A stretch of DNA of 64,000 nt. Origin: Leptolyngbya sp. FACHB-8 (lineage in GTDB: Bacteria; Cyanobacteriota; Cyanobacteriia; Elainellales; Elainellaceae). Below the pieces are notes generated by a model. The model saw only the letters and a list, made by a program, of their open reading frames with translations, made no database searches and was not told the origin of the DNA. Made by a program: the position numbers and the translations under genes. Numbering within the stretch: position 1 is the stretch's first letter; the number at the start of each line of letters is the position of its first letter. Location of the stretch: contig NZ_JACJOO010000064.1 in the NCBI RefSeq assembly GCF_014695575.1, positions 186,001 to 250,000 on the forward strand, given 5' to 3'. Positions 1 through 64,000 of this stretch are shown here, one piece after another.

Positions 1-1094
1 ACATACCCTTCCCCAGATTTACCAAACCCGGCTCCCGGTGCCACAGCCACCCCCGTTGCTTCTACCAGGCGCGTACAGAATTCGATCGAACATTGGCTCC
101 AGGCTTCCGGTAATTTTGCCCAAACATACATGGTGGCACTGGGTGTAGGTACAGACCAGCCCTTCTGCTGAAGCGCCTTTACTAACGCATCACGCCGCTC
201 ACGGAAGGTATTGACAGCGACTTGAACTGTATCTTGAGGGCCTTCTAGAGCGGCGATTGCCCCATTCAAGATCCCGAGATACTGATTGAAATCCACAGCC
301 GCTTTCACCTGGCGCAAGGCTCGAATCAGCTCTGCATTGCCGATGGCATAGCCCACCCGAAACCCGCCCATGTTGTAAGACTTGGACATGGTGAAAAATT
401 CAATGGAGACGTTTTTTTCCGGGTCAGCCTGGAGCACGGAAGAAGGCGTCTCCCCTTCAAACACCAGGTCGGCGTAAGGAAAATCATGCGCCAATACCAG
501 GCCATACTGCTGGCAAAAAGCCACGGCTTCTTGAAAGAAGGAGAGGGGGGCGATCGCTGTCGTCGGGTTATGCGGATAGCTCAGGACCATCATCCGGGCC
601 TGAGACAGTACGGCTTCAGGAATATCCGACAGCACGGGCAGGAAACCGTTTTCTTCCCGTAAGGGCATGGTATAAACCTGCCCACTTGCCAAGTACACCC
701 CCCCTGAGTGGGAAGGATAGCCCGGATCTTGCAGCAGAGCAAAATCTCCTGGATTCAGCACCGCTAGCGGCAGGTGGGCCGTTCCCTCTTGGGAGCCAAT
801 GAGCGGCAACACTTCTGTTTCTGGGTCTACGGCAACGCCAAATTTTTGGGTGTACCAGCGTGCCGCAGCGTTGCGAAATGCCTGAGTGCCGTGGAACAGA
901 AGATAGCCGTGGGTGCTGGGATCTTGAAGAGAAGCGGCGATCGCCTCCAACACATGAGGTGGTGTCGGCAGGTCTGATGACCCCAGAGAGAGGTCAACAA
1001 CCGGATGGCCCGTTGATTTGGCCCGCGATTTGGCCCGGTCCATATCGGCAAAGACATTGACCTGAAGCGGTTGAAGGCGATCGGCAAATTGCAT
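1..1094 (-). CDS. PLP-dependent class I aminotransferase, LL-diaminopimelate aminotransferase-like (partial)
   Basis: Open reading frame from ATG at 1094 running off the left edge, so the C-terminus is missing; I translated about 364 residues. It is a fold-type I PLP aminotransferase. Visible landmarks are the SLGSSDLPTPPHV start of the large domain, GSQEGTAHLPLAVLNPGD, SYPHNPTTA and the PLP-lysine segment TMSKSYNMGGFRVGY. It resembles the DapL-type protein encoded at 36997-38223 along its whole length, so the window carries two paralogues. The DapL reaction transfers an amino group from glutamate to tetrahydrodipicolinate in lysine and peptidoglycan synthesis; which paralogue, if either, does this cannot be told from sequence. 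A thioredoxin gene lies 69 bp upstream on the same strand. Confidence 0.85.
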   Translation of the reverse strand, partial: MQFADRLQPLQVNVFADMDRAKSRAKSTGHPVVDLSLGSSDLPTPPHVLEAIAASLQDPSTHGYLLFHGTQAFRNAAARWYTQKFGVAVDPETEVLPLIGSQEGTAHLPLAVLNPGDFALLQDPGYPSHSGGVYLASGQVYTMPLREENGFLPVLSDIPEAVLSQARMMVLSYPHNPTTAIAPLSFFQEAVAFCQQYGLVLAHDFPYADLVFEGETPSSVLQADPEKNVSIEFFTMSKSYNMGGFRVGYAIGNAELIRALRQVKAAVDFNQYLGILNGAIAALEGPQDTVQVAVNTFRERRDALVKALQQKGWSVPTPSATMYVWAKLPEAWSQCSIEFCTRLVEATGVAVAPGAGFGKSGEGY

Positions 1095-1163
1095 AGTTTC
1101 CCCCACAAATCATTCAACTCTCGTTTGCTGGATGATTTGTCGGGTTCAACCGCAAACCATCGT

Positions 1164-1487
1164 TTAAAGATGAGGCGAAAGCAAGTCCTCAATTTTCTGT
1201 TTAGGAATTGCCCCTTCGGAAGCGACAACCTGTTCTCCCTTCTGAAACAGTACCAACGCAGGGACTCCCTGCACTTTGCAGCGCGCCACTGATTCAGGGT
1301 TGGGATCTACTTCCATTTTGACAATTTTGAGGCGATCGCTATATTCTGCCGCCACTTTTTCCATAACAGGCGACATCAACCGACAGGGCCCACACCAGGG
1401 AGCCCAGAAGTAGACCAGCACGGACTGATCTGCCTGAAGCACTTCTCCTTCAAACTCTGCGTCGCTAATGACACGAACACTACCCAT
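1164..1487 (-). CDS. Thioredoxin
   Basis: Small redox protein of about 107 residues with the canonical WCGPC active site (FWAPWCGPCRLMSP) and the cis-proline segment GVPALVLF. It reduces protein disulfides, probably with electrons from thioredoxin reductases in the cytosol or stroma-like compartment. I chose ATG at 1487 because MGSVRVISDAEFE matches the usual thioredoxin N-terminus. An in-frame ATG at 1508 would add seven residues; neither start has a clear ribosome binding site. It is transcribed towards the aminotransferase at 1-1094 with a short gap, so the two may be co-transcribed. Confidence 0.9.
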   Translation of the reverse strand: MGSVRVISDAEFEGEVLQADQSVLVYFWAPWCGPCRLMSPVMEKVAAEYSDRLKIVKMEVDPNPESVARCKVQGVPALVLFQKGEQVVASEGAIPKQKIEDLLSPHL

Positions 1488-1636
1488 GCTGGAAGTCCCA
1501 CTAACCATTTTAGAAATTTGATGAAATCAATAGAGATGGAATCAGGCGAAGAGCGGCCACAGCAAATGGCATGGCGAGCACCCCTGATCTAGATTAGGTC
1601 AAAACTGTAACGGAATGAAGATAATAAGGTTGTTGA

Positions 1637-1701
1637 GAGTTTGATTGAGAAGTTGCTTTTGGGGCACACCACGCCCCAAAAGCAACTTCTCAATTAAACT
1701 C
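1637..1701. repeat. Long near-perfect palindrome
   Basis: Arms of about 29 bp (GAGTTTGATTGAGAAG... and its complement) flank a central ACACCAC. It lies upstream of the thioredoxin gene and next to the 102-bp TA-flanked element. No direct repeats are visible at its borders and there is no T-run typical of an intrinsic terminator. Confidence 0.85.
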
Positions 1702-1721
1702 CTTAATTTGGATCACAGATA

Positions 1722-1823
1722 AGGAGGTTTCTGAGAAACAATATCCCCATTTTTGGGAAAAAGGACACGGCGAAGCCGCGTCCTTTTTCCCAAAAATGGG
1801 GAAGTTCTTTTCTGGAAATCTCC
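1722..1823. mobile_element. 102-bp TA-flanked palindromic element, copy 1 (MITE-like)
   Basis: Terminal inverted repeats AGGAGGTTTCTGAG / TCTGGAAATCTCC, a long internal palindrome with apex GGCGAAGCC, and TA dinucleotides on both sides (1720-1721 and 1824-1825). Two further copies of exactly 102 bp are at 7477-7578 and 61636-61737. Non-coding. Confidence 0.8.
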
Positions 1824-1947
1824 TAAGCAACATGAACGGCTTAGTCAAGCCTGCAACGGTATAAAAAACTAAGCTCTACTTTCAAGGTTATTGTCTGTGC
1901 GCTTCGTGCACGAAAAATAGCACTTGTAGAAGATTTTAGGTAAATGA

Positions 1948-2038
1948 GAGTAATTCAATAAAATTTCAGTCATCTGTACCGCTTGCGAAGCGAGCAGCAC
2001 AGATGACTGAAATTTTATTTAGTTGAGTTGAGTTACTC
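1948..2038. repeat. Palindrome at the 3' end of thiL
   Basis: About 30-bp arms (GAGTAATTCAATAAAATTTC... and an imperfect complement) around an inner GCTTGCGAAGCGAGC hairpin. It overlaps the thiL stop codon, so a transcript from thiL would end in this hairpin and it may act as a terminator or 3' stabiliser. The right arm has a small AGTTGAGTTG expansion. Confidence 0.75.
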
Positions 2039-3068
2039 ATGAGGTGGAAAAGTGCTGAAATCCTCGAGCCAAGTTTAATGTTTCAGATTTCGAGTTTTGA
2101 TGAGTTCCCATCAAAATAACATCGTTTCCAAAAGTTATTTTTCCAATCATGTGCGTATTGGGGAGCGATCGCCCCACCTCTTCCGCTAACTCTTGCGGCA
2201 AGCACAACACCAGCTCAAAGTCTTCACCGCCGTAGAGTGACCATTCCAGAGCTTTTTCGGAAGAGAGCCATTGGGCCAAAGCGGGAGGGATGGGGATGTG
2301 CGATCGCTCCAACACGGCTCCGACGCCACTAGCCCGGCAGATTTGGAGTACAGCATCGGCTAAGCCATCGCTGCTATCCATGCCAGCGATGCGGAAGGGA
2401 GTTGGGGGCGGAATGAGAGCATCGAGGATGGAGAGGATGTCAAGCCGGGCCTGGGGCCGTTGATGAGCCTGGATGAGGAAGCGGCGATCGCCCTCATCCA
2501 ACCCTTCGCCTTGCTCGGGATGCAGCAATAGCTCCAGTCCTGCACGAGAGGCTCCATGTAGCCCAGTTACCAGGATCACGTCTCCAGGTTGAGCAGCAGC
2601 ACGGCGGATAACACGGCCAGGGAGAACGTCTCCGAAAGCGGCGATCGCCACAGTTAGCACAGGCGATCGGCACACATCGCCCCCCACAATACTCGTATTC
2701 CAGGGTTCTAAACAGGCAACCATACCTTTGTAGAGATCCTCGAGCCAGGAAACGGGAAGATCACCCGGAACCCCAAGGCCCACTGTGATACCCATCGGTG
2801 TAGCTCCCATGGCTGCCAGGTCTGACAAATTCGCTGCCATAGCCCGCCATCCGGCATCAAAGGGGCTGGTCGTGTGGACACCGGGAGAGGCGAGGCCCAG
2901 GCTAAAGTGAACGCCGTCCACAAGCATATCTTCAGTGACAACGAGCGATCGCCCTTCCCGCACCGATAGCACGGCCGCATCATCGCCCACGCTATCGACT
3001 GCACAGTATTGGAATAATCGGGTTAGCAAACCCTGTTCCCCAACATCACGTACCTTCAGTTCACTCAT
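2037..3068 (-). CDS. thiL: Thiamine-monophosphate kinase
   Basis: A 343-residue protein of the AIR synthase/ThiL superfamily. It phosphorylates thiamine monophosphate to the active cofactor thiamine pyrophosphate using ATP and Mg2+. The N-terminal signature is present: GDDAAVL (metal and ATP binding), TEDMLVDGVHF, and AMAANLSDLAAMGA, followed by the glycine-rich VTGLHGASRAGLELL, and GMDSSDGLADAV and SLYGGEDFELVL in the C-terminal half. Length is normal for the family. It lies downstream of the lumenal cyclophilin gene in the same orientation, with a hairpin between them. No TPP riboswitch is visible upstream. Confidence 0.95.
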   Translation of the reverse strand: MSELKVRDVGEQGLLTRLFQYCAVDSVGDDAAVLSVREGRSLVVTEDMLVDGVHFSLGLASPGVHTTSPFDAGWRAMAANLSDLAAMGATPMGITVGLGVPGDLPVSWLEDLYKGMVACLEPWNTSIVGGDVCRSPVLTVAIAAFGDVLPGRVIRRAAAQPGDVILVTGLHGASRAGLELLLHPEQGEGLDEGDRRFLIQAHQRPQARLDILSILDALIPPPTPFRIAGMDSSDGLADAVLQICRASGVGAVLERSHIPIPPALAQWLSSEKALEWSLYGGEDFELVLCLPQELAEEVGRSLPNTHMIGKITFGNDVILMGTHQNSKSETLNLARGFQHFSTS

Positions 3069-3101
3069 CCTCCCGCCCTACCCAGCACACATCACAAATC
3101 A

Positions 3102-3132
3102 AATCCCCAGTTTCATTTAGAAACCGGGGATC
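3102..3132. terminator. Hairpin between cyclophilin and thiL genes
   Basis: TCCCCAGTTT and AAACCGGGGA form a 10-bp stem around a 7-nt loop, 135 bp past the cyclophilin stop codon. No strong T-run follows on the minus strand, so it is a weak terminator candidate. Confidence 0.5.
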
Positions 3133-3266
3133 TTCTCAAGTCTAGAGCCTGCTTTATAAAGTTGTTTTTTCGTGCGCTTTGCGCAAAAAAGAACCTTTCC
3201 AGCAAGTTTTAGGAGGTGCCCTAGATCTATGACCTTTTAAAGAAGCCGCAGATCAGATTAAAGCTC

Positions 3267-4373
3267 CTAAGCTGGCTCAACCAAGTTTTCCATCCCGTTC
3301 AACACTTTAGCGGAATCAATCTTATCGCCTGGCTTGAGTTTCCCCAAAACCTCTTCGCCTTCAATCACATAGCCGAAGACTGAGTAGCGACCATCCAGCA
3401 AGTTAGCACCCGCAGGGGTCAGCTCAGGTTCAAACAGGAAGAAGAAGAACTGAGACGACCCGCCATTGACATCATCACCGGGACGGGCCATTGCCACCGT
3501 TCCATAGGCCGAGAATGGCAGCACAGGTTCTTCTAAGAAGCGGCCAGCATCTTCCAAGGTGATGCCATAGGTCGGTACATCATCGCCCTTGACCCGTACT
3601 TCCAGAGGAATAGCACGGTATTCCTTCGTTTTGGGATCGATAAAGCCTTCTGCATCTCCTGGTGGATCACCGACCTGTACCACGTAGAAATCTTCAGCAC
3701 GGGTAAAGGGCAAGCCGTTATAGAAGCCCCGGTTCACTAGATCCACAAAGTTTCCAGCGGTAACGGGGGCACTGTAACCATCCGCCACCAGCACAACCCG
3801 GCCCTTGGTGGTCAAGACTTCCACAGTTGCACGGCCTTTGAGTTGGGGGAGGTTGCTATACTCTTCGGGCACCTCGTAAGGGAACGCTGGCACCATCAAT
3901 TCTTCCAGGATGCCAACCATATCCAACAACTCGCTGCGCTTTTTCCAAACAGCGTCTTTGTCATCGTTCTCGACAGCGCTCCGCATGTCGTTAATCCCCA
4001 TTTGTAGCTGGGTCATGAGGAAACCCGCTTCGGCACGTCGATCTTCCGGAACGCTGGCGAACAGAGCGTCTTGTTTATTGGTCAGAATCCGCTCGGCTTG
4101 GGTCAAGCTAGAGTTGATGGCAGACAGCCGTTTGCGCGTTCGCAGGGGCGTGGAGATGTCTTCCAGAACTTTTTGCAGTTGCCGCACGGGCTTATTGTCA
4201 ATAGGCAGGGCGTAGCGCAACAGGGCTTTACCACTGGTAATGGCGTTGCCTGCCGGAAGGCTGCCAATGAGAACCTGGGCGGAGGCGGGCATCAAGCCCC
4301 AGCCCCATAGCCCCACTACGAGGAGGAGGGTCAGGATAGCTTGCTTGAGCCATTGTTTAAGCAGGTTGGCCAT
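3267..4373 (-). CDS. Thylakoid-lumen-type cyclophilin peptidyl-prolyl isomerase (TLP40/CYP38-like)
   Basis: About 368 residues. The N-terminus is a Sec signal: a basic KQWLKQ, a hydrophobic run LTLLLVVGLWGWGLM and a PASAQ cleavage region. Residues to about 170 form the helical domain seen in plant CYP38/TLP40, and the rest is a cyclophilin domain (GNFVDLVNRGFYNGLPFTR, NGGSSQFFFFL, LDGRYSVFGYVIEG). The usual catalytic Arg/Phe motif is altered, as in CYP38, where the protein acts in photosystem II assembly more than as an isomerase. I chose ATG at 4373 because CAGGAATC precedes it; a longer frame to 4418 has no such site and would put 15 extra residues before the signal. Confidence 0.88.
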   Translation of the reverse strand: MANLLKQWLKQAILTLLLVVGLWGWGLMPASAQVLIGSLPAGNAITSGKALLRYALPIDNKPVRQLQKVLEDISTPLRTRKRLSAINSSLTQAERILTNKQDALFASVPEDRRAEAGFLMTQLQMGINDMRSAVENDDKDAVWKKRSELLDMVGILEELMVPAFPYEVPEEYSNLPQLKGRATVEVLTTKGRVVLVADGYSAPVTAGNFVDLVNRGFYNGLPFTRAEDFYVVQVGDPPGDAEGFIDPKTKEYRAIPLEVRVKGDDVPTYGITLEDAGRFLEEPVLPFSAYGTVAMARPGDDVNGGSSQFFFFLFEPELTPAGANLLDGRYSVFGYVIEGEEVLGKLKPGDKIDSAKVLNGMENLVEPA

Positions 4374-4785
4374 GATTCCTGGGCAAGAGTTGGGTTTACA
4401 CGGTTCGATGCAGGGCATTCAGATATCGTCCTACTCGCCAACTTATTTGTAGGAGAAGGGGAACTACCCACAAATCTTAGTTTGCACCGAACTGTTCTCT
4501 GTTCAATCTTGCCATAGCCTGATCCCGCTTTCGGGATTTGGAGCATTTTGAGTTCCCCACATCTTGCATCGATGTTTAAAGAGTGTTGATTATTCATGTC
4601 CTTATACAAACCCATAGAAAGCTGCACACCTCCCATTCCGTGCGGTTTCATATAAAAACGGTATTAGGCACAAATAATCAACTTCAATGGCTTTTCAAAA
4701 ATAAACCTCCTGGTTCTGCTCAATACCTTCGCCATTTTCTCAAGCTCTTGCATGCGCGACGTGTATGCAAGGTCATGTTTCAAAT

Positions 4786-4836
4786 GTGTGAATGGGGTGA
4801 AAGGGGCACGAAGTAGCCCTTTCACCCCATTCACAC
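4786..4836. repeat. Palindrome of the GTGTGAATGGGGTGAAAGGGGC family, copy 1
   Basis: Arms of about 22 bp with apex CGAAG. The copy at 57343-57395 shares arms and also single-copy-looking flanks (GGTCATGTTTCAAA on the left, CTAGAA on the right). A more diverged relative is at 45423-45475. It fills most of the gap between the cyclophilin gene and the ferredoxin-MBL gene; I see no gene in 4374-4895. Confidence 0.8.
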
Positions 4837-4895
4837 GCCTAGAACACCACCCAAGGGCTTGAGAAAAATGGCGAGTATGTTGCTGTTATGGGAAC

Positions 4896-5768
4896 CTACT
4901 GTTTTTCCATCCACTCAATACACAGACGCATTTGTTGTTGCATTGTGGTGCGATCGCTCCAAAACCGCCGCCCATGCCCCGGCAACACCCACTCAAACGA
5001 ATGGTGAGATAAGCGTTTCATCGATTTCAATAACTCGCTCCAGGAATACCAGCAGGCTGACCGAAACGCGTAGAGATGCTGCAAACTTTCTGACCAGGCC
5101 AGGTGATCGCCCGTGAACAGGAATTGATCCTGATATAACAGCACCGTATGCCCTCGTGTGTGCCCCGGTACCGGGATAATGAGCAAATCTGGCTCAAGCT
5201 GTACCGGATCAAGTCCTTCTAGCTTGATTTCGACCGACGCTGTGCCGGAATTGATTTCGTCGCGGTGGAGAATGCGATCGCACCCAAAATGGTCATGAAA
5301 TGCCTGGTGATCAGCCACATCATCCCGATGGGTCAGGTAAAGGTAGCGCACTCCGCCCATCTCCTCTAAGCGTTTAACCAGCGGTGCCGTGAAGCGCGGT
5401 GAGTCTACCAGTACATTCCCTTCGGGGCGTTGAATGAAATAGCTGGCAGCCCCATAGGACTGCTCGGAGTGATAGCCACAGTGGTAGACGGAATCGGCGA
5501 TCGCAATAGGAAAACTTGCCTGCACCGCCTTCACATCCTGAGGCGGCTTAACGGTACCAATGGATGCGGTTGGGCAGGCTAACAACGCCTGCATAGCTGC
5601 TAATCGTTCAGCCTCGGAAACAGGCTGATGGGTTACAGCAGATTGATCACCAACGCGGCCATAGACAGTTGGAGCCATCCAACGGCAGGTATCACAATCA
5701 ATGCAACTGTTGTCTACATAAATGTCCCCGTCAGTATTTTGGGGGCGGCGTTCGGCAAGACGAGCCAT
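4896..5768 (-). CDS. Ferredoxin-like 4Fe-4S domain fused to a metallo-beta-lactamase-fold hydrolase
   Basis: About 290 residues. The N-terminal 60 residues look like a small ferredoxin domain (SCIDCDTCRWMAP, and a later Cys in LLACPTASIG). The rest is an MBL fold with YLTHRDDVADH in place of the usual HxHxDH, PGHTRGHTVLLY, FTGDHLAW and VLPGHGRRFW as metal-binding segments. The first His of HxHxDH is followed by Arg-Asp, so metal coordination may differ from glyoxalase II. Homologues are widespread in cyanobacteria; the substrate is unknown. The start at 5768 (MARLAERRPQN) suits the ferredoxin boundary; an upstream ATG at 5861 gives 31 extra residues without a visible domain. Confidence 0.8.
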   Translation of the reverse strand: MARLAERRPQNTDGDIYVDNSCIDCDTCRWMAPTVYGRVGDQSAVTHQPVSEAERLAAMQALLACPTASIGTVKPPQDVKAVQASFPIAIADSVYHCGYHSEQSYGAASYFIQRPEGNVLVDSPRFTAPLVKRLEEMGGVRYLYLTHRDDVADHQAFHDHFGCDRILHRDEINSGTASVEIKLEGLDPVQLEPDLLIIPVPGHTRGHTVLLYQDQFLFTGDHLAWSESLQHLYAFRSACWYSWSELLKSMKRLSHHSFEWVLPGHGRRFWSDRTTMQQQMRLCIEWMEKQ

Positions 5769-5903
5769 AGTGAAGCGAGGCTGAAGCCAGGATGAGGGGG
5801 TGGTTCGATCATAGCGACTGGATGGGTAGATAGGGTCGGTATGATAAAACATCAGACTCAAAGGGCTGTGTTCCTCGCTTCATGGGCGGCACAGCATTTT
5901 GAG

Positions 5904-7082
5904 CTACTTCTTCAACCGCAACAGGGCGATCGCCAACACGCCTGCTAACAATCCCCAGAAAGCAGACCCAATCCCAAACAACACGACACCGGATGCTGTG
6001 ACCAGAAATGTAATCAGGGCAGGTTCCCGTTCCTCTTCGCGACTGAGGGCAGCAGCCAGGCCGTTGCCAATGGTGCCGAGAAGGGCAAGACCCGCGATCG
6101 CTAACACCAACTCCTGAGGAAAAGCGGCGAACAGGGCACCGACCGTGGCTCCAAATAAGCCAACCAGGATGTAGAAGAAGCCAGCGGCGATCGCCGCCAT
6201 GTAGCGCTTATCGGGATCCTCGTGGGCTTCACGGCCCATACAGATCGCCGCTGTGATAGCGGCCAAATTCAGGGCATAGGCTCCAAACGGTGCCAGCAAA
6301 ACAGTGGCAAGTCCAGTCCAGCCGATAAGGGGCGAAATGGGAACGGTGTAGTGAAATGCTCGTAGAGTTGCAACACCAGGCACATTTTGGGATGCCATCG
6401 TGACCACAAATAGGGGCAGCGATATGCCCACTAGAGCCCTCATTGAGAATTGAGGTGCAATCAATATCGGTTGTGCCCACTCAAAGGTAAGGGAATTAAC
6501 CTGAAGTAACCCCTGAATTCCCGCGATCAAGACACCCAGAATCAAAGCTAAAACAACCGCATAACGAGGTTGTAAACGTCGTAATAGTAAATAAGTGACA
6601 AACATCGCGAACACCATGATGAATTGTGTTTGCATCGCCACAAACACATTCATACCAAAGCGAAGCAGAACACCCGCCAACATCCCCGAAGCAAGGGAAA
6701 TTGGGATACGATTCATCATGCGCTCAAACCATCCGGTGAATCCGCACAGAGCCATGAGAAAGCCTGTGATGAGGAAAGCGGCGATCGCCTCCTGCATCGA
6801 TACTCCCGCCGCCGAACTAATCAGCATTGCGGCTCCGGGCGTCGACCATGCCGTGACCACCGGCACACGATACCACAGCGACAATCCAATGGACGTCAGC
6901 CCCATGCCCAATCCTAAAGCCCACATCCAGGAAGCAATTTCGGCCGAAGATGCTCCCAAACTCTGGGCCGCCTGAAACACAATCACCGCGGAGCTGGTAA
7001 ATCCCACCAACACAGTCACAAAGCCTGCAATGATCGCCGATAGGGATACATCTTTCAAGACGGAAGGTTTTGTCATCGCCAT
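5904..7082 (-). CDS. BenE-family (benzoate:H+ symporter-like) membrane transporter
   Basis: A polytopic membrane protein of about 392 residues with around a dozen hydrophobic segments. It matches the BenE family: VVTAWSTPGAAML, MASQNVPGVATLRAFHY and the GAYALNLAAITAAICMG loop. BenE of Acinetobacter imports benzoate with protons; in cyanobacteria the substrate is not known, and no benzoate catabolic gene is nearby. I chose ATG at 7082 because TTGGAGTGGGGGT precedes it; an in-frame TTG at 7100 is less likely. The MBL gene lies 135 bp downstream. Confidence 0.85.
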   Translation of the reverse strand: MAMTKPSVLKDVSLSAIIAGFVTVLVGFTSSAVIVFQAAQSLGASSAEIASWMWALGLGMGLTSIGLSLWYRVPVVTAWSTPGAAMLISSAAGVSMQEAIAAFLITGFLMALCGFTGWFERMMNRIPISLASGMLAGVLLRFGMNVFVAMQTQFIMVFAMFVTYLLLRRLQPRYAVVLALILGVLIAGIQGLLQVNSLTFEWAQPILIAPQFSMRALVGISLPLFVVTMASQNVPGVATLRAFHYTVPISPLIGWTGLATVLLAPFGAYALNLAAITAAICMGREAHEDPDKRYMAAIAAGFFYILVGLFGATVGALFAAFPQELVLAIAGLALLGTIGNGLAAALSREEEREPALITFLVTASGVVLFGIGSAFWGLLAGVLAIALLRLKK

Positions 7083-7368
7083 ACCCCCACTCCAATACAA
7101 CCCCCAGGGTCTCGGCCTGGTTGGTGTCAGCTTAAAGGGGCGATCGCTCCACAGTATTGGACAAAATTGCCCTGTTGGATTGGCCAGAAGGAGCGTTTTA
7201 GGCTCGTGTACTCAGCAGCTTAAGTTTGCCTGTGCTGGGTGATGTGAAGTGTGAAGCGCCCCACATCACCAAACATGGATTGATTTCCGCTGTGCAGTAC
7301 TCGCCTAGAAATGTTGCCTGAAAAACTATTTGAAAACCTATTGATCAGGTTGTTTAAAGCTTAAGTTT

Positions 7369-7443
7369 GGACAGTTTTTCTAAGACCCCTGATTTTGCGT
7401 GCGCATTGCGTAGGCAAAATCAGGGGCTTTAGAAAAACTGTCC
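7369..7443. repeat. Palindrome with GGACAGTTTTTCT ends
   Basis: Outer arms GGACAGTTTTTCT / AGAAAAACTGTCC enclose CCCCTGATTTTGC / GCAAAATCAGGGG. A relative sits at 40065-40141 with similar ends and a CTGAAAGCCTTGATTGTG inner arm. It lies in the 780-bp gene-free stretch 7083-7866, which otherwise holds the 102-bp element and a smaller imperfect hairpin near 7240-7275. Confidence 0.8.
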
Positions 7444-7476
7444 AGAGTTATTGTTACAGCATTTTCCGATCTTCTA

Positions 7477-7578
7477 AGGAGATTTCTGAGAAACAATATC
7501 CCCATTATTTGGAAAAAAGGCGCGGCGAAGCCGCGCCTTTTTTCCAAATAATGGGGAAGTTCTTATCTGGAAATCTCC
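7477..7578. mobile_element. 102-bp TA-flanked palindromic element, copy 2
   Basis: AGGAGATTTCTGAG at the left and CTGGAAATCTCC at the right, flanked by TA at 7475-7476 and 7579-7580. The inner palindrome reads CCCCATTATTTGG to CCAAATAATGGGG with apex GGCGAAGCC. Same length and orientation as the copy at 1722-1823. Confidence 0.85.
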
Positions 7579-7866
7579 TAATGAGGTACGAGAGAGGGAT
7601 ATATATGTAGCCTCTAAGCACGAAAAAGCAGCCGGACTCAGTCAGTTTTGAAGTAAGCAGGCGAACGAGTTACACCATGATACGAACAGGGAAACCTAAT
7701 GGGGTGTCCAGCATAGTTACCGCTGAAGCGCTTTGCTCACATAGAACAAATCGGTTATAACCGCTTCTATCGTGAAAAATAAGATTCAATAGATACAGAA
7801 AGGTTCCCATGATTTTCTGGCTTAGCTGAGATGTAAAGAATACGTTCTGCATTTGTTGTTATCAAA

Positions 7867-10485
7867 ATGACAGAAAAGGATCTTGTGGGAAACCAAAGCC
7901 GTCAGCACCGTGGGAAAGTCCCTCTCAGATTAATTTTGGTAGTTCCCTTTGTCCTACAAATATTTACTGTTGTGGGATTAGTTGGATATTTTTCCTTTAA
8001 AAATGGGCAGAGGGCAGTCAATACTGTTGCCGAACAACTTCAACATGAGGTAAGCGATCGCGTCAACCAACACTTAAATGATTACCTCGCCCTTCCCCAT
8101 CAGTTAAATCAGTTGAATGCTGATGCGATCGATCAGGGTATCTTAAACCCTCAAAATTTAGAAGAAACGGGGCGTTATTTCTGGAAACAAGCAAAAACCT
8201 TTGAGAATATTAGTTGGATCGGCTATGCCCTAGCCGATGGTAAAGGGGCAGGAGCAGGCCGTTGGTTAGATAACCACGGTGTTGTGATTGATGAAACAAT
8301 CAACAACTTAAATTACACCTATAACACTGATAGCCAGGGCAGGCGTATTCAAGCCGTTTATAAAACAGAATACGATGCCACTGCTGACGAGTGGTACATT
8401 GACACCGTCCGTCTACAGCGACCAAACTGGAGCCGAATTGCTGTATCCGAAGGGTTTGGGAATTACATTGCGGCTTCAGCAAACTATCCCCTTTATGATC
8501 GAAATCATCACCTGATAGGAGCGCTTAGTATTGACTTACTGCTAGCGAGTATCAGTGATTTTCTAAAGAGTTTAAAGGTTAGTCCATCGGGACAGATTTT
8601 TATTATTGAACGGAACGGATTGCTCATTGCCAGTTCTGAATTATCAGAACCTTATGAAATTACTGGAGACAAAATTCAACGAATTAACGTCCTCACAAGT
8701 TCTAATGACCTAATTCGCGCAACTAGCCAGCAGTTAAAATCCCAATTTGGTTCTTTCAGTACCATTAAAGCTTCTCAAGAATTGCAATTTAGAGGGAAAG
8801 CCCTTCAAGGAAGTGGCCGCAAAAAGGACAACTATTTCGTCAACGTAACCCCCTGGAAGGATCATTACGGTTTGGATTGGCTGGTGGTGATCGTGATACC
8901 AGAATCCGATTTTATGGCCACCATTCACAACAACGCACGTATGACCGTTGGGTTGTGTCTGGCAGCTTTGGCGATCGCCACTGGCATGGGGCTTCTAACA
9001 TCTCGTTGGCTTGTATGTTCCATCACTCGGGTCATTCGTGCGGCCGATGCCCTTTCTCGTAATGATTGGCAGCAAGTACCCGAGGCTAATACCCAAGAAA
9101 TGGCTCAACTCGCTGGAGCCTTTAACCGCATGGCAGAGCAGCTCCAGGAATCCTTCACCCAGCTGGAATACACTGCTCACCATGATCCACTAACGGGTTT
9201 ACCCAATCAACGGGCTTTCCGCCTCAAGTTATTGGAAGCCATTGTTCGACGCCAACACAACTCCAACTTCTTGTTTGCTGTTTTATTTCTTGACTTGGAT
9301 TACTTCAAGCTCGTCAATGATAGCCTGGGGCATTTAGCTGGAGACAAACTATTAACCATTACAGCTACTCGTTTGAAAGCATGTATTCGTCCAACAGATA
9401 CTATTGCTCGATTTGGTGGTGATGAGTTTGTCATTTTGCTTGAAGATATTGCAGATGTTAATTCAGTGATTCACATCGCTGAACGCATATCCCGAGAAAT
9501 CCAACATCCCTTTTATTTAGACAATAGCGAGGTCTTTATTAGTACCAGTATTGGTATCGTTCTAAGTAGTGAGCAAACGCAGCACCCAGATAGCTTTTTA
9601 AGCAATGCAGACATTGCCTTATATCGAGCCAAAGTAAAAGGTAAAGCGGCTTATGAGCTATTTGACAGCGCGATGCAAACAGAAGTTGTCGAGCGATTGC
9701 AATTAGAAACAGACCTACGCCGAGCAATCGAACGCCAGGAACTAGAAGTTTATTACCAACCAATTTTCAATATCAGAACAGGTCAGATTCTCGGTCTAGA
9801 AGCTTTGGTACGCTGGCATCATGCGACCCAGGGGCCAATTCCTCCCAACAAGTTTATCCCTGTTGCAGAAGAGACTGGATTAATTGTTGAAATTGGGATG
9901 TGGATTTTGTACCAAGCTTGCTACCAGATGCAGATTTGGCAACAACAATTTCCGAATTTTCAGAGTATGACCATGAGTGTCAACTTATCAAGCAAGCAGT
10001 TTTTACAAGTTAATTTTATAGAGCAGATTGAAAAGGTTCTGCAAAAAACAAAGCTACTGCCTGGCAACCTAAAGTTAGAAATTACAGAGAGTGTTTTTCT
10101 AAATTATGAGGATGTCACAAGAGCCAAATTTCACAAGCTTCAGGCATTAGGTGTAAAAATCAGCATTGATGATTTTGGAACCGGGTACTCTTCTCTGAGC
10201 TATCTTCATCGTTTTCCCATCAATACATTAAAAATCGATCGTTCATTTATTCAGCACCTCAATCCTCAAAACAAACACTTAGCGATTATCGAAGCAATTG
10301 TGAGTCTGGCCCACAACTTAGGAATGGACGTTATTGCTGAGGGAGTCGAGACTGAAGAACAAATTCGATATCTCGATGCAATCGGTTGTGAAAAAGCCCA
10401 GGGTCACCTATTTTCTCCTGCAGTGCCTGCGTTCGAAGTAACCACTCTTTTTCAACATCAACTGGAAGAGCTTTCACAGAGTTGA
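7867..10485 (+). CDS. Membrane-anchored Cache-HAMP-GGDEF-EAL cyclic-di-GMP protein
   Basis: 872 residues. A transmembrane helix at about 18-44 is followed by a periplasmic double-Cache-like sensor domain to about 355, a second helix near 360-384, HAMP, GGDEF (catalytic RFGGDEFV near 516-523) and EAL (EALVRWHH near 644, DDFGTGYSS further on). Both catalytic motifs are intact, and an RPTD I-site sits five residues before GGDEF, so it may make and degrade c-di-GMP with product inhibition. The Cache domain suggests sensing of a small external ligand. The gene is visibly more A+T-rich than its neighbours. It stands alone; glyS is convergent, with a hairpin between them. Confidence 0.93.
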   Translation: MTEKDLVGNQSRQHRGKVPLRLILVVPFVLQIFTVVGLVGYFSFKNGQRAVNTVAEQLQHEVSDRVNQHLNDYLALPHQLNQLNADAIDQGILNPQNLEETGRYFWKQAKTFENISWIGYALADGKGAGAGRWLDNHGVVIDETINNLNYTYNTDSQGRRIQAVYKTEYDATADEWYIDTVRLQRPNWSRIAVSEGFGNYIAASANYPLYDRNHHLIGALSIDLLLASISDFLKSLKVSPSGQIFIIERNGLLIASSELSEPYEITGDKIQRINVLTSSNDLIRATSQQLKSQFGSFSTIKASQELQFRGKALQGSGRKKDNYFVNVTPWKDHYGLDWLVVIVIPESDFMATIHNNARMTVGLCLAALAIATGMGLLTSRWLVCSITRVIRAADALSRNDWQQVPEANTQEMAQLAGAFNRMAEQLQESFTQLEYTAHHDPLTGLPNQRAFRLKLLEAIVRRQHNSNFLFAVLFLDLDYFKLVNDSLGHLAGDKLLTITATRLKACIRPTDTIARFGGDEFVILLEDIADVNSVIHIAERISREIQHPFYLDNSEVFISTSIGIVLSSEQTQHPDSFLSNADIALYRAKVKGKAAYELFDSAMQTEVVERLQLETDLRRAIERQELEVYYQPIFNIRTGQILGLEALVRWHHATQGPIPPNKFIPVAEETGLIVEIGMWILYQACYQMQIWQQQFPNFQSMTMSVNLSSKQFLQVNFIEQIEKVLQKTKLLPGNLKLEITESVFLNYEDVTRAKFHKLQALGVKISIDDFGTGYSSLSYLHRFPINTLKIDRSFIQHLNPQNKHLAIIEAIVSLAHNLGMDVIAEGVETEEQIRYLDAIGCEKAQGHLFSPAVPAFEVTTLFQHQLEELSQS

Positions 10486-10538
10486 GTTGGGGATAGGGTG
10501 AAGTAACCATTTTTGCAGCGTGAAGCATATACAAAAAC

Positions 10539-10580
10539 GGGCATTTCCGAGTTTCCTACATACGGAACTCGGAAATGCCC
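10539..10580. terminator. Bidirectional hairpin between converging genes
   Basis: GGGCATTTCCGAGTT and AACTCGGAAATGCCC form a 15-bp stem with a short loop between the GGDEF-EAL stop (10485) and the glyS stop (10599). Its position suits a shared terminator. Confidence 0.7.
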
Positions 10581-10598
10581 TTCGCAAACTCAGACTTG

Positions 10599-12749
10599 TT
10601 ACCCTTTAACGATCGCCCCAAAATCTGCCAACACCCGAGCGTGATTGCGCAACAGTCCCAACAAGTTCAGACGATTGCGGCGCACCTTGTCATCATCGGC
10701 CATGACCAGTACGCTGGTTTCCCCATCAAAGAAATTGCTGACTGTGGGAGCGATCGCCACTAATGCATCCACCAATTTCTGATAGTTACGTTCGGCTTTC
10801 GCGGCCTGGGTCTGGGGCAACAATTGCACTAGAGAGTCATAGAATCCCTGTTCAGAGGGTTTCTCAAATAGAGAAGCCGTAACGAGCGGAGCCGGATCAA
10901 GAGCATCAAAGTCCAGATCACCCTGTTTTGCCAGCCGGGTGGAACGGTTGACCGTCTCGTAAATGGCATTGAGGGTACCATTGGCTCGGATCGATTGGAG
11001 GAAGAGGGCGCGATCACGTACATCTAACAAATCCTGCAATGCACGCTCGGTATAGGCGGGGTCGTCTCCTAACACGGCGTTGACCAGATCGTAATCAACG
11101 CCCTGCTCCTCCAGCAACGTGCGCACCCGTTGCAGGAAGAAGTCCCGTAACTGATCGCGCAGGGCTGTCACTTTCGTGGAGCCCACTAGATCCGCTGCGA
11201 CGAAATCAGCAATCACTTGATCCAGCAGTTGCTCTAAATTAATAGCCAGATTCGCATCCCAGGTGATGCTGACGATTGCATTCGCGGCCCGACGGAGTGC
11301 AAAGGGGTCAGAAGATCCCGTAGGAATCATGCCCAGGCTGAAGATCCCGACCAGGGTGTCGAGGCGATCGCTCACCCCTGTCACCTGCCCCGCCAACGTC
11401 TTAGGCATCTGGTCATTGGCTCCGCGTGGCAGATAATGCTCAAAGATAGCATCCGCTACGGCAGGAGACTCGTTGCTGGCGATCGCATATTTCTGGCCCA
11501 TCACCCCCTGCAATTCAGGGAACTCGCCGACCATCTGGGTCACTAAGTCTGCCTTGCAGAGCAGGGCCGCTCGTTCGACGGTGGCGCGATCGCCCTCCGA
11601 CAAGTTCAGCTGACGGGCGATGTGCCCAGCAATCTGTACAATGCGCTCTACCTTCTGCCGTACCGAACCCAGATCTTCCTGGAATGTGACGGTTTCCAGC
11701 TGAGGCAAGTAATCCTCTAGAGCCTTCTTGCGATCGGCATCAAAGAAATAGCGGCCATCGGAAAGGCGAGCGCGGATAACGCGACCATTTCCCTCGGCAA
11801 TAATGGTAGACTTAGCCGGATCGCCATTGGAGATGGTGATAAAGCAGGGCAGCAGTTCATGAGAGCCTTCAGCCTTCAACACTGGGAAGTAGCGCTGATG
11901 GCTTTCCATTTCCATCACCAACACTTCGGCGGGAACTTCCAAAAACTCTGGCTCAAATTTGCCAACGACAGCGGTGGGGTACTCTACCAGATCTGTCACC
12001 TCGTCCAGCAAGCCAGTATTGATCGAGGCTACACCACCTACCGTACGCGCGGCTTCCTCCGCTTGAGCCTGAATGGTTTGACGGCGCTGAGCGGGATCTG
12101 GCTCCACAAAAGCTTTACGTAAAGTTGCCAGATAGTCCGAAGCCTGAGAAATGATAACGGGTTCTGGAGATAGAACACGGTGGCCCTGGGAAAGGCGATC
12201 GCTCGTCACCACCTCCGCCCCATTTTCCAACGTCAGCGGCAGCACCTCTTCATCCCACAGTGTGACTAACCAGCGTACCGGGCGGGAGAAGCGCTGATCT
12301 CCATCGCCCCAACGCATAAATCGCTTGCCCTCCAGCCCAAAAATCCACTGGGGCACCAATTCCATCAGCAACTCTTTGACAGACCGACCCGGTATCTTCA
12401 GGGTGACAAAAATAAACTCCCCTTTATCCGTGGCCCGTGTCTCAAAATCCTCGACAGACACGCCCCGGGAACGAGCAAACCCTTCGGCTGCCTTGGTCGG
12501 CTTGCCATCCTTAAACGCCGCCTGCACCGAGGGCCCCTTCACCTCTTCTTCACGATCAGGCTGCCGCTCCGGTAAACCCTCCAGCACCAGGGCTAATCTC
12601 CGAGGCGTACCGTAGATGTGGATCGCCGATGGGTCTAGAAATTGCTCCTTTAAACTGGCAGAAATGCGCGATCGCCACTGCTGCATCGCACTGGCCACAA
12701 AACTGGCCGGCAATTCCTCGGTTCCCACCTCAAGCAAAAAAGTCGCCAT
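10599..12749 (-). CDS. glyS: Glycyl-tRNA synthetase beta subunit
   Basis: About 716 residues, normal for the beta chain of the bacterial alpha2-beta2 enzyme that charges tRNA-Gly. The start [17 protein letters not shown] and the internal FHxxxF-like features [12 protein letters not shown] and [28 protein letters not shown] are family hallmarks; the C-terminus carries the DALR-like anticodon-binding helices. The ORF extends to 12782, but ATG at 12749 begins the conserved sequence. glyQ is not in the window, so the subunits are unlinked here, as is common in cyanobacteria. Confidence 0.96.
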
Positions 12750-12823
12750 AGCGCGATCGCCCAAACCATCCCAAATTTTCAACTCTCCCAGTCTATCGCA
12801 GAGGTGGGTGCGCTTCCGACTTC

Positions 12824-13051
12824 CTACTCCTTAGGTGGCTCAAATCCAAACACTTCGGCTTCCCGGCCAACCCACCATTCCCCAAGATTCATCAAATCTG
12901 TCTGGAGTTCGTCCAACGCCGCTATATATTCAGCATCAGACAGCTCCGCTCGTCGTTCTTGCAACTTCTTCAAACGCAGTTGCACCAGCAACCAGGGCTT
13001 CGAAATACCATCAGTCGCCTCAATAAAACGAGCCAAATCTGTACTATCCAT
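12824..13051 (-). CDS. Small cyanobacterial hypothetical protein
   Basis: 75 residues starting [17 protein letters not shown], helical and charged, with [25 protein letters not shown] likely forming a helical hairpin and a C-terminal [18 protein letters not shown] do not recognise a domain. The ORF extends to 13168, but the extra N-terminal residues run into a degenerate copy of the 130-bp palindromic element, so the shorter start is preferred. It lies directly upstream of glyS on the same strand. Confidence 0.65.
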
Positions 13052-13119
13052 AACCCACAAGAAGAAGGGATGGATTACAGCATAACAAACCCTTTCCCTA
13101 CTCCCCGGTTCCCCGAACC

Positions 13120-13229
13120 CAGCAATTCTCATTTCGAAAGCAGGCCCTAAGCTACGCGCCAAAGGCACACAATTTAGGGCTTCACAGTCGAGAGTTCACG
13201 GCCTACGGGCGCGAATTCTCGACTGTGAA
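13120..13229. mobile_element. Degenerate copy of the 130-bp CAGCAATTCTCA element
   Basis: Begins with the family end CAGCAATTCTCATTT at 13120 and keeps the CGCGCCAAAGG-like centre and the second hairpin (CAGTCGAGAGTTCACG and its complement), but the first hairpin is decayed and the TGAGAATTGCTG right end is missing. No clear target duplication remains. Confidence 0.65.
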
Positions 13230-13360
13230 CCATGCGCCGAATCCGGAGTGTGAGTTCATTATCAACCCCTTTCCAACTCAGCGGACGAGAGAGGAGTGTA
13301 AGATTTCGTCCCACGCTCCCCTCTGATACCTCACTCGTAGGCTGCGGCCTAAGTTTGCAA

Positions 13361-13407
13361 CCTATGTTTTTGTGTAGGGTGCGAAGCACCCTACACAAAA
13401 ACATAGG
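13361..13407. repeat. Perfect 22-bp-arm palindrome
   Basis: CCTATGTTTTTGTGTAGGG... with a GAA loop inside GCGAAGC, arms fully complementary. It lies in the gene-free stretch 13052-13891; the only ORF there (13472-13678) has no supporting features. Confidence 0.9.
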
Positions 13408-13891
13408 TGATGGATTTCCGCCTCAGCGTACTAGATTGGGAAATAGAGCTTAGCTCAACTACCATGTTTTCGTGATTACATTTATAGAAAAAATTAAGCT
13501 ACTAATCCTTTCTCATAGGCATAGAATCATTGTACCGAAGGGAACTCAGCTGCAGTTCTGGTTGCAAAATTCAGCTTCTTACTACTCCAAACGATTGTTT
13601 AAACAGCCATTTTCAGGAATTTCATACTACGAGTGGGTAGAGATAGAAATAAGCGACTACCCCTGCCCTCAGAGTTAAATCATGAAGCGAGATTAATATT
13701 TCCGGAGCGAGATGGCGATCGCGCGAGAAATTGTGATCACTAGGTATAGAGCAACTTAGATACTGAACGCTCAGCCAACTCAAAAACAGTAAGTATAAAT
13801 GCTTACACTGTTATTTTTGTGAGTTTGCCACAATCAAACACATCACACGGTCGTTCAATTCTGCCCCTTCTAAAGGAGTAAAACAAATTAC

Positions 13892-14089
13892 ATGGATCCT
13901 ACCATTGGACAAATGACCTGGAGACCCGAAGGGATAGCGGAACGCTCGCTACATCTGCGTCTTGACCCTTCAGAGTCCTGGCGGCATTACAAGGAGTGCC
14001 CCGAGTACAGCCAGCCCGATCCCCCCGATTTTTCAGAAGGCTTCGCCACATTCATGCACTTGCTTAAGAACGGCTGGGAAATCATTTAG
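13892..14089 (+). CDS. Small hypothetical protein
   Basis: 65 residues beginning MDPTIGQMTWRPEGIAERSLHLRLDP and ending FMHLLKNGWEII. A good ribosome binding site (AAAGGAG, about 12 nt upstream) supports translation. It is rich in Pro, Trp, Glu and Asp with no membrane segment. I do not recognise a domain. It lies upstream of the bilin lyase gene on the same strand, about 200 bp away, and could be co-expressed with it. Confidence 0.6.
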   Translation: MDPTIGQMTWRPEGIAERSLHLRLDPSESWRHYKECPEYSQPDPPDFSEGFATFMHLLKNGWEII

Positions 14090-14287
14090 GGCACAGTAGT
14101 TCCAACCTACCTCTGAAGCTGGGTCAAGCTCAATCCGTTCTAACGCTCCCCATCCCCAATTACCTCATTACTCATACCCACTCGAACCAACCCTGAGGTA
14201 TTATCAAAAAACCGGCCTTTTTTGTTAAGTTTTATTTCAGACTTGACGTCAGGTGATCGCCTGCCCGCTCGCGCAAGGAGCCTACTC

Positions 14288-14827
14288 ATGACCTCGTCCG
14301 TTCAAACCGTTCAGTCTCTAGAGTCTTTGGTGGCGGAATATTTCCGTCAGTCTGAAGGGCATTGGGAATCCAAACGTCGCTACTACACTCTCAAAAGCGG
14401 GGAGGTACAGGAAGTCGTCAGTCAACTCACCGTCCGGGCCTTGGCTCAAGGTAGCCCCGAGCTGCGAGAACTGGCTCGTATGCATGGTCTGGAGGATGAA
14501 GCAGCCATGACCAGCGGAGCCTATACCGCTTGGGAAAGCAACTACATTGGCCCCAGCCCTAAAACCCTCAACGGTTCTACAATCTTTGGGGTAATTGGTG
14601 ATGTCCTGTACCGCGATCGCGGCTTTGCTACGGGCAAGCCCATCACCGCTCATTACACGATGCGTGATCCTCGTACAATGGCGCTTCACACCGAGTACCA
14701 GGGCAGCACCTTTGAAGAAGAGATCAAGCTGATCGGCACTCAGTACCGGACCCGTCAGACTATCATCTCCCGTGCCGGAGAAGAGCAAATGATTGGGCAA
14801 TATCTGGAAACTCGGATGCCCGACTAA
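14288..14827 (+). CDS. CpcS/CpeS-family phycobilin lyase
   Basis: 179 residues, the usual size of the lipocalin-like S-type chromophore lyases that attach phycobilins to cysteines of phycobiliproteins. Matching features are SLVAEYFRQSEGHWESKRRYYTL at the N-terminus (compare the EFFxxSxGxW opening of CpcS) and the later TAHYTMRDPRTMALHTEYQG and ISRAGEEQMIGQYLETRMP strands. ATG at 14288 has AAGGAG eight bases upstream; the longer frame from 14222 does not. Which phycobiliprotein it serves (CpcS, CpcU or another subtype) is not resolved. No phycobiliprotein gene is in the window. Confidence 0.82.
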   Translation: MTSSVQTVQSLESLVAEYFRQSEGHWESKRRYYTLKSGEVQEVVSQLTVRALAQGSPELRELARMHGLEDEAAMTSGAYTAWESNYIGPSPKTLNGSTIFGVIGDVLYRDRGFATGKPITAHYTMRDPRTMALHTEYQGSTFEEEIKLIGTQYRTRQTIISRAGEEQMIGQYLETRMPD

Positions 14828-14850
14828 TATACTCTTCGCCATTTTGGTTA

Positions 14851-14971
14851 ACGTCAGTTCGGGATAAGCCGAACCGCCCATTATTGTGTGCGCGACGCGC
14901 ACGCAATAATGGGCTTTTTCGAGTGCTGCGCGAAGCGCGGCACTCGAAAAAGCCCTTAACCCGAACTGAGA
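14851..14971. mobile_element. Double-hairpin element with 8-bp direct repeats
   Basis: Outer arms TCAGTTCGGG / CCCGAACTGA enclose two hairpins: CCCATTATTG.../CAATAATGGG, and CTTTTTCGAGTGC.../GCACTCGAAAAAG with apex GCGAAGC. TTTGGTTA occurs on both sides (14843-14850 and 14972-14979), as expected of a target duplication. Relatives are at about 20674-20820, 36630-36745 and 41738-42000. Confidence 0.65.
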
Positions 14972-14981
14972 TTTGGTTAGG

Positions 14982-15016
14982 AAAAGAGAAGGGAGGCAAA
15001 GCCTCCCTTCTCTTTT
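14982..15016. terminator. Terminator of the kinase-cyclase gene
   Basis: AAAAGAGAAGGGAGGC, loop AAA, and a perfect complement ending in TCTTTT. It is palindromic with A/T tails on both sides, a few bases past the stop codon at 15022, and could serve both strands. Confidence 0.8.
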
Positions 15017-15021
15017 GACGT

Positions 15022-18000
15022 CTAATGCTCAATTCGAATTGAGAACGTCAGCACCGTCTCATCTACACCCTTCAATTCAAGGGGGCTGAACTTAGTGATG
15101 GTGTCCTGGTCAAGGTAGTCTGCGACTGCCGCCGATACAAGGATGGAATTGGCCTCAGCCGCTTCCTGAATCCGAGCCGCAATATTGACGCTGGGGCCGA
15201 TCGCCGTATAGTCGGTGCGCTCCTCACCACCAAACATACCCACGACAGCAGTACCCTGGTGGATGCCGCAGCGGAACTGCACCTGATAGTCTTCGGGAAT
15301 AATGCCCCGACTCACCCACTTGGCGTTGAGCAGATCCAACGTTTTATACATTTGGCGGGCAGCGGCGATCGCTCGATGCACCTGCTCATTGGGACTAATC
15401 TCCTCAGGCGCTCCAAAGATCGCCAGAATTGCATCGCCCATAAATTTATCAACGGTGCCCCCATGCTCGAAGATAGCGTGGGTCATCTCCGTCAAATATT
15501 CGTTGAGAAGCTCAGCAACACGGCGCGATCGCAGGGTATTGGACAACTGGGTAAACCCAATAATGTCGCTAAACAACACCGTAATCATTCGGGGTTCGGG
15601 CCGAAGATCCAGCGCTAATTCCCCCGCGGCTGCCCGTTCGACCAGGGAAGGCGGAAGGAAACGCTTGAGTACCGACTCAGTGAGGTAGGAATTCAGCTCC
15701 GCTACCCGTCGTTCGTTTTCCTTCAGAGCCAGCAGGTTTCGCACCTCTGCCAACAGTTCCCGCGCATTGAACGGTTTGGAAAGGTAACCATCAGCTCCCT
15801 TTTCGACCCCCTCAATACGAGTCTCTTCATCCGCTTTGGCAGTTACTAGAATGACAGGCGTGCCCTTCAGCGCCTCATTGTGACGAATCCACTGAATCAT
15901 CTCCAGACCTGACACCATCGGCATCATCAAATCTGTCACGATCAAGTTGGGGATTTCTGTTTGTGCAACTTCCAGCCCTTCAGCACCATTCCGGGCTGTT
16001 AGCACTGTGTAACCGGCCTGTTGCAAAATACTCGACACGTAGGTTCGCATGTCGGTGTTGTCGTCCACCACCAAAATGCGAATTCCCTCTGAAGGCGAGA
16101 ATGCTCGGGCATTAGCCAGCTCCATTGGTACCGCGCCCACCTCCGCCAGCTTGCCCAGGCCGTCTACGGCAGTCTCAACCTCGACATCGGCCAGTTCGAC
16201 CATCGCGCGGCTATGCTCAATCTCGGCGGGCACTTCAATCACCTGATCTAGGGGCAGGTGCGAAAAACCTGTCTGCACCCAGATGGTAAACGTGGAGCCT
16301 TCTCCATAGGTGGAATCGACAGAAACGCGGCCTCCATGAAGCTCCACCAACTCCTTAACTAGAGACAAGCCTAGCCCTGTACCCTCATAGCTACGATTTG
16401 TAGAGCCATCTGCCTGCCGGAAGCGCTCGAACAGATAAGGAATTTGGTCTTCACGAATACCAATGCCTGTGTCCTGCACCTTAATCTGGCAATGCTCTCC
16501 ACGAGGATACACGCTAACGCTGATGGTGCCACCACTAGGGGTGAACTTCATAGCGTTGGAAAGCAGGTTGTAAAGCACCTTATCAAAGCGCTCTAGATCC
16601 AGATAAACCGGAGGGCAGTCTCGCAGATTTGTGTTGAGCTGGATGTGTTTGCGATCGCAATAGGGTCGGAAGGAATCGACAATGTGCACCACAAAATCCA
16701 GCAGATTGCAGGGGCGGAAGCTGGGCTGCATCCGCCCAGCATCCAGTCGCTGCAAATCGAGCAGTTGGTTAACCAGGCGCAACAAGCGGCGAGAATTGCG
16801 TAGAGCAATGTCGGCCTGCTCATAGCTCAACCCCTGGCCCTGACTAACCGCAGACTCTAACGGGCCAATGGTCAGGGTGAGCGGCGTCCGAAACTCGTGA
16901 GAAATATTCTGGAAGAACTCAGTTTTTTGCCGATCCAGCTCCAATAACTGCTCGGCTTGTTGCCGTGTTTTCTGATAAAGGCGCGATTGTTGAACGGCGA
17001 TCGCGGCCTGTACCGCCACCGCCTGAGCCAAGTCCACCTCCTCAGGTTTCCAGTGGCGAGGCTCGTGGGCCTGCCGCAGGGAAATGCTGCCAATAATCCG
17101 ACCATCAGCCAGGAGAGGCACCACCAGGAGAGCACGAGCGGGCGATCGCAACGGCAAATCTGGAGTATTTAACTCTGGATGTTCATCCAGGTCGTCGATG
17201 ATTACCGGAGACTGAGTTGCCAGCAGGTGCTGCAATACTGGGTTTCCTTCAATGGGAACCATAGACTGCGGCAGAGCATGCTGACGGGTATCTTCCGCTC
17301 CACGATTCAGCCCCCCAGACGTACGGGGGGAAGTCAGCTCAGGCCAGAAGGCATCCCATTTGGGGGCAACTTCCTCAGAATGAGTAGTGTCATGCAGCCC
17401 TACACACTGCACATACTCATCCCCCTCGGTCCAGAGGGAGAGGGCACACCCATCCGCTGCAAGCGCCTGCCCCAATTGCTGGGTAATGGCTGCAAAAATC
17501 TCCTGAGGTTCCAGGCTAGAGCGAATAGCCGATGTGATGGTATTGACCAGGGTTTCTCGACGCGCCAGAGCCCGGGCCTGCTCAAAGGCATAAGCCTGCG
17601 AAAGCGCCAAAGCAGCCTGATCGGCTACCATAACTGCCAGCTGCACCTCATCATCTCGCCACGTACGGGGTTGGCCAAACTGGTGCAGAGCCAGCACGGC
17701 CACCAAATCCTGCTGACACACCAGCGGCACAATCACGCTGGACATGATATTAGCGGCTGTAAAGGCTTGAATCGTTTCCTTTGGAGGCACCATTTGCAGG
17801 GGGCTGTCTGCTAGGCCCAGGAGCCGCTCATCGGTGGCGGCATCCTGCACGACCAAAATATCCCGAGTTTCCCAAACTGTTTGGGCCAGCGTATTGGCAA
17901 GTTCTTTACACAGTGTCGCTTCGCCACCCTGAGCTTGGGCCAGGTAGATGAACGGCTCGATGTCCATCTGGCCATCCTGGAAAGGACGGATGATGCAACA

Positions 18001-18537
18001 ATCTACCTCGAACATGTGCCCGACAGTTTCCACAATGGTTTGGAGAATCTGGCGGTAGCTGGGAGCGCTGCGGATGGTGTTGGTAATAGCATTTAGCAGC
18101 GTCTCCTGGCGCAGAGTTCGCTGCAAGTCTTGAGTACGAGCCTTGAGCACGTTATGGGTATCAACGGCTTGCCGTACCAACGCCTTCAAGTCCTCGTCAT
18201 CCCAGGGCTTCGTAACATACTTAAAGACCTTTCCGGCGTTGATGGCTTCTACCAAATCACCAACATCGGTATAGCCTGTCAAAATAATCCGGATAATGTC
18301 GGGATACTGCTTGGCCGTCAGGCTCAGGAACTCCGTCCCGCTCATGGACGGCATTCGCTGATCAGAGATAATAACCGCGACTTCCCCTTCTTGCTCAAGC
18401 AGGGCAAGGGCTTCAGAGCCACTTTCTGCCCGCAGCACCGTATAGTCCCGGTAAAACGTGCGATAAAGCAGATCTAGGTTATCTGTCTCATCGTCAACGA
18501 CCAGGATCTTAGGTTTTGCGGAGTCTGACGCTACCAT
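15022..18537 (-). CDS. REC-GAF-GAF-histidine kinase-REC-class III nucleotide cyclase hybrid
   Basis: About 1171 residues. Order: receiver (about 11-125, phospho-Asp in VIISDQRMPSMSG), two GAF domains (about 165-520), HisKA with NISHEFRTPLTL near 543, HATPase (GTGLGLSLVKELVELHGG), second receiver near 817 (RILVVDDNTDMR, LIVTDLMMPMVSG) and a class III cyclase near 984. The cyclase keeps both metal aspartates (FSDIIGFT, KFMGDAILAIF); Lys in DKFMGD and Asp in TDYTAIGPSVNIAAR indicate ATP, so cAMP is the likely product. Several phosphorelay steps may control the cyclase within one chain. ATG at 18537 has GGAG upstream. It is a single gene with its own terminator. Confidence 0.93.
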   Translation of the reverse strand: MVASDSAKPKILVVDDETDNLDLLYRTFYRDYTVLRAESGSEALALLEQEGEVAVIISDQRMPSMSGTEFLSLTAKQYPDIIRIILTGYTDVGDLVEAINAGKVFKYVTKPWDDEDLKALVRQAVDTHNVLKARTQDLQRTLRQETLLNAITNTIRSAPSYRQILQTIVETVGHMFEVDCCIIRPFQDGQMDIEPFIYLAQAQGGEATLCKELANTLAQTVWETRDILVVQDAATDERLLGLADSPLQMVPPKETIQAFTAANIMSSVIVPLVCQQDLVAVLALHQFGQPRTWRDDEVQLAVMVADQAALALSQAYAFEQARALARRETLVNTITSAIRSSLEPQEIFAAITQQLGQALAADGCALSLWTEGDEYVQCVGLHDTTHSEEVAPKWDAFWPELTSPRTSGGLNRGAEDTRQHALPQSMVPIEGNPVLQHLLATQSPVIIDDLDEHPELNTPDLPLRSPARALLVVPLLADGRIIGSISLRQAHEPRHWKPEEVDLAQAVAVQAAIAVQQSRLYQKTRQQAEQLLELDRQKTEFFQNISHEFRTPLTLTIGPLESAVSQGQGLSYEQADIALRNSRRLLRLVNQLLDLQRLDAGRMQPSFRPCNLLDFVVHIVDSFRPYCDRKHIQLNTNLRDCPPVYLDLERFDKVLYNLLSNAMKFTPSGGTISVSVYPRGEHCQIKVQDTGIGIREDQIPYLFERFRQADGSTNRSYEGTGLGLSLVKELVELHGGRVSVDSTYGEGSTFTIWVQTGFSHLPLDQVIEVPAEIEHSRAMVELADVEVETAVDGLGKLAEVGAVPMELANARAFSPSEGIRILVVDDNTDMRTYVSSILQQAGYTVLTARNGAEGLEVAQTEIPNLIVTDLMMPMVSGLEMIQWIRHNEALKGTPVILVTAKADEETRIEGVEKGADGYLSKPFNARELLAEVRNLLALKENERRVAELNSYLTESVLKRFLPPSLVERAAAGELALDLRPEPRMITVLFSDIIGFTQLSNTLRSRRVAELLNEYLTEMTHAIFEHGGTVDKFMGDAILAIFGAPEEISPNEQVHRAIAAARQMYKTLDLLNAKWVSRGIIPEDYQVQFRCGIHQGTAVVGMFGGEERTDYTAIGPSVNIAARIQEAAEANSILVSAAVADYLDQDTITKFSPLELKGVDETVLTFSIRIEH

Positions 18538-19199
18538 GCACTGCGCTCCTGCTGTGAGGGCAGCCAATGAACTGAACAGCGATCGGGAGAGAGGAAAAAA
18601 CGGCGCAGAGACATCGTTGAATTCGTTGGGAAAGGTTTACCAGAGGCCAGCATGGCTTTGCTAGATAAGCAACGGGCCATCCTGGACAGGTGAAAACCTG
18701 TAGAACCTTGTGTACCTTGCACCCTGAAGTTGTGCATTAACGCAATGCGATCCAATACCTTACGATAACCTCTTCATAGGGTGACTGGTAGATATTGGAA
18801 ACAAGAGCCAGAATCCTGGCTCAGGATGAATTCTTTCCTGCATTGGTTATAGCTCAATACAAGAAGACAGATCCGGATCCAAGCACAGTGTCGGCTTATT
18901 TTCCCACACTTTTCAGGTATCCCGACGGTTGATGAACCTGGGTTCGGTGCCTTTTCCTAGGGTGCCCATTCCTTTATCCAATGTAACGAACTGCCCTTCG
19001 GGATCGATCCAAATCTTTTGTAAACATTGTTCCTAGAGCAGCCCCTTTATGCTTTAAGCAAAGGCATTTTGTTAATTGTTGTAGAAGGAGCGCTGAGCGT
19101 CCCTTCTACAACAACCAGCCTCAGGGTCGAATCCGACTAGCCTCAGCTTCTCAGAGGTGGCATGATGAAAGGTATCAAAAAGCAGGGTTATGAACGCTC
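18538..19199. other. Gene-free interval with one palindrome
   Basis: No supported gene in about 660 bp. It holds the upstream region of the kinase-cyclase gene and a palindrome at 19076-19115 (TTGTTGTAGAAGG and complement), related to hairpins at 21022-21086 and 50303-50339. Confidence 0.6.
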
Positions 19200-19916
19200 A
19201 TGCCTCTCCTGAGGCTAGCGATTTCTCCTTTTTATCTCCGGATGGTTGACGCTTTGTCAGACTCAAACGTTCCTGATCCCTCCACAGCTTCTTCTGGATT
19301 TGATGCGATCGCCCAACCCTGGCAGATTCGCGCGGCCCGCCGGTCTGACGTAGACCCTCTGGCCGAGATCCTCGCGAGTAGCTTTCACAGCAAGGAGGGA
19401 ATCGGGAGGTGGTTTTATCCGATGCTAAAAGCGACCTTGCGGGAAGATTTACGCGGACGGTTGCAAAATGGTGGCACTTACTATCGATGTCTAGTCGCCG
19501 TTAGCACGACAGCATCCCCCTCAAACACCACTCCCCAAGAAGAAGTACTCGGTACACTAGAAATTGGTTTAAAGCCCCAGTTCTCGTTGCCCTGGTATCA
19601 CTGGTTCAAGCTCTTTCCCTATATTTCTAATGTGGCGATCGCTCACGCCCATCGTCGCCGGGGAGTTGCGATAGATCTGCTACGGGCCTGTGAGCCGATC
19701 GCGCGACAGTGGGGGTACCACGACCTTTATCTACATGTGTTGGAGAACAATCAAGCGGCACGGAGGCTCTATAGCAAAGCAGGGTTTCGGTTCTGTCAGG
19801 TTGAGATGAACCTCCCATCCTTGGTGCTTGGGCAACCCCGGCAACTATTACTACACAAGGGGATTCCCATCCAACAACCCATGGAAGCTAACCGCACGGG
19901 CTCGCTGTCAACCTGA
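19200..19916 (+). CDS. GNAT-family N-acetyltransferase
   Basis: Up to 238 residues. The GNAT core starts at WQIRAARRSDVDPLAEIL, with the acetyl-CoA-binding motif A in ISNVAIAHAHRRRGVAIDLLRACEP and motif B in LYLHVLENNQAARRLYSKAGF. The region between them is longer than usual and contains FSLPWYHWFKLFPY, seen in plant-plastid-like cyanobacterial GNATs. Acetyl acceptor unknown. The true start may be 19242 (MVDALSDS); neither start has a good ribosome binding site. No partner gene is evident. Confidence 0.85.
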   Translation: MPLLRLAISPFYLRMVDALSDSNVPDPSTASSGFDAIAQPWQIRAARRSDVDPLAEILASSFHSKEGIGRWFYPMLKATLREDLRGRLQNGGTYYRCLVAVSTTASPSNTTPQEEVLGTLEIGLKPQFSLPWYHWFKLFPYISNVAIAHAHRRRGVAIDLLRACEPIARQWGYHDLYLHVLENNQAARRLYSKAGFRFCQVEMNLPSLVLGQPRQLLLHKGIPIQQPMEANRTGSLST

Positions 19917-20016
19917 TAACTCGCAATGTTTTTTTGAGGGAGCGAAGATCTGGTTCGCTGATAGGATAGGAGGAAGATCTCGTCAAAATTTGGTTATCAA
20001 TCCGTTTTGACGATCC

Positions 20017-20616
20017 ATGTTTCGAATCATCAGACGTGCAGACGTTCCTTATCCACCCGTGACTGTGCCTAAATCACGCGATAATGCGCCCCCCCAGGCC
20101 AGTGGTGACCCCCCAGCGGAACCCATCCAGCCCACTGAGCAGACTAACGTGGCCCCACCGGACGGGTCTGATCCGGAAGCGCTTATTCAATATTTACGTC
20201 AGGGCAATCTGCTAGTTGTGAGCAAGCGCCGTCGCAACGGGTTGATTATTTACAAGCAATTTCATGCGGAATTTGCAGGCCCCGGTGCTGCAGTGGGCGG
20301 GCTGTTTGATGCGAATTGCGATCGCGTCATTCCAGTCGGAGATCTCTCCCTTATGCCCCCTAACAGTCACGAAGAGCGCCAGGAAGCCTACCTGATCCGC
20401 CGCCAATGGATTCGGCTGACTCAACAATTTACTGATACCTCCGTTGCCCTGGAACGAGCACGGATGATTTTGAACCAGTTTGAAACCTACTTCGATGCTG
20501 AGACCGTAGCCAAAGTCACAGACGAAGCTTTTGCCCTCCTGGTGGGAGTTCTACCCAACACTATTCGTAACGCCCGGCGGCCACCTGGCAAGGCCAGCAT
20601 GAAAGTCAAAGTTTAG
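20017..20616 (+). CDS. Conserved-looking hypothetical protein
   Basis: 199 residues. The first 70 are proline-rich and look disordered; a core follows (DPEALIQYLRQGNLLVVSKRRRNGLIIYKQFHAEFAGPGA) and then a helical C-terminus (RRQWIRLTQQFTDTSVALERARMILNQFE). No signal peptide or membrane helix. I do not recognise the family. It is a single gene followed by a terminator-like hairpin. Confidence 0.7.
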   Translation: MFRIIRRADVPYPPVTVPKSRDNAPPQASGDPPAEPIQPTEQTNVAPPDGSDPEALIQYLRQGNLLVVSKRRRNGLIIYKQFHAEFAGPGAAVGGLFDANCDRVIPVGDLSLMPPNSHEERQEAYLIRRQWIRLTQQFTDTSVALERARMILNQFETYFDAETVAKVTDEAFALLVGVLPNTIRNARRPPGKASMKVKV

Positions 20617-20626
20617 TTTGTTCCCC

Positions 20627-20670
20627 AAAAGAGCGAGAGTGGAGCGTAGTGCAATCCGTCGCTCTTTTTG
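20627..20670 (+). terminator. Intrinsic terminator
   Basis: AAAAGAGCGA and TCGCTCTTTTTG form a stem with a T-run, ten bases after the stop at 20616. Confidence 0.8.
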
Positions 20671-20749
20671 AGGGGTTGCCTACTCAAACTCAATTTGGGG
20701 CCAGCCCAAGCGCTCATTTTGGCGTGCGTAGAGCGAATGTCAAAACGAG

Positions 20750-20788
20750 CTTTTTCGAGGGGCACGCAATGCGTGCCCCTCGAAAAAG
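20750..20788. repeat. CTTTTTCGAG hairpin of the double-hairpin family
   Basis: A perfect palindrome, CTTTTTCGAGGGGCACGCA and its complement. A CATTTTGGCGTGCG half-hairpin precedes it at about 20715, and CCGAAATCAGGTT on the right resembles the outer end of the element at 14851-14971. This appears to be a partly decayed copy. Confidence 0.7.
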
Positions 20789-20842
20789 TCTTGAATCCGA
20801 AATCAGGTTAGTTACATTCGGATTTGCAAGCAGGTAATTGTC

Positions 20843-20915
20843 ATTCAACATAAAACTCAAAATACTGTGTTACGCCCGAAGTGGTCGATACAGCACTTTG
20901 AGTTTTATGTTGAAT
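20843..20915. repeat. Palindrome with ATTCAACATAAAACTCAAA arms
   Basis: 19-bp perfect outer arms around a weaker inner hairpin with CCGAAG at its apex. It lies in the 660-bp gap before the YggT-family gene. Confidence 0.8.
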
Positions 20916-21021
20916 TCAATTGAGTGAATAGTCCAAACAATTCTTATTGAAAAAAGATCTATCTCTTGCCTTATGACAGCTCATCTACAGGTCGGTTATG
21001 ACTAAACCATAGGGAGTGCAT

Positions 21022-21086
21022 CAGCCTGTGGTTGGTTGTTGTAAGAGGATACAGACACCGCTTCTTACAACAACCGGCCACAGGTT
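21022..21086. repeat. Palindrome of the GTTGTTGTAAGA type
   Basis: Outer CAGCCTGTGG / CCACAGG and inner GGTTGTTGTAAGA / TCTTACAACAACC arms. Related inner arms occur at 19076-19115 and, more decayed, at 50303-50339. Confidence 0.7.
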
Positions 21087-21276
21087 CAAAACAAAATTAT
21101 CCCCTTTCACAATGGCATCTCCAGCGATGTTTGAATCGTCGTCTTTCGTGTACGGTACCCACACGAAATAGATTCATTAGAAATTCATTTGAATTGTTTC
21201 AACCATCACTTCAATGGGATGAATTTAACCCATTTCAAAGCTACTAGCTGAGACATTATTTATAAGGAGTGATACG

Positions 21277-21687
21277 ATGAACCGCCACCCGCGCGACCCC
21301 CGTAACATCGAGCGTCGATACGAATTACAGCAGGAAGAGGAAGCCTTTCGGCTGCGGCAGGAGGAACGCCGTTTAGAATTAGCCCGACGAAATGCCACTC
21401 TATTCTGGGTAATCCGCACCATTTCCTACTTGGTGGGTGCACTCGTTGTATTACTTGGCCTCCGATTTGTATTACGGCTGGCCGGAGCAAACCCCGACAA
21501 CGCCTTTGCTCAAGTCATCTATGGGTTATCGGATCCCTTTGTGGCTCCCTTTTCGACCCTGTTCATTAGCCCTACAACAGCAGACGCCACAAATATCTTT
21601 GACGTCAACGTGCTGATTGCAATCGTGGCGTATACCTTATTGGGATGGCTGGTGATCTGGCTAATTAACCTGCTCCAGGGACGCTGA
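21277..21687 (+). CDS. YggT-family membrane protein
   Basis: 136 residues. The first 40 are very charged (repeated Arg and Glu) and probably form a cytoplasmic helix. A membrane segment near 44-68 and another near 105-130 flank the loop NPDNAFAQVIYGLSDPFVAPFSTLF, typical of the YggT/Ycf19 family, whose members act in thylakoid or cell-envelope organisation. AAGGAGTGATACG upstream of the ATG is a good ribosome binding site. It is a single gene with its own terminator. Confidence 0.8.
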   Translation: MNRHPRDPRNIERRYELQQEEEAFRLRQEERRLELARRNATLFWVIRTISYLVGALVVLLGLRFVLRLAGANPDNAFAQVIYGLSDPFVAPFSTLFISPTTADATNIFDVNVLIAIVAYTLLGWLVIWLINLLQGR

Positions 21688-21704
21688 GGTCAGCGACATA
21701 TTAT

Positions 21705-21734
21705 GTTCTGGAAGGATACAGAGCCTTCCAGAAC
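21705..21734 (+). terminator. Hairpin after the YggT-family gene
   Basis: GTTCTGGAAGG and CCTTCCAGAAC form an 11-bp stem 18 bp after the stop codon. There is no long T-run. Confidence 0.6.
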
Positions 21735-21822
21735 ACCTGCTATAACCACGCAACCCAACGGCCTACGGATGATGGTAGGCTGAAGGGCAGGTTTGAATCA
21801 TTTGGTAGGTTGCATCAGTCGG

Positions 21823-22683
21823 ATGTCTTTGCCCACTCGGAATGTTCGTCTTCAACTCGCGCACGGGTCGCTATTCTGGCGCGAAGTGGGCATGGGTCTG
21901 CCACTGGTGTTCCTGCATGGCACTTGGCAGGATGGTGAGCAATGGATGCCGTTGCTACAGTACTTAGGCAGTTCTGCCTCATCTGGTGAAAGGATACCAC
22001 GACGGAATAATCGGACTGAAGGGTATCACTGCTTTGCTCCGGATTTGCTGGGTTTTGGTGAGTCTTCTCGCCCCAAGCTGCCCTATTCCATCGACTTAGA
22101 GGTGGAAGTGCTGGCTGAGTGGCTGGATTCTCTGCGGTGCCCTCCGGTGGTTCTTGTGGCAGAGGGTCTGGGAGGATGGATTGCAGCGAGCTACGCCTTG
22201 CGCTTTCCAGAACGAGTATGTGGACTCGTACTCATAGCTCCAGAAGGGGTACAAACCAAAACTCGACGATGGGGTCTAGAGCGCAGCTTGGCCGGGCGGT
22301 TTCCCTGGCGAGCCTGGGGGTTACAATGCATTGCGCCAGTTGCCCGTCTTCTGGGCTGGCCGTGGGTTGCTCACCAGCTGGCCTGGCGTCGAGAGTTGCG
22401 GCGATCGCCCGCCGCCTGCGACATCCTCTTTCGCCGCCGCTCTCGCCTGATCGCGGCAGAGCAGCTGGATGAGAAAGTAGGCTGGTTGAAGGTTCCGGTA
22501 CTGCTCCTGCAAGGAGAAGAGGCGAATTCTACAACGGTAGCCTTAACCCATACCTACGCTGCTGCACCTCTCTGCGAGCTACGGATTCTCCCCGGTGGAG
22601 ACGATTTAGTGCATACAGAGGCAGAGGCGATCGCCGCTGAAATTCGCACTTGGCTCCAAACTCTGAATAGCAAGACGAAATAA
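21823..22683 (+). CDS. Alpha/beta-fold hydrolase
   Basis: About 286 residues. The oxyanion segment VFLHGTWQDGEQW and the nucleophile elbow position LVAEGLGGWIAASYAL are present, but the expected GxSxG reads AEGLGG, so the usual serine is replaced by Glu. The late GGDDLVHTEAEA provides the His. Loss of the serine suggests a non-hydrolytic or altered role. It may start at TTG 21793 instead, ten codons upstream; the evidence does not decide. Substrate unknown. Confidence 0.8.
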   Translation: MSLPTRNVRLQLAHGSLFWREVGMGLPLVFLHGTWQDGEQWMPLLQYLGSSASSGERIPRRNNRTEGYHCFAPDLLGFGESSRPKLPYSIDLEVEVLAEWLDSLRCPPVVLVAEGLGGWIAASYALRFPERVCGLVLIAPEGVQTKTRRWGLERSLAGRFPWRAWGLQCIAPVARLLGWPWVAHQLAWRRELRRSPAACDILFRRRSRLIAAEQLDEKVGWLKVPVLLLQGEEANSTTVALTHTYAAAPLCELRILPGGDDLVHTEAEAIAAEIRTWLQTLNSKTK

Positions 22684-22694
22684 TCTGAGGATGT

Positions 22695-22731
22695 CCATTT
22701 TGGGAGTGCAGGATGCACACGTTCAAAATGG
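22695..22731. terminator. Nested hairpin downstream of the hydrolase gene
   Basis: CCATTTTG / CAAAATGG enclosing AGTGCA / TGCACA, located between the hydrolase stop (22683) and the convergent coaX stop (22756). Possible shared terminator. Confidence 0.55.
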
Positions 22732-22755
22732 GCTTCCCCTGGGTTCCCGGTTCGT

Positions 22756-23553
22756 TTACTGAGACGTTTTATAACGAATGGCAGGCAAGCCTCGAAAGGC
22801 CAGATGGGAATCCAACGTAATCCGTTGCGCTAACTCTGGCAGGCTAGACTGAAGTGCCTGGTAGAGGCGTGGCCCATCCCCACCTGTGAGGGCGATCGCT
22901 GCTCCTGGAAAGCAGCGTTGCCAATCTCCAATAAAGTCTCGTACTGTTGCCAGCAACCCAAACACCACGCCGCTCCGGATTGCATCCGGAGTCCGAGTCG
23001 CCCAACGCATGGGAGGCTCCTCATCCTGTAAGGAAGGCAGAGGAAGTGCCGCTGTGCCTTGCACTAAGGCTCGAATTTGCAACGACAAACCCGGTAGAAT
23101 TGCCCCTCCAAACAGTTGCAATTTCTCATCCAGCGCTGTGAACGTAAGCGCCGTTCCCGCATCAATGACGAGGGCAGGGAAACCGAGGATCTGCACAGCT
23201 CCCCAAAGGGCCAGAGCACGGTCAATCCCCAAAGTAGGGTATAAGCCCTGGAGTGGAATTTGCTCTAACGTTATGGGGTGGATGGCGGGATAGTCCTGCC
23301 ACAGGAGGGTTTGCTGCGGCACAACCGAAGCCAGCCATAAAGGAAGAGCAGCGGAGGGCCGAGGCAAGCTTGGAAACGCCTGGAATTCAGACTGACCAGA
23401 TAGAGGTAAGCCAGATTGAGCGAAATAGGCGATCGCTTGCTCAGACAGATAAGCGGTATTCCAGGTTTGCTGGAGTTCGTCCCGATCGAACAAAGCCCAG
23501 TGCAGGCGACTATTGCCAATCGCGAGAGCCAACCAGGGATCAGGTAAAAACAT
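22756..23553 (-). CDS. coaX: Type III pantothenate kinase
   Basis: 265 residues of the ASKHA-fold CoaX family, which phosphorylates pantothenate in the first step of coenzyme A synthesis. The phosphate-1-like ALAIGNSRLHWALF replaces the common DxGN with IGN. GIDRALALWGA and VIDAGTALTFTAL are the core motifs, and FGGAILPGLSLQ and ALTGGDGPRLYQAL follow. Length is normal. It is convergent with the hydrolase and transcribed alone, with an 88-bp palindromic element upstream. Confidence 0.9.
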   Translation of the reverse strand: MFLPDPWLALAIGNSRLHWALFDRDELQQTWNTAYLSEQAIAYFAQSGLPLSGQSEFQAFPSLPRPSAALPLWLASVVPQQTLLWQDYPAIHPITLEQIPLQGLYPTLGIDRALALWGAVQILGFPALVIDAGTALTFTALDEKLQLFGGAILPGLSLQIRALVQGTAALPLPSLQDEEPPMRWATRTPDAIRSGVVFGLLATVRDFIGDWQRCFPGAAIALTGGDGPRLYQALQSSLPELAQRITLDSHLAFRGLPAIRYKTSQ

Positions 23554-23621
23554 GAGAGTTTACAGGAGCAACCGTGTCCAAACGGTACAGCAGTTTGGGC
23601 CGAAATGGAATGCAGCAGGTT

Positions 23622-23709
23622 CAGGACTTACGCATGGACGCTATACTTGGCGCGTGTTTGCTGTGTATGCGTGTGAAGCACACTACATAACAAACATGCG
23701 GAAGTCCTG
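23622..23709. mobile_element. 88-bp palindromic element with CAGGACTT ends
   Basis: Ends CAGGACTTACGCATG and CATGCGGAAGTCCTG are inverted repeats, with an inner GTTTGCTGTGTATG / CACTACATAACAAAC hairpin. AGGTT occurs on both sides (23617-23621 and 23710-23714), as expected of a 5-bp target duplication. The CAGGACTTACGC end recurs in part near 27570. Confidence 0.65.
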
Positions 23710-23783
23710 AGGTTAATCGGCAGATGGGTAGCCCGTCATCCTGTTTCTGCATGACTTTTCATGCCACCCATCACCCGTCTTTC

Positions 23784-24698
23784 TTAACCGTCTCCCATTC
23801 CCGCATCAAACGCCTGTAGAATCTGCACAGCTTGCTGACAAAGGTGAGCATGGCAGGGACCGTTGCTCGCCATGAGACCACCCCACTGATTGACATCGCC
23901 CCGGTTATAGCGAAGGGGTGTTTCGTCGAAGTAAGTAAAGCTGCCTCCAGCCTCGGTCAAGATTAGCTCTGGAGCGGCCATATCCCAATCCTTAGGAGCT
24001 GACTTACCCGAGAGGGAGATGTAAACATCGGCTTTACCTTCGACAATGGCCGCTATTTTGCCACCTACGCTACCCACATAGAGCCGTTCCTGGCAGGGGA
24101 GTTGGGTGAGGAGATGATTAAAACGAGCGTCGCGGTGGGTACGGCTAGCAACAACGGTGAGGGTTTCGGGGCGATCGCCCGCTCTCACGTGTAACTGCCG
24201 AGTTACCCCATCGGCAGTTTCTACAAAGGCGCCATGGTTCTGAGCCGCATAATACACCCGTTCAGCTTCCGGGCAGGCAACGACGGAGATGATAGGCCGT
24301 CCCCGGTGGGTTAAGGCCAAATGGAAGGCATATTCACCGGTTCTATCAATAAAGTCGCGGGTGCCATCCAGGGGATCAAGAATCCAGACCCACTCCTGAG
24401 GCAGCGCTTGCCCAGTCCCATGGATCTTATAAGTTTCCTCACTTAAGTACCCAAACGAGTCATGCCCAAAAATATTGTGTAGATGACTCAGCACATAGCG
24501 ATTCACGGCCAAATCTGCTGCCGTTACGGGGCCATCCTTCAGCTCCTGTACATCCAGTTCCAGAGGCCCCCCATCGACCGATGACTCACCTCGGTAATAG
24601 GCGCGCAGAATCTTTGTCGCCCCCCAACCCAGACGGCGAGCGATCGCCAATATGTCTTCAGTTGGGGTATCCAGCACAAAATCTTGGGTTGCGGTCAC
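23784..24698 (-). CDS. CysQ-like 3'(2'),5'-bisphosphate nucleotidase / inositol monophosphatase family
   Basis: About 304 residues. The metal-binding motifs of the Li+-sensitive phosphatases are present: GYLSEE, WILDPLDGTRDFI and DWDMAAPELILTEAGG. The enzyme removes a phosphate from PAP/PAPS or from inositol phosphates; the CysQ branch is favoured by the KDGPVTAADLAVN region and the GG-rich tail. I chose GTG at 24698 (VTATQDF): GTAGGAGTAGC lies just upstream. The ATG-started frame to 24809 would run through the palindrome at 24786-24822 and adds an improbable Cys- and Phe-rich leader. Confidence 0.87.
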   Translation of the reverse strand: MTATQDFVLDTPTEDILAIARRLGWGATKILRAYYRGESSVDGGPLELDVQELKDGPVTAADLAVNRYVLSHLHNIFGHDSFGYLSEETYKIHGTGQALPQEWVWILDPLDGTRDFIDRTGEYAFHLALTHRGRPIISVVACPEAERVYYAAQNHGAFVETADGVTRQLHVRAGDRPETLTVVASRTHRDARFNHLLTQLPCQERLYVGSVGGKIAAIVEGKADVYISLSGKSAPKDWDMAAPELILTEAGGSFTYFDETPLRYNRGDVNQWGGLMASNGPCHAHLCQQAVQILQAFDAGMGDG

Positions 24699-24785
24699 AG
24701 GTGCTACTCCTACACACAAAGCGAACACACAAAAGGGATATGTCGCCCTGCCTATTATACGTTCAGCCATTTTCGCCGAACTCAT

Positions 24786-24822
24786 TAGAAGGGGGTGAGT
24801 GTTGTTCACTCACCCCCTTCTA
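24786..24822. terminator. Hairpin after the RibA-like gene
   Basis: TAGAAGGGGGTGAGTG and its perfect complement, loop TTGTT, about 25 bp past the stop of the RibA-like gene and upstream of the CysQ-like start. No T-run. Confidence 0.65.
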
Positions 24823-24844
24823 GACAAACTCTTCAGCTGCCTTC

Positions 24845-26131
24845 TTAATAATCCCGTCCTTTTACTTGGGACAGTTCCTCCACACTCAGCACCCCGCTGT
24901 CTGAGAAATAACCTGCGGCCTTTTTCGCTTCAATTTCCACTTGAGCATCCGGGGGAATCATATCGGGGGGAATCGGAATTCGCTGGACAACTTTAATGCC
25001 AGAGTTAGTGATGGCGTCGTACTTCATGTTGCTCATAGACACAAGCTGGTCGATCTTGGTAATCCCTAACCAGTGCAGCACATCAGGCATAAGCTCCTGG
25101 AAGCGCATATCCTGCACGCCAGCAACGCATTCAGTACGCAGGAAGTAGGCATCGGCGCGATCGCCCCCCTCCTGGCGTTTACGTGCGTTATAAACGAGGA
25201 ACTTGGTGACTTCACCCAGAGCACGCCCCTCTTTACGGCAATAGACAATCACTCCAGCTCCACCCGCCTGAGCCGCCTGGATACAGACCTCAATCCCATG
25301 GACCAAATAGGGGCGGCAAGTACAAATATCCGAGCCAAACACATCGGAGCCATTGCATTCGTCGTGAACTCGCACGGCTAGCGGTTTGCTAGGGTCTGTC
25401 AGGGCAGACTCATCACCCACAATATACACAGTGGTACCGCCAATCGGTGGGAGGAACACCTGCAAGTCGCGACGAGTGACCAGCTCGGGAAACATGCCAC
25501 CCGTTTGCTGGAACAGAATGTGGCGCAGATCCGATTCATCCACCTCAAGCCGTTTGGCAATGCCCGGAAGGTACCACACGGGATCGAGCGCCGCCTTGGT
25601 CACCACGAGATTGCCATCGGCCTTGAGAAACTTCCCGTCGACCTCTAGGCGACCTTTGGCAATTTCATCTTTCAGTTCTGGAATCTGGATGTGAGCCCGG
25701 GTGATGGCGATGGTAGGACGCAAATCGTAGTCCTCAGGAAAATGCGGAGCCATATATTCCGCGACAAAAGCTCCATAGGGATCGAGAGATACGATGCGAT
25801 CCGGATCGCTCCAACTAGGATGAGGGCCAAAATGCACAACCGGAGACGTGTTCGTCAAATCAGCCCGATGGTCGGGGTCGAGGCGACCACTGGCTACTGC
25901 CAGCGCCCGGTAAACACTATAGGAGCCACCATGAGTGCCGATAACATTGCGATATTTATGGTTGCGAGGAGAGCCGACGATAGGACCGCGATCGCGCCAA
26001 TCGGGGGCGCCCCATTGAATGGGGGTCGTCTTTGTCCCTACCCCATTGTGGTGGGATGTGAGGATGATGTGGCGTGGCTTTGATTTAACTTGACCGTTAG
26101 ACAATGGAGCACTGGGCTGTTCGTTTGACAT
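24845..26131 (-). CDS. GTP cyclohydrolase II-like protein, resembling URC1 of pyrimidine catabolism
   Basis: 428 residues, about twice the size of RibA. The C-terminal half matches GTP cyclohydrolase II: RVHDECNGSDVFGSDICTC has the zinc cysteines at 259, 270 and 272 with the canonical C-x10-C-x-C spacing, and RKEGRALGEVTKF replaces the usual RQEGRGIG loop. The N-terminal 230 residues are specific to a RibA-like group that includes yeast Urc1, which acts on uracil-derived ribotides together with uracil phosphoribosyltransferase. The divergent neighbour is exactly such an enzyme (upp). A riboflavin role is possible but less likely, because the usual cyanobacterial RibBA fusion partner is absent. 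URC4 (DUF1688) is not in the window. Confidence 0.8.
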   Translation of the reverse strand: MSNEQPSAPLSNGQVKSKPRHIILTSHHNGVGTKTTPIQWGAPDWRDRGPIVGSPRNHKYRNVIGTHGGSYSVYRALAVASGRLDPDHRADLTNTSPVVHFGPHPSWSDPDRIVSLDPYGAFVAEYMAPHFPEDYDLRPTIAITRAHIQIPELKDEIAKGRLEVDGKFLKADGNLVVTKAALDPVWYLPGIAKRLEVDESDLRHILFQQTGGMFPELVTRRDLQVFLPPIGGTTVYIVGDESALTDPSKPLAVRVHDECNGSDVFGSDICTCRPYLVHGIEVCIQAAQAGGAGVIVYCRKEGRALGEVTKFLVYNARKRQEGGDRADAYFLRTECVAGVQDMRFQELMPDVLHWLGITKIDQLVSMSNMKYDAITNSGIKVVQRIPIPPDMIPPDAQVEIEAKKAAGYFSDSGVLSVEELSQVKGRDY

Positions 26132-26331
26132 AAAAGTAAACCTGCACCCGGATACCGTAAACGATGTTTAAAAAACCTCGAAAACAGTTGGTTTTTGCGC
26201 GCCTCACGAACAAAAAGCAACTTTTTACACACTCTCTTAAACCAGTATCAGAAATGATAGATTATTTCAATCCTTAAGTTTGCTTTGTTCCTGTTTGTAA
26301 AACCAGCCTTCAAACTTATCGAAATATTGTC

Positions 26332-26360
26332 TTGACTTGAAGAAGAATTCTTTAGAAATA
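26332..26360 (+). promoter_or_regulatory. Possible promoter of upp
   Basis: TTGACT followed after 15 bases by TAGAAA, in the A+T-rich divergent region between the RibA-like gene and upp. The spacing is short, so this is tentative. Confidence 0.35.
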
Positions 26361-26460
26361 GAGGATTCTCAGATCTTTTGCTGGGTAGATATAGGAACGC
26401 AGACGTTGAGATTTTGGTTGTGGGCGATCGCCCTAAAGCCTGGCTGCAAAAGCAATTTAT

Positions 26461-26526
26461 AGATTCTCAACTGGATGCTGTAGAATCTTTTTTCTTTATG
26501 CTAAGGGTTGAGAATCTCTCTTTTTT
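26461..26526 (+). promoter_or_regulatory. Attenuator-like leader of upp
   Basis: AGATTCTCAAC (26461-26471) can pair either with AGAATCT (26482-26488), which is followed directly by a T-run, or with GTTGAGAATCT (26507-26517), which is followed by CTCTTTTTTC. The two pairings exclude each other. This arrangement, 35-100 bp before the upp start, looks like a transcription attenuator controlled by a factor or by the rate of transcription. Confidence 0.5.
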
Positions 26527-26560
26527 CTGACCATTTGAGGAGTGCATCATTTAACTGTTT

Positions 26561-27196
26561 ATGCAACCCAACGTTTTTCTGATTAAGCATCCTTTGATAC
26601 AGCACAAATTGACCTTAATGCGGCGCTCAGATACTCATACTCAAGATTTTCGCCGCTTGCTAAGGGAAATTTCTCTGCTGCTTGCCTACGAAGTTACCCG
26701 CGACCTACCCCTGCGGTATGAATTGATTGAGACTCCTCTTACCAAGATGGAGGCTCCTATCTTAGCAGCTGAAAAAAACATGGTAATTGTCTCCATCATG
26801 CGAGCTGGGCAGGGGCTGTTAGATGGAATGTTAGAACTCATTCCTACAGCCAAAGTTGGGCACATTGGCTTATACCGAGAGCCCTCGACTCTACAAGCGG
26901 TGGAATATTACCTCAAACTGCCACAGGATACGGAACAACGTGACATGCTGGTGGTCGATCCAATGCTGGCTACTGGCAACTCCGCTGTAGCCTCTGTAGA
27001 CCGACTGAAAGAGGCCAATCCTCTCTCGATCAAGTTTGTCTGTCTACTGGCGTCACCTGAAGGTATTGCAAACTTCCATGAGCAACACCCCGATGTGCCC
27101 ATCTATACAGCGGCAATCGATCAGGAGCTGAATGAGCACGGCTATATTGTGCCCGGCTTAGGAGATGCGGGCGATCGCCTCTACGGCACGAAGTAG
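26561..27196 (+). CDS. upp: Uracil phosphoribosyltransferase
   Basis: 211 residues. It makes UMP from uracil and PRPP (pyrimidine salvage). The PRPP-binding motif [19 protein letters not shown] and the uracil-binding C-terminal [17 protein letters not shown] are intact, and [14 protein letters not shown] is present. TTGAGGAGTGCATC precedes the ATG. It is divergent from the RibA-like gene across a 430-bp region that carries a candidate promoter and attenuator. Confidence 0.96.
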
Positions 27197-27200
27197 GAGT

Positions 27201-27239
27201 ATGGCAAGGGCCCAGTGCCATACCCTACGCCCTTGCCAT
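27201..27239. terminator. Convergent terminator
   Basis: ATGGCAAGGGC and GCCCTTGCCAT form an 11-bp stem between the upp stop and the convergent gene at 27242. Confidence 0.65.
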
Positions 27240-27241
27240 CA

Positions 27242-27535
27242 TTAACTCCAATCCTCACGCTGAGCATCTCGACTCTTGTAGATCTGCCCCTGCTGGTGAA
27301 TCTGGCGCGTCCGCTCAAACAGAGTATCTTCCGTCAGCCCCCACTGCTCCATTGTTTTTGTCAAATCCTCCTGAATATCACGGGCACCAGGAAAGCCATC
27401 GTAGCGAATCCAGAGCCGTGCTAGCTCGCACAGATTGAAGTCGGTTGGCTCACCCGCTAACAGGGTATTCACGATTTGGCGATCGCTCTTCCACAATGGG
27501 TGTGTCTGCTCGGTCTGCGCCGCATCCTTAGCCAT
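27242..27535 (-). CDS. DUF3288-like cyanobacterial protein
   Basis: About 97 residues starting MAKDAAQTEQTHPLWKSDRQIVNTLL. The segments GEPTDFNLCELARLWIRYDGFPGARDIQ and WGLTEDTLFERTRQIH match what I recall of the cyanobacterial DUF3288 family of unknown function. Helical and soluble. The ORF reaches 27556 but the start at 27535 fits the family better. It is monocistronic and convergent with upp. Function unknown. Confidence 0.7.
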   Translation of the reverse strand: MAKDAAQTEQTHPLWKSDRQIVNTLLAGEPTDFNLCELARLWIRYDGFPGARDIQEDLTKTMEQWGLTEDTLFERTRQIHQQGQIYKSRDAQREDWS

Positions 27536-27765
27536 AATTTGCAGGAGAAGAGACAACCTAAAAATCTTATCAGGACTTATGCGAGTCCACTATATATAGG
27601 CATTAACGTTACACAAATCAAATTTAATCCGCTATATATAAAACTAACCGTGAGCTTTATACTCAACGTTTTTTCCCATATTGGGCAGTGAGAAGGACGA
27701 ACACCTCCACCTCCCACCATAGGTTACTTTCCGACACTTAATAAGAGTCATAACCCGAACGTAAA

Positions 27766-28278
27766 TTATTCCTGGGTGTTCAAGCCTTTCGTCATGAGCA
27801 ATGACTGCACCTGATAGCCAAATTTCTCATAGAGCCGGATCGCAGGCTGATTAAATTCAAAAACCTGGAGGGCAACCTGGCGATCGCCCCGCTCCCGAGC
27901 CCATGCTTCAACCTGTTGCATCAGAACAGACGCAATCCCCTGCTGGCGGTGAGATGGAGAGACATAAAGGAGAAAAATGTGGGCGTGGCGATCGCCTTTC
28001 ACCTGATCGATAGCTGACCCCGCCCAGAGGCAACCCACCACCTGTGTATAAGTGAGGAGCCCCTGACTGTTCCCCGCAGGAGCTGTTTCTACAAACCACA
28101 GGGGTGTTTCCTGAGAAAAATATCGCTCAACAGTTTCTGCCAAGTGACTAATATTTGAACCCGGGTGCAATTCCTGGTAAGTGCGCTGCATTAACTTCAG
28201 CAACAGCGCTTGGTCAATGCTGCTACCCAACCGCAGGCGATATCCCTGTGGCAGTTGTTGATCGTTCACATCGCTCAC
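27766..28278 (-). CDS. GNAT-family N-acetyltransferase
   Basis: 170 residues, the standard GNAT length. Motif A: HIFLLYVSPSHRQQGIASVLMQQVEAWA, with the acetyl-CoA pyrophosphate loop RQQGIA; motif B: VALQVFEFNQPAIRLYEKFGY. Substrate unknown. The small membrane protein gene lies 12 bp upstream (28291), so the two are probably co-transcribed. Confidence 0.88.
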   Translation of the reverse strand: MSDVNDQQLPQGYRLRLGSSIDQALLLKLMQRTYQELHPGSNISHLAETVERYFSQETPLWFVETAPAGNSQGLLTYTQVVGCLWAGSAIDQVKGDRHAHIFLLYVSPSHRQQGIASVLMQQVEAWARERGDRQVALQVFEFNQPAIRLYEKFGYQVQSLLMTKGLNTQE

Positions 28279-28290
28279 CCTGCTCTGGAA

Positions 28291-28536
28291 CTACAGAGCC
28301 GTCTCAGGCTCCAATTCTACAGGAATGCCTCGCACTAACTGCTCTAGGGTTGGTGGCACATCTGCAAGAGCAGAGCTGTCTGGCATAGGAGCTCGGCCCA
28401 CTTGATCTACGTCTTCAATTGGAGCGGGCGCTGCCATATCTGTAGGTAAAAAGATACGAGCACTAACGGCCACTAAAGCCAATGCAAAAATTAAGACAAC
28501 GAGTAATGGTGCAATATACTGGCGGAAAATTTGCAT
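28291..28536 (-). CDS. Small single-span membrane protein, hypothetical
   Basis: 81 residues: an N-terminal hydrophobic helix (PLLVVLIFALALVAVSARIF, about 9-28) then an acidic, proline-rich tail (APAPIEDVDQVGRAPMP, PVELEPETAL). Probably a tail facing the lumen or periplasm. No family recognised. It is 12 bp upstream of the GNAT gene. Confidence 0.65.
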   Translation of the reverse strand: MQIFRQYIAPLLVVLIFALALVAVSARIFLPTDMAAPAPIEDVDQVGRAPMPDSSALADVPPTLEQLVRGIPVELEPETAL

Positions 28537-28671
28537 AGTCGTAAATCTCCAGCTTGGAGATCAGCGGTATCAAGTTTTGTATCGATCCTTAAATCAATCC
28601 TACCCTGGTCAGGTAGGGTCTGAGCATCCTCAGTACAACTTGTTCCTAAGGGAGTACCGATCAGTCATTTC

Positions 28672-28721
28672 ATGCTTGAAGCGGTATGGAAAACTAGCGT
28701 TTTCCATACCGCTTCAAGCAT
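28672..28721. repeat. Palindrome downstream of the AmpG-like gene
   Basis: ATGCTTGAAGCGGTATGG... with a perfect complement and a TAGC centre, directly after the stop codon at 28737 on the minus strand. Could act as a terminator. Confidence 0.75.
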
Positions 28722-28736
28722 AAATAAAATTTTCGT

Positions 28737-30005
28737 TTACAACGTAGAAACCGACTCATCTGGAGGATTAGAAGGTCCTTGCCAGGGTGCAAAGAATGGC
28801 AGCAAGAGTAAGCCGGGAATAGCGGCCAATAATGTGATCAGGAAAAAAGTTGGCCATCCAGTTTGCTCAGCCAATTTCCCTGCTGGAGCCACCAAAATAT
28901 CTCGGCTGACAGCCATAAGGCTTGATAGAAGCGCATACTGGGTGGCCGAAAAGCGCGGGCTACACAGGCTCATGAGAAAAGCAACAAACCCCGCAGTCCC
29001 CAGTCCTCCACAAAAATTTTCAACATTAATGGTAAGGACCATTAGAGGGTAGCTCTGGCCAGCATTGGCCAGAATGAAGTATGCAACATTACTCAGAGCC
29101 TGTAATGCGCCAAACACCCAGAGGGAACGATGGATTCCTAACTGACTCAGCCAAGCTCCACCTGCTAAAGTTCCGACAACAGTAGCCAACAGACCCATTA
29201 CGCCCTGAACTCGTCCAAGATCTGCCTGGGAAAAGCCTGTTTGTAATAGAAACGGAGTTGCCATGTTTTGTACCAGGGCGTCTCCGTAGCGGTACAGGGT
29301 AATGAAAACCAGAATGAGAATCGCACGTCCTACCCCAGAACGCTGGAGAAATTCGCCAAAGGGCATCATCACAGCTTCACTTAGAGTGGCGGGCGGACGT
29401 CCTGGATTAGCGGGCTCCGGTGCCCAGAAGGACACGACAATGCTAAGGGCCATCAGTACAGCCATACAGAGGTATACCAATGGCCAGGATATTCGGCTGG
29501 CTAGTATTAATGCCAAGCCTCCTGTAGCAAGCAAGGCAATCCGATAACCCAGCACTGCAACCGCGGCCCCAGCACCCATTTCAGGCTGCTCCAAGACATC
29601 AGTACGATAGGCATCAAAGGCAATATCCTGGCTGGCACTGAAAAATGCGATGAAGAGCGCATTGATCGCCAGCATGAATAAAGCCTGACGAGGATTTTGC
29701 AGAGCCATGGCAGCGATCGCCCCAACCAACAACACCTGCGTCACCACCAGCCATCCCCGCCGCCGCCCTAAGAAAGGTGGCACATATCGATCCAGCAGAG
29801 GCGACCAGAGAAACTTGAGGGAGTAGGGCAATGCCACTAAGCTAAACAACCCAATGGAGGCCAAATCTACTCCTTCCACCGTCATCCAGGCTTGCAACGT
29901 GCGGCTGGTGAGAAATAGGGGTAACCCGGAGGCAAACCCTAACGACAGCAGCGCCAGCATTTTAGGACTCTGGAAAACCTTGAGGGAGGAGGCGATCGCT
30001 TTCAT
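28737..30005 (-). CDS. AmpG-like MFS transporter
   Basis: 422 residues with about 12 transmembrane helices. Family features are LGFASGLPLFLTSRTLQAWM near the start, LPYSLKFLWSPLLDRYVPPFLGRRRGW after helix 2, and SASQDIAFDAYRTDVL in helix 4-5. E. coli AmpG imports anhydro-muropeptides for cell-wall recycling; the same family also carries other solutes in cyanobacteria, so the substrate is inferred. It is transcribed towards the small-protein/GNAT pair, with a palindrome between them. Confidence 0.87.
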   Translation of the reverse strand: MKAIASSLKVFQSPKMLALLSLGFASGLPLFLTSRTLQAWMTVEGVDLASIGLFSLVALPYSLKFLWSPLLDRYVPPFLGRRRGWLVVTQVLLVGAIAAMALQNPRQALFMLAINALFIAFFSASQDIAFDAYRTDVLEQPEMGAGAAVAVLGYRIALLATGGLALILASRISWPLVYLCMAVLMALSIVVSFWAPEPANPGRPPATLSEAVMMPFGEFLQRSGVGRAILILVFITLYRYGDALVQNMATPFLLQTGFSQADLGRVQGVMGLLATVVGTLAGGAWLSQLGIHRSLWVFGALQALSNVAYFILANAGQSYPLMVLTINVENFCGGLGTAGFVAFLMSLCSPRFSATQYALLSSLMAVSRDILVAPAGKLAEQTGWPTFFLITLLAAIPGLLLLPFFAPWQGPSNPPDESVSTL

Positions 30006-30436
30006 GCCGAAACCATAGAGCAGCTAGTTCCACCTATCCTCTCATATAGCGCTGTGAAGTAAGGCCGTGTGAGATGCAAGCAGCACGACCGCCCACTACA
30101 TGCAAGCCATACTAATGTTGTACAGCAATTCTCATTTTGAAATCAGGCCCGAAAACCGCGCGCCAAAGGCGCGGTTTTCGGGCATCAAAGCCGAGAGTTC
30201 ACGCCCTACAGGCGTGAACTCTCGGCTTTGATGCCCATACTGAGAATCGCTGAATGTCGTATGACAGGTAAGACCTGCCACACAGCACTAATATAGCTAA
30301 TGGAGTGAGCTCCGCAATGAGGGTAAAAAAAGCGGGCAGGAGCAATCTTTGCACCTACCCAACCGGAGCATGCTCAAACTCGTTTAAGCAGATAGACGTT
30401 TCAGGAAAAAACTCCTGAATCACCTATCTTTAAGAA
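30006..30436. other. Intergenic region without genes
   Basis: About 430 bp between the AmpG-like start and the lexA stop. It holds the 130-bp element at 30123-30252; I see no gene or clear terminator in the rest. Confidence 0.6.
30123..30252. mobile_element. 130-bp CAGCAATTCTCA element, copy 1 (MITE-like)
   Basis: Begins CAGCAATTCTCA and ends TGAGAATCGCTG. Between them are two hairpins: GCCCGAAAACCGCGCG / CGCGGTTTTCGGGC, and ATCAAAGCCGAGAGTTCACG with its complement. Flanked by AATGTTGTA (30114-30122) and AATGTCGTA (30253-30261), a 9-bp target duplication with one change. Non-coding. Confidence 0.85.
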
Positions 30437-31066
30437 TTAACGGGATGCTGTAACCAGACCGCGCCATACCCCTACCAAAACTCCCTGAATATCCACCTCA
30501 GAGGCGGGAGCTTCAATGGGTTCATAGCTAGGATTACCAGGCTTCAGCGTTACCTTGCTACCCCGACGATGGAAGTACTTGAGGGTGTTACCAGAGCCCT
30601 CGACACGAGCAGCGACGATAGTGCCATTCTTAACGCGATCCTGCTCAGGGGCGGGACGCATAATGACGAGATCGCCATCGGCAATCATCGCCTCGATCAT
30701 GCTGTCACCGTTAACCCGTAAAGCATAATCACCGGGGCGGAGCTGTATTCCGGCAATATCGAGAAACTCGGCGGCATCGGTCACGGGTTCACGAACTTGC
30801 CCAGCAAACACCTCACCCATGATGGGAATGCCACGCTCAGTGGAATGCAGGAGCCGAATGGTACGGGCCTTGCCCTCCGTCCAGTCAATGTACCCTTTGG
30901 AGCGTAGGTGTTCCAGTCGGCTCTGGATCGGGGCGGGGGACTTCAATCCCATCGCCTTCATCATTTGTCGAATTGAAGGGGAATGCTGGTTCTCACGAAT
31001 ATAGTCAACCAGCCATTCATAAAGCTGTTGCTGAACTTTTGTTAGGGTTTCCATAGGGGTACTCAC
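30437..31066 (-). CDS. lexA: LexA repressor, autocleavable type
   Basis: 209 residues. The N-terminal winged helix (QQQLYEWLVDYIRENQHSPSIRQMMKAMGL) binds SOS operators; the C-terminal peptidase domain carries the cleavage site Ala88-Gly89 (EVFAGQV), catalytic Ser122 (NGDSMIEAM) and Lys163 (GNTLKYFHRR). All self-cleavage residues are intact, unlike some cyanobacterial LexA proteins that are not cleaved. A matching LexA operator lies 21-34 bp upstream of the start, indicating autoregulation. Start could also be Met5. Confidence 0.95.
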   Translation of the reverse strand: MSTPMETLTKVQQQLYEWLVDYIRENQHSPSIRQMMKAMGLKSPAPIQSRLEHLRSKGYIDWTEGKARTIRLLHSTERGIPIMGEVFAGQVREPVTDAAEFLDIAGIQLRPGDYALRVNGDSMIEAMIADGDLVIMRPAPEQDRVKNGTIVAARVEGSGNTLKYFHRRGSKVTLKPGNPSYEPIEAPASEVDIQGVLVGVWRGLVTASR

Positions 31067-31086
31067 TGTTCATGCTCTGCTCCGCA

Positions 31087-31100
31087 AGAACATTTGTACC
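31087..31100 (-). promoter_or_regulatory. LexA operator upstream of lexA
   Basis: The minus strand reads GGTACAAATGTTCT, which satisfies the cyanobacterial LexA consensus RGTACNNNDGTWCB at every position. It lies 21 bp upstream of the lexA start codon. Confidence 0.75.
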
Positions 31101-31159
31101 AGATAATACCAGTCCGTGTCTAGTATTTTTGAATTAATTTTCACAATGAATTGGGTGAG

Positions 31160-31189
31160 GGACCACTCATGTCAGCAGATGAGTGATCC
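31160..31189. terminator. Hairpin after the CobW-type gene
   Basis: GGACCACTCAT and ATGAGTGATCC form a stem with one mismatch, 12 bp past the stop codon of the GTPase gene. Weak terminator candidate. Confidence 0.5.
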
Positions 31190-31200
31190 ACTCCCGTTAG

Positions 31201-32355
31201 TTAGGCTTTCGCGAAACCTCTTCCCCGAAACGGAGATGCGTTGGTGAGGCAGGCTTCCAGCTGCGATCGCAACTGATCATGATCCAAATTCTGGCCGATC
31301 AGCACGACTTGATTCTTGTGGGTACCTTTCCACTCACTGTCGTCCAGGGTGAAGCGCTTGCCACTGAGATGGAAGATGTGGCGCTTGGGGCTTTCCTCAA
31401 ACCACAGAATCCCCTTAGCTCGGAACACAGAGGCCGGGAGCTGGTTGTCGAGAAAATCCTGGAACTTGCGGATGGAGAAGGGGCGATCGCTCTGAAACGA
31501 CACCGACGTAAACCCATCTACCTCTAAGTGGTTGGAGTGATGATGGTGGTCGTGATCGTGGTCATGGGTGCAGTGCCCGTGATCGTGATCGCAGGCAGCG
31601 TGATCATGGTCATCATGAGCGTGGGCATGGTCATGATGGTCGTGGTCGTGATCATGATCGTGGTCATGATGATCGTGGGAGTCTTGACCGAAGTATTTAT
31701 CCGACTCAAACAAACCGACGCTGAGGATCAGGGGCAGTGGAGCCTGAGCTTTCTTAGTACGGAGAATCCGAGCATCTTGTTTGACGTCACGGATTTTGAT
31801 TTCCAACGAATCTAGATCGCCTTCATCGACAAGGTCTGTCTTGTTCAGAAGAATGATGTCACCGTAGGCAATCTGATTGTGAGCTGCTTCGCTGTTGAAC
31901 AGATCGAGGCTGTAGTTGGCGGCATCTACCACTGTCACAATAGAGTCGAGGCGGGTAAGGTCGCGCAGTTCGGTACCCAGAAACGTGAGGGCAACGGGAA
32001 GGGGATCAGCGAGCCCGGTAGTTTCGACCACTAGATAGTCGATATTGTCACGCCGCTCCAAAATACGATAGACCGCTTCTACCAGGTCGTTGTTGATGGT
32101 GCAGCAAATACAGCCGTTACTCAACTCCACCATAGAGTCGTCGGAGGAGTCAGTCTGTATCACCAGCTCATTATCAATACCGATCTCGCCAAACTCGTTT
32201 ACCAGAACGGCAGTCTTCAGACCTTCCTGGTTACTCAGAATGTGGTTGAGCAGTGTCGTCTTTCCACTGCCCAGAAAGCCTGTGATGATGGTGACCGGAA
32301 GCCCCTGCTTGGCGTCTTCCATCGATTTGGGTTGGAGGGTTGCGGCTGATGACAT
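31201..32355 (-). CDS. CobW/COG0523-family G3E GTPase, putative zinc metallochaperone
   Basis: 384 residues. Walker A is ITGFLGSGKTTLL (26-34), the metal-binding GCICC is at 81-85, and NKTDLVDE is the guanine-specificity motif. Residues about 222-275 form a strongly His/Asp-rich run with two Cys, well suited to hold several zinc ions. A C-terminal CobW domain follows. Proteins of this family deliver Zn(II) to client proteins when zinc is scarce, with GTP hydrolysis. I found no obvious Zur operator upstream. It is a single gene between lexA and cysS. The reverse strand of the His-rich part gives a spurious valine-rich ORF. Confidence 0.9.
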   Translation of the reverse strand: MSSAATLQPKSMEDAKQGLPVTIITGFLGSGKTTLLNHILSNQEGLKTAVLVNEFGEIGIDNELVIQTDSSDDSMVELSNGCICCTINNDLVEAVYRILERRDNIDYLVVETTGLADPLPVALTFLGTELRDLTRLDSIVTVVDAANYSLDLFNSEAAHNQIAYGDIILLNKTDLVDEGDLDSLEIKIRDVKQDARILRTKKAQAPLPLILSVGLFESDKYFGQDSHDHHDHDHDHDHDHHDHAHAHDDHDHAACDHDHGHCTHDHDHDHHHHSNHLEVDGFTSVSFQSDRPFSIRKFQDFLDNQLPASVFRAKGILWFEESPKRHIFHLSGKRFTLDDSEWKGTHKNQVVLIGQNLDHDQLRSQLEACLTNASPFRGRGFAKA

Positions 32356-32720
32356 AGCAGTTGGGTTTTATTCGATCAAAAAGTATAGTCTATAGCCTGG
32401 GACGAGATCCGTAGCGTAGCTTTACCGTCCGCAGATTCACTGTCCATTATTGCGTATTGTTCCGAGTGGTGGTGATCCTCAATTCAAACGATTTTCTCTG
32501 GAGTATTCGTTTCTCGCCAGGCATTGAAGCAGCAAGATCAATACTTCCAGGAAATTGTCCAGAGGATTGGGCGATAGATTGGTAGGCTGGCATTAGTATT
32601 GAGAATTCTTTAAGGAATGGGAGGCGATCGCACAGATTCCTTGTGTAAGGTGAATTTGGTGGCGATCCCGCTTCTCGGCTCTCTTTGACCTTCTGTTACA
32701 CCGCTCAAGTCACACGGCCC
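32356..32720. other. Divergent intergenic region of the GTPase and cysS
   Basis: 365 bp between two divergent starts. I see one HIP1 site but no repeat, riboswitch or clear promoter. Confidence 0.5.
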
Positions 32721-34193
32721 ATGACGCTTACTCTCTACAACTCCTTAACCCGTCAGAAAGAACCCTTCGAGCCATTGGAACCGGGCACGGCGAAAATTTA
32801 CTGCTGCGGTGTGACGGTCTATGACTTCAGCCATGTGGGCCATGCGCGCTCTTATATTGGCTGGGACACCGTGCGACGCTACTTAATGTGGCGGGGCTAC
32901 CGGGTCACCTATGTGCAAAACTTCACGGATATTGACGACAAGATCATTAAGCGATCGCACACCGACAACCTTCCCTGGGACACCATCACCGAAACCTACA
33001 TCCAGGCCTACCTGGATGACATGGCACGGTTGAACATCCTTCCTGCCGATCGCTACCCCCGCGCCACCCAGCTGATTCCACAGATGATCGCCTTCATCGA
33101 ATCGCTGATTGAGAAGGGATATGCCTATCCGGCGGCGGGGGATGTGTACTATGCGGTGGAACGCTTCCCGACCTACGGCAAGCTCTCTGGACGCAAGCTA
33201 GATCAAATGGAAGCCGGAGCTAGCGGGCGAGTGGATGATGAAGCCGAATCTAAGAAGCATCACCCCCTAGATTTTGCTTTGTGGAAAGCAGCCAAACCCG
33301 GGGAACCTGCCTGGGATTCTCCCTGGGGACCAGGCCGACCGGGCTGGCACATTGAGTGCTCTGTCATGGTAGAGGAAGAACTGGGCCCCAGCATTGATAT
33401 TCATATGGGTGGGCAAGACCTGATTTTCCCGCACCATGAAAATGAGATCGCCCAATCTGAAGCGGCTCTGGCTCAGCCCCTCTCTCGCTATTGGATGCAC
33501 AACGGCTTTGTGAACATCAGCGGCGAGAAAATGTCGAAATCGCTGAACAACTTCACGACCATTCGGGCATTCCTGGATGCGGGAGTTGAACCGATGGTGC
33601 TGCGGCTCTTTGTGTTGCAGGCTCACTATCGCAAGCCAATCGACTTTACGGACGCGGCGATCGCCTCGGCTCAAAACGCCTGGGCCACGCTTCAGGACGG
33701 TCTACTATTTGGCTATCGACACGGCCAAGCTCTGGGCTGGACAGACACAGACGATAGCTCCTTCGGCAATCCAGCCGATATGCGGATTGATGAAGATAGC
33801 GATACCGTACGCCAGTTTCAAGAGGCCATGGATGATGATTTCAACACCTCCTCAGCACTGGCCGCACTGTTTGAGTTAGCGAAGGAGCTGCAGAAGGAAA
33901 GCAACCGTCTGCTCCACGAAGGAAAATCGGTGGAAACCGCCGAGGTGTTACGGCAACGTTGGCAAACTCTGGTGGTACTGGCAGAAGTGCTGGGCCTGAA
34001 AGCATCTCCTGAAGCCGAGGAGCCTACTGGCGGATTGTCGGATGCTGAGATCGAAACAAAGATCCAGGAACGGCTGGCGGCGAGGAAGGCAAAGGACTTT
34101 GCGGAGGGCGATCGCATCCGGGACGAACTGAAAGCCCAGGGTATTGTTCTCGTGGACAAGCCTGGCGGCCTCACCGAATGGCATCGGGCATAG
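32721..34193 (+). CDS. cysS: Cysteinyl-tRNA synthetase
   Basis: About 490 residues. The class I signatures are intact: [15 protein letters not shown] (HIGH-type) and [12 protein letters not shown] (KMSKS). The zinc ligands are present in [15 protein letters not shown] and the later [10 protein letters not shown]. It charges tRNA-Cys. The ORF begins at 32685, but [16 protein letters not shown] at 32721 is the conserved start. It is followed by an intrinsic terminator, so it is monocistronic. Confidence 0.96.
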
Positions 34194-34223
34194 CCGTTTG
34201 TTTATCAAGGATCAGTGATTCAG

Positions 34224-34266
34224 CGCCAAACCTCAGCGTCTTAAAGGCACTGAGGTTTGGCGTTTT
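34224..34266 (+). terminator. Terminator of cysS
   Basis: CGCCAAACCTCAG and CTGAGGTTTGGCG form a 13-bp stem followed by TTTT, about 30 bp after the stop. Confidence 0.85.
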
Positions 34267-34435
34267 AGCTGGGACGGAATTCAGAATGAGGCGATCGCCA
34301 GACGAAATCGTGCTTCCATGTTCGTCTGTCACCTACCTATGGCATGATGAGGGCGGCTTGTGCGGTCTGATCTGGAGAAATCCGTTGTTACGTCGGAGCT
34401 GTGCAGCCTGATTTCTTAATTTCAGGAGCTGACCC

Positions 34436-35617
34436 ATGCGTCCACAGAAGTTTTCGTCATCGCGGCGTTCGCGAAGCGTCTCTAGAGGGAAGTCGCCTCT
34501 CATCCTCCCCTCTCGCCGTCGTTTTCTACAATACTCCTTGGCGGCTTTCTCGGGCGTGGCTCTGGCTAACTGCCAGCGTTCTACATCGAACACATCAGCT
34601 AATCCCAGTGCTAGCTCTAATTCAGGCGCTAACCCTGCCGCCAATGGCGAACCGCTCTATATCTATACCTGGGCTGACTACCTCAGCGAGGAAGTCAACC
34701 AGCGCTTTACCGAAGCGACCGGGATTGAAGTCGTTGCGGATGTGTACGACTCCAACGAGGTCATGCTCGCGAAATTACAAGCAGGCGGTGGCAACCAGTA
34801 CAGCATCATCTACCCCTCCGACTATATGGTGCGGCAGATGATCGAGCTCAATCTCCTGACTTCCATCGATAAAAGTCGGCTAACGGGTCTGGAAAATCTG
34901 GTGGAGCGCTGGCAAAACCCCACATACGATGCAGACAATGCCCACAGCATTCCTGTGAGTTGGGGAACAACAGGATTTATCTACAACAACAAGGTCATCA
35001 ACCCAGGGCCAGAAGATTGGGATTTCCTTTGGGAGAACAAGGACTCACTGTCGCGTAAAATCACCCTCCTGGATGACGTACGCGAAGTTATGGGCGCAGC
35101 TCTCAAATCCCTGGGATATTCCTACAACTCCACGAATGAGCAGGAATTGAAGGCGGCTTACGAAAAGCTCAGAGAATTAAAACCTAGCGTGGCATCCTTT
35201 GAGTCCTTTGGTTGGGAGGATCGGCTCATTTCCGGGGACCTGAACCTGTGTATGAGCTACTCTATCCTTGGCAACGCCCTCACACCCGAGAACCCCCAAC
35301 TAACCTACGTCATCCCCAGCAGCGGCACCTCAGTCTGGACAGATACCCTGGCCATTCCCAAAACTGCTCCTAATGTGGATGCAGCCTACGCCTGGATGAA
35401 CTTCCTGCTAGAACCAGAAAACTCGGCGTTTGCGGTTTCAAAGCTGCGGTTTGCGACACCTAACAAGCTGGCCTTTGAACAGCTTCCATCAGAGTTAAAG
35501 GAAAACGAGAAGCTATTTCCGCCTGAAACCATGCTAGCTAAGTGCGAAGGTATTAAGTCAGTCGGGGATACGATAAAAATCTATGATGGTCTCTGGACAC
35601 AATTGAGAAGCGTTTGA
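34436..35617 (+). CDS. PotD-like polyamine-type substrate-binding lipoprotein
   Basis: 393 residues. The N-terminus has a twin-arginine motif (SRRRFLQYS, Arg27-29) followed by a lipobox (VALANC, Cys46), so it should be exported folded through Tat and lipidated. The mature part (LYIYTWADYLSEEVNQRF, VYDSNEVMLAKLQAGG, YSIIYPSDYMV, WGTTGFIYNNK) is an extracellular solute-binding protein of the PotD/PotF group that binds spermidine or putrescine. No permease or ATPase gene is adjacent; the ABC ATPase at 52168 is far off and of another subfamily. Its own terminator follows. Confidence 0.9.
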   Translation: MRPQKFSSSRRSRSVSRGKSPLILPSRRRFLQYSLAAFSGVALANCQRSTSNTSANPSASSNSGANPAANGEPLYIYTWADYLSEEVNQRFTEATGIEVVADVYDSNEVMLAKLQAGGGNQYSIIYPSDYMVRQMIELNLLTSIDKSRLTGLENLVERWQNPTYDADNAHSIPVSWGTTGFIYNNKVINPGPEDWDFLWENKDSLSRKITLLDDVREVMGAALKSLGYSYNSTNEQELKAAYEKLRELKPSVASFESFGWEDRLISGDLNLCMSYSILGNALTPENPQLTYVIPSSGTSVWTDTLAIPKTAPNVDAAYAWMNFLLEPENSAFAVSKLRFATPNKLAFEQLPSELKENEKLFPPETMLAKCEGIKSVGDTIKIYDGLWTQLRSV

Positions 35618-36182
35618 AGCGACAATTGTAAACCGAATTACTTCATCAAAAGTTTACTGTTTTTGTTGAAATGCCCCTAATTGAGGGGCATTTTTTATTG
35701 AAGAATAAGCCTTGGGCGATTGCTTTCTTATACGGGATATTTCACTCAATATTTCTTCAATTTCTTATAGCTTGCAACGTGAGGATTGAATATGTTTTCA
35801 AATTTACAAATTGAAGGCTTTGAAATTAAGTCTTTCTTAAGTTTCATCCGCCTTGAGTTAGATATTGAAAGCCGTTGTAAATACTTTAGAAAAAATACAG
35901 ATGAGTAAAACACTGGAAAATAGAAGATTAGAGCCTTTCGATAGCATTTCTGCCTTGGGATCAAGTTGCTACCCCATGATTCCGATGACATAATGATTTA
36001 TGAGAATGACGGGAATAACATTTAATAAACCTGATTTTGGTTTTATCGAAATTGTCATCACGTTAAAAATTCCATCTTTTGAGAGAAGGAATCAATAATT
36101 CTCCCCTGTTAGGCGGTTCTGCTTTCAGAAGTTTTTGCTGCTTTGAAGTTAGTTTAATAATCTAAAATCTGAGGGTTTTCCA
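35618..36182. other. A+T-rich intergenic region
   Basis: About 565 bp, A+T-rich after the terminator at 35671. One minus-strand ORF (35746-35991) has no supporting features and is probably chance. I see no other gene. Confidence 0.5.
35671..35697 (+). terminator. Intrinsic terminator of the PotD-like gene
   Basis: ATGCCCCTAATTGAGGGGCAT with a T-run (TTTTTT) directly after it. A classic Rho-independent terminator. Confidence 0.92.
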
Positions 36183-36395
36183 ATGGCTACGTATGAGATC
36201 AAGGCAAATCCAAGTGAAGCAAAGGTGCAACAAATCCACTGCCCTAACTGTGGTAGTCATGCAGAAAAGCATTATCTTTCCGACAGCACCCTCGTTAGAG
36301 TTCAGTGCAGTCATTGCGACTATTTAATGGTGACTTGCTCTGCAACCGGAGTTGTTTTAGAGGCTTATGCTCCAGGCATTTACGCCAAGCGTTGA
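36183..36395 (+). CDS. Small zinc-ribbon protein
   Basis: 70 residues. A zinc ribbon of two CxxC knuckles (HCPNCGS and QCSHCDYL) separated by about 19 residues; the TCSATGVVLEAYAPGIYAKR tail is typical of a conserved cyanobacterial family that databases sometimes label as a PriA fragment. It probably binds nucleic acid or a protein. The start has no strong ribosome binding site (TCTGAGGGTTTTCCA). It is followed by a hairpin terminator. Confidence 0.8.
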   Translation: MATYEIKANPSEAKVQQIHCPNCGSHAEKHYLSDSTLVRVQCSHCDYLMVTCSATGVVLEAYAPGIYAKR

Positions 36396-36422
36396 ACTTA
36401 TTAATTGAATAATCGTAGCCAC

Positions 36423-36455
36423 ATAGAGCGGAGGCTGTGCTTCCGCTCTATCTTT
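36423..36455 (+). terminator. Terminator of the zinc-ribbon gene
   Basis: ATAGAGCGGA and TCCGCTCTAT form a 10-bp stem followed by CTTTT. Confidence 0.8.
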
Positions 36456-36469
36456 TACAAGACTCACGC

Positions 36470-36516
36470 ATTTGTGTTGTGGGTGGGGTGCTTCGCATCC
36501 CACCCACAACACAAAT
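36470..36516. repeat. Palindrome with ATTTGTGTTGTGGGTGGG arms
   Basis: 22-bp arms with one G-T mismatch and apex GCTTCGC. It has the same build as the palindrome at 13361-13407 (arms of 22 bp, GAA/TTC loop), but a different arm sequence. Confidence 0.85.
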
Positions 36517-36629
36517 ACACTGCGGATTGCGATTTGTGTAAGCCCTGTTTTATTCAGGAACAGCTATAGTTGGCACCTGAGGATAGCAATGCACTTAACG
36601 TACTTGCACACTGCTATAGTCGTTTACCT

Positions 36630-36745
36630 AACCTGAGACTAGGTTAAGAGCTTTTTCGAGAGGTGTGCAATGTGCGCCTCTCAAAAAAATCATTTTGGCG
36701 TGCGCGAAACGCCGCTCTCAACCCAAACTCAAGTTATTCATAACT
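36630..36745. repeat. Double-hairpin family element, decayed copy
   Basis: Outer AACCTGAGACTAGGTTAAG / ACCCAAACTCAAGTT, inner GAGCTTTTTCGAG hairpin (right arm decayed) and a second ATTTTGGCGTGCGCG hairpin. Ends resemble those at 14851-14971 and 41738-42000. Confidence 0.6.
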
Positions 36746-36750
36746 ATTCG

Positions 36751-36996
36751 TCAAGGTTTCAACCCATAACGAATGGAACCACGAGCTGTACGAGGATCAA
36801 CCACTTGGCCCTCTTGAAGAACCTGAATAATGCCAGCATTAGCCAATTCAATACCAATTTGGCGAACGCGCTCTATAAGCGATCGCCATCTCTCCCCAAC
36901 CAAATCTTGGGCCACTTCCGCCGGGGAAATGGTGTTGTTAGGGCCACGAGCCTGAAGTTTAGCGAGAATACATTGACGGATAACGCTCGAATCCAG
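36751..36996 (-). CDS. DUF3253 protein with a non-canonical start, in frame behind the DapL-like gene
   Basis: My own translation of 36996 to 36751 gives 81 residues without a stop: DSSVIRQCILAKLQARGP, NNTISPAEVAQDL, GERWRSLIERVRQIGIELA, GIIQVLQEGQVVDPRTARG and SIRYGLKP. This is the DUF3253 fold, a small winged-helix-like family of unknown function. The frame is the same as the DapL-like gene, whose TGA stop (36999-36997) is immediately followed by CTG, the first codon here. There is no ATG, GTG or TTG that could start the full domain. Initiation at CTG after termination-reinitiation, readthrough of TGA, or a recent nonsense mutation of a former fusion would all fit. Confidence 0.72.
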   Translation of the reverse strand: MDSSVIRQCILAKLQARGPNNTISPAEVAQDLVGERWRSLIERVRQIGIELANAGIIQVLQEGQVVDPRTARGSIRYGLKP

Positions 36997-38223
36997 TCAC
37001 CGCTGAGAGGGGCTCAGGACAGTTTCAGGAGTCATTGAGTTATAGCGGATACCCGCATCCTTTAGACGCTGAAGGGCTTCCCCAAGGCGATCGCAATCCG
37101 CAATCAAACTCACCCGTACATAACCTTCACCGCCGCTACCAAAGGCATTACCCGGTGTTACGACCACACCTGTCTGCTGGAGAACATTCAGTGCAAAATC
37201 GGTCGATGAAACGTTAGGAGGCGTGGGTACCCAGAGATACATGGTGGCTCGGGTCTTAGGTACAGTCCAGCCCAATTCCGCAAAACCATCAATTAGGAAG
37301 TCTCGACGCAGGCGATAGCGCGACTGAACCTCATGCAGGTAGACATCGGGTAGTTGCAGGGCGGTTTCTGCTGCCTTCTGGAGAGCTGAAAAAATACCGT
37401 AATCCAGGTTTGTCTTCAGCGTCCGTAGACCTTGAATGATGTGGCGGTTGCCAACCACAAAGCCAACGCGCCAACCAGCCATGTTGTAGGTCTTGGAGAG
37501 GGTGTGGAACTCGACACCAATATCCTTAGCGCCAGGAATTTCCAGCAAACTGGTGGGCTGATAGCCATCAAAGGCTAACTCTGCGTAAGCCTGGTCGTGA
37601 ACCAGCAGAATTTCATGTTTCCGGGCAAAGGCAACAATGTCCTCGAAGAACTCCCGGGGAGCGGTAGCTGCCGTGGGGTTACTGGGATAGTTGAAATAAA
37701 GAATCTTTGCCCGTTCTGCAATATGGTCAGGAATAGAACCCAGATCGATCAGCCAGTCATCCTCAGCCTTAAGCAACATGGGATAAATGTCACCTCCGGC
37801 GATCGCTGGCCCCCGGAAGTGGGCCGGGTAGGCCGGGTTCGGCACCAGCACCACATCACCCGGGTTGACGTAGGCCATGGCTAGATGGGTTAACCCTTCC
37901 TTAGAACCCAGCAGAGGCAGGGCTTCCCCATCCGGATCAAGGGTTACACCATAACGACGGTGATACCAGTCGGTAATCGCCTTACGGAAGCTGGCTGTCC
38001 CCTCAAAAGGTGGATAGCCATGGTTGGATGAATCTTGAAGGGCTTTCACAGCCGCTTCCACAATGGGTTGCGGAGTCGGGCCATCAGGATTGCCCATCCC
38101 CAGGTCAATCAGATCCAACCCCTGCTCGCGGGCACGGGCTTTGAGTTCGTCGAGGCGGGCGAACACGTAGGGGGGCAAAGCACTCAGGCGATCGGCGCGA
38201 CGGCTAGTCCAATCTGGGGTCAT
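36997..38223 (-). CDS. LL-diaminopimelate aminotransferase-like enzyme
   Basis: 408 residues of the class I PLP aminotransferase family. The DapL-type signature includes RLSALPPYVFARLDELKARAR, DLGMGNPDGPTPQPIVEA, YFNYPSNPTAATAP and the PLP lysine in TLSKTYNMAGWRVG. It converts tetrahydrodipicolinate and glutamate to LL-diaminopimelate in lysine and cell-wall synthesis, or acts as a related broad transaminase; the family alone does not distinguish. It is the third gene of the operon, 3 bp after the dehydrogenase gene. A tail NSMTPETVLSPSQR extends beyond the usual C-terminus and leads directly, in frame, into the DUF3253 sequence after TGA. Confidence 0.88.
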   Translation of the reverse strand: MTPDWTSRRADRLSALPPYVFARLDELKARAREQGLDLIDLGMGNPDGPTPQPIVEAAVKALQDSSNHGYPPFEGTASFRKAITDWYHRRYGVTLDPDGEALPLLGSKEGLTHLAMAYVNPGDVVLVPNPAYPAHFRGPAIAGGDIYPMLLKAEDDWLIDLGSIPDHIAERAKILYFNYPSNPTAATAPREFFEDIVAFARKHEILLVHDQAYAELAFDGYQPTSLLEIPGAKDIGVEFHTLSKTYNMAGWRVGFVVGNRHIIQGLRTLKTNLDYGIFSALQKAAETALQLPDVYLHEVQSRYRLRRDFLIDGFAELGWTVPKTRATMYLWVPTPPNVSSTDFALNVLQQTGVVVTPGNAFGSGGEGYVRVSLIADCDRLGEALQRLKDAGIRYNSMTPETVLSPSQR

Positions 38224-38226
38224 CCC

Positions 38227-39411
38227 TTATTTCTCCTCAGTCAAATCGACGGCCTCGTGCGCCGTGCTCGTGAGTTCTCGACCTCCCATTTCGACGGTGG
38301 GCACCGTAGTCGATACCATCGCTGCCATCAGCTGAGCCGGGCTAACCGGGAATGGCAAACGGTGAATATCGGAACCGGGGCGACAGGCCACTTCAGCAGC
38401 TTGTTGCAATTCCGTCAGGCGAATATCGCCTAAGCCCAGGTCAGCCAAAGTCATGGGTAAGCCAATGGCCTCATAAAACTGGAGCAACTGTTGTCGAGTG
38501 GTGGAGGCTAAGCGATTGCCCTGCACCATCTCCTCTAAACGAAGTTGCACCAGAATACCGTAAGCAACCTTCTCTCCATGCAACATGCCATGGCTTTGAG
38601 GCAGATGTGTGAGGCCATTGTGGACGGCATGGGCGGCAACCGTACGACACTGAGCACCACCCAGGCCACCAATAACGCCAGCCAGCAATACCGTAGCATC
38701 TACCACTTCCTGCCAATCGGCTCCCCCTGGAGTCGCCAAAGCCGCGGCTGACTTCTGGAACAGCAAATCGCGCAGCACCCGTGCCTGCTGTACTGCGGCA
38801 ATGATGAGGGTTTGCTCAGAGTGGCCGCTACTCACAGAGGACTCGTACCACTTGGCTAGAGCATCACCAATCCCGGCTACCAGGGTACGGCGATCGCTTG
38901 TGGCCAATACCCCATAATCCAGAATGAGTAGATCAGGACAACGGGGCAGTGCCACATCATAGAGAAATGCACCGGCCTCTGAATATACATTCGACAGAGC
39001 CGTCCAGGCGGCGCAGGTGGCCCCTGATGTGGGAATCGTTACAACGGGCAAGCTGTGCTGATAAGCCAACAACTTAGCGGCATCCAGAGCTTTACCGCCC
39101 CCCATACCAATGATGAAATCGGCTTCGTGGTCGGTGACAGCGCGCCCTATCCGGGCCAGGCTAACTTCGCTGCAATCTGCACCATAGGTTGTGTCGGCAG
39201 CTTGCAACCCATGCTGCTTGAGAATCGGCTTGAGGAGAGGGCGGACGACCTTGAGAGAGCGATCGCCCCCCACTAACAGTGGGCGCTTGCCCAAACGAGC
39301 AATAGCGTCCCCCGACTGAGACAATGCATCGGCTCCGCGTACCACTTGAGCCGGAGCCATCATCGAAACCAGCGGTGGAGCTGACGCAGATAAGGAAGTA
39401 GAACGTGCCAT
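38227..39411 (-). CDS. Iron-containing alcohol dehydrogenase family protein (glycerol dehydrogenase-like)
   Basis: About 394 residues. It belongs to the iron-containing/glycerol dehydrogenase superfamily: RPLLVGGDRSLKVVRPLL, FIIGMGGGKALDAAKLLAY (NAD-binding), VTIPTSGATCAAWT, and metal ligands in GIGDALAKWYES and HAVHNGLTHLPQSHGMLHGEKVAYG. The reaction is NAD(H)-dependent oxidation or reduction of an alcohol; substrate unknown. The next gene downstream starts 3 bp after the stop, so the dehydrogenase and aminotransferase are translated together. Start at 39411 (MARSTS) is preferred over 39420. Confidence 0.87.
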   Translation of the reverse strand: MARSTSLSASAPPLVSMMAPAQVVRGADALSQSGDAIARLGKRPLLVGGDRSLKVVRPLLKPILKQHGLQAADTTYGADCSEVSLARIGRAVTDHEADFIIGMGGGKALDAAKLLAYQHSLPVVTIPTSGATCAAWTALSNVYSEAGAFLYDVALPRCPDLLILDYGVLATSDRRTLVAGIGDALAKWYESSVSSGHSEQTLIIAAVQQARVLRDLLFQKSAAALATPGGADWQEVVDATVLLAGVIGGLGGAQCRTVAAHAVHNGLTHLPQSHGMLHGEKVAYGILVQLRLEEMVQGNRLASTTRQQLLQFYEAIGLPMTLADLGLGDIRLTELQQAAEVACRPGSDIHRLPFPVSPAQLMAAMVSTTVPTVEMGGRELTSTAHEAVDLTEEK

Positions 39412-39447
39412 AGAAAACACAGAAGATAAGGATGAGACAGGCGACGC

Positions 39448-39993
39448 CTATGCAGGATTAGAGGCGGGGGGCGGGGGAAGTTGAGCCAGGCGATCGCGGT
39501 ATATTGTGATCTCCATATCTTGGTCGTCCCGTTCCAGAAGCGATCGCTTCACTTCTCCTAGATAAAACGGTTGGCTCACCCCTTCTTTGGGATGCAGTAC
39601 CGTACGGGCACGAATCGTCAGTTTTTCTCCAGTGGCGCGACCCAGACGACCCGGCGAAAAGAAATCGCTAGCGGCCTGTTGCAGTGTCGCCGTCAGAGTC
39701 TCTTCGTTGATGGGCGTGGGAACGGTAATTACGACCTGCGTTGCGCCAGAATCGTAAACGGTGGCAAAACGCCCTGCACCGGGAATAACAGCCCGAGTAA
39801 TAGGCACCAGACCCAGGGCGAATAGACCAATGGTCAACACGCCCATGAAACCTGTAATACCAACAAAGCGGAAGCGGAAACCCCACTTAAACAGAAATGC
39901 TACGAACGCGATCGCCCCACAAACCAGCGTCAGAATTCCCGACCACTGGGCAAACTGTAGAAAATTGGCTGGGGTAGGCACAGACAGCGACAT
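39448..39993 (-). CDS. Ycf51-like protein (DUF2518)
   Basis: 181 residues. Two N-terminal transmembrane helices (SGILTLVCGAIAFVAFLFKWG and FVGITGFMGVLTIGLFALGLVP) are followed by a soluble beta-rich part (ATVYDSGATQVVITVPTPINEETLTATLQQAASDFFSP). This matches the Ycf51/DUF2518 family found in cyanobacteria and algal plastids, function unknown. It is the first gene of the same-strand run that continues with the dehydrogenase, whose start is 37 bp downstream. Confidence 0.8.
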   Translation of the reverse strand: MSLSVPTPANFLQFAQWSGILTLVCGAIAFVAFLFKWGFRFRFVGITGFMGVLTIGLFALGLVPITRAVIPGAGRFATVYDSGATQVVITVPTPINEETLTATLQQAASDFFSPGRLGRATGEKLTIRARTVLHPKEGVSQPFYLGEVKRSLLERDDQDMEITIYRDRLAQLPPPPASNPA

Positions 39994-40064
39994 GGACGTT
40001 TTTCCTCACAGGCACTACGGGGAAGATGTAATGCGTAATACCCAAATTATCACAGGACTACACC

Positions 40065-40141
40065 CTGGATAGTTTTTCTGAAAGCCTTGATTGTGCATAC
40101 GCTTTGCGCACACACAATCAAGGCTTTCAGAGCTAATCCAG
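40065..40141. repeat. Palindrome related to the one at 7369-7443
   Basis: Outer CTGGAT / ATCCAG and inner CTGAAAGCCTTGATTGTG arms around GCTTTGCG. It overlaps the 3' side of the SufU-like gene (stop at 40144), where it could act as a terminator. Confidence 0.75.
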
Positions 40142-40143
40142 TG

Positions 40144-40614
40144 CTATTCGTTGCTAATAAATCCGGCGGGTTGGGCCTCCGCAGCATTTTCGATCGCGGC
40201 TTTCAAGGTATGCCAGGAGAGGTTAGCACACTTAATCCGTACAGGAAACTGTGCAACCCCTTGCATTACATTCAGCTTGCGCTGTTCCTGGGGAAACTCC
40301 TCTTCACCGCGCATCATGGCCTGGAACCGCTGCACCATCGCCAGGGCTTCCGTCGTCGTTTTGCCCCGCAATGCCTCAGCCATCAGATCCGCAGAGGCCA
40401 TAGAAATAGCGCACCCTTCACCGTCAAAGCGCACCTCTTCAATGCGATCGCCCGCCTCATTCAAATGCAGGGTCAACTCGATCGTGTCACCACAGGACGG
40501 ATTGTGTCCCTTCTGGTAGCGATCTACCGGATCGGTCTTGCCCTTGAACTTGGGCTTCTTGTAGCGCTCCAAAATAACTTGCTGATACAGGTCGCGGAGA
40601 TTATCGAGGGACAT
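40144..40614 (-). CDS. SufU-like iron-sulfur cluster scaffold / sulfur-transfer protein
   Basis: 156 residues. The SufU/IscU fold is indicated by NPSCGDTIELTL (Cys41, Asp43), GEGCAISMASADLM (Cys68) and IKCANLSWHTL (Cys129), the three Cys plus Asp that bind zinc or a cluster. The insertion EEEFPQEQRKLNVMQGVAQFPVR before the last Cys is the feature that separates SufU from IscU. It accepts sulfur from a cysteine desulfurase. No other suf gene is in the window. Single gene. Confidence 0.9.
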   Translation of the reverse strand: MSLDNLRDLYQQVILERYKKPKFKGKTDPVDRYQKGHNPSCGDTIELTLHLNEAGDRIEEVRFDGEGCAISMASADLMAEALRGKTTTEALAMVQRFQAMMRGEEEFPQEQRKLNVMQGVAQFPVRIKCANLSWHTLKAAIENAAEAQPAGFISNE

Positions 40615-40921
40615 GATAGTTCTGGCTACGATGATTCAGACTCTTACCGAATAAAAGCCTCCACCTCCATCCTAACAGCCCTATCGAGTTTCACTCTTTG
40701 GTTCGCTTGTGTGGAGGAGAGTTCTAAACCTGGTACCCACCTAACCCTTCTCCCGAGAGAGGGGAGATAGAGCGGGACGGTTCAAACTCTAAACAGACTC
40801 GGTTCGGTCAGCCACACGTCCCACGACCCCACAGCCAATTCCCTCTTCACCCATAATGAAAGAAAACTAAGTTTTTCTGCTGTCCTCCCCCCGATCTACT
40901 CATTCACTCATCGGCTCGCCC
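40615..40921. other. Divergent intergenic region
   Basis: About 307 bp between the SufU-like start and the S4-protein start. I see no repeat or regulatory element I can name. Confidence 0.5.
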
Positions 40922-41701
40922 ATGCTCCCTCGCGACGAACTTCTCAAAGGCATCGAAAACCGTGACACTGCGACCCGGATTTTGGATCAGGCCGAACAGG
41001 CAATCAAAACCTGGGATGTGGTCTGCTCCGATTTTCTATCTCCGCCTGAGCTGGCCGAGGTGCAGCGCATGTTTGCCCGATTGACGGAGGTGCAGCTCTT
41101 TCCCTGGGGCGGCTATCCTCAGGCAGAGCGCCAGCGAGTCGCGATCGCCCGCGCCGACTTGCCCTTAGAGGCGGAACAGGTGGCGATCGCAGCGGTTTCC
41201 ATCAGCGGCAACTTCTTGTTTGACCCGGCTACCCACCGAGATTTTCTAGGGGCACTTTTAGGAACGGGAATTGTGCGCGAAAAAGTCGGGGATATTGTGG
41301 TGCTGGGAGAGCGCGGTGCCCAGGCGGTCGTGGTGCCAGAGTTAGTCGATTTTCTGGGAATGAACCTGACACAGGTGCGATCGGTACCCGTAAAGACTAC
41401 CCCCATTCCTCTGAGTGACCTGAAAGTTCGGGAACCAAAGAAAAAAGAGATGACAACCGTTGAAGCCTCGCTGCGATTGGATGCAGTAGCCTCCGCCGGA
41501 TTTGGTATGTCTCGTAGCAAGATGGTGGATCTGATTAACGCTGGGGATGTGCGAGTCAACTGGAAGGAAATTACCCAGGCCAGTCATTCCTTAAAGGAAG
41601 GGGATTTAGTTGCCATTCGTGGCAAGGGGCGTCTGGAAGTAGGTGAGGTTGCTGTGACGAAAAAAGACCGCTTTCGGGTGCAGTTAACGCGTTTCATGTA
41701 A
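40922..41701 (+). CDS. S4-domain RNA-binding protein of the 'photosystem II S4' family (YlmH-like)
   Basis: 259 residues. An N-terminal YlmH-like domain (DFLSPPELAEVQRMF, LFPWGGYPQAERQRVAIA, DFLGALLGTGIVREKVGDI) is followed by an S4 RNA-binding domain (SLRLDAVASAGFGMSRSKMVDLINAGDVRVNWK). This combination is annotated in cyanobacteria and plants as photosystem II S4 domain protein; the Bacillus relative YlmH acts in ribosome rescue. Role in photosystem II or in translation is therefore uncertain. Single gene. Confidence 0.88.
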   Translation: MLPRDELLKGIENRDTATRILDQAEQAIKTWDVVCSDFLSPPELAEVQRMFARLTEVQLFPWGGYPQAERQRVAIARADLPLEAEQVAIAAVSISGNFLFDPATHRDFLGALLGTGIVREKVGDIVVLGERGAQAVVVPELVDFLGMNLTQVRSVPVKTTPIPLSDLKVREPKKKEMTTVEASLRLDAVASAGFGMSRSKMVDLINAGDVRVNWKEITQASHSLKEGDLVAIRGKGRLEVGEVAVTKKDRFRVQLTRFM

Positions 41702-41737
41702 TTTCTTCAGCCAATTCTTAACCTACACATTGGCAAC

Positions 41738-42000
41738 CTCAGTCTGGGATAGGCTGAAGCACCTATTTTGTCAGCAATTCTCATTTTGAAATCAGGCCCG
41801 AAAACTGCGCTAAAGGCGCGCGGTTTTCGGGTATCAAAGCCAAGAGTTCACGCCCTAGGGGCGTGAACTCTTGGCTTTGATACCCATATTGAGAATTGCT
41901 GCTATTTTGTCATGCGCCTCGCGCGTGCCAAAATGGGTGTTTTCGAGTGCCGTGCGATGCGGGGTCCTCGAAAACACCCTTACCTCAAACTCAGGTTTGA
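41738..42000. repeat. Double-hairpin element interrupted by a 130-bp element
   Basis: Left part AACCTCAGTCTGGGATAGG...CACCTATTTTGT, then the 130-bp element, then CTATTTTGTCATGCGCC...CAAAATGGG, the GTGTTTTCGAG hairpin and the outer end ACTCAGGTT. Removing 41772-41901 and one CTATTTTGT restores a double-hairpin element like the one at 14851-14971. Confidence 0.75.
41772..41901. mobile_element. 130-bp CAGCAATTCTCA element, copy 2
   Basis: Perfect ends CAGCAATTCTCA / TGAGAATTGCTG flanked by identical 9-bp repeats CTATTTTGT (41763-41771 and 41902-41910). It sits inside a double-hairpin element. The second hairpin has GCCAAGAG / CTCTTGGC where the copy at 30123 has GCCGAGAG / CTCTCGGC, a paired change. 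Confidence 0.92.
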
Positions 42001-42306
42001 CGCTACTTAGTGACGCCAGTGTATAGGGTTAAGGGTTTGAACGACGTGATTGAAGCAAATGTAACAGAGTGTCAAACAGTTTCGTCCAGATTCCCGTTAC
42101 AGTAATTAAATGTTCCTTGCTGGGTTCACGGGAGTCTGGGGCATTGGCTAGAGATCCCGCCCTATCTCAGTCCAGTATCTTTGGAGTTTTCAGGTACTTC
42201 TCGACCCTGCTGGAACCTCCTGGGTACGGTCTGTAGCACATGCATGATGGACATCCCTGTGCACTCATAACTGTTTGCACCTTTCTCACACTGCGAGGCG
42301 ATTAGA
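42001..42306. other. Intergenic region without identifiable features
   Basis: About 300 bp before the 2H phosphoesterase start. I see no gene, repeat or clear promoter. Confidence 0.5.
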
Positions 42307-43095
42307 TTGGACGACACGTTTCAGGTATACATCAACCGGGTTGCACGGCTGACCCTACCGGAAGCTCACCGCACTCAGCTTCAACATATTCAAACCTCTC
42401 CGAAGTTTCGGTTGGGGCCGGATGGTGCTGTCGAGACTATGCCGTTCCCGGGGTTTTCGGTCATCACTCCTCCCTGGCGCGATGATGCCGAAAATAGTGA
42501 GTTCTATAGCCAATTACAGGAACTGCAGCAGTCGGTGGTCAAAGCATTGCCACCGGGCTTACTCGTACCCGTTCCGCCCGAAAGCTTCCACGTTACCCTG
42601 GCCGATCTGATTTGGGATGGGATTTATCGGGATGCTGCGGCTCGGCCAAACTTTGATCAGTTGTTGCGCGATCGCATCGCCCAAATCCTCCACGAAGTTC
42701 AACCAAGTCTACAAACCGGCATTCCGGCCTACTGGCAAATGCTGGGGCTCGCCATCCGTACCCGTGCCGTTAGTGTGTGCCTGGCTCCCAAAGATGAAGG
42801 AGCCTATGAGCAGGTGCTCGCTTTGCGGCGTGCCATCTATCAAAACTCTGACCTGATGGGCCTGGGAATTGAGCAGCAGTACCATTTGACCGCTCATATT
42901 ACCCTGGGTTACTTCGGCAACATCCCGGAAGACTTAGACCGGGATGGTATCAGCGAAACCTTAAGCAACCTCAATCTGGATTGGTTGAGTCGAGAAAATA
43001 TGCAATCTGTCTGGTTACACCGAGCAGAACTGCGTAAATTTGATAACATGACCTACTACTATCGGGAGCCCGATTGGCCAGTGGTTGAGTTATAA
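42307..43095 (+). CDS. 2H-phosphoesterase-like protein (DUF1868)
   Basis: 262 residues. Two HxT motifs characteristic of the 2H superfamily are present: FHVTLADL near 95 and LTAHITLGYF near 197. Together they form the symmetric active site of 2'-5' RNA ligase/cyclic phosphodiesterase-like enzymes, so it may act on cyclic phosphates or RNA ends. The family is DUF1868, substrate unknown. The frame opens with TTG at 42307. It begins a plus-strand run with the NUDIX gene (9 bp later) and the PfkB gene, so the three probably form an operon. Confidence 0.8.
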   Translation: MDDTFQVYINRVARLTLPEAHRTQLQHIQTSPKFRLGPDGAVETMPFPGFSVITPPWRDDAENSEFYSQLQELQQSVVKALPPGLLVPVPPESFHVTLADLIWDGIYRDAAARPNFDQLLRDRIAQILHEVQPSLQTGIPAYWQMLGLAIRTRAVSVCLAPKDEGAYEQVLALRRAIYQNSDLMGLGIEQQYHLTAHITLGYFGNIPEDLDRDGISETLSNLNLDWLSRENMQSVWLHRAELRKFDNMTYYYREPDWPVVEL

Positions 43096-43104
43096 CTGCT
43101 AGGT

Positions 43105-43545
43105 ATGAAACCGGAATATGCCCCTCAAAAGAAAGATGAAGCCTTTGGGCTTGTGCCAATCTGGAAAAATCCAGCGGGCGATCGCGTGTTGTTAATTCAA
43201 CACCACGCGGGCCATTGGGGCTTTCCGAAGGGGCATGCCGATCCGGGAGAAACGGCTCTAATGACCGCTTGTCGGGAATTTGAAGAAGAAACGGGGATTA
43301 CCGAGTACAAGGCACTCCCCGATAAGACCTTTATTGAGCAATACCGCTTTATGCGGGATGGCTACAGGGTCGAGAAGACCGTGACCTATTTCCTGGCCTG
43401 GGTTTATTCCACAACTGTGGTCTGTCAGGAACAGGAAATTCGTAATTACGCCTGGCTCCTGTTTGACGATGCCGCCCGCCAGATTAGCTTTAATCCAGCT
43501 CGGCAAGTGTTGCGGCAGGTGCAGGCCCATCTTCCCACCCTTTGA
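43105..43545 (+). CDS. NUDIX hydrolase, Ap4A-hydrolase-like
   Basis: 146 residues. The Nudix box GHADPGETALMTACREFEEETGI is complete (G-x5-E-x7-REUxEExGU), so catalysis on a nucleoside diphosphate linkage is expected. Small size, an early AFGLVPIW and the GHWGFPKGH segment suit the bis(5'-nucleosyl)-tetraphosphatase group, which removes Ap4A. The gene lies 9 bp after the 2H phosphoesterase gene and about 30 bp before the PfkB start. Confidence 0.85.
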   Translation: MKPEYAPQKKDEAFGLVPIWKNPAGDRVLLIQHHAGHWGFPKGHADPGETALMTACREFEEETGITEYKALPDKTFIEQYRFMRDGYRVEKTVTYFLAWVYSTTVVCQEQEIRNYAWLLFDDAARQISFNPARQVLRQVQAHLPTL

Positions 43546-43574
43546 GGCAACCGTCTGTGCCTTCCTGGTCAACC

Positions 43575-44453
43575 ATGCGAACCCGCCGTGGCTTGTTTGT
43601 GGGGCTGGTAACGCTGGATCTGCTCTACCAAGTAGAATCCGTTCCTCTCCCTGATCAAAAGATTGTCGCCCTTGACGATACCCTGGCTGCTGGCGGGCCA
43701 GCTACGAATGCTGCCATTACCTTTGCCTATTTAGGTGACCTCCCCACCATTCTTGGGGTTCTAGGTCGCCATGCTTTGACCCTGCCGATTCAGGCTGACC
43801 TGGCTCAGCATGGAGTAGATTGGCGTGACCTGGATGAGGATACGTTGATCTCGCCCCCCGTGTCTTCGGTCCTGGTAACCCGTAGTACTGGGGAGCGGGC
43901 AGTCATTTCCCGTAATGCCACGCGGACGAAGGTGCCGGGCGATCGCCTTCCCCCATCTGTAGCAAAAGAATTAGAACAGCAAGCCTTCCACATCGTTTTG
44001 ATGGATGGCCACCAAATTCCTATTGGGCGAGAAGTCGCCCAACACGCCCGTCAGTATGGCATCCCGGTAGTGATGGATGGTGGCAGTTGGAAAGACGACT
44101 TTGATACGGCGATGCCATGGATCGACTATGCCCTTTGCTCGGCACACTTCTCCCCACCGGGTTGCCGGGATGAAGCTGATGTAATTGCGTTCCTGCGCGA
44201 TCGCGGTATCACGCACATCGCTATCACCCACGGCGGCGACCCCATCACTTATGTCACACCTGAAGAGACGGGCACTGTAGCCGTACCCACGATCCGGCCC
44301 GTTGATACGCTGGGAGCGGGGGATATTTTTCACGGTGCATTTTGCCATTTCATCCTGCGAACCGATTTTCGAGAAGCGTTGGCCCAGTCCGCAGAGGTGG
44401 CGGCACGTTCCTGTAAGTCTTTTGGCACGCGCCACTGGATGCGGGAAGGATAG
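43575..44453 (+). CDS. PfkB-family sugar kinase
   Basis: About 292 residues of the ribokinase fold. FVGLVTLDLLYQVES is the first strand, AAGGPATNAAITFAYLG the substrate-binding region (PfkB signature 1) and RPVDTLGAGDIFHGAF the catalytic signature 2 with the base Asp. Substrate not predictable; the family covers ribose, fructose, adenosine and others. The ORF begins with TTG at 43542, overlapping the NUDIX gene, but ATG at 43575 is better placed. Confidence 0.9.
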   Translation: MRTRRGLFVGLVTLDLLYQVESVPLPDQKIVALDDTLAAGGPATNAAITFAYLGDLPTILGVLGRHALTLPIQADLAQHGVDWRDLDEDTLISPPVSSVLVTRSTGERAVISRNATRTKVPGDRLPPSVAKELEQQAFHIVLMDGHQIPIGREVAQHARQYGIPVVMDGGSWKDDFDTAMPWIDYALCSAHFSPPGCRDEADVIAFLRDRGITHIAITHGGDPITYVTPEETGTVAVPTIRPVDTLGAGDIFHGAFCHFILRTDFREALAQSAEVAARSCKSFGTRHWMREG

Positions 44454-44466
44454 ATTTTCTCGTTTT

Positions 44467-44527
44467 TGAATGGAGTTATGACATGGGATGTGGAATCGCT
44501 CTACATCCCATGTCATAACTCCATTCA
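44467..44527. terminator. Long hairpin after the PfkB gene
   Basis: TGAATGGAGTTATGACATGG and its complement with loop GGAATCGCT; 13 bp past the stop codon. No T-run, so either a terminator without a tail or one of the window's palindromic repeats. Confidence 0.65.
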
Positions 44528-44660
44528 GCAATATCTAAACTTTTACCCGCTTTTAGTAATTCGCATGCATCAGCATGATGTAGGTTATAGCAGAACGCTA
44601 CGACCTGTCGCGCTGATGCGTCCGAATGCCTATTGACTGGGAGCCGAGAAGAGGCAAGCC

Positions 44661-45353
44661 ATGGCTAAGAAATATTCCGTCAACCTCGAAAACGATGAAC
44701 TGATTTCCGTAGAAGTGGATGGCATAACCTACGGCAGCCCCTACGAAATTTCAGATAGCGCGGATCGAGCCAAGATACTGGCGATGGTAGAAAGCCAGGG
44801 TGCTCACGATAATACCCTTGAGGAACTGGGGATAGACGACGACATCTTTGATATGACGATGGATAGGCCGTCGCTAGAGACAACAAGCTCCGACGTTGAC
44901 GTATCTATCGTGCCGAAGGTCGTCGGTTCCATTTTTCTGGGAGTTTCGGTACTGCTGTTAAGCCTGGCAGCCTATACCGGGCTCAGGACACGGGAAGCAA
45001 TTGCTCACGAAGTTACCACTACCGGCAAAGTCGTAGACGTCGTGACCCGTAAGGATAAGGAGGGGGACGCTTTCTCTTACCCCACCGTCACCTTCTGGTT
45101 ACCCGACGATCAGCAGCACACCACTGAGCTGGGCGGTGGTAGCACCCAATCGCCTTATGAAGTTGGTGAGCAGGTGACCATTGCTTATGACCCCGCCAAC
45201 CCCGATGATGCGCGGATTAAGTCCGTCAGTAGCACCATCGGCCTCTGGTTTCTGCCCGTTCACCTTGGCTTTATGGGCACCCTATTTGGCGGTGGAACGC
45301 TTCTGGCACTCTGGCTGATCAAAACCGATTTTGGGAATTCCTCAAAGTCCTAA
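44661..45353 (+). CDS. DUF3592 membrane protein
   Basis: 230 residues. About 85 polar N-terminal residues, a transmembrane helix near 90-108 (VVGSIFLGVSVLLLSLAAYTG), an extracytoplasmic beta domain (TTTGKVVDVVTRKDKEGDAFSYPTVTFWL, YEVGEQVTIAYDPANPDDARI) and a second helix near 193-220. The beta domain between two helices fits DUF3592, unknown function. GAGAAGAGGCAAGCC upstream of the ATG is a plausible ribosome binding site. Confidence 0.78.
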   Translation: MAKKYSVNLENDELISVEVDGITYGSPYEISDSADRAKILAMVESQGAHDNTLEELGIDDDIFDMTMDRPSLETTSSDVDVSIVPKVVGSIFLGVSVLLLSLAAYTGLRTREAIAHEVTTTGKVVDVVTRKDKEGDAFSYPTVTFWLPDDQQHTTELGGGSTQSPYEVGEQVTIAYDPANPDDARIKSVSSTIGLWFLPVHLGFMGTLFGGGTLLALWLIKTDFGNSSKS

Positions 45354-45422
45354 TTTTTTGGGAAAGAACAGCTTCGCAACCCTCAAAAAACATTGCAGAA
45401 ACGGGTTATGGTTTAAACCCAC

Positions 45423-45475
45423 AGATGGGGTGTGATGAAAGGGGCACTTCGCCCCCCTTTCATCACACCCCATCT
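45423..45475. repeat. Palindrome AGATGGGGTGTGATGAAAGGGG
   Basis: 22-bp arms with apex CTTCG, between the DUF3592 gene and the convergent nadE gene. Its centre and outer flanks (GGTTTAAACCCA on the left, GTCCAGAAC on the right) resemble the repeats at 4786-4836 and 57343-57395. Confidence 0.75.
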
Positions 45476-45508
45476 ACAGGTCCAGAACACTACCCCGATC
45501 CGGAAGCC

Positions 45509-47254
45509 TTAGCTCACAGAAACAGGGTTGGACTTCGCCACACTGGGCCGCCAACGGTTTGCAATGGGCATGCGCCAACCAGAGCCAAAGGCGCGATCGC
45601 TAATCTTTAACCCCGGTGCAGCTTGCTTGCGCTTAAATTCTGCAATGGTCACCAGGCGCACCACCTTGTCTACCACAGCCGGATCATGGCCTGCCGCGAC
45701 AATCTCAGCAGGGGATTGGTGATCCTCAACAAAGCGATCGAGAATGTCATCCAGCACATCATAGGATGGCAGAGAATCCTGATCCACCTGTCCTGGCTTG
45801 AGCTCAGCACTGGGGGGTTTGGTGATGACATTGTTAGGAATGACTTCTTGAGGATTTGACATGCCATAGTGCCACTCCTGCCAACCACCCTCGTTGAGCC
45901 ACTGGCACACTGAATAGACCCAGGTTTTGGGCACATCGGCGATCGCCGCTAATCCCCCATTCATATCCCCATACAACGTGCAATAACCCACCGCCATCTC
46001 AGATTTGTTACCCGTGGAAATCAGCAAATGGCCAAGTTTATTGGACACAGCCATCAGCAACACACCCCGAATGCGTGATTGAATATTTTCCTCGGCTATC
46101 CCAAACTGGGTTCCTGCAAACACAGGTTCCAAACTTTTATCAAAAGCCTTCATGGGCTCTTCGATGGGGAGCGTATGGGTTTGTATACCCAGGTTGTCGG
46201 CCAGGGACAGGGCATCCGTGATGGAGTGGTCAGAGCTGTAGGGGGATGGCATCAGGATGCCGAGTACATTTTCAGAACCGAGGGCGGCGGTAGCGATCGC
46301 CGCGACCAAAGACGAATCAATTCCCCCGCTCAGCCCCAACACGACCCGCTGAAAACCACACTTTTGCACATAATCTCGCACACCCAACACCAACGCTCCC
46401 CAAATTTCCGCTTCGGGACACTCGGGCAATGGGGTGATCGTACCCCGCTTGATATTTCTGGTGTTAGGGTCAAAGGTGACAATGCGCAAATCGGTTTCGA
46501 AGGATGTGGCCCGTTCCACCACTTCGCCATGCCGATTAAATGCAACGCTATTGCCGTCAAAAATCAGGTCATCGTTGCCACCCACCTGATTGGCGTAGAG
46601 GATGGGCAAATGGCACCGCTTCGCCCCATGGTGCAGCATTGCTTCGCGCATGTGTTGCTTACCTACACAGAAGGGCGAGGCCGATAAGTTCACCACCAGA
46701 TCAGCGCCTTTCGCTGCTAAATCATCCACCGGATTCACGTTATACGTGCGCTTGCCCCAAAACTCCTCGTCATTCCAGAGGTCTTCGCAGATGGTGACGC
46801 CGACCGTAACTGTGGTATCTCCGACAGCTACTTGAAAGCAATCGCTGGCATTGCCCCGCTCAAAATAGCGATCCTCATCAAACACGTCGTAGGTCGGTAG
46901 CAGCCGCTTGCGGAAATACTGCTGCACCTGCCCGCCTTCCAACAAAGCTGCCGTATTGTAAAGCGGTTTCCCACCCGACACGATCGCCTGATCATTGCGC
47001 TCCACTGTCCCCACCAGCACCGCTAACTCTGGGGGCAAATCTCGCGCCAATTGCTCCAGGGTGCTTTCCATCGTGGTGATAAAGCTGGGTTGCATCAGCA
47101 AATCGCGCGGTGGGTAACCACACAAAGCAAGCTCAGTGGTAAGGAGTAACCGGGCGTCTTGAGCGATCGCCTGCTGTGCCGCCTCCAAAATACGCTGAGC
47201 ATTACCAGCCAAATCTCCAATCGTGGGGTTGAGTTGAGCGATCGCAATTTTCAT
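45509..47254 (-). CDS. nadE: Glutamine-dependent NAD+ synthetase
   Basis: 581 residues: an N-terminal carbon-nitrogen hydrolase (glutaminase) domain with ITICED-type VTICEDLW (catalytic Cys) and KRLLPTYDVFDEDRYF (Lys), and a C-terminal synthetase domain with the ATP pyrophosphatase loop LGLSGGIDSSLVAAI. It amidates nicotinate adenine dinucleotide to NAD+, with ammonia from glutamine. It is the last gene of the NAD cluster pncB-nadD-nrtR-nadE, 9 bp after nrtR. Confidence 0.96.
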   Translation of the reverse strand: MKIAIAQLNPTIGDLAGNAQRILEAAQQAIAQDARLLLTTELALCGYPPRDLLMQPSFITTMESTLEQLARDLPPELAVLVGTVERNDQAIVSGGKPLYNTAALLEGGQVQQYFRKRLLPTYDVFDEDRYFERGNASDCFQVAVGDTTVTVGVTICEDLWNDEEFWGKRTYNVNPVDDLAAKGADLVVNLSASPFCVGKQHMREAMLHHGAKRCHLPILYANQVGGNDDLIFDGNSVAFNRHGEVVERATSFETDLRIVTFDPNTRNIKRGTITPLPECPEAEIWGALVLGVRDYVQKCGFQRVVLGLSGGIDSSLVAAIATAALGSENVLGILMPSPYSSDHSITDALSLADNLGIQTHTLPIEEPMKAFDKSLEPVFAGTQFGIAEENIQSRIRGVLLMAVSNKLGHLLISTGNKSEMAVGYCTLYGDMNGGLAAIADVPKTWVYSVCQWLNEGGWQEWHYGMSNPQEVIPNNVITKPPSAELKPGQVDQDSLPSYDVLDDILDRFVEDHQSPAEIVAAGHDPAVVDKVVRLVTIAEFKRKQAAPGLKISDRAFGSGWRMPIANRWRPSVAKSNPVSVS

Positions 47255-47263
47255 AGCTATTAA

Positions 47264-48001
47264 TTAGATAAACACCAAAGGTTTGTCTTTCAAAGGAGCA
47301 AACGCATCAGCGTCAAAGCGATAGAGCGCCGCAGGACGACCCGCCCCACGGGTTACTTTGACACCCGTATCCGTCAAGAACCCTAGCTTCAAAAGCCGCG
47401 AGCGGAAATTGGAATAATCAGAAAACCCATCCCCCAACACGGTGGTGTAAAGCTGGTACAGATCCCCCAGAGTAAACAGTTCAGGCAGCACATCAAAGGC
47501 GATCGGGCTATACTCCAACTTGTTACGAAGGCGGCGGTAGCCGTATTGCAGAATTTCACTATGGTCGAACGCTAAATCGGGAAGCTGGTTCATGGGAAAC
47601 CAGGCAATGCCGCTAACCCCATCCGCAATAAGCTCGGCTTCTGCAAACCGTACCAGGGCGAAGTAGCTGACAGAGAGGTAGCGATTGCCATAACTATCCG
47701 TCGCTTCCCGTGGATCTCGACTGGGACCGCCAAAGGTATAGAGCTGTTCCAGGTACAAATTATTGACGCGAATCTTCTCAGCCAGCACCCGATAAGCCGC
47801 TTCCTCCAGGGATTCCCCCTCCCGCACCAGAGTTCCTGGTAAGGACCAGCGATGCAAAAACGGCTCTTTATCACGCAACACTAACAGTACCAGCAGCCGA
47901 TTCTGGTCGGTATCGACCGAGAAGATGACATTGTCTACCCCGACTTTGAACTGGGCGAGTGCCCGCTGGGCAATAGACTTTTTGGGGCGGCGTCCTGGCA
48001 T
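47264..48001 (-). CDS. nrtR: NrtR-type NUDIX transcriptional regulator
   Basis: 245 residues. A NUDIX-like domain (about 15-150: VGVDNVIFSVDTDQNRLLVLL, SLPGTLVREGESLEEAAYRVLAEKIRV) is fused to a C-terminal winged helix (about 160-240: FTLGDLYQLYTTVLGDGFSDYSNFRSRLLKLGFL). The box reads RVLAEKIRV where catalytic NUDIX enzymes have REUxEExGU, so hydrolysis is probably lost and ADP-ribose binding kept, as expected for NrtR, which represses NAD genes. It lies inside the NAD cluster, overlapping nadD by 67 bp. I could not recognise its operator. Confidence 0.88.
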   Translation of the reverse strand: MPGRRPKKSIAQRALAQFKVGVDNVIFSVDTDQNRLLVLLVLRDKEPFLHRWSLPGTLVREGESLEEAAYRVLAEKIRVNNLYLEQLYTFGGPSRDPREATDSYGNRYLSVSYFALVRFAEAELIADGVSGIAWFPMNQLPDLAFDHSEILQYGYRRLRNKLEYSPIAFDVLPELFTLGDLYQLYTTVLGDGFSDYSNFRSRLLKLGFLTDTGVKVTRGAGRPAALYRFDADAFAPLKDKPLVFI

Positions 48002-48561
48002 GTATACAATTTCTCTCGATGAATATATTCCTCAATGGGCGGCGTGAGCACGCCGGATGCGTGAGTTTCGCGGAAACGGGTGGATGAGATGGGAAGACCC
48101 ATCAGGTCGGCGATCGCCACCCTGGCTCCCATCTGCTTTACTGTCTCCAGATCGGCTGTTTCAAGCTGGAAACCAGGGCGCGGAACTACCAGTAGCTTAA
48201 CTTGCCGTAGCAGGTCTTCCACCCGATACCAGCGAGGGAGTTGGGGCACGAGATCCGAACCGATGACCAGGGTAAATTCGGCCTGCTTCCAGTGTGCCCG
48301 AGCCCGTTCCACCGTGACTACAGCCCGAGGGCTACTCAAGTCAGGAAAGAGTTGAATAGTTTGGCGAGGTGGATCGATCGCCTGAATCATCAGGCTCAGC
48401 ATCCGCATTCGGTGCTCCAAAGGGGTCTGATGAGATTTAAAGGGGTTGTCAGAAGCCCACACAGCTACGCCATCAAAGTGATGGGAGAGCCAAACCAGAA
48501 TTTCCTGATGGGCAGCAGTAGGGGGATCGGCGCTGGTGCCGAAGAGGGCGATGTGTTGCAT
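47935..48561 (-). CDS. nadD: Nicotinate-nucleotide adenylyltransferase
   Basis: 208 residues with the nucleotidyltransferase HxGH-type motif altered to SADPPTAAHQE (T/HxxH), VVPRPGF, and the late ISSTRFRE (ISxTxxR) motif. It makes NaAD from nicotinate mononucleotide and ATP. The 3' end overlaps nrtR by 67 bp in another frame, so translation of the two is coupled. The tail CQDAAPKSLLPSGHSPSSKSG extends past the domain into the overlap and is probably not conserved. Confidence 0.9.
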   Translation of the reverse strand: MQHIALFGTSADPPTAAHQEILVWLSHHFDGVAVWASDNPFKSHQTPLEHRMRMLSLMIQAIDPPRQTIQLFPDLSSPRAVVTVERARAHWKQAEFTLVIGSDLVPQLPRWYRVEDLLRQVKLLVVPRPGFQLETADLETVKQMGARVAIADLMGLPISSTRFRETHASGVLTPPIEEYIHREKLYTCQDAAPKSLLPSGHSPSSKSG

Positions 48562-48611
48562 TTTCAGGGGTAGATGGGTGGATGGGTAAATGGTGGATAG
48601 GTGGGGAGTTA

Positions 48612-49991
48612 TTAATGGTGTTCAGTATAGGTTTGGTGGATGCGGTTGTGGATTTGGGTAGTAAGCTCAACCAGGGCGGGGGAGAGTTGGGGGGTGTAGA
48701 GGGTGGGTTGAGTAACTTGGCGGAGGTTAGCGGGAAGATGGCGAACCTGAGTAGTAGTGCGTCGGGCGATCGCACTTAAGGATTCCGGGTGCAATAACCG
48801 TTCTCCAGAACGCATGACAGGCTTTAAGAGCGGCTCTTCATCGGAATTTGGGGCTTCATTAGAAAGGACTAAGCGATCCTGGAGAAAGGTTCCGTCGCGA
48901 TCAGTCTGCCGAAAAACTTGCTTGCGTCCGGGGTAGGTTACCTTGCCGCTGGCCGCTTTCATGGTGGGGATGCCGTCAATTTCAACCAACTTATACACCC
49001 CATTCACGGGGGAACCGCTGACAAGCCGAGTGCCCAAGCCATAACCGTCGATACAAGCTCCAGCCTCGTTTAAGCGCTGGATTTCGTACTCGTCGAGGTC
49101 GCCACTGGCAAAGATAGTGACATCAGGGAGAAGCGATCGCACCTTCTGCGATAACTCGATGAGGTTACCCGAATCCAGTCGCACGCCACTGAGCTCGATC
49201 TCCCCTGCCCGTACACGCCGAGCCAACGCCTGGGCAGCTTCCAGCGTATCGTACGTGTCAATGAGCAATGGGGCTTTTGGGAAATAACGATGGAAGGCTG
49301 TAAATGCCTGTTGTTCGCTTCCTTCCATTGCCTCTAGTGCCATCACCAGGGCATGAGCCATTGTGCCGCTGGGTCGATAGCCCAATTCCAGCGAGGCCAG
49401 CACGTTGGAGGTCGCATCCATCCCTCCAGCCAAAGCCGCCCGCGCGGCCCAGAGGGAGGCTTGAGGGCCAAAAGCACGCCGGGTACCAAACTCCAGCAGG
49501 CTAGCGGACTCACCTGCCACGTCCCGTAAGCGCGCTGCTCGCGTTGCCACTAGGGTTTGATAGTTCAGGGTATTAAGCAGATAAGTCTCAACTAACTGAG
49601 CCTGCCATAGGGGCGCTTCGATCCGTAGCAAGGGTTCGTTCGCAAATACCACAGTCCCTTCCGGCACAGCCCAGACGTCCCCCTCGAAACGAGCCTCTGC
49701 TAACATCTGCCAGAAGGCATCTGGGACGCTATCAAATACTCCGGTCGCTTGTAGCGCCTCGATATGCTCGGCAGTAAATTGCAAATGCTTCAAATAATCC
49801 AAAACTTGCGTCAGTCCCATGGCAACCAGATAGCCAAAGTTATCAGGAAGACGACGGGCAAATAGTTCAAAGCTAGCCCGCTTTTGATGCAGCCCTTCTC
49901 CCACATAACAGGCCGACATGGTGAGTTGGTACAAATCAGTTAGCAGACTGGTATCAGACAGACGCACTTGAGAAAGAGCCAGGGATTGCAT
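48612..49991 (-). CDS. pncB: Nicotinate phosphoribosyltransferase
   Basis: About 459 residues. Recycles nicotinate to nicotinate mononucleotide with PRPP. Visible motifs are LLTDLYQLTMSACYVGEG at the start, SLLEFGTRRAFGPQASLWAARAALAGG, the catalytic-His region PSGTMAHALVMALE and the phosphate-binding SGVRLDSGNL; GYGLGTRLVSGSP closes the core. Start at 49991 is preferred to the ORF start at 50042. It is first in the NAD cluster, 51 bp before nadD. Confidence 0.95.
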   Translation of the reverse strand: MQSLALSQVRLSDTSLLTDLYQLTMSACYVGEGLHQKRASFELFARRLPDNFGYLVAMGLTQVLDYLKHLQFTAEHIEALQATGVFDSVPDAFWQMLAEARFEGDVWAVPEGTVVFANEPLLRIEAPLWQAQLVETYLLNTLNYQTLVATRAARLRDVAGESASLLEFGTRRAFGPQASLWAARAALAGGMDATSNVLASLELGYRPSGTMAHALVMALEAMEGSEQQAFTAFHRYFPKAPLLIDTYDTLEAAQALARRVRAGEIELSGVRLDSGNLIELSQKVRSLLPDVTIFASGDLDEYEIQRLNEAGACIDGYGLGTRLVSGSPVNGVYKLVEIDGIPTMKAASGKVTYPGRKQVFRQTDRDGTFLQDRLVLSNEAPNSDEEPLLKPVMRSGERLLHPESLSAIARRTTTQVRHLPANLRQVTQPTLYTPQLSPALVELTTQIHNRIHQTYTEHH

Positions 49992-50302
49992 AGGGCCACC
50001 ATCCGGTAAGGGGCACGGGATAATTTTGTGATCTGGATGCATTAACCTCGACCGGGTCGACTACACCAACCCTCTATCTAGGCCCGATATTCCTGGTAAC
50101 ACAAGACATCGAATATAGTGATTTTAACCAAAAATATTCTGTCCGTCCAGAAAGCAAACAGCTATTTTTTCAACGTTCTCTAACGTTTGACTGAATCAAA
50201 GCCACCTTAAGAACCCCACATTATATTAAATACAACTAAAACTAAATATTTCTTAACTTCAATTTCTGCCAGTATTGTCCCCGTCACAGCAACCTTAATT
50301 TA

Positions 50303-50339
50303 GTTGCTGTAGAGTGCGAAGTAGCTCTGCCACAACAAC
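50303..50339. repeat. Imperfect GTTGCTGTAGAG hairpin
   Basis: GTTGCTGTAGAG and CTCTGCCACAACAAC around TGCGAAGTAG. Decayed relative of the GTTGTTGTA palindromes. First of four palindromic structures in 280 bp. Confidence 0.6.
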
Positions 50340-50366
50340 CCATCACACATCTAAAACAGTATCTAA

Positions 50367-50414
50367 CCTATGTTCAGGGATGGGACATTTTTCGCCCCCA
50401 TCCCTAAACATAGG
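50367..50414. repeat. Palindrome CCTATGTTCAGGGATGGG
   Basis: 18-bp arms with one mismatch. Its CCTATGTT ends match those of the palindrome at 13361-13407, but the inner arms differ. Confidence 0.75.
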
Positions 50415-50418
50415 CAAG

Positions 50419-50479
50419 CAGAAGACTCAAAAGGCTGTGCCGCCCACTTCGGGGACGGCGCAGCCTTTTGAGTCTTCTG
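50419..50479. repeat. Palindrome CAGAAGACTCAAAAGGCTG
   Basis: 27-bp arms with one mismatch and apex CTTCGG. Four bases from the previous palindrome and next to the short 83-bp element. Confidence 0.85.
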
Positions 50480-50489
50480 TTGATCAAGC

Positions 50490-50572
50490 CAGCAATTCTC
50501 AGCTTTGAAGCCCGAAAATAGGCCGCCGAAGGCAGGTTATTTTCGGGTTGGATTCCAAAATGAGAATTGCTG
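50490..50572. mobile_element. 83-bp internal-deletion form of the CAGCAATTCTCA element, copy 3
   Basis: Keeps both ends (CAGCAATTCTCA / TGAGAATTGCTG) and one hairpin (CCCGAAAATAGGCC... / complement with changes), losing the second. Flanked by identical 9-bp repeats TGATCAAGC (50481-50489 and 50573-50581). This shows that only the ends are needed for insertion. Confidence 0.9.
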
Positions 50573-50608
50573 TGATCAAGCTGAGCTACTTGACTGTGAA
50601 TATAACAA

Positions 50609-50633
50609 GGGCACAGCTAATGTAGCTGTGCCC
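50609..50633. repeat. Short perfect hairpin before the tandem units
   Basis: GGGCACAGCTA, loop ATG, and its perfect complement, directly 5' of the triplicated region. Confidence 0.7.
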
Positions 50634-50639
50634 CGAGTG

Positions 50640-51390
50640 TTTACAGTGATTCGTCATGTATTGATAGCAACAGCACTCAGATACGTAACTAAGGAACTTT
50701 CCCAAATTCAATCAGCCTACCTGGAGCGAAAACGGTATGACTCGTTAAGGAACGGGTCTTATTTCTTCAACTCCCGTTTAGATCACCTTAGAAAGTATTA
50801 GAAACCCTTATTGGGTGCTGCACTTTGACAAAGAAACCGATGTAATGAAACAGCTCCTTTTCCTTAATGGAGTGAACGATCCGTAACTTTACAGAAATCA
50901 GGTCGATTGAAAAGCAACATCCACATCGGCGAACTAAGGAACCTTCCGCGATTGATGTATTCGACTTGGAGCGAAACCTTTTAGCAATTCAGTTAGATAA
51001 CTAAATTGTGGTTTTAAAACTCCCTTCTGTTTAGCTGGGAAAGTATTAGAACAACCTGTGAACTGCTGGATTGAGACAATGCAACAGAACTTGACTTAAC
51101 AGCTCCTTTTACCTCATGTGGTGAATGATTTCAAAACCTTGTGGATTGAAATCGTCGGATAACAGGACTTTGCTGATAGCAGCGCCCAGGTAAATCAACT
51201 GAGGAACTTTCTTACATTTTCAATCGATACAAATGGAGTGAAATAATCTCAATAACCAGTTCAAGACTGTGCTTATTGTTTTCAATCTCCCATTTTGACT
51301 AGATTAGAAAGTATCAGGGCCACCTGTTGGGTACTGCACTTGGTCAACGAGACAGATTTGATAGGACAGCTCTTTTACCTCATGTAGTGA
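50640..51390. ncRNA. Three diverged tandem copies of a structured unit (candidate ncRNA array)
   Basis: Units begin near AAGGAAC at 50691, 50936 and AGGAAC at 51201. Conserved blocks occur at matching distances: GGAG(C/T)GAAA at +32, +32, +34; CTCCC at +80, +84, +86; GAAAGTAT at +100, +103, +106; ACAGCTC(C)TTTT at +159, +163, +165. ACTTTC can pair with GAAAGT and, nested inside, GGAG with CTCC, with the arms changing together in part (unit 2 uses TTCC/GGAA). The intervening sequence is strongly diverged, and there is no long ORF. Transcription direction, if any, is unknown; a bidirectional terminator lies at 51680. I cannot match it to a known RNA family. Confidence 0.55.
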
Positions 51391-51679
51391 ATATGAACTT
51401 GGCTGTTTAATCTGCCAGGGAAGCTATCTGCTTCAATTACTACTATAAAGCCTACAAACCAGGGATCAAGACCTTGAAATCAAAGTTTACTTTGAATGAG
51501 TATCTACTTCACAAAAAACCCCAAAGCTCCGTATACCAGAGGTTATGAAAAATGAAGATAATGCAGAAGTTTGCATTTTTATTCTCTAAATATCACAACC
51601 GTATTTTCAGGGATCATCTATAAATTATGATTAATTCCATAATTTTTACGTTTCAAGCAATTCAAATAAAACAAAAAAA

Positions 51680-51711
51680 CCTCATTCCAAAGATGGAATT
51701 GAGGCTTTTTT
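51680..51711. terminator. Bidirectional intrinsic terminator
   Basis: CCTCATTCCA and TGGAATTGAGG form an 11-bp stem, with T-runs on both strands (plus: CTTTTTT; minus: GTTTTTTTG). There is no annotated gene next to it, so it implies a transcript in the desert or from the ABC region. Confidence 0.85.
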
Positions 51712-52065
51712 ATGGGCACTTACGCTCTCTCAATTGGCTCAGAGATGAGAACCACTAAACTCTGTTATTTGATCTTTCAAGCAAAAATAATCAATCTAAT
51801 ACAAGTGAATTGATCGTAGAAGATGATGAGATTTCTGGATCTAATCCACTATTGAGTTATTTTTCATCCTAGTAGTCTTCCCAGGAAGGAATTGGTGAAT
51901 GATACTAAAGTTTACCTTGTTCCAAGTAGCTCGATTTGAATATATAAACCCCAAAATGCTGTATTTCGTATTCAGCAAGCGACACCGCGTTTTGGTTTTA
52001 TCTTTAATAATGCAGAGCCCTCCTTCTAATATCATTTTGTTCCAGCAGAAATTTCTGTGTTTTAG

Positions 52066-52132
52066 GGCAGGATTTGAACCGCAGCGATCGCCCATCCTCC
52101 TCAAGCCTCATCCATTGCACCAAAACCCTGCC
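52066..52132 (-). pseudogene. tRNA-like remnant
   Basis: On the minus strand GGCAGGG and TCCTGCC can pair as an acceptor stem; GGTGCAATGGATG resembles a D-arm and GGTTCAAATCC a T-loop. Only 67 nt separate the ends, the D and T stems do not close, and a HIP1 octamer (GCGATCGC) interrupts the region before the T-loop. It is probably a decayed tRNA, possibly tRNA-Arg-like. Confidence 0.35.
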
Positions 52133-52167
52133 AAAATAAGAAAAATCGCGTCTTGGAAGAGAAAGCC

Positions 52168-53262
52168 GTGGCCAGGGTCGTTCTAGACAGCATTACCCGT
52201 CGCTTCAATAACGTAACCGCCATTGAAGACATAACCTTCGAAGTACCCGATGGAGAGTTTTGGGTGCTGGTTGGGCCATCAGGGTGCGGTAAGTCTACAA
52301 TCCTGCGCACCATTGCGGGCTTAGAGGCGGTAACCGGAGGGAATCTCTATATTGGCGATCGCCGAGTCAACGACATTCCTGCCCGGCAGCGCGACGTAGC
52401 AATGGTCTTCCAGAATTACGCCCTGTATCCTCACATGACGGTGGCAGAGAACTTGGCCTTTGGACTGAAGATGCGGCAGGCCGAGCCGTCGAAGGTGCGC
52501 GATCGCATCGAAACCGTTGCCCGCTCCCTTAATATTGCTCACCTCTTAGACCGCAAGCCCCGGCAGTTGTCGGGAGGGCAGCAGCAGCGAGTGGCACTAG
52601 GCCGAGCGATCGCCCGTCAACCCCAGATTTTTTTGCTAGACGAACCTTTGAGTAACCTGGATGCTCAACTACGCGATGATACCCGCGCTGAACTGAAGCA
52701 GTTGCATCGAAATGTGGGCATCACCACCATCTATGTCACCCACGACCAGATCGAAGCCATGACCCTGGCCGACAAGATTGTGGTGCTCAACCAGGGCCGT
52801 ATTCAACAAATTGGCGACCCGCAGACTGTATATGCAGACCCTGCCAATGCAATGGTCGCATCCTTCATTGGCAGCCCTCCAATGAATTTGCTTAACAGCA
52901 TTTATCGCGAAGGTAAGTTCTGGATCGAGGGGCAAGCAGTCTCCTGCCCGGAACGGTTGCAAGGAATGTTGCGGTCAGCTCAGGGCCAGCGGTTCTCTTT
53001 AGGGTTGCGTCCAGAGCAAATTCAACTGGTTTCAGCCAACGGTTTAGCCTGCCTGGAAGGTATCGTAACCGTGGTCGAACCTTTGGGACGGGAAATCTTA
53101 GTCCGGCTGGAAATTCCCAGCCAGAATGGCTCCTCCACCCCGGTGATGAATCTTTGTGTTGCACCAGCTGAGCGGCCTGGAGTGGGCGATCGTCTCCACC
53201 TATCCTTCAACCCCGACCACTTATATGTATTTGACGCCTCCACAGGAGAGCGACGAGGATGA
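52168..53262 (+). CDS. ABC transporter ATP-binding protein, UgpC/MalK (CUT1) type
   Basis: About 364 residues. The ATPase domain has Walker A (GPSGCGKST), Q-loop (MVFQNYALYPHMTVAENLAF), signature LSGGQQQRVALGRAIA, Walker B (IFLLDEPLSNLDA) and the H-loop (YVTHDQIEAM). The 120-residue C-terminal part (FSLGLRPEQIQL and later) is the TOBE/OB-fold regulatory domain of sugar-type importers such as UgpC and MalK. Such ATPases often serve several permeases; none is nearby. I chose GTG at 52168 (MARVVLDSITRRF) with GGAAGAG upstream; a TTG at 52153 is alternative. Confidence 0.92.
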   Translation: MARVVLDSITRRFNNVTAIEDITFEVPDGEFWVLVGPSGCGKSTILRTIAGLEAVTGGNLYIGDRRVNDIPARQRDVAMVFQNYALYPHMTVAENLAFGLKMRQAEPSKVRDRIETVARSLNIAHLLDRKPRQLSGGQQQRVALGRAIARQPQIFLLDEPLSNLDAQLRDDTRAELKQLHRNVGITTIYVTHDQIEAMTLADKIVVLNQGRIQQIGDPQTVYADPANAMVASFIGSPPMNLLNSIYREGKFWIEGQAVSCPERLQGMLRSAQGQRFSLGLRPEQIQLVSANGLACLEGIVTVVEPLGREILVRLEIPSQNGSSTPVMNLCVAPAERPGVGDRLHLSFNPDHLYVFDASTGERRG

Positions 53263-53278
53263 ATGCTTCAACAGCCTT

Positions 53279-54670
53279 CTATCCTTTGTTTTTGGAACTA
53301 CGAAGTTTCACCATCCATATATTACCATTCTGCTGAACTATTAATTTCTTGCACGACTGTAGAAAAGCTGGATACTTCTTATTAATATTTAGCTGTTTAA
53401 GCGCTGTTGTAATAGGGCACTTATACTTCTGGCTGAATTGGCTACCAACTATGGAAATAGTGATAAATTCCGAAGGTTTATTTGCTTCTATTGCTTCAAT
53501 TATGGATACTATAGCTGCTTCTAGCTCTTCGGCGCTTTTAAGATTTAATTGTGCCTTTTGCACTGAATTGCTAGTAATTGTAATAGCAGATTTTCGAGTC
53601 TCACTTAGTTGTTGTTTAGCCTCCTGTCTTGCCTGATATTGTTTGACTTGCTCTGAATCTGGAAGAGTAAAGAGGCTAACATAAAGCCCAGATTCTCCTG
53701 GAACCTGATGAATAGCAAACAGGTTGGAATAGCTAACTAATAATTCCTTTACAGATCTACCAGGCAAGTAAGTTCCAATGATTTCAGAGATGCGAAAGCC
53801 TATTCTTTCCTGGAATCGTTTTGACACAACTGCAAGCTGAATAAAGGTTTGACTTGTTTTTTGTTGTTCTTCCCAAACAATATGTTGTAGGTGCATGATC
53901 GCATCTTCCAGGCTGGGCAACATTGCAGTTGGATATATACAGGTGTCTCCAGTACGGCTATTCAGAATAGAAAGAGTGCCATCCGACTGCTTTTGAATCT
54001 GGTAGGCGATCAACCCTTGTTGTTGTAACTTTATGTACAGGCTGGTCATTACTTTGTCAGAAGAACACACTAAAACTTCTTGAACATTTTTATAGTGTTC
54101 TTTCAGAGAAGTACCAACTGTAATCATCTTGCCATCGGCCATGTCCTTGCCTTTTGGTACATGAATCAGGTCATAATGGCGTTGATGCAATTCCTCATCA
54201 TGTTTTCCGAGTTTTTTCCAGTCAGCAAAGGCAATCTTGACTTGAAGTGGATAAGTGCATAAACTAGCCAGAAAATTTTCTTGCTCGGCACTCAGTTGTA
54301 GATTTTCAGCATCAAGAAGCAGAAGGGAAATTCCCCTGTTTTCTAGCTCAGCTACGGTTGTTCCTTGATCAAGAATTTCTAAGTCAGATACTAGAAGCTG
54401 ATATTCTTGCGTGCTTAAGAAGGTGGTATCAAAAAAAAGCTTCAATAGTTTTTGGCACTTCAAGACCTTTTGGTCATCGGGAACTTCGCCTAAAGTAGTG
54501 GCTAGTTTTTGAAATAGTTTGGACTGATTCGTCGGATTTTGCCAGTCATTCTGGCGAATGCCTTCAGCTAGCCAGTTTGGATTTTGTTGGTATTGAGTAG
54601 CGATCGCCTGACAAACCCTGTGGGCAAGCTGGGATGCAATATCCAAAGTATTTCTGGTGTCTGTAGACAT
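53279..54670 (-). CDS. NYN (PIN-like) ribonuclease-like domain with two LOTUS/OST-HTH-like domains
   Basis: 463 residues. The first 110 are helical and unassigned. A NYN/LabA-like PIN domain follows: LLLLDAENLQL (Asp120), KIAFADW, KGKDMADGK (Asp176, Asp179) and LVCSSDKVMTSLYIKLQQQGL (Asp205), the acidic residues expected to hold metal. Two winged-helix-like domains at about 275-335 and 400-458 (QTFIQLAVVSKRFQERIGF, EFITISIVGSQFSQKYKCPI) look like OST-HTH/LOTUS modules, which bind structured RNA. This order, NYN plus LOTUS repeats, parallels animal MARF1/limkain. The gene is A+T-rich compared with its neighbours, suggesting acquisition. It is convergent with the ABC gene. Confidence 0.72.
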   Translation of the reverse strand: MSTDTRNTLDIASQLAHRVCQAIATQYQQNPNWLAEGIRQNDWQNPTNQSKLFQKLATTLGEVPDDQKVLKCQKLLKLFFDTTFLSTQEYQLLVSDLEILDQGTTVAELENRGISLLLLDAENLQLSAEQENFLASLCTYPLQVKIAFADWKKLGKHDEELHQRHYDLIHVPKGKDMADGKMITVGTSLKEHYKNVQEVLVCSSDKVMTSLYIKLQQQGLIAYQIQKQSDGTLSILNSRTGDTCIYPTAMLPSLEDAIMHLQHIVWEEQQKTSQTFIQLAVVSKRFQERIGFRISEIIGTYLPGRSVKELLVSYSNLFAIHQVPGESGLYVSLFTLPDSEQVKQYQARQEAKQQLSETRKSAITITSNSVQKAQLNLKSAEELEAAIVSIIEAIEANKPSEFITISIVGSQFSQKYKCPITTALKQLNINKKYPAFLQSCKKLIVQQNGNIWMVKLRSSKNKG

Positions 54671-54951
54671 TTTCGGTCTGGCAATACTGAGGTCATAACG
54701 TTATCAGTCAGTATTCCCGGTAGAGCTTGATTTATGACAGGAAACTAAGCCGGTAAGAACCAGTAAAAATTTACACTTCACAGAATCAAAATCGGCCTTC
54801 CAGGTGAAGTCAGGTCATACAGTTGGGTGACTTTTGTAGGGCAACTTGGTGGTTTTGCGTAATCAGTAGTCTGACATTGGGTATTCCTCAAAGGAGCTGT
54901 CACTACACCGCAACTCCTCGTCACGATTTACCGTTGGAAGGTTATAGACCG

Positions 54952-55452
54952 ATGATTCATCACATTTCGATTGCAGCCCAAAATCCCCTTCATGTGGCAC
55001 AGGTTCTCGCCGAAATTATGCAAGGCCAGTGGGCGCCCTTCCCGCCTCACCCCGGCAGCTATATGGCCATGGCGATGGATGAGCAAGGAACTATGATTGA
55101 GGTGTACCCCGCTCAAACGGTACTGGTTCCAGGAACAGAGGACGTTGCTTTTGCACAGAACTCCGAAGCCGGTTACTTTAGCCCTACCCACGTTGCCCTT
55201 TCTGTGGCGATGGAGCAAGCCCAGATTGAGGCGATCGCCCAACGGGAAGGTTGGCACGCGATCCGCTGTAACCGAGATGACTTGTTTGAAGTGATCGAAT
55301 TTTGGGTAGAAAACCACCAGCTCGTGGAGCTGCTGACTCCTCAACTGGCTCCCCGCTACATCGCCCTGATGCACCCTGAAAATCTACAAAAGAACTTGGA
55401 AGCCTTCCTGGCAGCGGCCGATTTAGCCGTACCTGCCATGGCAACAGCCTGA
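54952..55452 (+). CDS. VOC/glyoxalase-fold-like hypothetical protein
   Basis: About 166 residues starting MIHHISIAAQNPLHVAQVLAEIM. The strand-helix beginning and the SPTHVALSV and LVELLTPQ segments suggest a vicinal-oxygen-chelate fold, with possible metal His and Glu. No activity can be inferred. The start at 54952 matches the fold; the ORF goes on to 54823 without support. Followed by a hairpin. Confidence 0.65.
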   Translation: MIHHISIAAQNPLHVAQVLAEIMQGQWAPFPPHPGSYMAMAMDEQGTMIEVYPAQTVLVPGTEDVAFAQNSEAGYFSPTHVALSVAMEQAQIEAIAQREGWHAIRCNRDDLFEVIEFWVENHQLVELLTPQLAPRYIALMHPENLQKNLEAFLAAADLAVPAMATA

Positions 55453-55479
55453 AAAGTTTTTACAGCCTCGGTCCCATAG

Positions 55480-55535
55480 GTTGTATCAAAGGGCAAGAGT
55501 CGGGGGTTCCCCCGACTCTTGCCCTTTGATACAAC
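55480..55535. terminator. Convergent hairpin
   Basis: GTTGTATCAAAGGGCAAGAG... with a perfect complement and loop TTC, between the VOC-like stop (55452) and the convergent phosphatase gene stop (55564). Confidence 0.75.
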
Positions 55536-55563
55536 TTAATTCTGAAAAATAGTCAAAACTTGG

Positions 55564-56697
55564 TTAATCAAACAGAACTTTAAGGATGGATAGGTCATCA
55601 CCAAAGGTTTTAGTTTGACTCAGGGTGCTAATTTCTTTGAGCATTTGATCCAGATTGGCCGTGATTTTCATATCTGCCAGTAAATCGATGAAAGTGTTGA
55701 ATGTCCAGGCATGCGGTTCAGGTTGGCCGGGCACATCGTAAATGCCATCGCTGAACACGTAAAGCAGGCTACCCGGAGGAATTTCGCAGCGATTGCTGAC
55801 GTACATTTCGTCGGGCATCATCCCAACAGGCATCCCAGGGGTCTTGAGCTTTTTGATTTGCACTGTGCCACCGCTCCCTGGAATCACGAGCACCGCAGGA
55901 GGATGGCCGGCACTGGAGTAAAGCAGTTGCCGCCGCACACGGTTATAAACCCCATACCAAATGGTGAAGTACTTGTCGTTCTGGTCGTCCATCTGAAAGG
56001 TTTCATTGAGGGCGCGCAGAACACTATGGGGTTGGTAGAAGTTGACGCTGGGGAGAGATTGCGATCGCAGCAAGTTTAGAACAGTAATGGATGGCAGCGC
56101 CGAACCCAACCCATGGCCTGATACATCCAACAGATATAGGGCCAGGTAATCCGGATCCAACCAGTAGTAATCGAAGCAATCGCCTCCCAACTGGCTAGAG
56201 GGGATGAAGCGCGAGTCGATCCGCACGCGCTCATTCATGGGAGATGGCAGAAGCGATTGCACATAAGAGGCTGCTTCCATCAGCTCCTTCTCCAGCAGCA
56301 GCTTCTGAGTTTGTAAATCTTCACTTAACTGGTGCAACCGCAGCCCAGCCCGCACTCTTGCTTGTAGTTCCGGCAGCTCAATGGGCTTGGTTAAAAAATC
56401 ATCAGCTCCCGTATCCAGCCCCTGAACCCGGTCTTCAACACTTCCCCGAGCCGTCAGCAGGATAAAAAAAGTTGTGGAAAGATTGCTATCGGCCTTAACC
56501 TGACGGCAGACCTCTAATCCATCCATCACGGGCATCATCCAATCACAGATAATTAAATCGGGAGGATTTTGATGGGCATGGGCCAACCCTTCTTGGCCAT
56601 CAGCTGCCAGATCCACGGTATACCCCTCAGCCTGCAATGCCTTGTGCAGGATGGTCTGCATTGTTTTGTCATCTTCTATTACGAGGATCCGGGTCAT
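55564..56697 (-). CDS. Response regulator with SpoIIE/PP2C-type phosphatase output
   Basis: 377 residues. A receiver domain (about 1-125; acidic ILVIEDDKT and phospho-Asp in LIICDWMMPVMDG, Lys in DDFLTKPIE) and a short coiled linker lead into a PP2C phosphatase of the SpoIIE/RsbU class (QLGGDCFDYYWLDPDYLALYLLDVSGHGLGSAL, GVYNRVRRQLLYSSAGHPPAVLV, LLYVFSDGIYD). Such proteins dephosphorylate an anti-anti-sigma factor on command from a kinase, in partner-switching. The divergent neighbour is an RsbW-like kinase, a matching partner. Confidence 0.93.
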   Translation of the reverse strand: MTRILVIEDDKTMQTILHKALQAEGYTVDLAADGQEGLAHAHQNPPDLIICDWMMPVMDGLEVCRQVKADSNLSTTFFILLTARGSVEDRVQGLDTGADDFLTKPIELPELQARVRAGLRLHQLSEDLQTQKLLLEKELMEAASYVQSLLPSPMNERVRIDSRFIPSSQLGGDCFDYYWLDPDYLALYLLDVSGHGLGSALPSITVLNLLRSQSLPSVNFYQPHSVLRALNETFQMDDQNDKYFTIWYGVYNRVRRQLLYSSAGHPPAVLVIPGSGGTVQIKKLKTPGMPVGMMPDEMYVSNRCEIPPGSLLYVFSDGIYDVPGQPEPHAWTFNTFIDLLADMKITANLDQMLKEISTLSQTKTFGDDLSILKVLFD

Positions 56698-56875
56698 GGG
56701 AGCGTTATGCCGTTAACCGTAAAGCGTTGAGTGTAAAAGTTGATTATCAGAATGATCCTTATTAACGATTTTGGGAACATTGAGATAGAAATTTATAGAG
56801 AGGCATGACGTTCTTTCTTCGGCTTGCTAAGACAGGATATAGAGCGCAGTGCGACTTCACCATTAGGTCAGGGTC

Positions 56876-57304
56876 TTGAAAGTACTCCAGAGCCAACAAC
56901 TTCAGGTCAGTACGGAACTTGTAGCCCTCAATCAAGTTCTATCCTGGTTTGAGGATTTTGACCACACTTTCATTCCAGAGGCGGTTTGGCTACAATGCCA
57001 GCTTGCTCTGGCTGAAGGCTTTACCAACGTTGTGCGTCATGCCCACAAGGGCAAGCCCAGCACAACGGTCATTGACTTAGAGGTGGTGATTTTGGAAGAT
57101 CGCCTCGAAATTCGAATTTGGGATTATGGCCCACAAACCAATCTCAACGAAGTGATCGACACCCTATCACAAGAAATGGATCGAGAGGCTGAAGGAGGGC
57201 GCGGCCTGAAGCTGATGAAGAAAGTCGCCGATGTGTTGAAGTATCAGCGGGGAGATGATCAGCGGAATTGTCTACTCATCGTTAAGCAATACAACGCTCT
57301 TTAA
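56876..57304 (+). CDS. RsbW-like anti-sigma factor kinase (HATPase_c_2)
   Basis: 142 residues of the GHKL family: QLALAEGFTNVVRHAHKGKP (N-box), LEIRIWDYGPQTN (G1-box) and GGRGLKLMKKVADVLKYQR (G2-box). It should phosphorylate an anti-anti-sigma (STAS) partner and hold a sigma or other client. It is divergent from the SpoIIE-type phosphatase gene, so the two form a partner-switching pair. The only usable start is TTG at 56876. No STAS protein is in the window. Confidence 0.88.
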   Translation: MKVLQSQQLQVSTELVALNQVLSWFEDFDHTFIPEAVWLQCQLALAEGFTNVVRHAHKGKPSTTVIDLEVVILEDRLEIRIWDYGPQTNLNEVIDTLSQEMDREAEGGRGLKLMKKVADVLKYQRGDDQRNCLLIVKQYNAL

Positions 57305-57342
57305 GGGAAGCCAAAGTACCCTCTCTTGGGTCATGTTTCAAA

Positions 57343-57395
57343 CGTGTGGATGGGGTGGAAGGGGCCCGAAGCGCCCCTTCCACCCCATCCACATG
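57343..57395. repeat. Palindrome of the GTGTGGATGGGG family, copy 2
   Basis: Arms CGTGTGGATGGGGTGGAAGG and complement, apex CCGAAGC. The same flanks as the copy at 4786 (GGTCATGTTTCAAA, CTAGAA). Arm differences from that copy are mostly paired. Confidence 0.8.
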
Positions 57396-57425
57396 TCTAG
57401 AATGCGTGAGATCGCTAATTGTGGC

Positions 57426-57483
57426 AAAATTTGAGCCCGAGTACTGCCGTGTTGCACGACGACAGTACTCGGGCTCAAATTTT
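57426..57483. mobile_element. 58-bp palindrome with 8-bp direct repeats
   Basis: AAAATTTGAGCCCGAGTACTG and its complement with a short centre, flanked by ATTGTGGC on both sides (57418-57425 and 57484-57491). Looks like a very small inserted palindrome. Confidence 0.75.
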
Positions 57484-57552
57484 ATTGTGGCAAGAGAAAA
57501 CACGAATAGAAATATTGCTATAGAATTCCCTTAGCGTTTGGGGAGTAGGGCC

Positions 57553-58398
57553 ATGCGGTGGGAAATGGGGCGTCGCAGTACCAATGTGCAGGATCTCCGG
57601 GGGGCTGGCGGGGGCCGCACAATGGTTGGAGGTGGCATTGGGGCTATCCTGGTGGCCTTATTGGTGTTCCTCCTGGGTGGAGACCCTTCAGCCATTCTGG
57701 GATCAGGGCCATCAGATTACTCTGCACCTCCCACGCAGACAGCCGGTAATGATCAGGAAATTGAGTTTGTCTCACGGGTCTTAGGCTCGACGGAAGATGT
57801 CTGGAGCCAGATATTTCAAGCCAATGGTACCCGGTACGTAACACCAGAGTTGGTTGTTTTTTCAGGAGCTGTCGAATCCGCCTGCGGTCGAGCTGGGGCA
57901 TCTGTAGGACCCTTTTATTGCCCGTTAGATCAGAAGGTTTATATTGACCTGAGTTTCTACGATGACCTGAGAAATCAATTGGGGGCCCCAGGGGATTTTG
58001 CCCAGGCTTATGTGCTGGCTCACGAGGTCGGCCATCATGTGCAAAACCTGCTTGGTATCTCTGAGCAGGTGCAGAGTCTACAGCAGCGGGTAGGTCGGAC
58101 TCAGGCTAATCAACTCTCGGTCATGTTGGAGCTTCAGGCTGACTGTTTTGCTGGGGTATGGGCTAACAATGCAGAGCAGTATTACCAGCAGCAGTACCTG
58201 GAAGAGGGTGACGTCGAGGAAGCGTTGAATGCCGCAGCTCAGATTGGAGACGATCGCCTGCAGAAACGATCGCAGGGCTATGTAGTGCCGGAGTCATTTA
58301 CTCACGGTACATCGGCTCAGCGGGCTCGCTGGTTGACTACAGGTTTGCAATCGGGCGATATAAATCAATGCAATACATTTGAAGCCTCGCAACTGTGA
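57553..58398 (+). CDS. YpfJ-like neutral zinc metallopeptidase
   Basis: About 281 residues. A positively charged start then one membrane helix (GGIGAILVALLVFLLGG) anchors the protein; the protease domain has the zinc site VLAHEVGHHVQNLL (HExxH-like HEVGHH near 157) and a distal LELQADCFAGVWAN. This is the COG2321/YpfJ family of putative zinc peptidases found in many bacteria; substrate unknown. ATG at 57553 is preferred over the ORF start at 57538. The 130-bp element lies 54 bp downstream. Confidence 0.88.
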   Translation: MRWEMGRRSTNVQDLRGAGGGRTMVGGGIGAILVALLVFLLGGDPSAILGSGPSDYSAPPTQTAGNDQEIEFVSRVLGSTEDVWSQIFQANGTRYVTPELVVFSGAVESACGRAGASVGPFYCPLDQKVYIDLSFYDDLRNQLGAPGDFAQAYVLAHEVGHHVQNLLGISEQVQSLQQRVGRTQANQLSVMLELQADCFAGVWANNAEQYYQQQYLEEGDVEEALNAAAQIGDDRLQKRSQGYVVPESFTHGTSAQRARWLTTGLQSGDINQCNTFEASQL

Positions 58399-58452
58399 CT
58401 TTCTTCTAAAGGGGGGCCGGAACGGCGGCGCGTCCCCACACCCCCTCGGTCC

Positions 58453-58584
58453 CAGCAATTCTCATTTTGAAATCAGGCCCGAGAACCGCGCGCCAAAGGC
58501 GCGTGGTTCTCGGGCATCAAAGCCAAGAGTTCACGCCCGTAGGGCGTGAACTCTTGGCTTTGATGCCCATACTGAGAATTGCTG
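58453..58584. mobile_element. CAGCAATTCTCA element, copy 4 (132 bp)
   Basis: Ends CAGCAATTCTCA / TGAGAATTGCTG with both hairpins. Flanked by identical CCTCGGTCC (58444-58452 and 58585-58593). The first hairpin has GAGAACCGCG / CGTGGTTCTC where the copy at 30123 has GAAAACCGCG / CGCGGTTTTC; the inner A-T to G-C change is paired. Confidence 0.93.
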
Positions 58585-58605
58585 CCTCGGTCCAGGAGTT
58601 TTTCC

Positions 58606-60165
58606 TTAAGATACGTATTCGTCGGTATACTCTTGGGTTTCTACATCGAGTACATGAATGGCGCGATCGTAGATGGCTTGCGCTTCTTCTGGCGAGTTGC
58701 CGACGCTGAGCATGCCTAACTTGCCGTACTCAGAGAGGCAGCCGATTAAGTGGAAGACACATCCTGTCTCTAAGCTGCTGCTGAAATATAGACGGTTCTG
58801 GACAATGATATCCATCAGGTCTTCAGGGAGGAGCCCCTTATAGCGATCGTTCTGCAAGTTATCAGTTGCTACATAGTATTTGGGCTCGTTTCGCTGATTT
58901 AGAAACAAGCCTGTCTTACGGTCAAACCGTCCACCCGTTAATAGCTTCAGGGTCATGAAGGGGTGCGTTGTCCCCCCCTTTCGGAGGTTAATTTCGATCG
59001 CTTGAATATCCCAGGAGCCATCGGGTTGATGAATTGCCAGGAAATCGACGCTAAAGCGCTCTAAGGCTCCTTTCTCGGCTAACAGTTCGCCTACAGCGTA
59101 GCCATAATCCTGTAACTGAAGCCGATAGGCCTCGTCAGCAGGAAAATTACAGCCCAAAAAGATCTGGCCATCTGGCCCGCCCAAAATTTGGTCATGGGTG
59201 GAAAGAATTTCTACAGAGCCGTCGGGGTTGATACGAGCCTGAACACTCGGCGATCGCTTCTCTTCCCCTTCAATAAAGGCTTCCACAATGGCTCCCAACT
59301 CAGGAATACGGCGACTGTAGTACTCCCAGGTTTCGGTATCGCACTGGAAGCTGAGGTTGTGCATGGCCTGGGCGATCGCCTCCTGCCGTTCCGCAGAGCT
59401 GGCAACACCGGGTGCTACATGGCTAAGGGGCCGTAAATCTAGCAACGCATTGCCTTGGCCAGAGAAGCCTTCATTCAATTTCACCACCATCCGCTTGAGA
59501 TGGGGCTGCCGTTCCCAGAGCTCGGCAGCTCCAGCTACCAACTCGTCAACGGTCCACGCTTCAGGACAACCATCGGGATGAGGGACATTGGCTTCGGCAA
59601 AAATCTGGCGGCTGCCGCTCTTGGTGCCCCAGTGCAGCAGATCGGGATCTAGAGCCAGCAGAGGAATTCCTAAGGCTACTGCCAGATCTCGTTCCATGGA
59701 CGTCGAGTTAAAGCAAGTCATATAGGCGTCTTCTGCACGCAAGGCCTGACGGATGCGGGCCAGAAGGCGAGGCCGCTCCAGGATTTTTTGTGTCAGTGGG
59801 CGCGACGAAGAATCGTGGGTGGAGAAGAGCAGGAGACGATTGCGCGCGTGAGAAACCGGAATATCTGGCAACAGCTTCAGATAATATTCCACAATCGTCT
59901 CGGGAATCGGCTCAGAGGTAATGTAAATCAGCCGAGTATTCGGGTTCTGTAACCGAATTAATGAGAACAGCAGCCGTTCTTCGTAGTGAATGGCTCCTTT
60001 AATTTTGAGCAATTCCTGTTGATCCAGGCTGAGAGAAGGCACAATGACAATGTCGTGCGGTCGCTGATCGAAGTGGTCAACCGCCATCCAGCGGTTAGCC
60101 AATTGAGCCTGCAACGAGTGAAACTGATCGACCTCAAGCATAGGGGCAAGCGCGACTCCTAGCAT
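58606..60165 (-). CDS. ATP-grasp enzyme, PGM1 peptide-ligase-like
   Basis: 519 residues. The C-terminal two-thirds is an ATP-grasp fold: MVVKLNEGFSGQGNALL near 225-240 (ATP-binding lysine), IVEAFIEGEEKRSPSVQARI, and AIEINLRKGGTTHP near 390 (Mg2+-binding Glu and Asn). The family is labelled 'peptide ligase PGM1-related' after the pheganomycin ligase of Streptomyces; it joins a carboxylate to an amine. The N-terminal 180 residues form a Rossmann-like part. No biosynthetic partner is next to it. Confidence 0.82.
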   Translation of the reverse strand: MLGVALAPMLEVDQFHSLQAQLANRWMAVDHFDQRPHDIVIVPSLSLDQQELLKIKGAIHYEERLLFSLIRLQNPNTRLIYITSEPIPETIVEYYLKLLPDIPVSHARNRLLLFSTHDSSSRPLTQKILERPRLLARIRQALRAEDAYMTCFNSTSMERDLAVALGIPLLALDPDLLHWGTKSGSRQIFAEANVPHPDGCPEAWTVDELVAGAAELWERQPHLKRMVVKLNEGFSGQGNALLDLRPLSHVAPGVASSAERQEAIAQAMHNLSFQCDTETWEYYSRRIPELGAIVEAFIEGEEKRSPSVQARINPDGSVEILSTHDQILGGPDGQIFLGCNFPADEAYRLQLQDYGYAVGELLAEKGALERFSVDFLAIHQPDGSWDIQAIEINLRKGGTTHPFMTLKLLTGGRFDRKTGLFLNQRNEPKYYVATDNLQNDRYKGLLPEDLMDIIVQNRLYFSSSLETGCVFHLIGCLSEYGKLGMLSVGNSPEEAQAIYDRAIHVLDVETQEYTDEYVS

Positions 60166-60392
60166 GTTTCCTCTCCTATCAAACCTGGTGTTGAAAGCCC
60201 GTACTGTCCTGAAACGCCCCTTCTCAATAGAATTTCGGAAATTACATCACAACGACCTATAGACGTGATTATCCGTCGGCAACGACTGAACTGCTGAGTC
60301 TATTGCGCAATCTTAACCGGGGTATTCTGAAGATACCGCCCCTCAAGGTTTCCGTCCTCTCTCTTGATTCGTATAGATGGGATTATTAAGCA

Positions 60393-61616
60393 ATGTTGCC
60401 CTCTGACCTCCTGATTAATCGTGTTCGAGGTGAGACGCTGGAACCCAAACGGTTGGAGCTGAATGGGAAGCATCGGGCGATCGCCACTGACCTGATCACC
60501 CTCTTTCAAAATCACGTCGGCCAAACCCAGGGAGAGCTGGAAAACCAACTGCGAGAATTGGAGGGGGAGGAGACTGATTTCAAAGTAAAGCGTGGCCTCG
60601 CCCATCTGCTCAAAAGTGAAGCCTTCAGCCAGTTCGACATCGTTAGCCCGTTGGAACCTCAGGAATTACGCCAGCGCATCTTTGCCATGTCGGCTCATGC
60701 TGCGCCCATTCCCCAAAACGCTACCGCCACCCTCAGCACCCTCGCCAACCATCTCAGCACCGAGCTCGATCGCGAAGTTCTTCCTGCCGAAATTCAGCGC
60801 GGGTTGTATGCTGACCTGCGCGAAAATCGCATTCTTACCAGCTTTGACGCCCCTGAGCCGGATGCTCTGCTACACCGTTACAACCTCTCCCAGGTGCAGG
60901 GCATTTTCTACAAAGCGACCCATATTCGCATCAACGCCCACCGCAACGATCCGGGGGAGTACAAGCTACTATTCCGTTACTTGAAGCTGTTTGGCCTAAT
61001 GACCTATATCGAAGGGGATGCCGACCATGGCTTCACCCTGACCATTGATGGCCCCGCCAGTCTTTTTTCTACCAGCACCCGTTACGGCACCGACCTGGCG
61101 AAGCTTCTCCCGGCTCTACTCCATGTCACCAAATGGAGCCTGGCCGCCGAGCTTCAAGTCAAAGACAGCTATACCCAAAAGCGCACCACTCGCCGCTTCA
61201 CCCTCCAGTCCGATTGCGGCCTGGTCACCCACTACCCACCGGGTAAACCCTACGACAGTATGTTAGAGGCTTCCTTTGCCGATCGCTGGGATGACCTCAA
61301 AAGCGACTGGAAACTGGAACGGGAAGTTGACCTCATTCCCATCCCGGGCAGCGTAATGATTCCCGACTTCCGCCTGGTTCACGCGGATGGTCGTAGCTTT
61401 CTGCTGGAAATCGTCGGCTACTGGCGACCGGAGTATCTCCGCAAGAAATTCTCTCAGGTGCGCCAATCGGGCAGCGACAATCTGATTCTCGCTATCTCCG
61501 AACGGCTCAATCTGGAGAAAGCAGGGGTCCGAGTGGATAATATCCCTGCTCGCGTCGTGTGGTTCAAAGAGAAATTGAAGCCGAAGGATGTATTGGCAGC
61601 GCTTGAGTTGGAATGA
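60393..61616 (+). CDS. DUF790 protein, Bax1-like putative nuclease
   Basis: 407 residues. DUF790 is the family of archaeal Bax1, the nuclease partner of the XPB helicase in nucleotide-excision-type repair. The C-terminal 120 residues show a PD-(D/E)xK-like core: KPYDSMLEASFADRW, VMIPDFRLVHADG (Asp near 324) and FLLEIVGYWRPEYLRKK (Glu near 337), with a later lysine-rich helix. The N-terminal part is helical. In archaea and many bacteria this gene sits next to an XPB-like helicase, which is absent here. Start at 60393 (ATG). Confidence 0.85.
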   Translation: MLPSDLLINRVRGETLEPKRLELNGKHRAIATDLITLFQNHVGQTQGELENQLRELEGEETDFKVKRGLAHLLKSEAFSQFDIVSPLEPQELRQRIFAMSAHAAPIPQNATATLSTLANHLSTELDREVLPAEIQRGLYADLRENRILTSFDAPEPDALLHRYNLSQVQGIFYKATHIRINAHRNDPGEYKLLFRYLKLFGLMTYIEGDADHGFTLTIDGPASLFSTSTRYGTDLAKLLPALLHVTKWSLAAELQVKDSYTQKRTTRRFTLQSDCGLVTHYPPGKPYDSMLEASFADRWDDLKSDWKLEREVDLIPIPGSVMIPDFRLVHADGRSFLLEIVGYWRPEYLRKKFSQVRQSGSDNLILAISERLNLEKAGVRVDNIPARVVWFKEKLKPKDVLAALELE

Positions 61617-61635
61617 GCCTGGCCCATTCAACTTA

Positions 61636-61737
61636 GGAGATTTCCAGATAAGAACTTCCCCATTATTTGGAAAAAAGGCGCGGCTTCGCCGCGCCTTTTT
61701 TCCAAATAATGGGGATATTGTTTCCCAGAAATCTCCT
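61636..61737. mobile_element. 102-bp TA-flanked palindromic element, copy 3 (inverted)
   Basis: GGAGATTTCCAG at the left and CAGAAATCTCCT at the right, flanked by TA (61634-61635 and 61738-61739). Same length as the copies at 1722 and 7477 but in the opposite orientation. Lies 19 bp past the DUF790 stop. Confidence 0.88.
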
Positions 61738-61913
61738 TAATTACTTGGCTAATACGAACGATAGAGAACCCTTGACTTTCAACCTTTAGAGGATTGGCCA
61801 CAAGGCGGTAGGATCGTTAAGGACGATGAAGTTTTGATGGGTTTGCTTGTAACGATGCAAACCATTGGGTCGCCTGAGTGGGGCGATCGCACAGTTTTAT
61901 GAGGGATTAACCG

Positions 61914-64000
61914 ATGACGGCAGTATCAGCGAAGGTTCCGGCTTTTTGCGAGGGAATTCAATATTTTGGTGAAGACCTGCCTGGCTTGCGTGAGTATGGT
62001 CAGGAGGCGGCGATCGCAGAAGGGCAAACGGCGATCGCTTCTCCTCAAGATCCCGCTGCTGTCTATCAAACTCTGCTGTATGCAGATGCTCTGCGTTATC
62101 TGACGGTACAGGTGTGCGCCAGCAAGGCATCTGGCCACCCCGGCGGTTTCGCCAGCCAGGCTGAAACCTACGCCGCGATGGTCATGCTGGGCCACAAAAA
62201 TATTCTGACGGAAGTGGGTCACCATGCCCCCGGCTTCTACAGCGCCATGTTCCTCGATCGCTCCCTGGAGGATATGGGGATTACGACCGTGCAGGAATTG
62301 CGCGATCGCTTCCGGGAAAAGCATGGTCTGCTGGGTCACCTCTCCGGCTTCATCCCCGGCATTCTGGCTCCCGCTGGCCCGTTGGGTCAGGGACAACACT
62401 TTGCGATGGGGGCGGCTCTGCTGCACCGCAACACGCTGTTCCCCTTCACGGTGGGCGATGGTGGTCTGGGTGAGCCGTACATCATGAGCTCCTTCATGCA
62501 CTTCCACACGGCGTACCCCAGCGTCACCAACTTCCTACCGGTGCTGGTGTGGAACGGTTACTCTCAGGAACACCACAGCATGGTGTCTCTCAAGACCAAT
62601 GAAGAGATGACGGCCTACTGGCAGGGCAACGGCTTCGAGGAAGTCGTGCTGATCGACGCAAAAGATTTCGACGACCAGAACCAGCCCGGTGATTATGTCG
62701 ATAGCACCGCTTTCTCCTTTGAAAAGCGTCTCGCCTTCACCCAGGCTGTGCTGGAAGCTTCGGATCAGGCAGCCCGTTCGGCCCTCGGTGGAAAGCTGAC
62801 TGTCTTGATCATCAAGCAACTGAAAGGTGCCGGGGTTCACGCTCGCGGCGCGAAATCCCACAACCTCTACCCGAAAGACACGCTGGATGCTCCTCACATC
62901 GTTGAAGCCCTGAAGACCCGCGCCCTGCCTTCCGTCGCGTGGGAACTGGTGCGGACAAACTGCGAACGGGCCGGTGGTGGTCCTTCGGCTAAAACCGCGG
63001 TGACCGAGTTTGAGTACCCCCTTGCCGATTTGGGAACTCTGCCCCTGGAAGAGTACGAGGTGGGTGGTGAGCCCAAGATTTCGACCACCGCAATGGGTCG
63101 GCTTGTGGGAGAAGTGGGGACGCGCGATCGCACGTTCCTGGTCACCAACGCCGACGGTAACGAAGCCTCGGGCATTGGCAACATCAACCAGGCACTCAAG
63201 ATCATCCACCCCACCACGGACGACCTCTATAATCAAGCACCCAACGGCCAGGTGTATGAACCCCTCAGCGAAGATGCCTGCGCGGGTTTAGCAGCCGCTC
63301 TCTGCTTGATGGGTGCCCGTACCCTCTGGTGTTCCTACGAATCCTTCGCGATCAACGGCTTACCCATTTGGCAAACCGTGACTCAGGCGATGGCCGAGTT
63401 GCGCCGCCCCACTCCTTCCACCATAACCCTGTTCACTGCTGGCGCTCTGGAGCAAGGCCGTAACGGTTGGACGCACCAACGCCCCGAAATCGAAGCCTAC
63501 TTTGCGGCGATGATGCGAAATGGTAATGTCTTCCCCATGTTCCCGCCGGATGCCAACAGCATTCAGGTGTGCTACGACTGGGCACTGACCACCAAGAACA
63601 AGGGCATCGTCATCACCGCTAGCAAGTCGCCGCTGCCCATCCGCACCACCTTTGAGCAGACTCGCCAGGGATTGCAGGATGGAGCCGTTGTGCTTCAGGA
63701 AACCCCCGGTGAGAAAAGCGTGGTGTTCGCCGTAGTCGGGGATATGGTGTTGAAGCCTGTGTATGCGGCGGCTGAAGCGCTGCAAGCTCAAGGTATTGGC
63801 TCTCGCATTGTCTCTGTCATCAATCCCCGTCGCCTCTACCGCTCCAGCGATGTCGCCTGGGACATCTGCTCAGAGCCGGATGGTGATTTCCTCAGCGATG
63901 CCAAATTTGCTGAGATGTTCGGTGGCGATGTGCTGCTGGGTGTGACGGGTGGCGTGGCCTCCATGCTGGAACCCATCATGTTGCGATCCACCAGCCAGCG
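61914..64000 (+). CDS. Thiamine-diphosphate enzyme of the phosphoketolase/transketolase superfamily (partial)
   Basis: Starts at ATG 61914 and runs off the right edge (about 695 residues visible). The TPP region resembles transketolase (SKASGHPGGFASQAETY, APAGPLGQGQHFAMGAAL, FTVGDGGLGEPYI), and the later part resembles phosphoketolase (ESFAINGLPIWQTVTQAMAELRRP, NGWTHQRPEIEAYF, FPPDANSIQVCYDWAL). This mix matches a second cyanobacterial protein distinct from the main Xfp, of the Synechocystis Sll0529 type; the activity may be phosphoketolase, but is inferred. The 102-bp element is in its upstream region. Confidence 0.72.
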   Translation, partial: MTAVSAKVPAFCEGIQYFGEDLPGLREYGQEAAIAEGQTAIASPQDPAAVYQTLLYADALRYLTVQVCASKASGHPGGFASQAETYAAMVMLGHKNILTEVGHHAPGFYSAMFLDRSLEDMGITTVQELRDRFREKHGLLGHLSGFIPGILAPAGPLGQGQHFAMGAALLHRNTLFPFTVGDGGLGEPYIMSSFMHFHTAYPSVTNFLPVLVWNGYSQEHHSMVSLKTNEEMTAYWQGNGFEEVVLIDAKDFDDQNQPGDYVDSTAFSFEKRLAFTQAVLEASDQAARSALGGKLTVLIIKQLKGAGVHARGAKSHNLYPKDTLDAPHIVEALKTRALPSVAWELVRTNCERAGGGPSAKTAVTEFEYPLADLGTLPLEEYEVGGEPKISTTAMGRLVGEVGTRDRTFLVTNADGNEASGIGNINQALKIIHPTTDDLYNQAPNGQVYEPLSEDACAGLAAALCLMGARTLWCSYESFAINGLPIWQTVTQAMAELRRPTPSTITLFTAGALEQGRNGWTHQRPEIEAYFAAMMRNGNVFPMFPPDANSIQVCYDWALTTKNKGIVITASKSPLPIRTTFEQTRQGLQDGAVVLQETPGEKSVVFAVVGDMVLKPVYAAAEALQAQGIGSRIVSVINPRRLYRSSDVAWDICSEPDGDFLSDAKFAEMFGGDVLLGVTGGVASMLEPIMLRSTSQ

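Follow-up and report, generated by a model that had tools for sequence, protein, structure and literature searches.

We identified, on the minus strand of a 64,000-nucleotide window from Leptolyngbya sp. FACHB-8 (the whole stretch analyzed), a probable gene for a structured non-coding RNA that is conserved among cyanobacteria. The gene would extend from position 51491 to 50608 and is larger than first described. We favor, with a probability of about 0.6, the reading that the product acts as a regulatory RNA in its own right and, in some lineages, is also able to pair with the ribosome-binding site (RBS) of a neighboring gene, here called X. Comparison of homologous sequences established the secondary structure, the coding strand, the conserved layout of the promoter, and the triplication of a domain consisting of helices P1, P2, and P3.

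Structure, strand, and layout of the RNA gene

The first-pass annotation had described three diverged copies of a structured unit at positions 50640–51390. These copies are present, with start-to-start distances of 245 and 265. In a self-BLAST, they showed 68.8–73.6% identity to each other with E values down to 4e-12, and therefore the three-copy pattern is beyond chance. The proposed nested pairing of ACTTTC/GAAAGT and GGAG/CTCC corresponds to the arms of the nested helices P2 and P3, and the remaining conserved blocks were assigned to P1 and to the GAGGUAAA segment. A covariance model of the P1-P2-P3 domain (R2), derived from 40 homologues with the genus of the window excluded, was applied to window positions 40000–64000. 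It gave exactly three significant matches, all of them on the minus strand, while the next best match had an E value of 0.065. The nested helices and the three domain matches confirm the suggestion of a duplicated structured RNA. The range originally given was too short, as the most conserved part (51347–51450) and the promoter (up to 51491) lie partly outside. Likewise, a hairpin with a T-run at about 51680 is located outside the RNA, on its promoter side, and is not the terminator of the array. The features of the gene are compiled in Table 1.

Table 1. Predicted elements of the RNA gene in window coordinates, listed in the direction of transcription
Feature	Position	Strand	Remarks
Conserved upstream box AGTAAACTTTGATTTC, putative activator site	51476–51491	−	Consensus GTAAAGTTTAGTTTCA; 28 nt before TATAGT
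−10 element TATAGT	51442–51447	−	Conserved TANNNT; consensus scan TTGATC-16-TATAGT
Helix P6, 5' hairpin GAAGC-AGATA-GCTTC	51420–51434	−	90.7% paired in homologue alignment
Core: P4 (GGCAGAU/AUCUGUC), P5 (AACAGC/GCUGUC), unpaired CUCGU	51347–51416	−	Most conserved in all homologues
GAGGUAAAA segment of core	51373–51381	−	Conserved, unpaired, P5 side
Domain copy A (P1-P2-P3 hairpin), joined to core	51174–51342	−	R2, E 1.1e-7
Linker A-B, diverged core remnant; GAGGUAAAA-GGAGCUGUU kept, 5' arms unrecognizable	51072–51173	−	Sequence, fold
Domain copy B	50912–51071	−	R2, E 1.4e-7; fold
Linker B-C, diverged core; P4-like hairpin with other sequence (ACC-GAU/AUC-A-GGU)	50827–50911	−	Fold
Domain copy C	50665–50826	−	R2, E 1.1e-8; fold
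Intrinsic terminator GGGGCACAGCUACAUUAGCUGUGCCCU-UGUUAUAUUC, directly past copy C	50608–50634	−	Terminator scan

A second covariance model, R1, represents the most conserved part of the RNA (143 positions); it predates the strand assignment and reads antisense, and its bits are sequence-driven. It matched the window at 51306–51449 with an E value of 1.5e-22, where the P4/P5 core with GAGGUAAA and AUCUGUCUCGU is present. Copy A alone is joined to this intact core and the promoter, and copies B and C come after diverged core remnants, of which linker A-B gave no significant R1 match and linker B-C a weak one (E 0.07). Since R1 and R2 matches occur almost one to one in 100 other loci, the form found in the window, with one core and three domain copies, is unusual. 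We infer a transcript start at about 51435, just before P6. The predicted transcript of about 830 nt would then run to about 50605 on the minus strand.

The structure was tested on an unfitted MAFFT alignment of 70 minus-strand homologues. It comprises 53 pairs in nine helices and is 89.9% paired, with double-sided changes in 35 of the 53 pairs (219 cells). None of 500 shuffles matched any of the measures observed, with p values that are weakened by the kinship among the homologous sequences. When the helix partners were slid by 1–3 columns, pairing amounted to 41–47%; the structure had been drawn from one member row, which favors the unslid version in this paired-cell measure and affects the double-change counts less. 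Examples of covariation are columns 208/410 of P1, with G-C in 38 and A-U in 27 sequences, and columns 260/345 of P3, with A-U in 44 and G-C in 26. P4 is nearly invariant, so that its support comes from conservation more than from covariation. Single-sequence folds of the window RNA were not more stable than those of shuffled sequences (z of −0.5 to −1.4). Covariation, named beforehand as the test on which the RNA would stand or fall, is strongly present among the homologues, and the covarying P1-P2-P3 domain occurs on the RNA strand of the window as three R2 units.

Decayed fragments of a transposon or protein gene had been named as the explanation to be eliminated. They would suit a gene-poor region with diverged repeats and strong hairpins nearby, as well as the location of some copies on Nostoc plasmids. 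The covariation, however, rules them out as the main explanation. In addition, the promoter is conserved, the distribution is broad, no reading frame is conserved, and no other significant copy of the array sequence was found in this genome. Viral contigs searched for the exact pattern of the RNA gave no match either. We regard decay as an exceedingly improbable origin. A phage or virus origin was rejected on the same lack of a viral-contig match.

The strand was initially misread, and the RNA is encoded on the minus strand. In the alignment of 70 sequences, the ratio of G.U to C.A was 273:89 when read on the minus strand. Among 121 non-redundant sequences, the mismatches tolerated in P1 comprised 98 C.A versus 14 G.U on the plus strand, and P2 showed the same C.A-type excess (49 versus 21). 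A near-invariant P4 pair, which reads A.C (109) or A-T (12) on the plus strand, becomes G.U or A-U on the minus strand, and the outer pair of P3 is fully paired on the minus strand only. The inner pairs of P3 alone lean the opposite way, with 12 versus 1 on the plus strand. The promoter geometry supports the minus reading as well, because the GTAAAGTTTAGTTTCA box and the TANNNT element sit where a minus-strand promoter should. Both were found in 97 homologous loci, and in 87 of these the box precedes TANNNT by 28 or 29 nt, as in the window. The window sequence TTGATC-16-TATAGT was found independently by a consensus scan of the minus strand, in which such a hit by itself is at background frequency. 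A plus-strand reading was thus rejected on the basis of the wobble asymmetry and the promoter geometry.

We also considered that GAGGUAAA might be the ribosome-binding site of a small-protein gene, as GAGGU is close to invariant and resembles a Shine-Dalgarno sequence. Yet hardly any ATG, GTG, or TTG is suitably spaced from it (9 TTG in 69 sequences), the conserved blocks fall out of frame with each other through indels, and there is no conserved open reading frame. Such a gene has hardly any likelihood, and judged from these sequences a peptide product of the RNA is unlikely.

Distribution in cyanobacteria and comparison with known RNAs

The array gave no match at or above the gathering score of Rfam 15 (0 in the window), as its designation as a novel candidate had implied, and the sub-threshold matches were apparently due to chance. 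Being missing from Rfam, the RNA is probably missing also from genome annotations that rely on it. An array private to this locus, however, was not borne out: the RNA is conserved across many cyanobacteria, where homologues are about 270 nt long and mostly single-copy. In the aligned homologues the unit measures ~330 nt with the promoter counted in.

In a BLAST-type search, 20 of 36 genomes from the same family gave matches, including that of the window; 13 of the loci aligned to the array end near 51347–51420, and a few others were short and chance-like. With R1, the RNA was detected in 23 of the 36 genomes of its own family and in 187 of 218 genomes (86%) of another large family whose named members are Nostoc-like. 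Across the phylum, 89 of 386 cyanobacterial genomes and 52 of 143 genera, about a third of those sampled, carried a match. Named carriers are Nostoc, Fischerella, Scytonema, Calothrix, Crocosphaera watsonii WH 8501, Cyanothece, Spirulina, Planktothricoides, Microcoleus, Coleofasciculus, and Leptolyngbya; copies were also found on three Nostoc plasmids. This breadth points to a basic role. The covariance model, the strand, the promoter, and candidate contact sites are now defined, making expression and targets directly testable in laboratory strains.

Two to three full-length copies in tandem occur in L120, L154, L150, L140, and G263, with Spirulina, Oscillatoriaceae, and Planktothricoides represented. 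The tandem copies read in L037 and L054 have one promoter box per copy, unlike those in the window. A group of variants (L080, L081, L082, L083, and L085), matched by R1 at E values of 1e-5 to 2e-8, has kept the P6 hairpin, GAGGAAATATCA, and the P1 arm; the core differs and is devoid of GACAGAT. These RNAs possibly form a second subtype or a paralogue family.

Yfr1, Yfr2, and others are broadly conserved cyanobacterial sRNA genes and resemble the new RNA in being widely conserved non-coding RNA genes of this phylum. They are, however, much shorter (54–57 nt for Yfr1; PMC4734099) and carry other motifs, whereas the new RNA is without any Rfam match. NsiR1, made up of short repeats arrayed upstream of hetF in Nostocales (PMC3610870), had been cited for comparison. 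The likeness holds for tandem copies of a cyanobacterial non-coding unit, but not for size, unit, promoter layout, or distribution. The window units comprise ~250 nt, are mostly single-copy elsewhere, have NAPRTase and ABC ATPase genes instead of hetF as neighbors, and occur well beyond Nostocales.

Two predicted sRNAs of Nostoc PCC 7120, 2462444f (258 nt) and 268249f (340 nt), were seen on Northern blots and are induced by nitrogen deficiency (Brenes-Alvarez et al., PMC4734099). By their description, which is the basis of the comparison, they are similar in size to the new RNA and conserved in many heterocystous genomes. They are reported to be exclusive to heterocystous strains (PMC4734099), unlike the new RNA, and among the RNA matches listed none lies at the coordinates of either. 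We see a chance of roughly one in four that one of them is the new RNA. In that case the transcript has already been seen, whereas its family, structure, and breadth do not appear in the literature consulted, the coverage of which was partial.

Gene X and the proposed role of the RNA

In 62 of 117 named loci, the RNA is directly followed by the co-directional gene X of about 255 amino acids. The X protein gave no match in Pfam, NCBIfam, PADLOC, or PDB sequences. Its AlphaFold model has a mean pLDDT of 74.7 with unreliable 38 N-terminal residues, and Foldseek related the C-terminal part to DNPH1, TIR-STING, SARM1/TIR domains, and a CAP12-type TIR protein. With TM-scores of 0.3–0.4 by query length, a TIR/DNPH1-like fold is a fold-level suggestion only. 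X is single-copy and slowly evolving, often with 60–75% identity across aligned loci, and has an invariant Glu in SPxVCVExGYA (e.g., L028:1501-2268). Through its linkage to the RNA, X comes to light as an uncharacterized, conserved, TIR-like protein. In the window genome, X resides on another contig than the RNA.

The position of X suggests a cis-regulatory, riboswitch-like leader, in which a ligand on the core would switch P4 between its own hairpin and the RBS of X, with unlinked copies as relics. The compact, very conserved core would fit this explanation, as would the RBS region itself. Where X starts 29–42 nt after P1, the sequence preceding its ATG (ACGAGACAGG, GCGAGGCAGA, ACGGGGCAGA, GACGAGGTAGA, and others) is complementary to the invariant AUCUGUCUCGU, and substitutions in this region keep the pairing through G.U. 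In shuffle tests, the complementarity was significant (p ≤ 0.05) for 18 of 50 X-linked loci, most of them with a short leader. It is missing in most long-leader (Nostoc-like) loci and at most X genes unlinked to the RNA, and therefore does not qualify as the general function; we rejected pairing with the RBS of X as a general rule. As an exception, two X genes beside decayed RNA retain GAGGCAGA.

Other observations speak against the leader. Among 386 genomes, 67 had both RNA and X, 22 the RNA only, and 19 X only, in a tally whose strict filters may have overlooked weak RNAs. An intact RNA adjoins remnants of X in L163 and L175, and many loci have a convergent gene next on the RNA-strand side, unlike the upstream, co-directional position of a riboswitch. 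The RNA is therefore not merely the leader of X. Free-standing tandem copies, moreover, have their own promoters. A TANAAT motif between P3 and P2 occurs in 32 of 50 X-linked versus 10 of 51 unlinked RNAs (p 7e-6, a value that, like the shuffle p above, takes no account of relatedness), a contrast that is weakened, and not created, by a few loci misassigned as unlinked. Furthermore, two genomes without the core retain precisely the 3' stretch before X. From these two findings we infer an X promoter inside the 3' half of the RNA gene; transcription of X probably starts there, downstream of the core, which is at odds with a leader controlled by that core. Overall, we regard the leader explanation as rather unlikely, while X-linked copies may have a cis-only leader role. 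An obligate leader of X was rejected because of the copies without X, and one of pncB because of the terminator between array and pncB in the window.

The linkage to X also raises the question of whether the RNA binds or restrains this TIR-like protein, as an RNA antitoxin or scaffold with a logic similar to type III toxin-antitoxin systems, with the tandem domains as multiple binding sites. The predicted TIR/DNPH1-like C-terminal domain, the tandem copies, and the maintenance of the RNA where X decays would agree with this. However, X evolves slowly and is single-copy, unlike horizontally moving toxins; it persists without the RNA in the 19 genomes mentioned and gave no PADLOC match. Type III systems have a ToxN-like endoribonuclease downstream of the RNA repeats, and X is predicted to be TIR/DNPH1-like instead. 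We consider restraint of X very unlikely.

In our preferred reading of a stand-alone regulator, a putative activator at the GTAAAGTTTAGTTTCA box would drive a discrete RNA that acts in trans. Two conserved, unpaired segments, GAGGUAAAA on the P5 side and AUCUGUCUCGU at P4 and its junction with P1, are where mRNAs or a protein would likely bind. An exact 11-mer complement was present in this genome only in the RNA itself and at one other, probably coding, place, yielding no trans target. In lineages with X 29–42 nt past the RNA, the RNA or leader could mask translation of X when P4 opens. In the FACHB-8 genome, X would have moved away, leaving a free-standing RNA that gained two domain copies, which perhaps bind more of the same partner.

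Given the probable X promoter in its 3' half, the RNA cassette would also carry the control region of X. This recalls the actuatons, whose sRNA cassettes double as the 5' region of the gene that follows (Kopf et al. 2015, PMC5386190), in that a cassette with its own promoter is free-standing or directly upstream of a gene, depending on the genome. Actuatons, however, are defined by read-through into a gene lacking its own start site, whereas X seems to be equipped with a promoter inside the cassette. The internal TANAAT of the X-linked copies argues against actuaton status for X, and the window copy ends in a terminator. A more far-reaching and tentative proposal is that one cassette serves both as a free regulator and as a switch, by promoter and RBS antisense, for a TIR-like nucleotide-handling protein. 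If so, domain multiplication as seen in the window would tune the dose or valency of the RNA.

Genomic neighborhood

Directly beyond the array, at 45509–50042 on the minus strand, lie a NAPRTase gene (pncB, supported by Pfam) and then nadD-, Nudix/NrtR-, and nadE-like genes, assigned by sequence. The adjacency of the RNA to an apparent run of NAD synthesis genes is suggestive in view of a TIR-like X. We treat it as a coincidence, because the terminator at 50634–50608 separates the array from pncB and because the sister genome G035 has no pncB-like reading frame in the ~4 kb read beyond its copies. Three strong hairpins are located between the RNA and pncB (50367–50572), with 27-nt arms of 93% complementarity at 50419–50479; the middle one resembles a bidirectional terminator.

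ARAGORN found no tRNA or tmRNA in the window. A degenerate tRNA-like stretch (GGCAGGG...GGTTCAAATCCTGCC) that it did not call is present at 52073–52142 on the minus strand, just upstream of the ABC ATPase gene, and the protein encoded at 53279–54670 (minus) has a marginal match to the NYN domain, which is RNase-like. In some Nostoc and Nodularia copies, one of them on a plasmid, the next gene on the RNA strand belongs to the Hsp20 family, as annotated in L238 (2155-2607) and as judged by sequence resemblance in L110, L128, L152, and L166.
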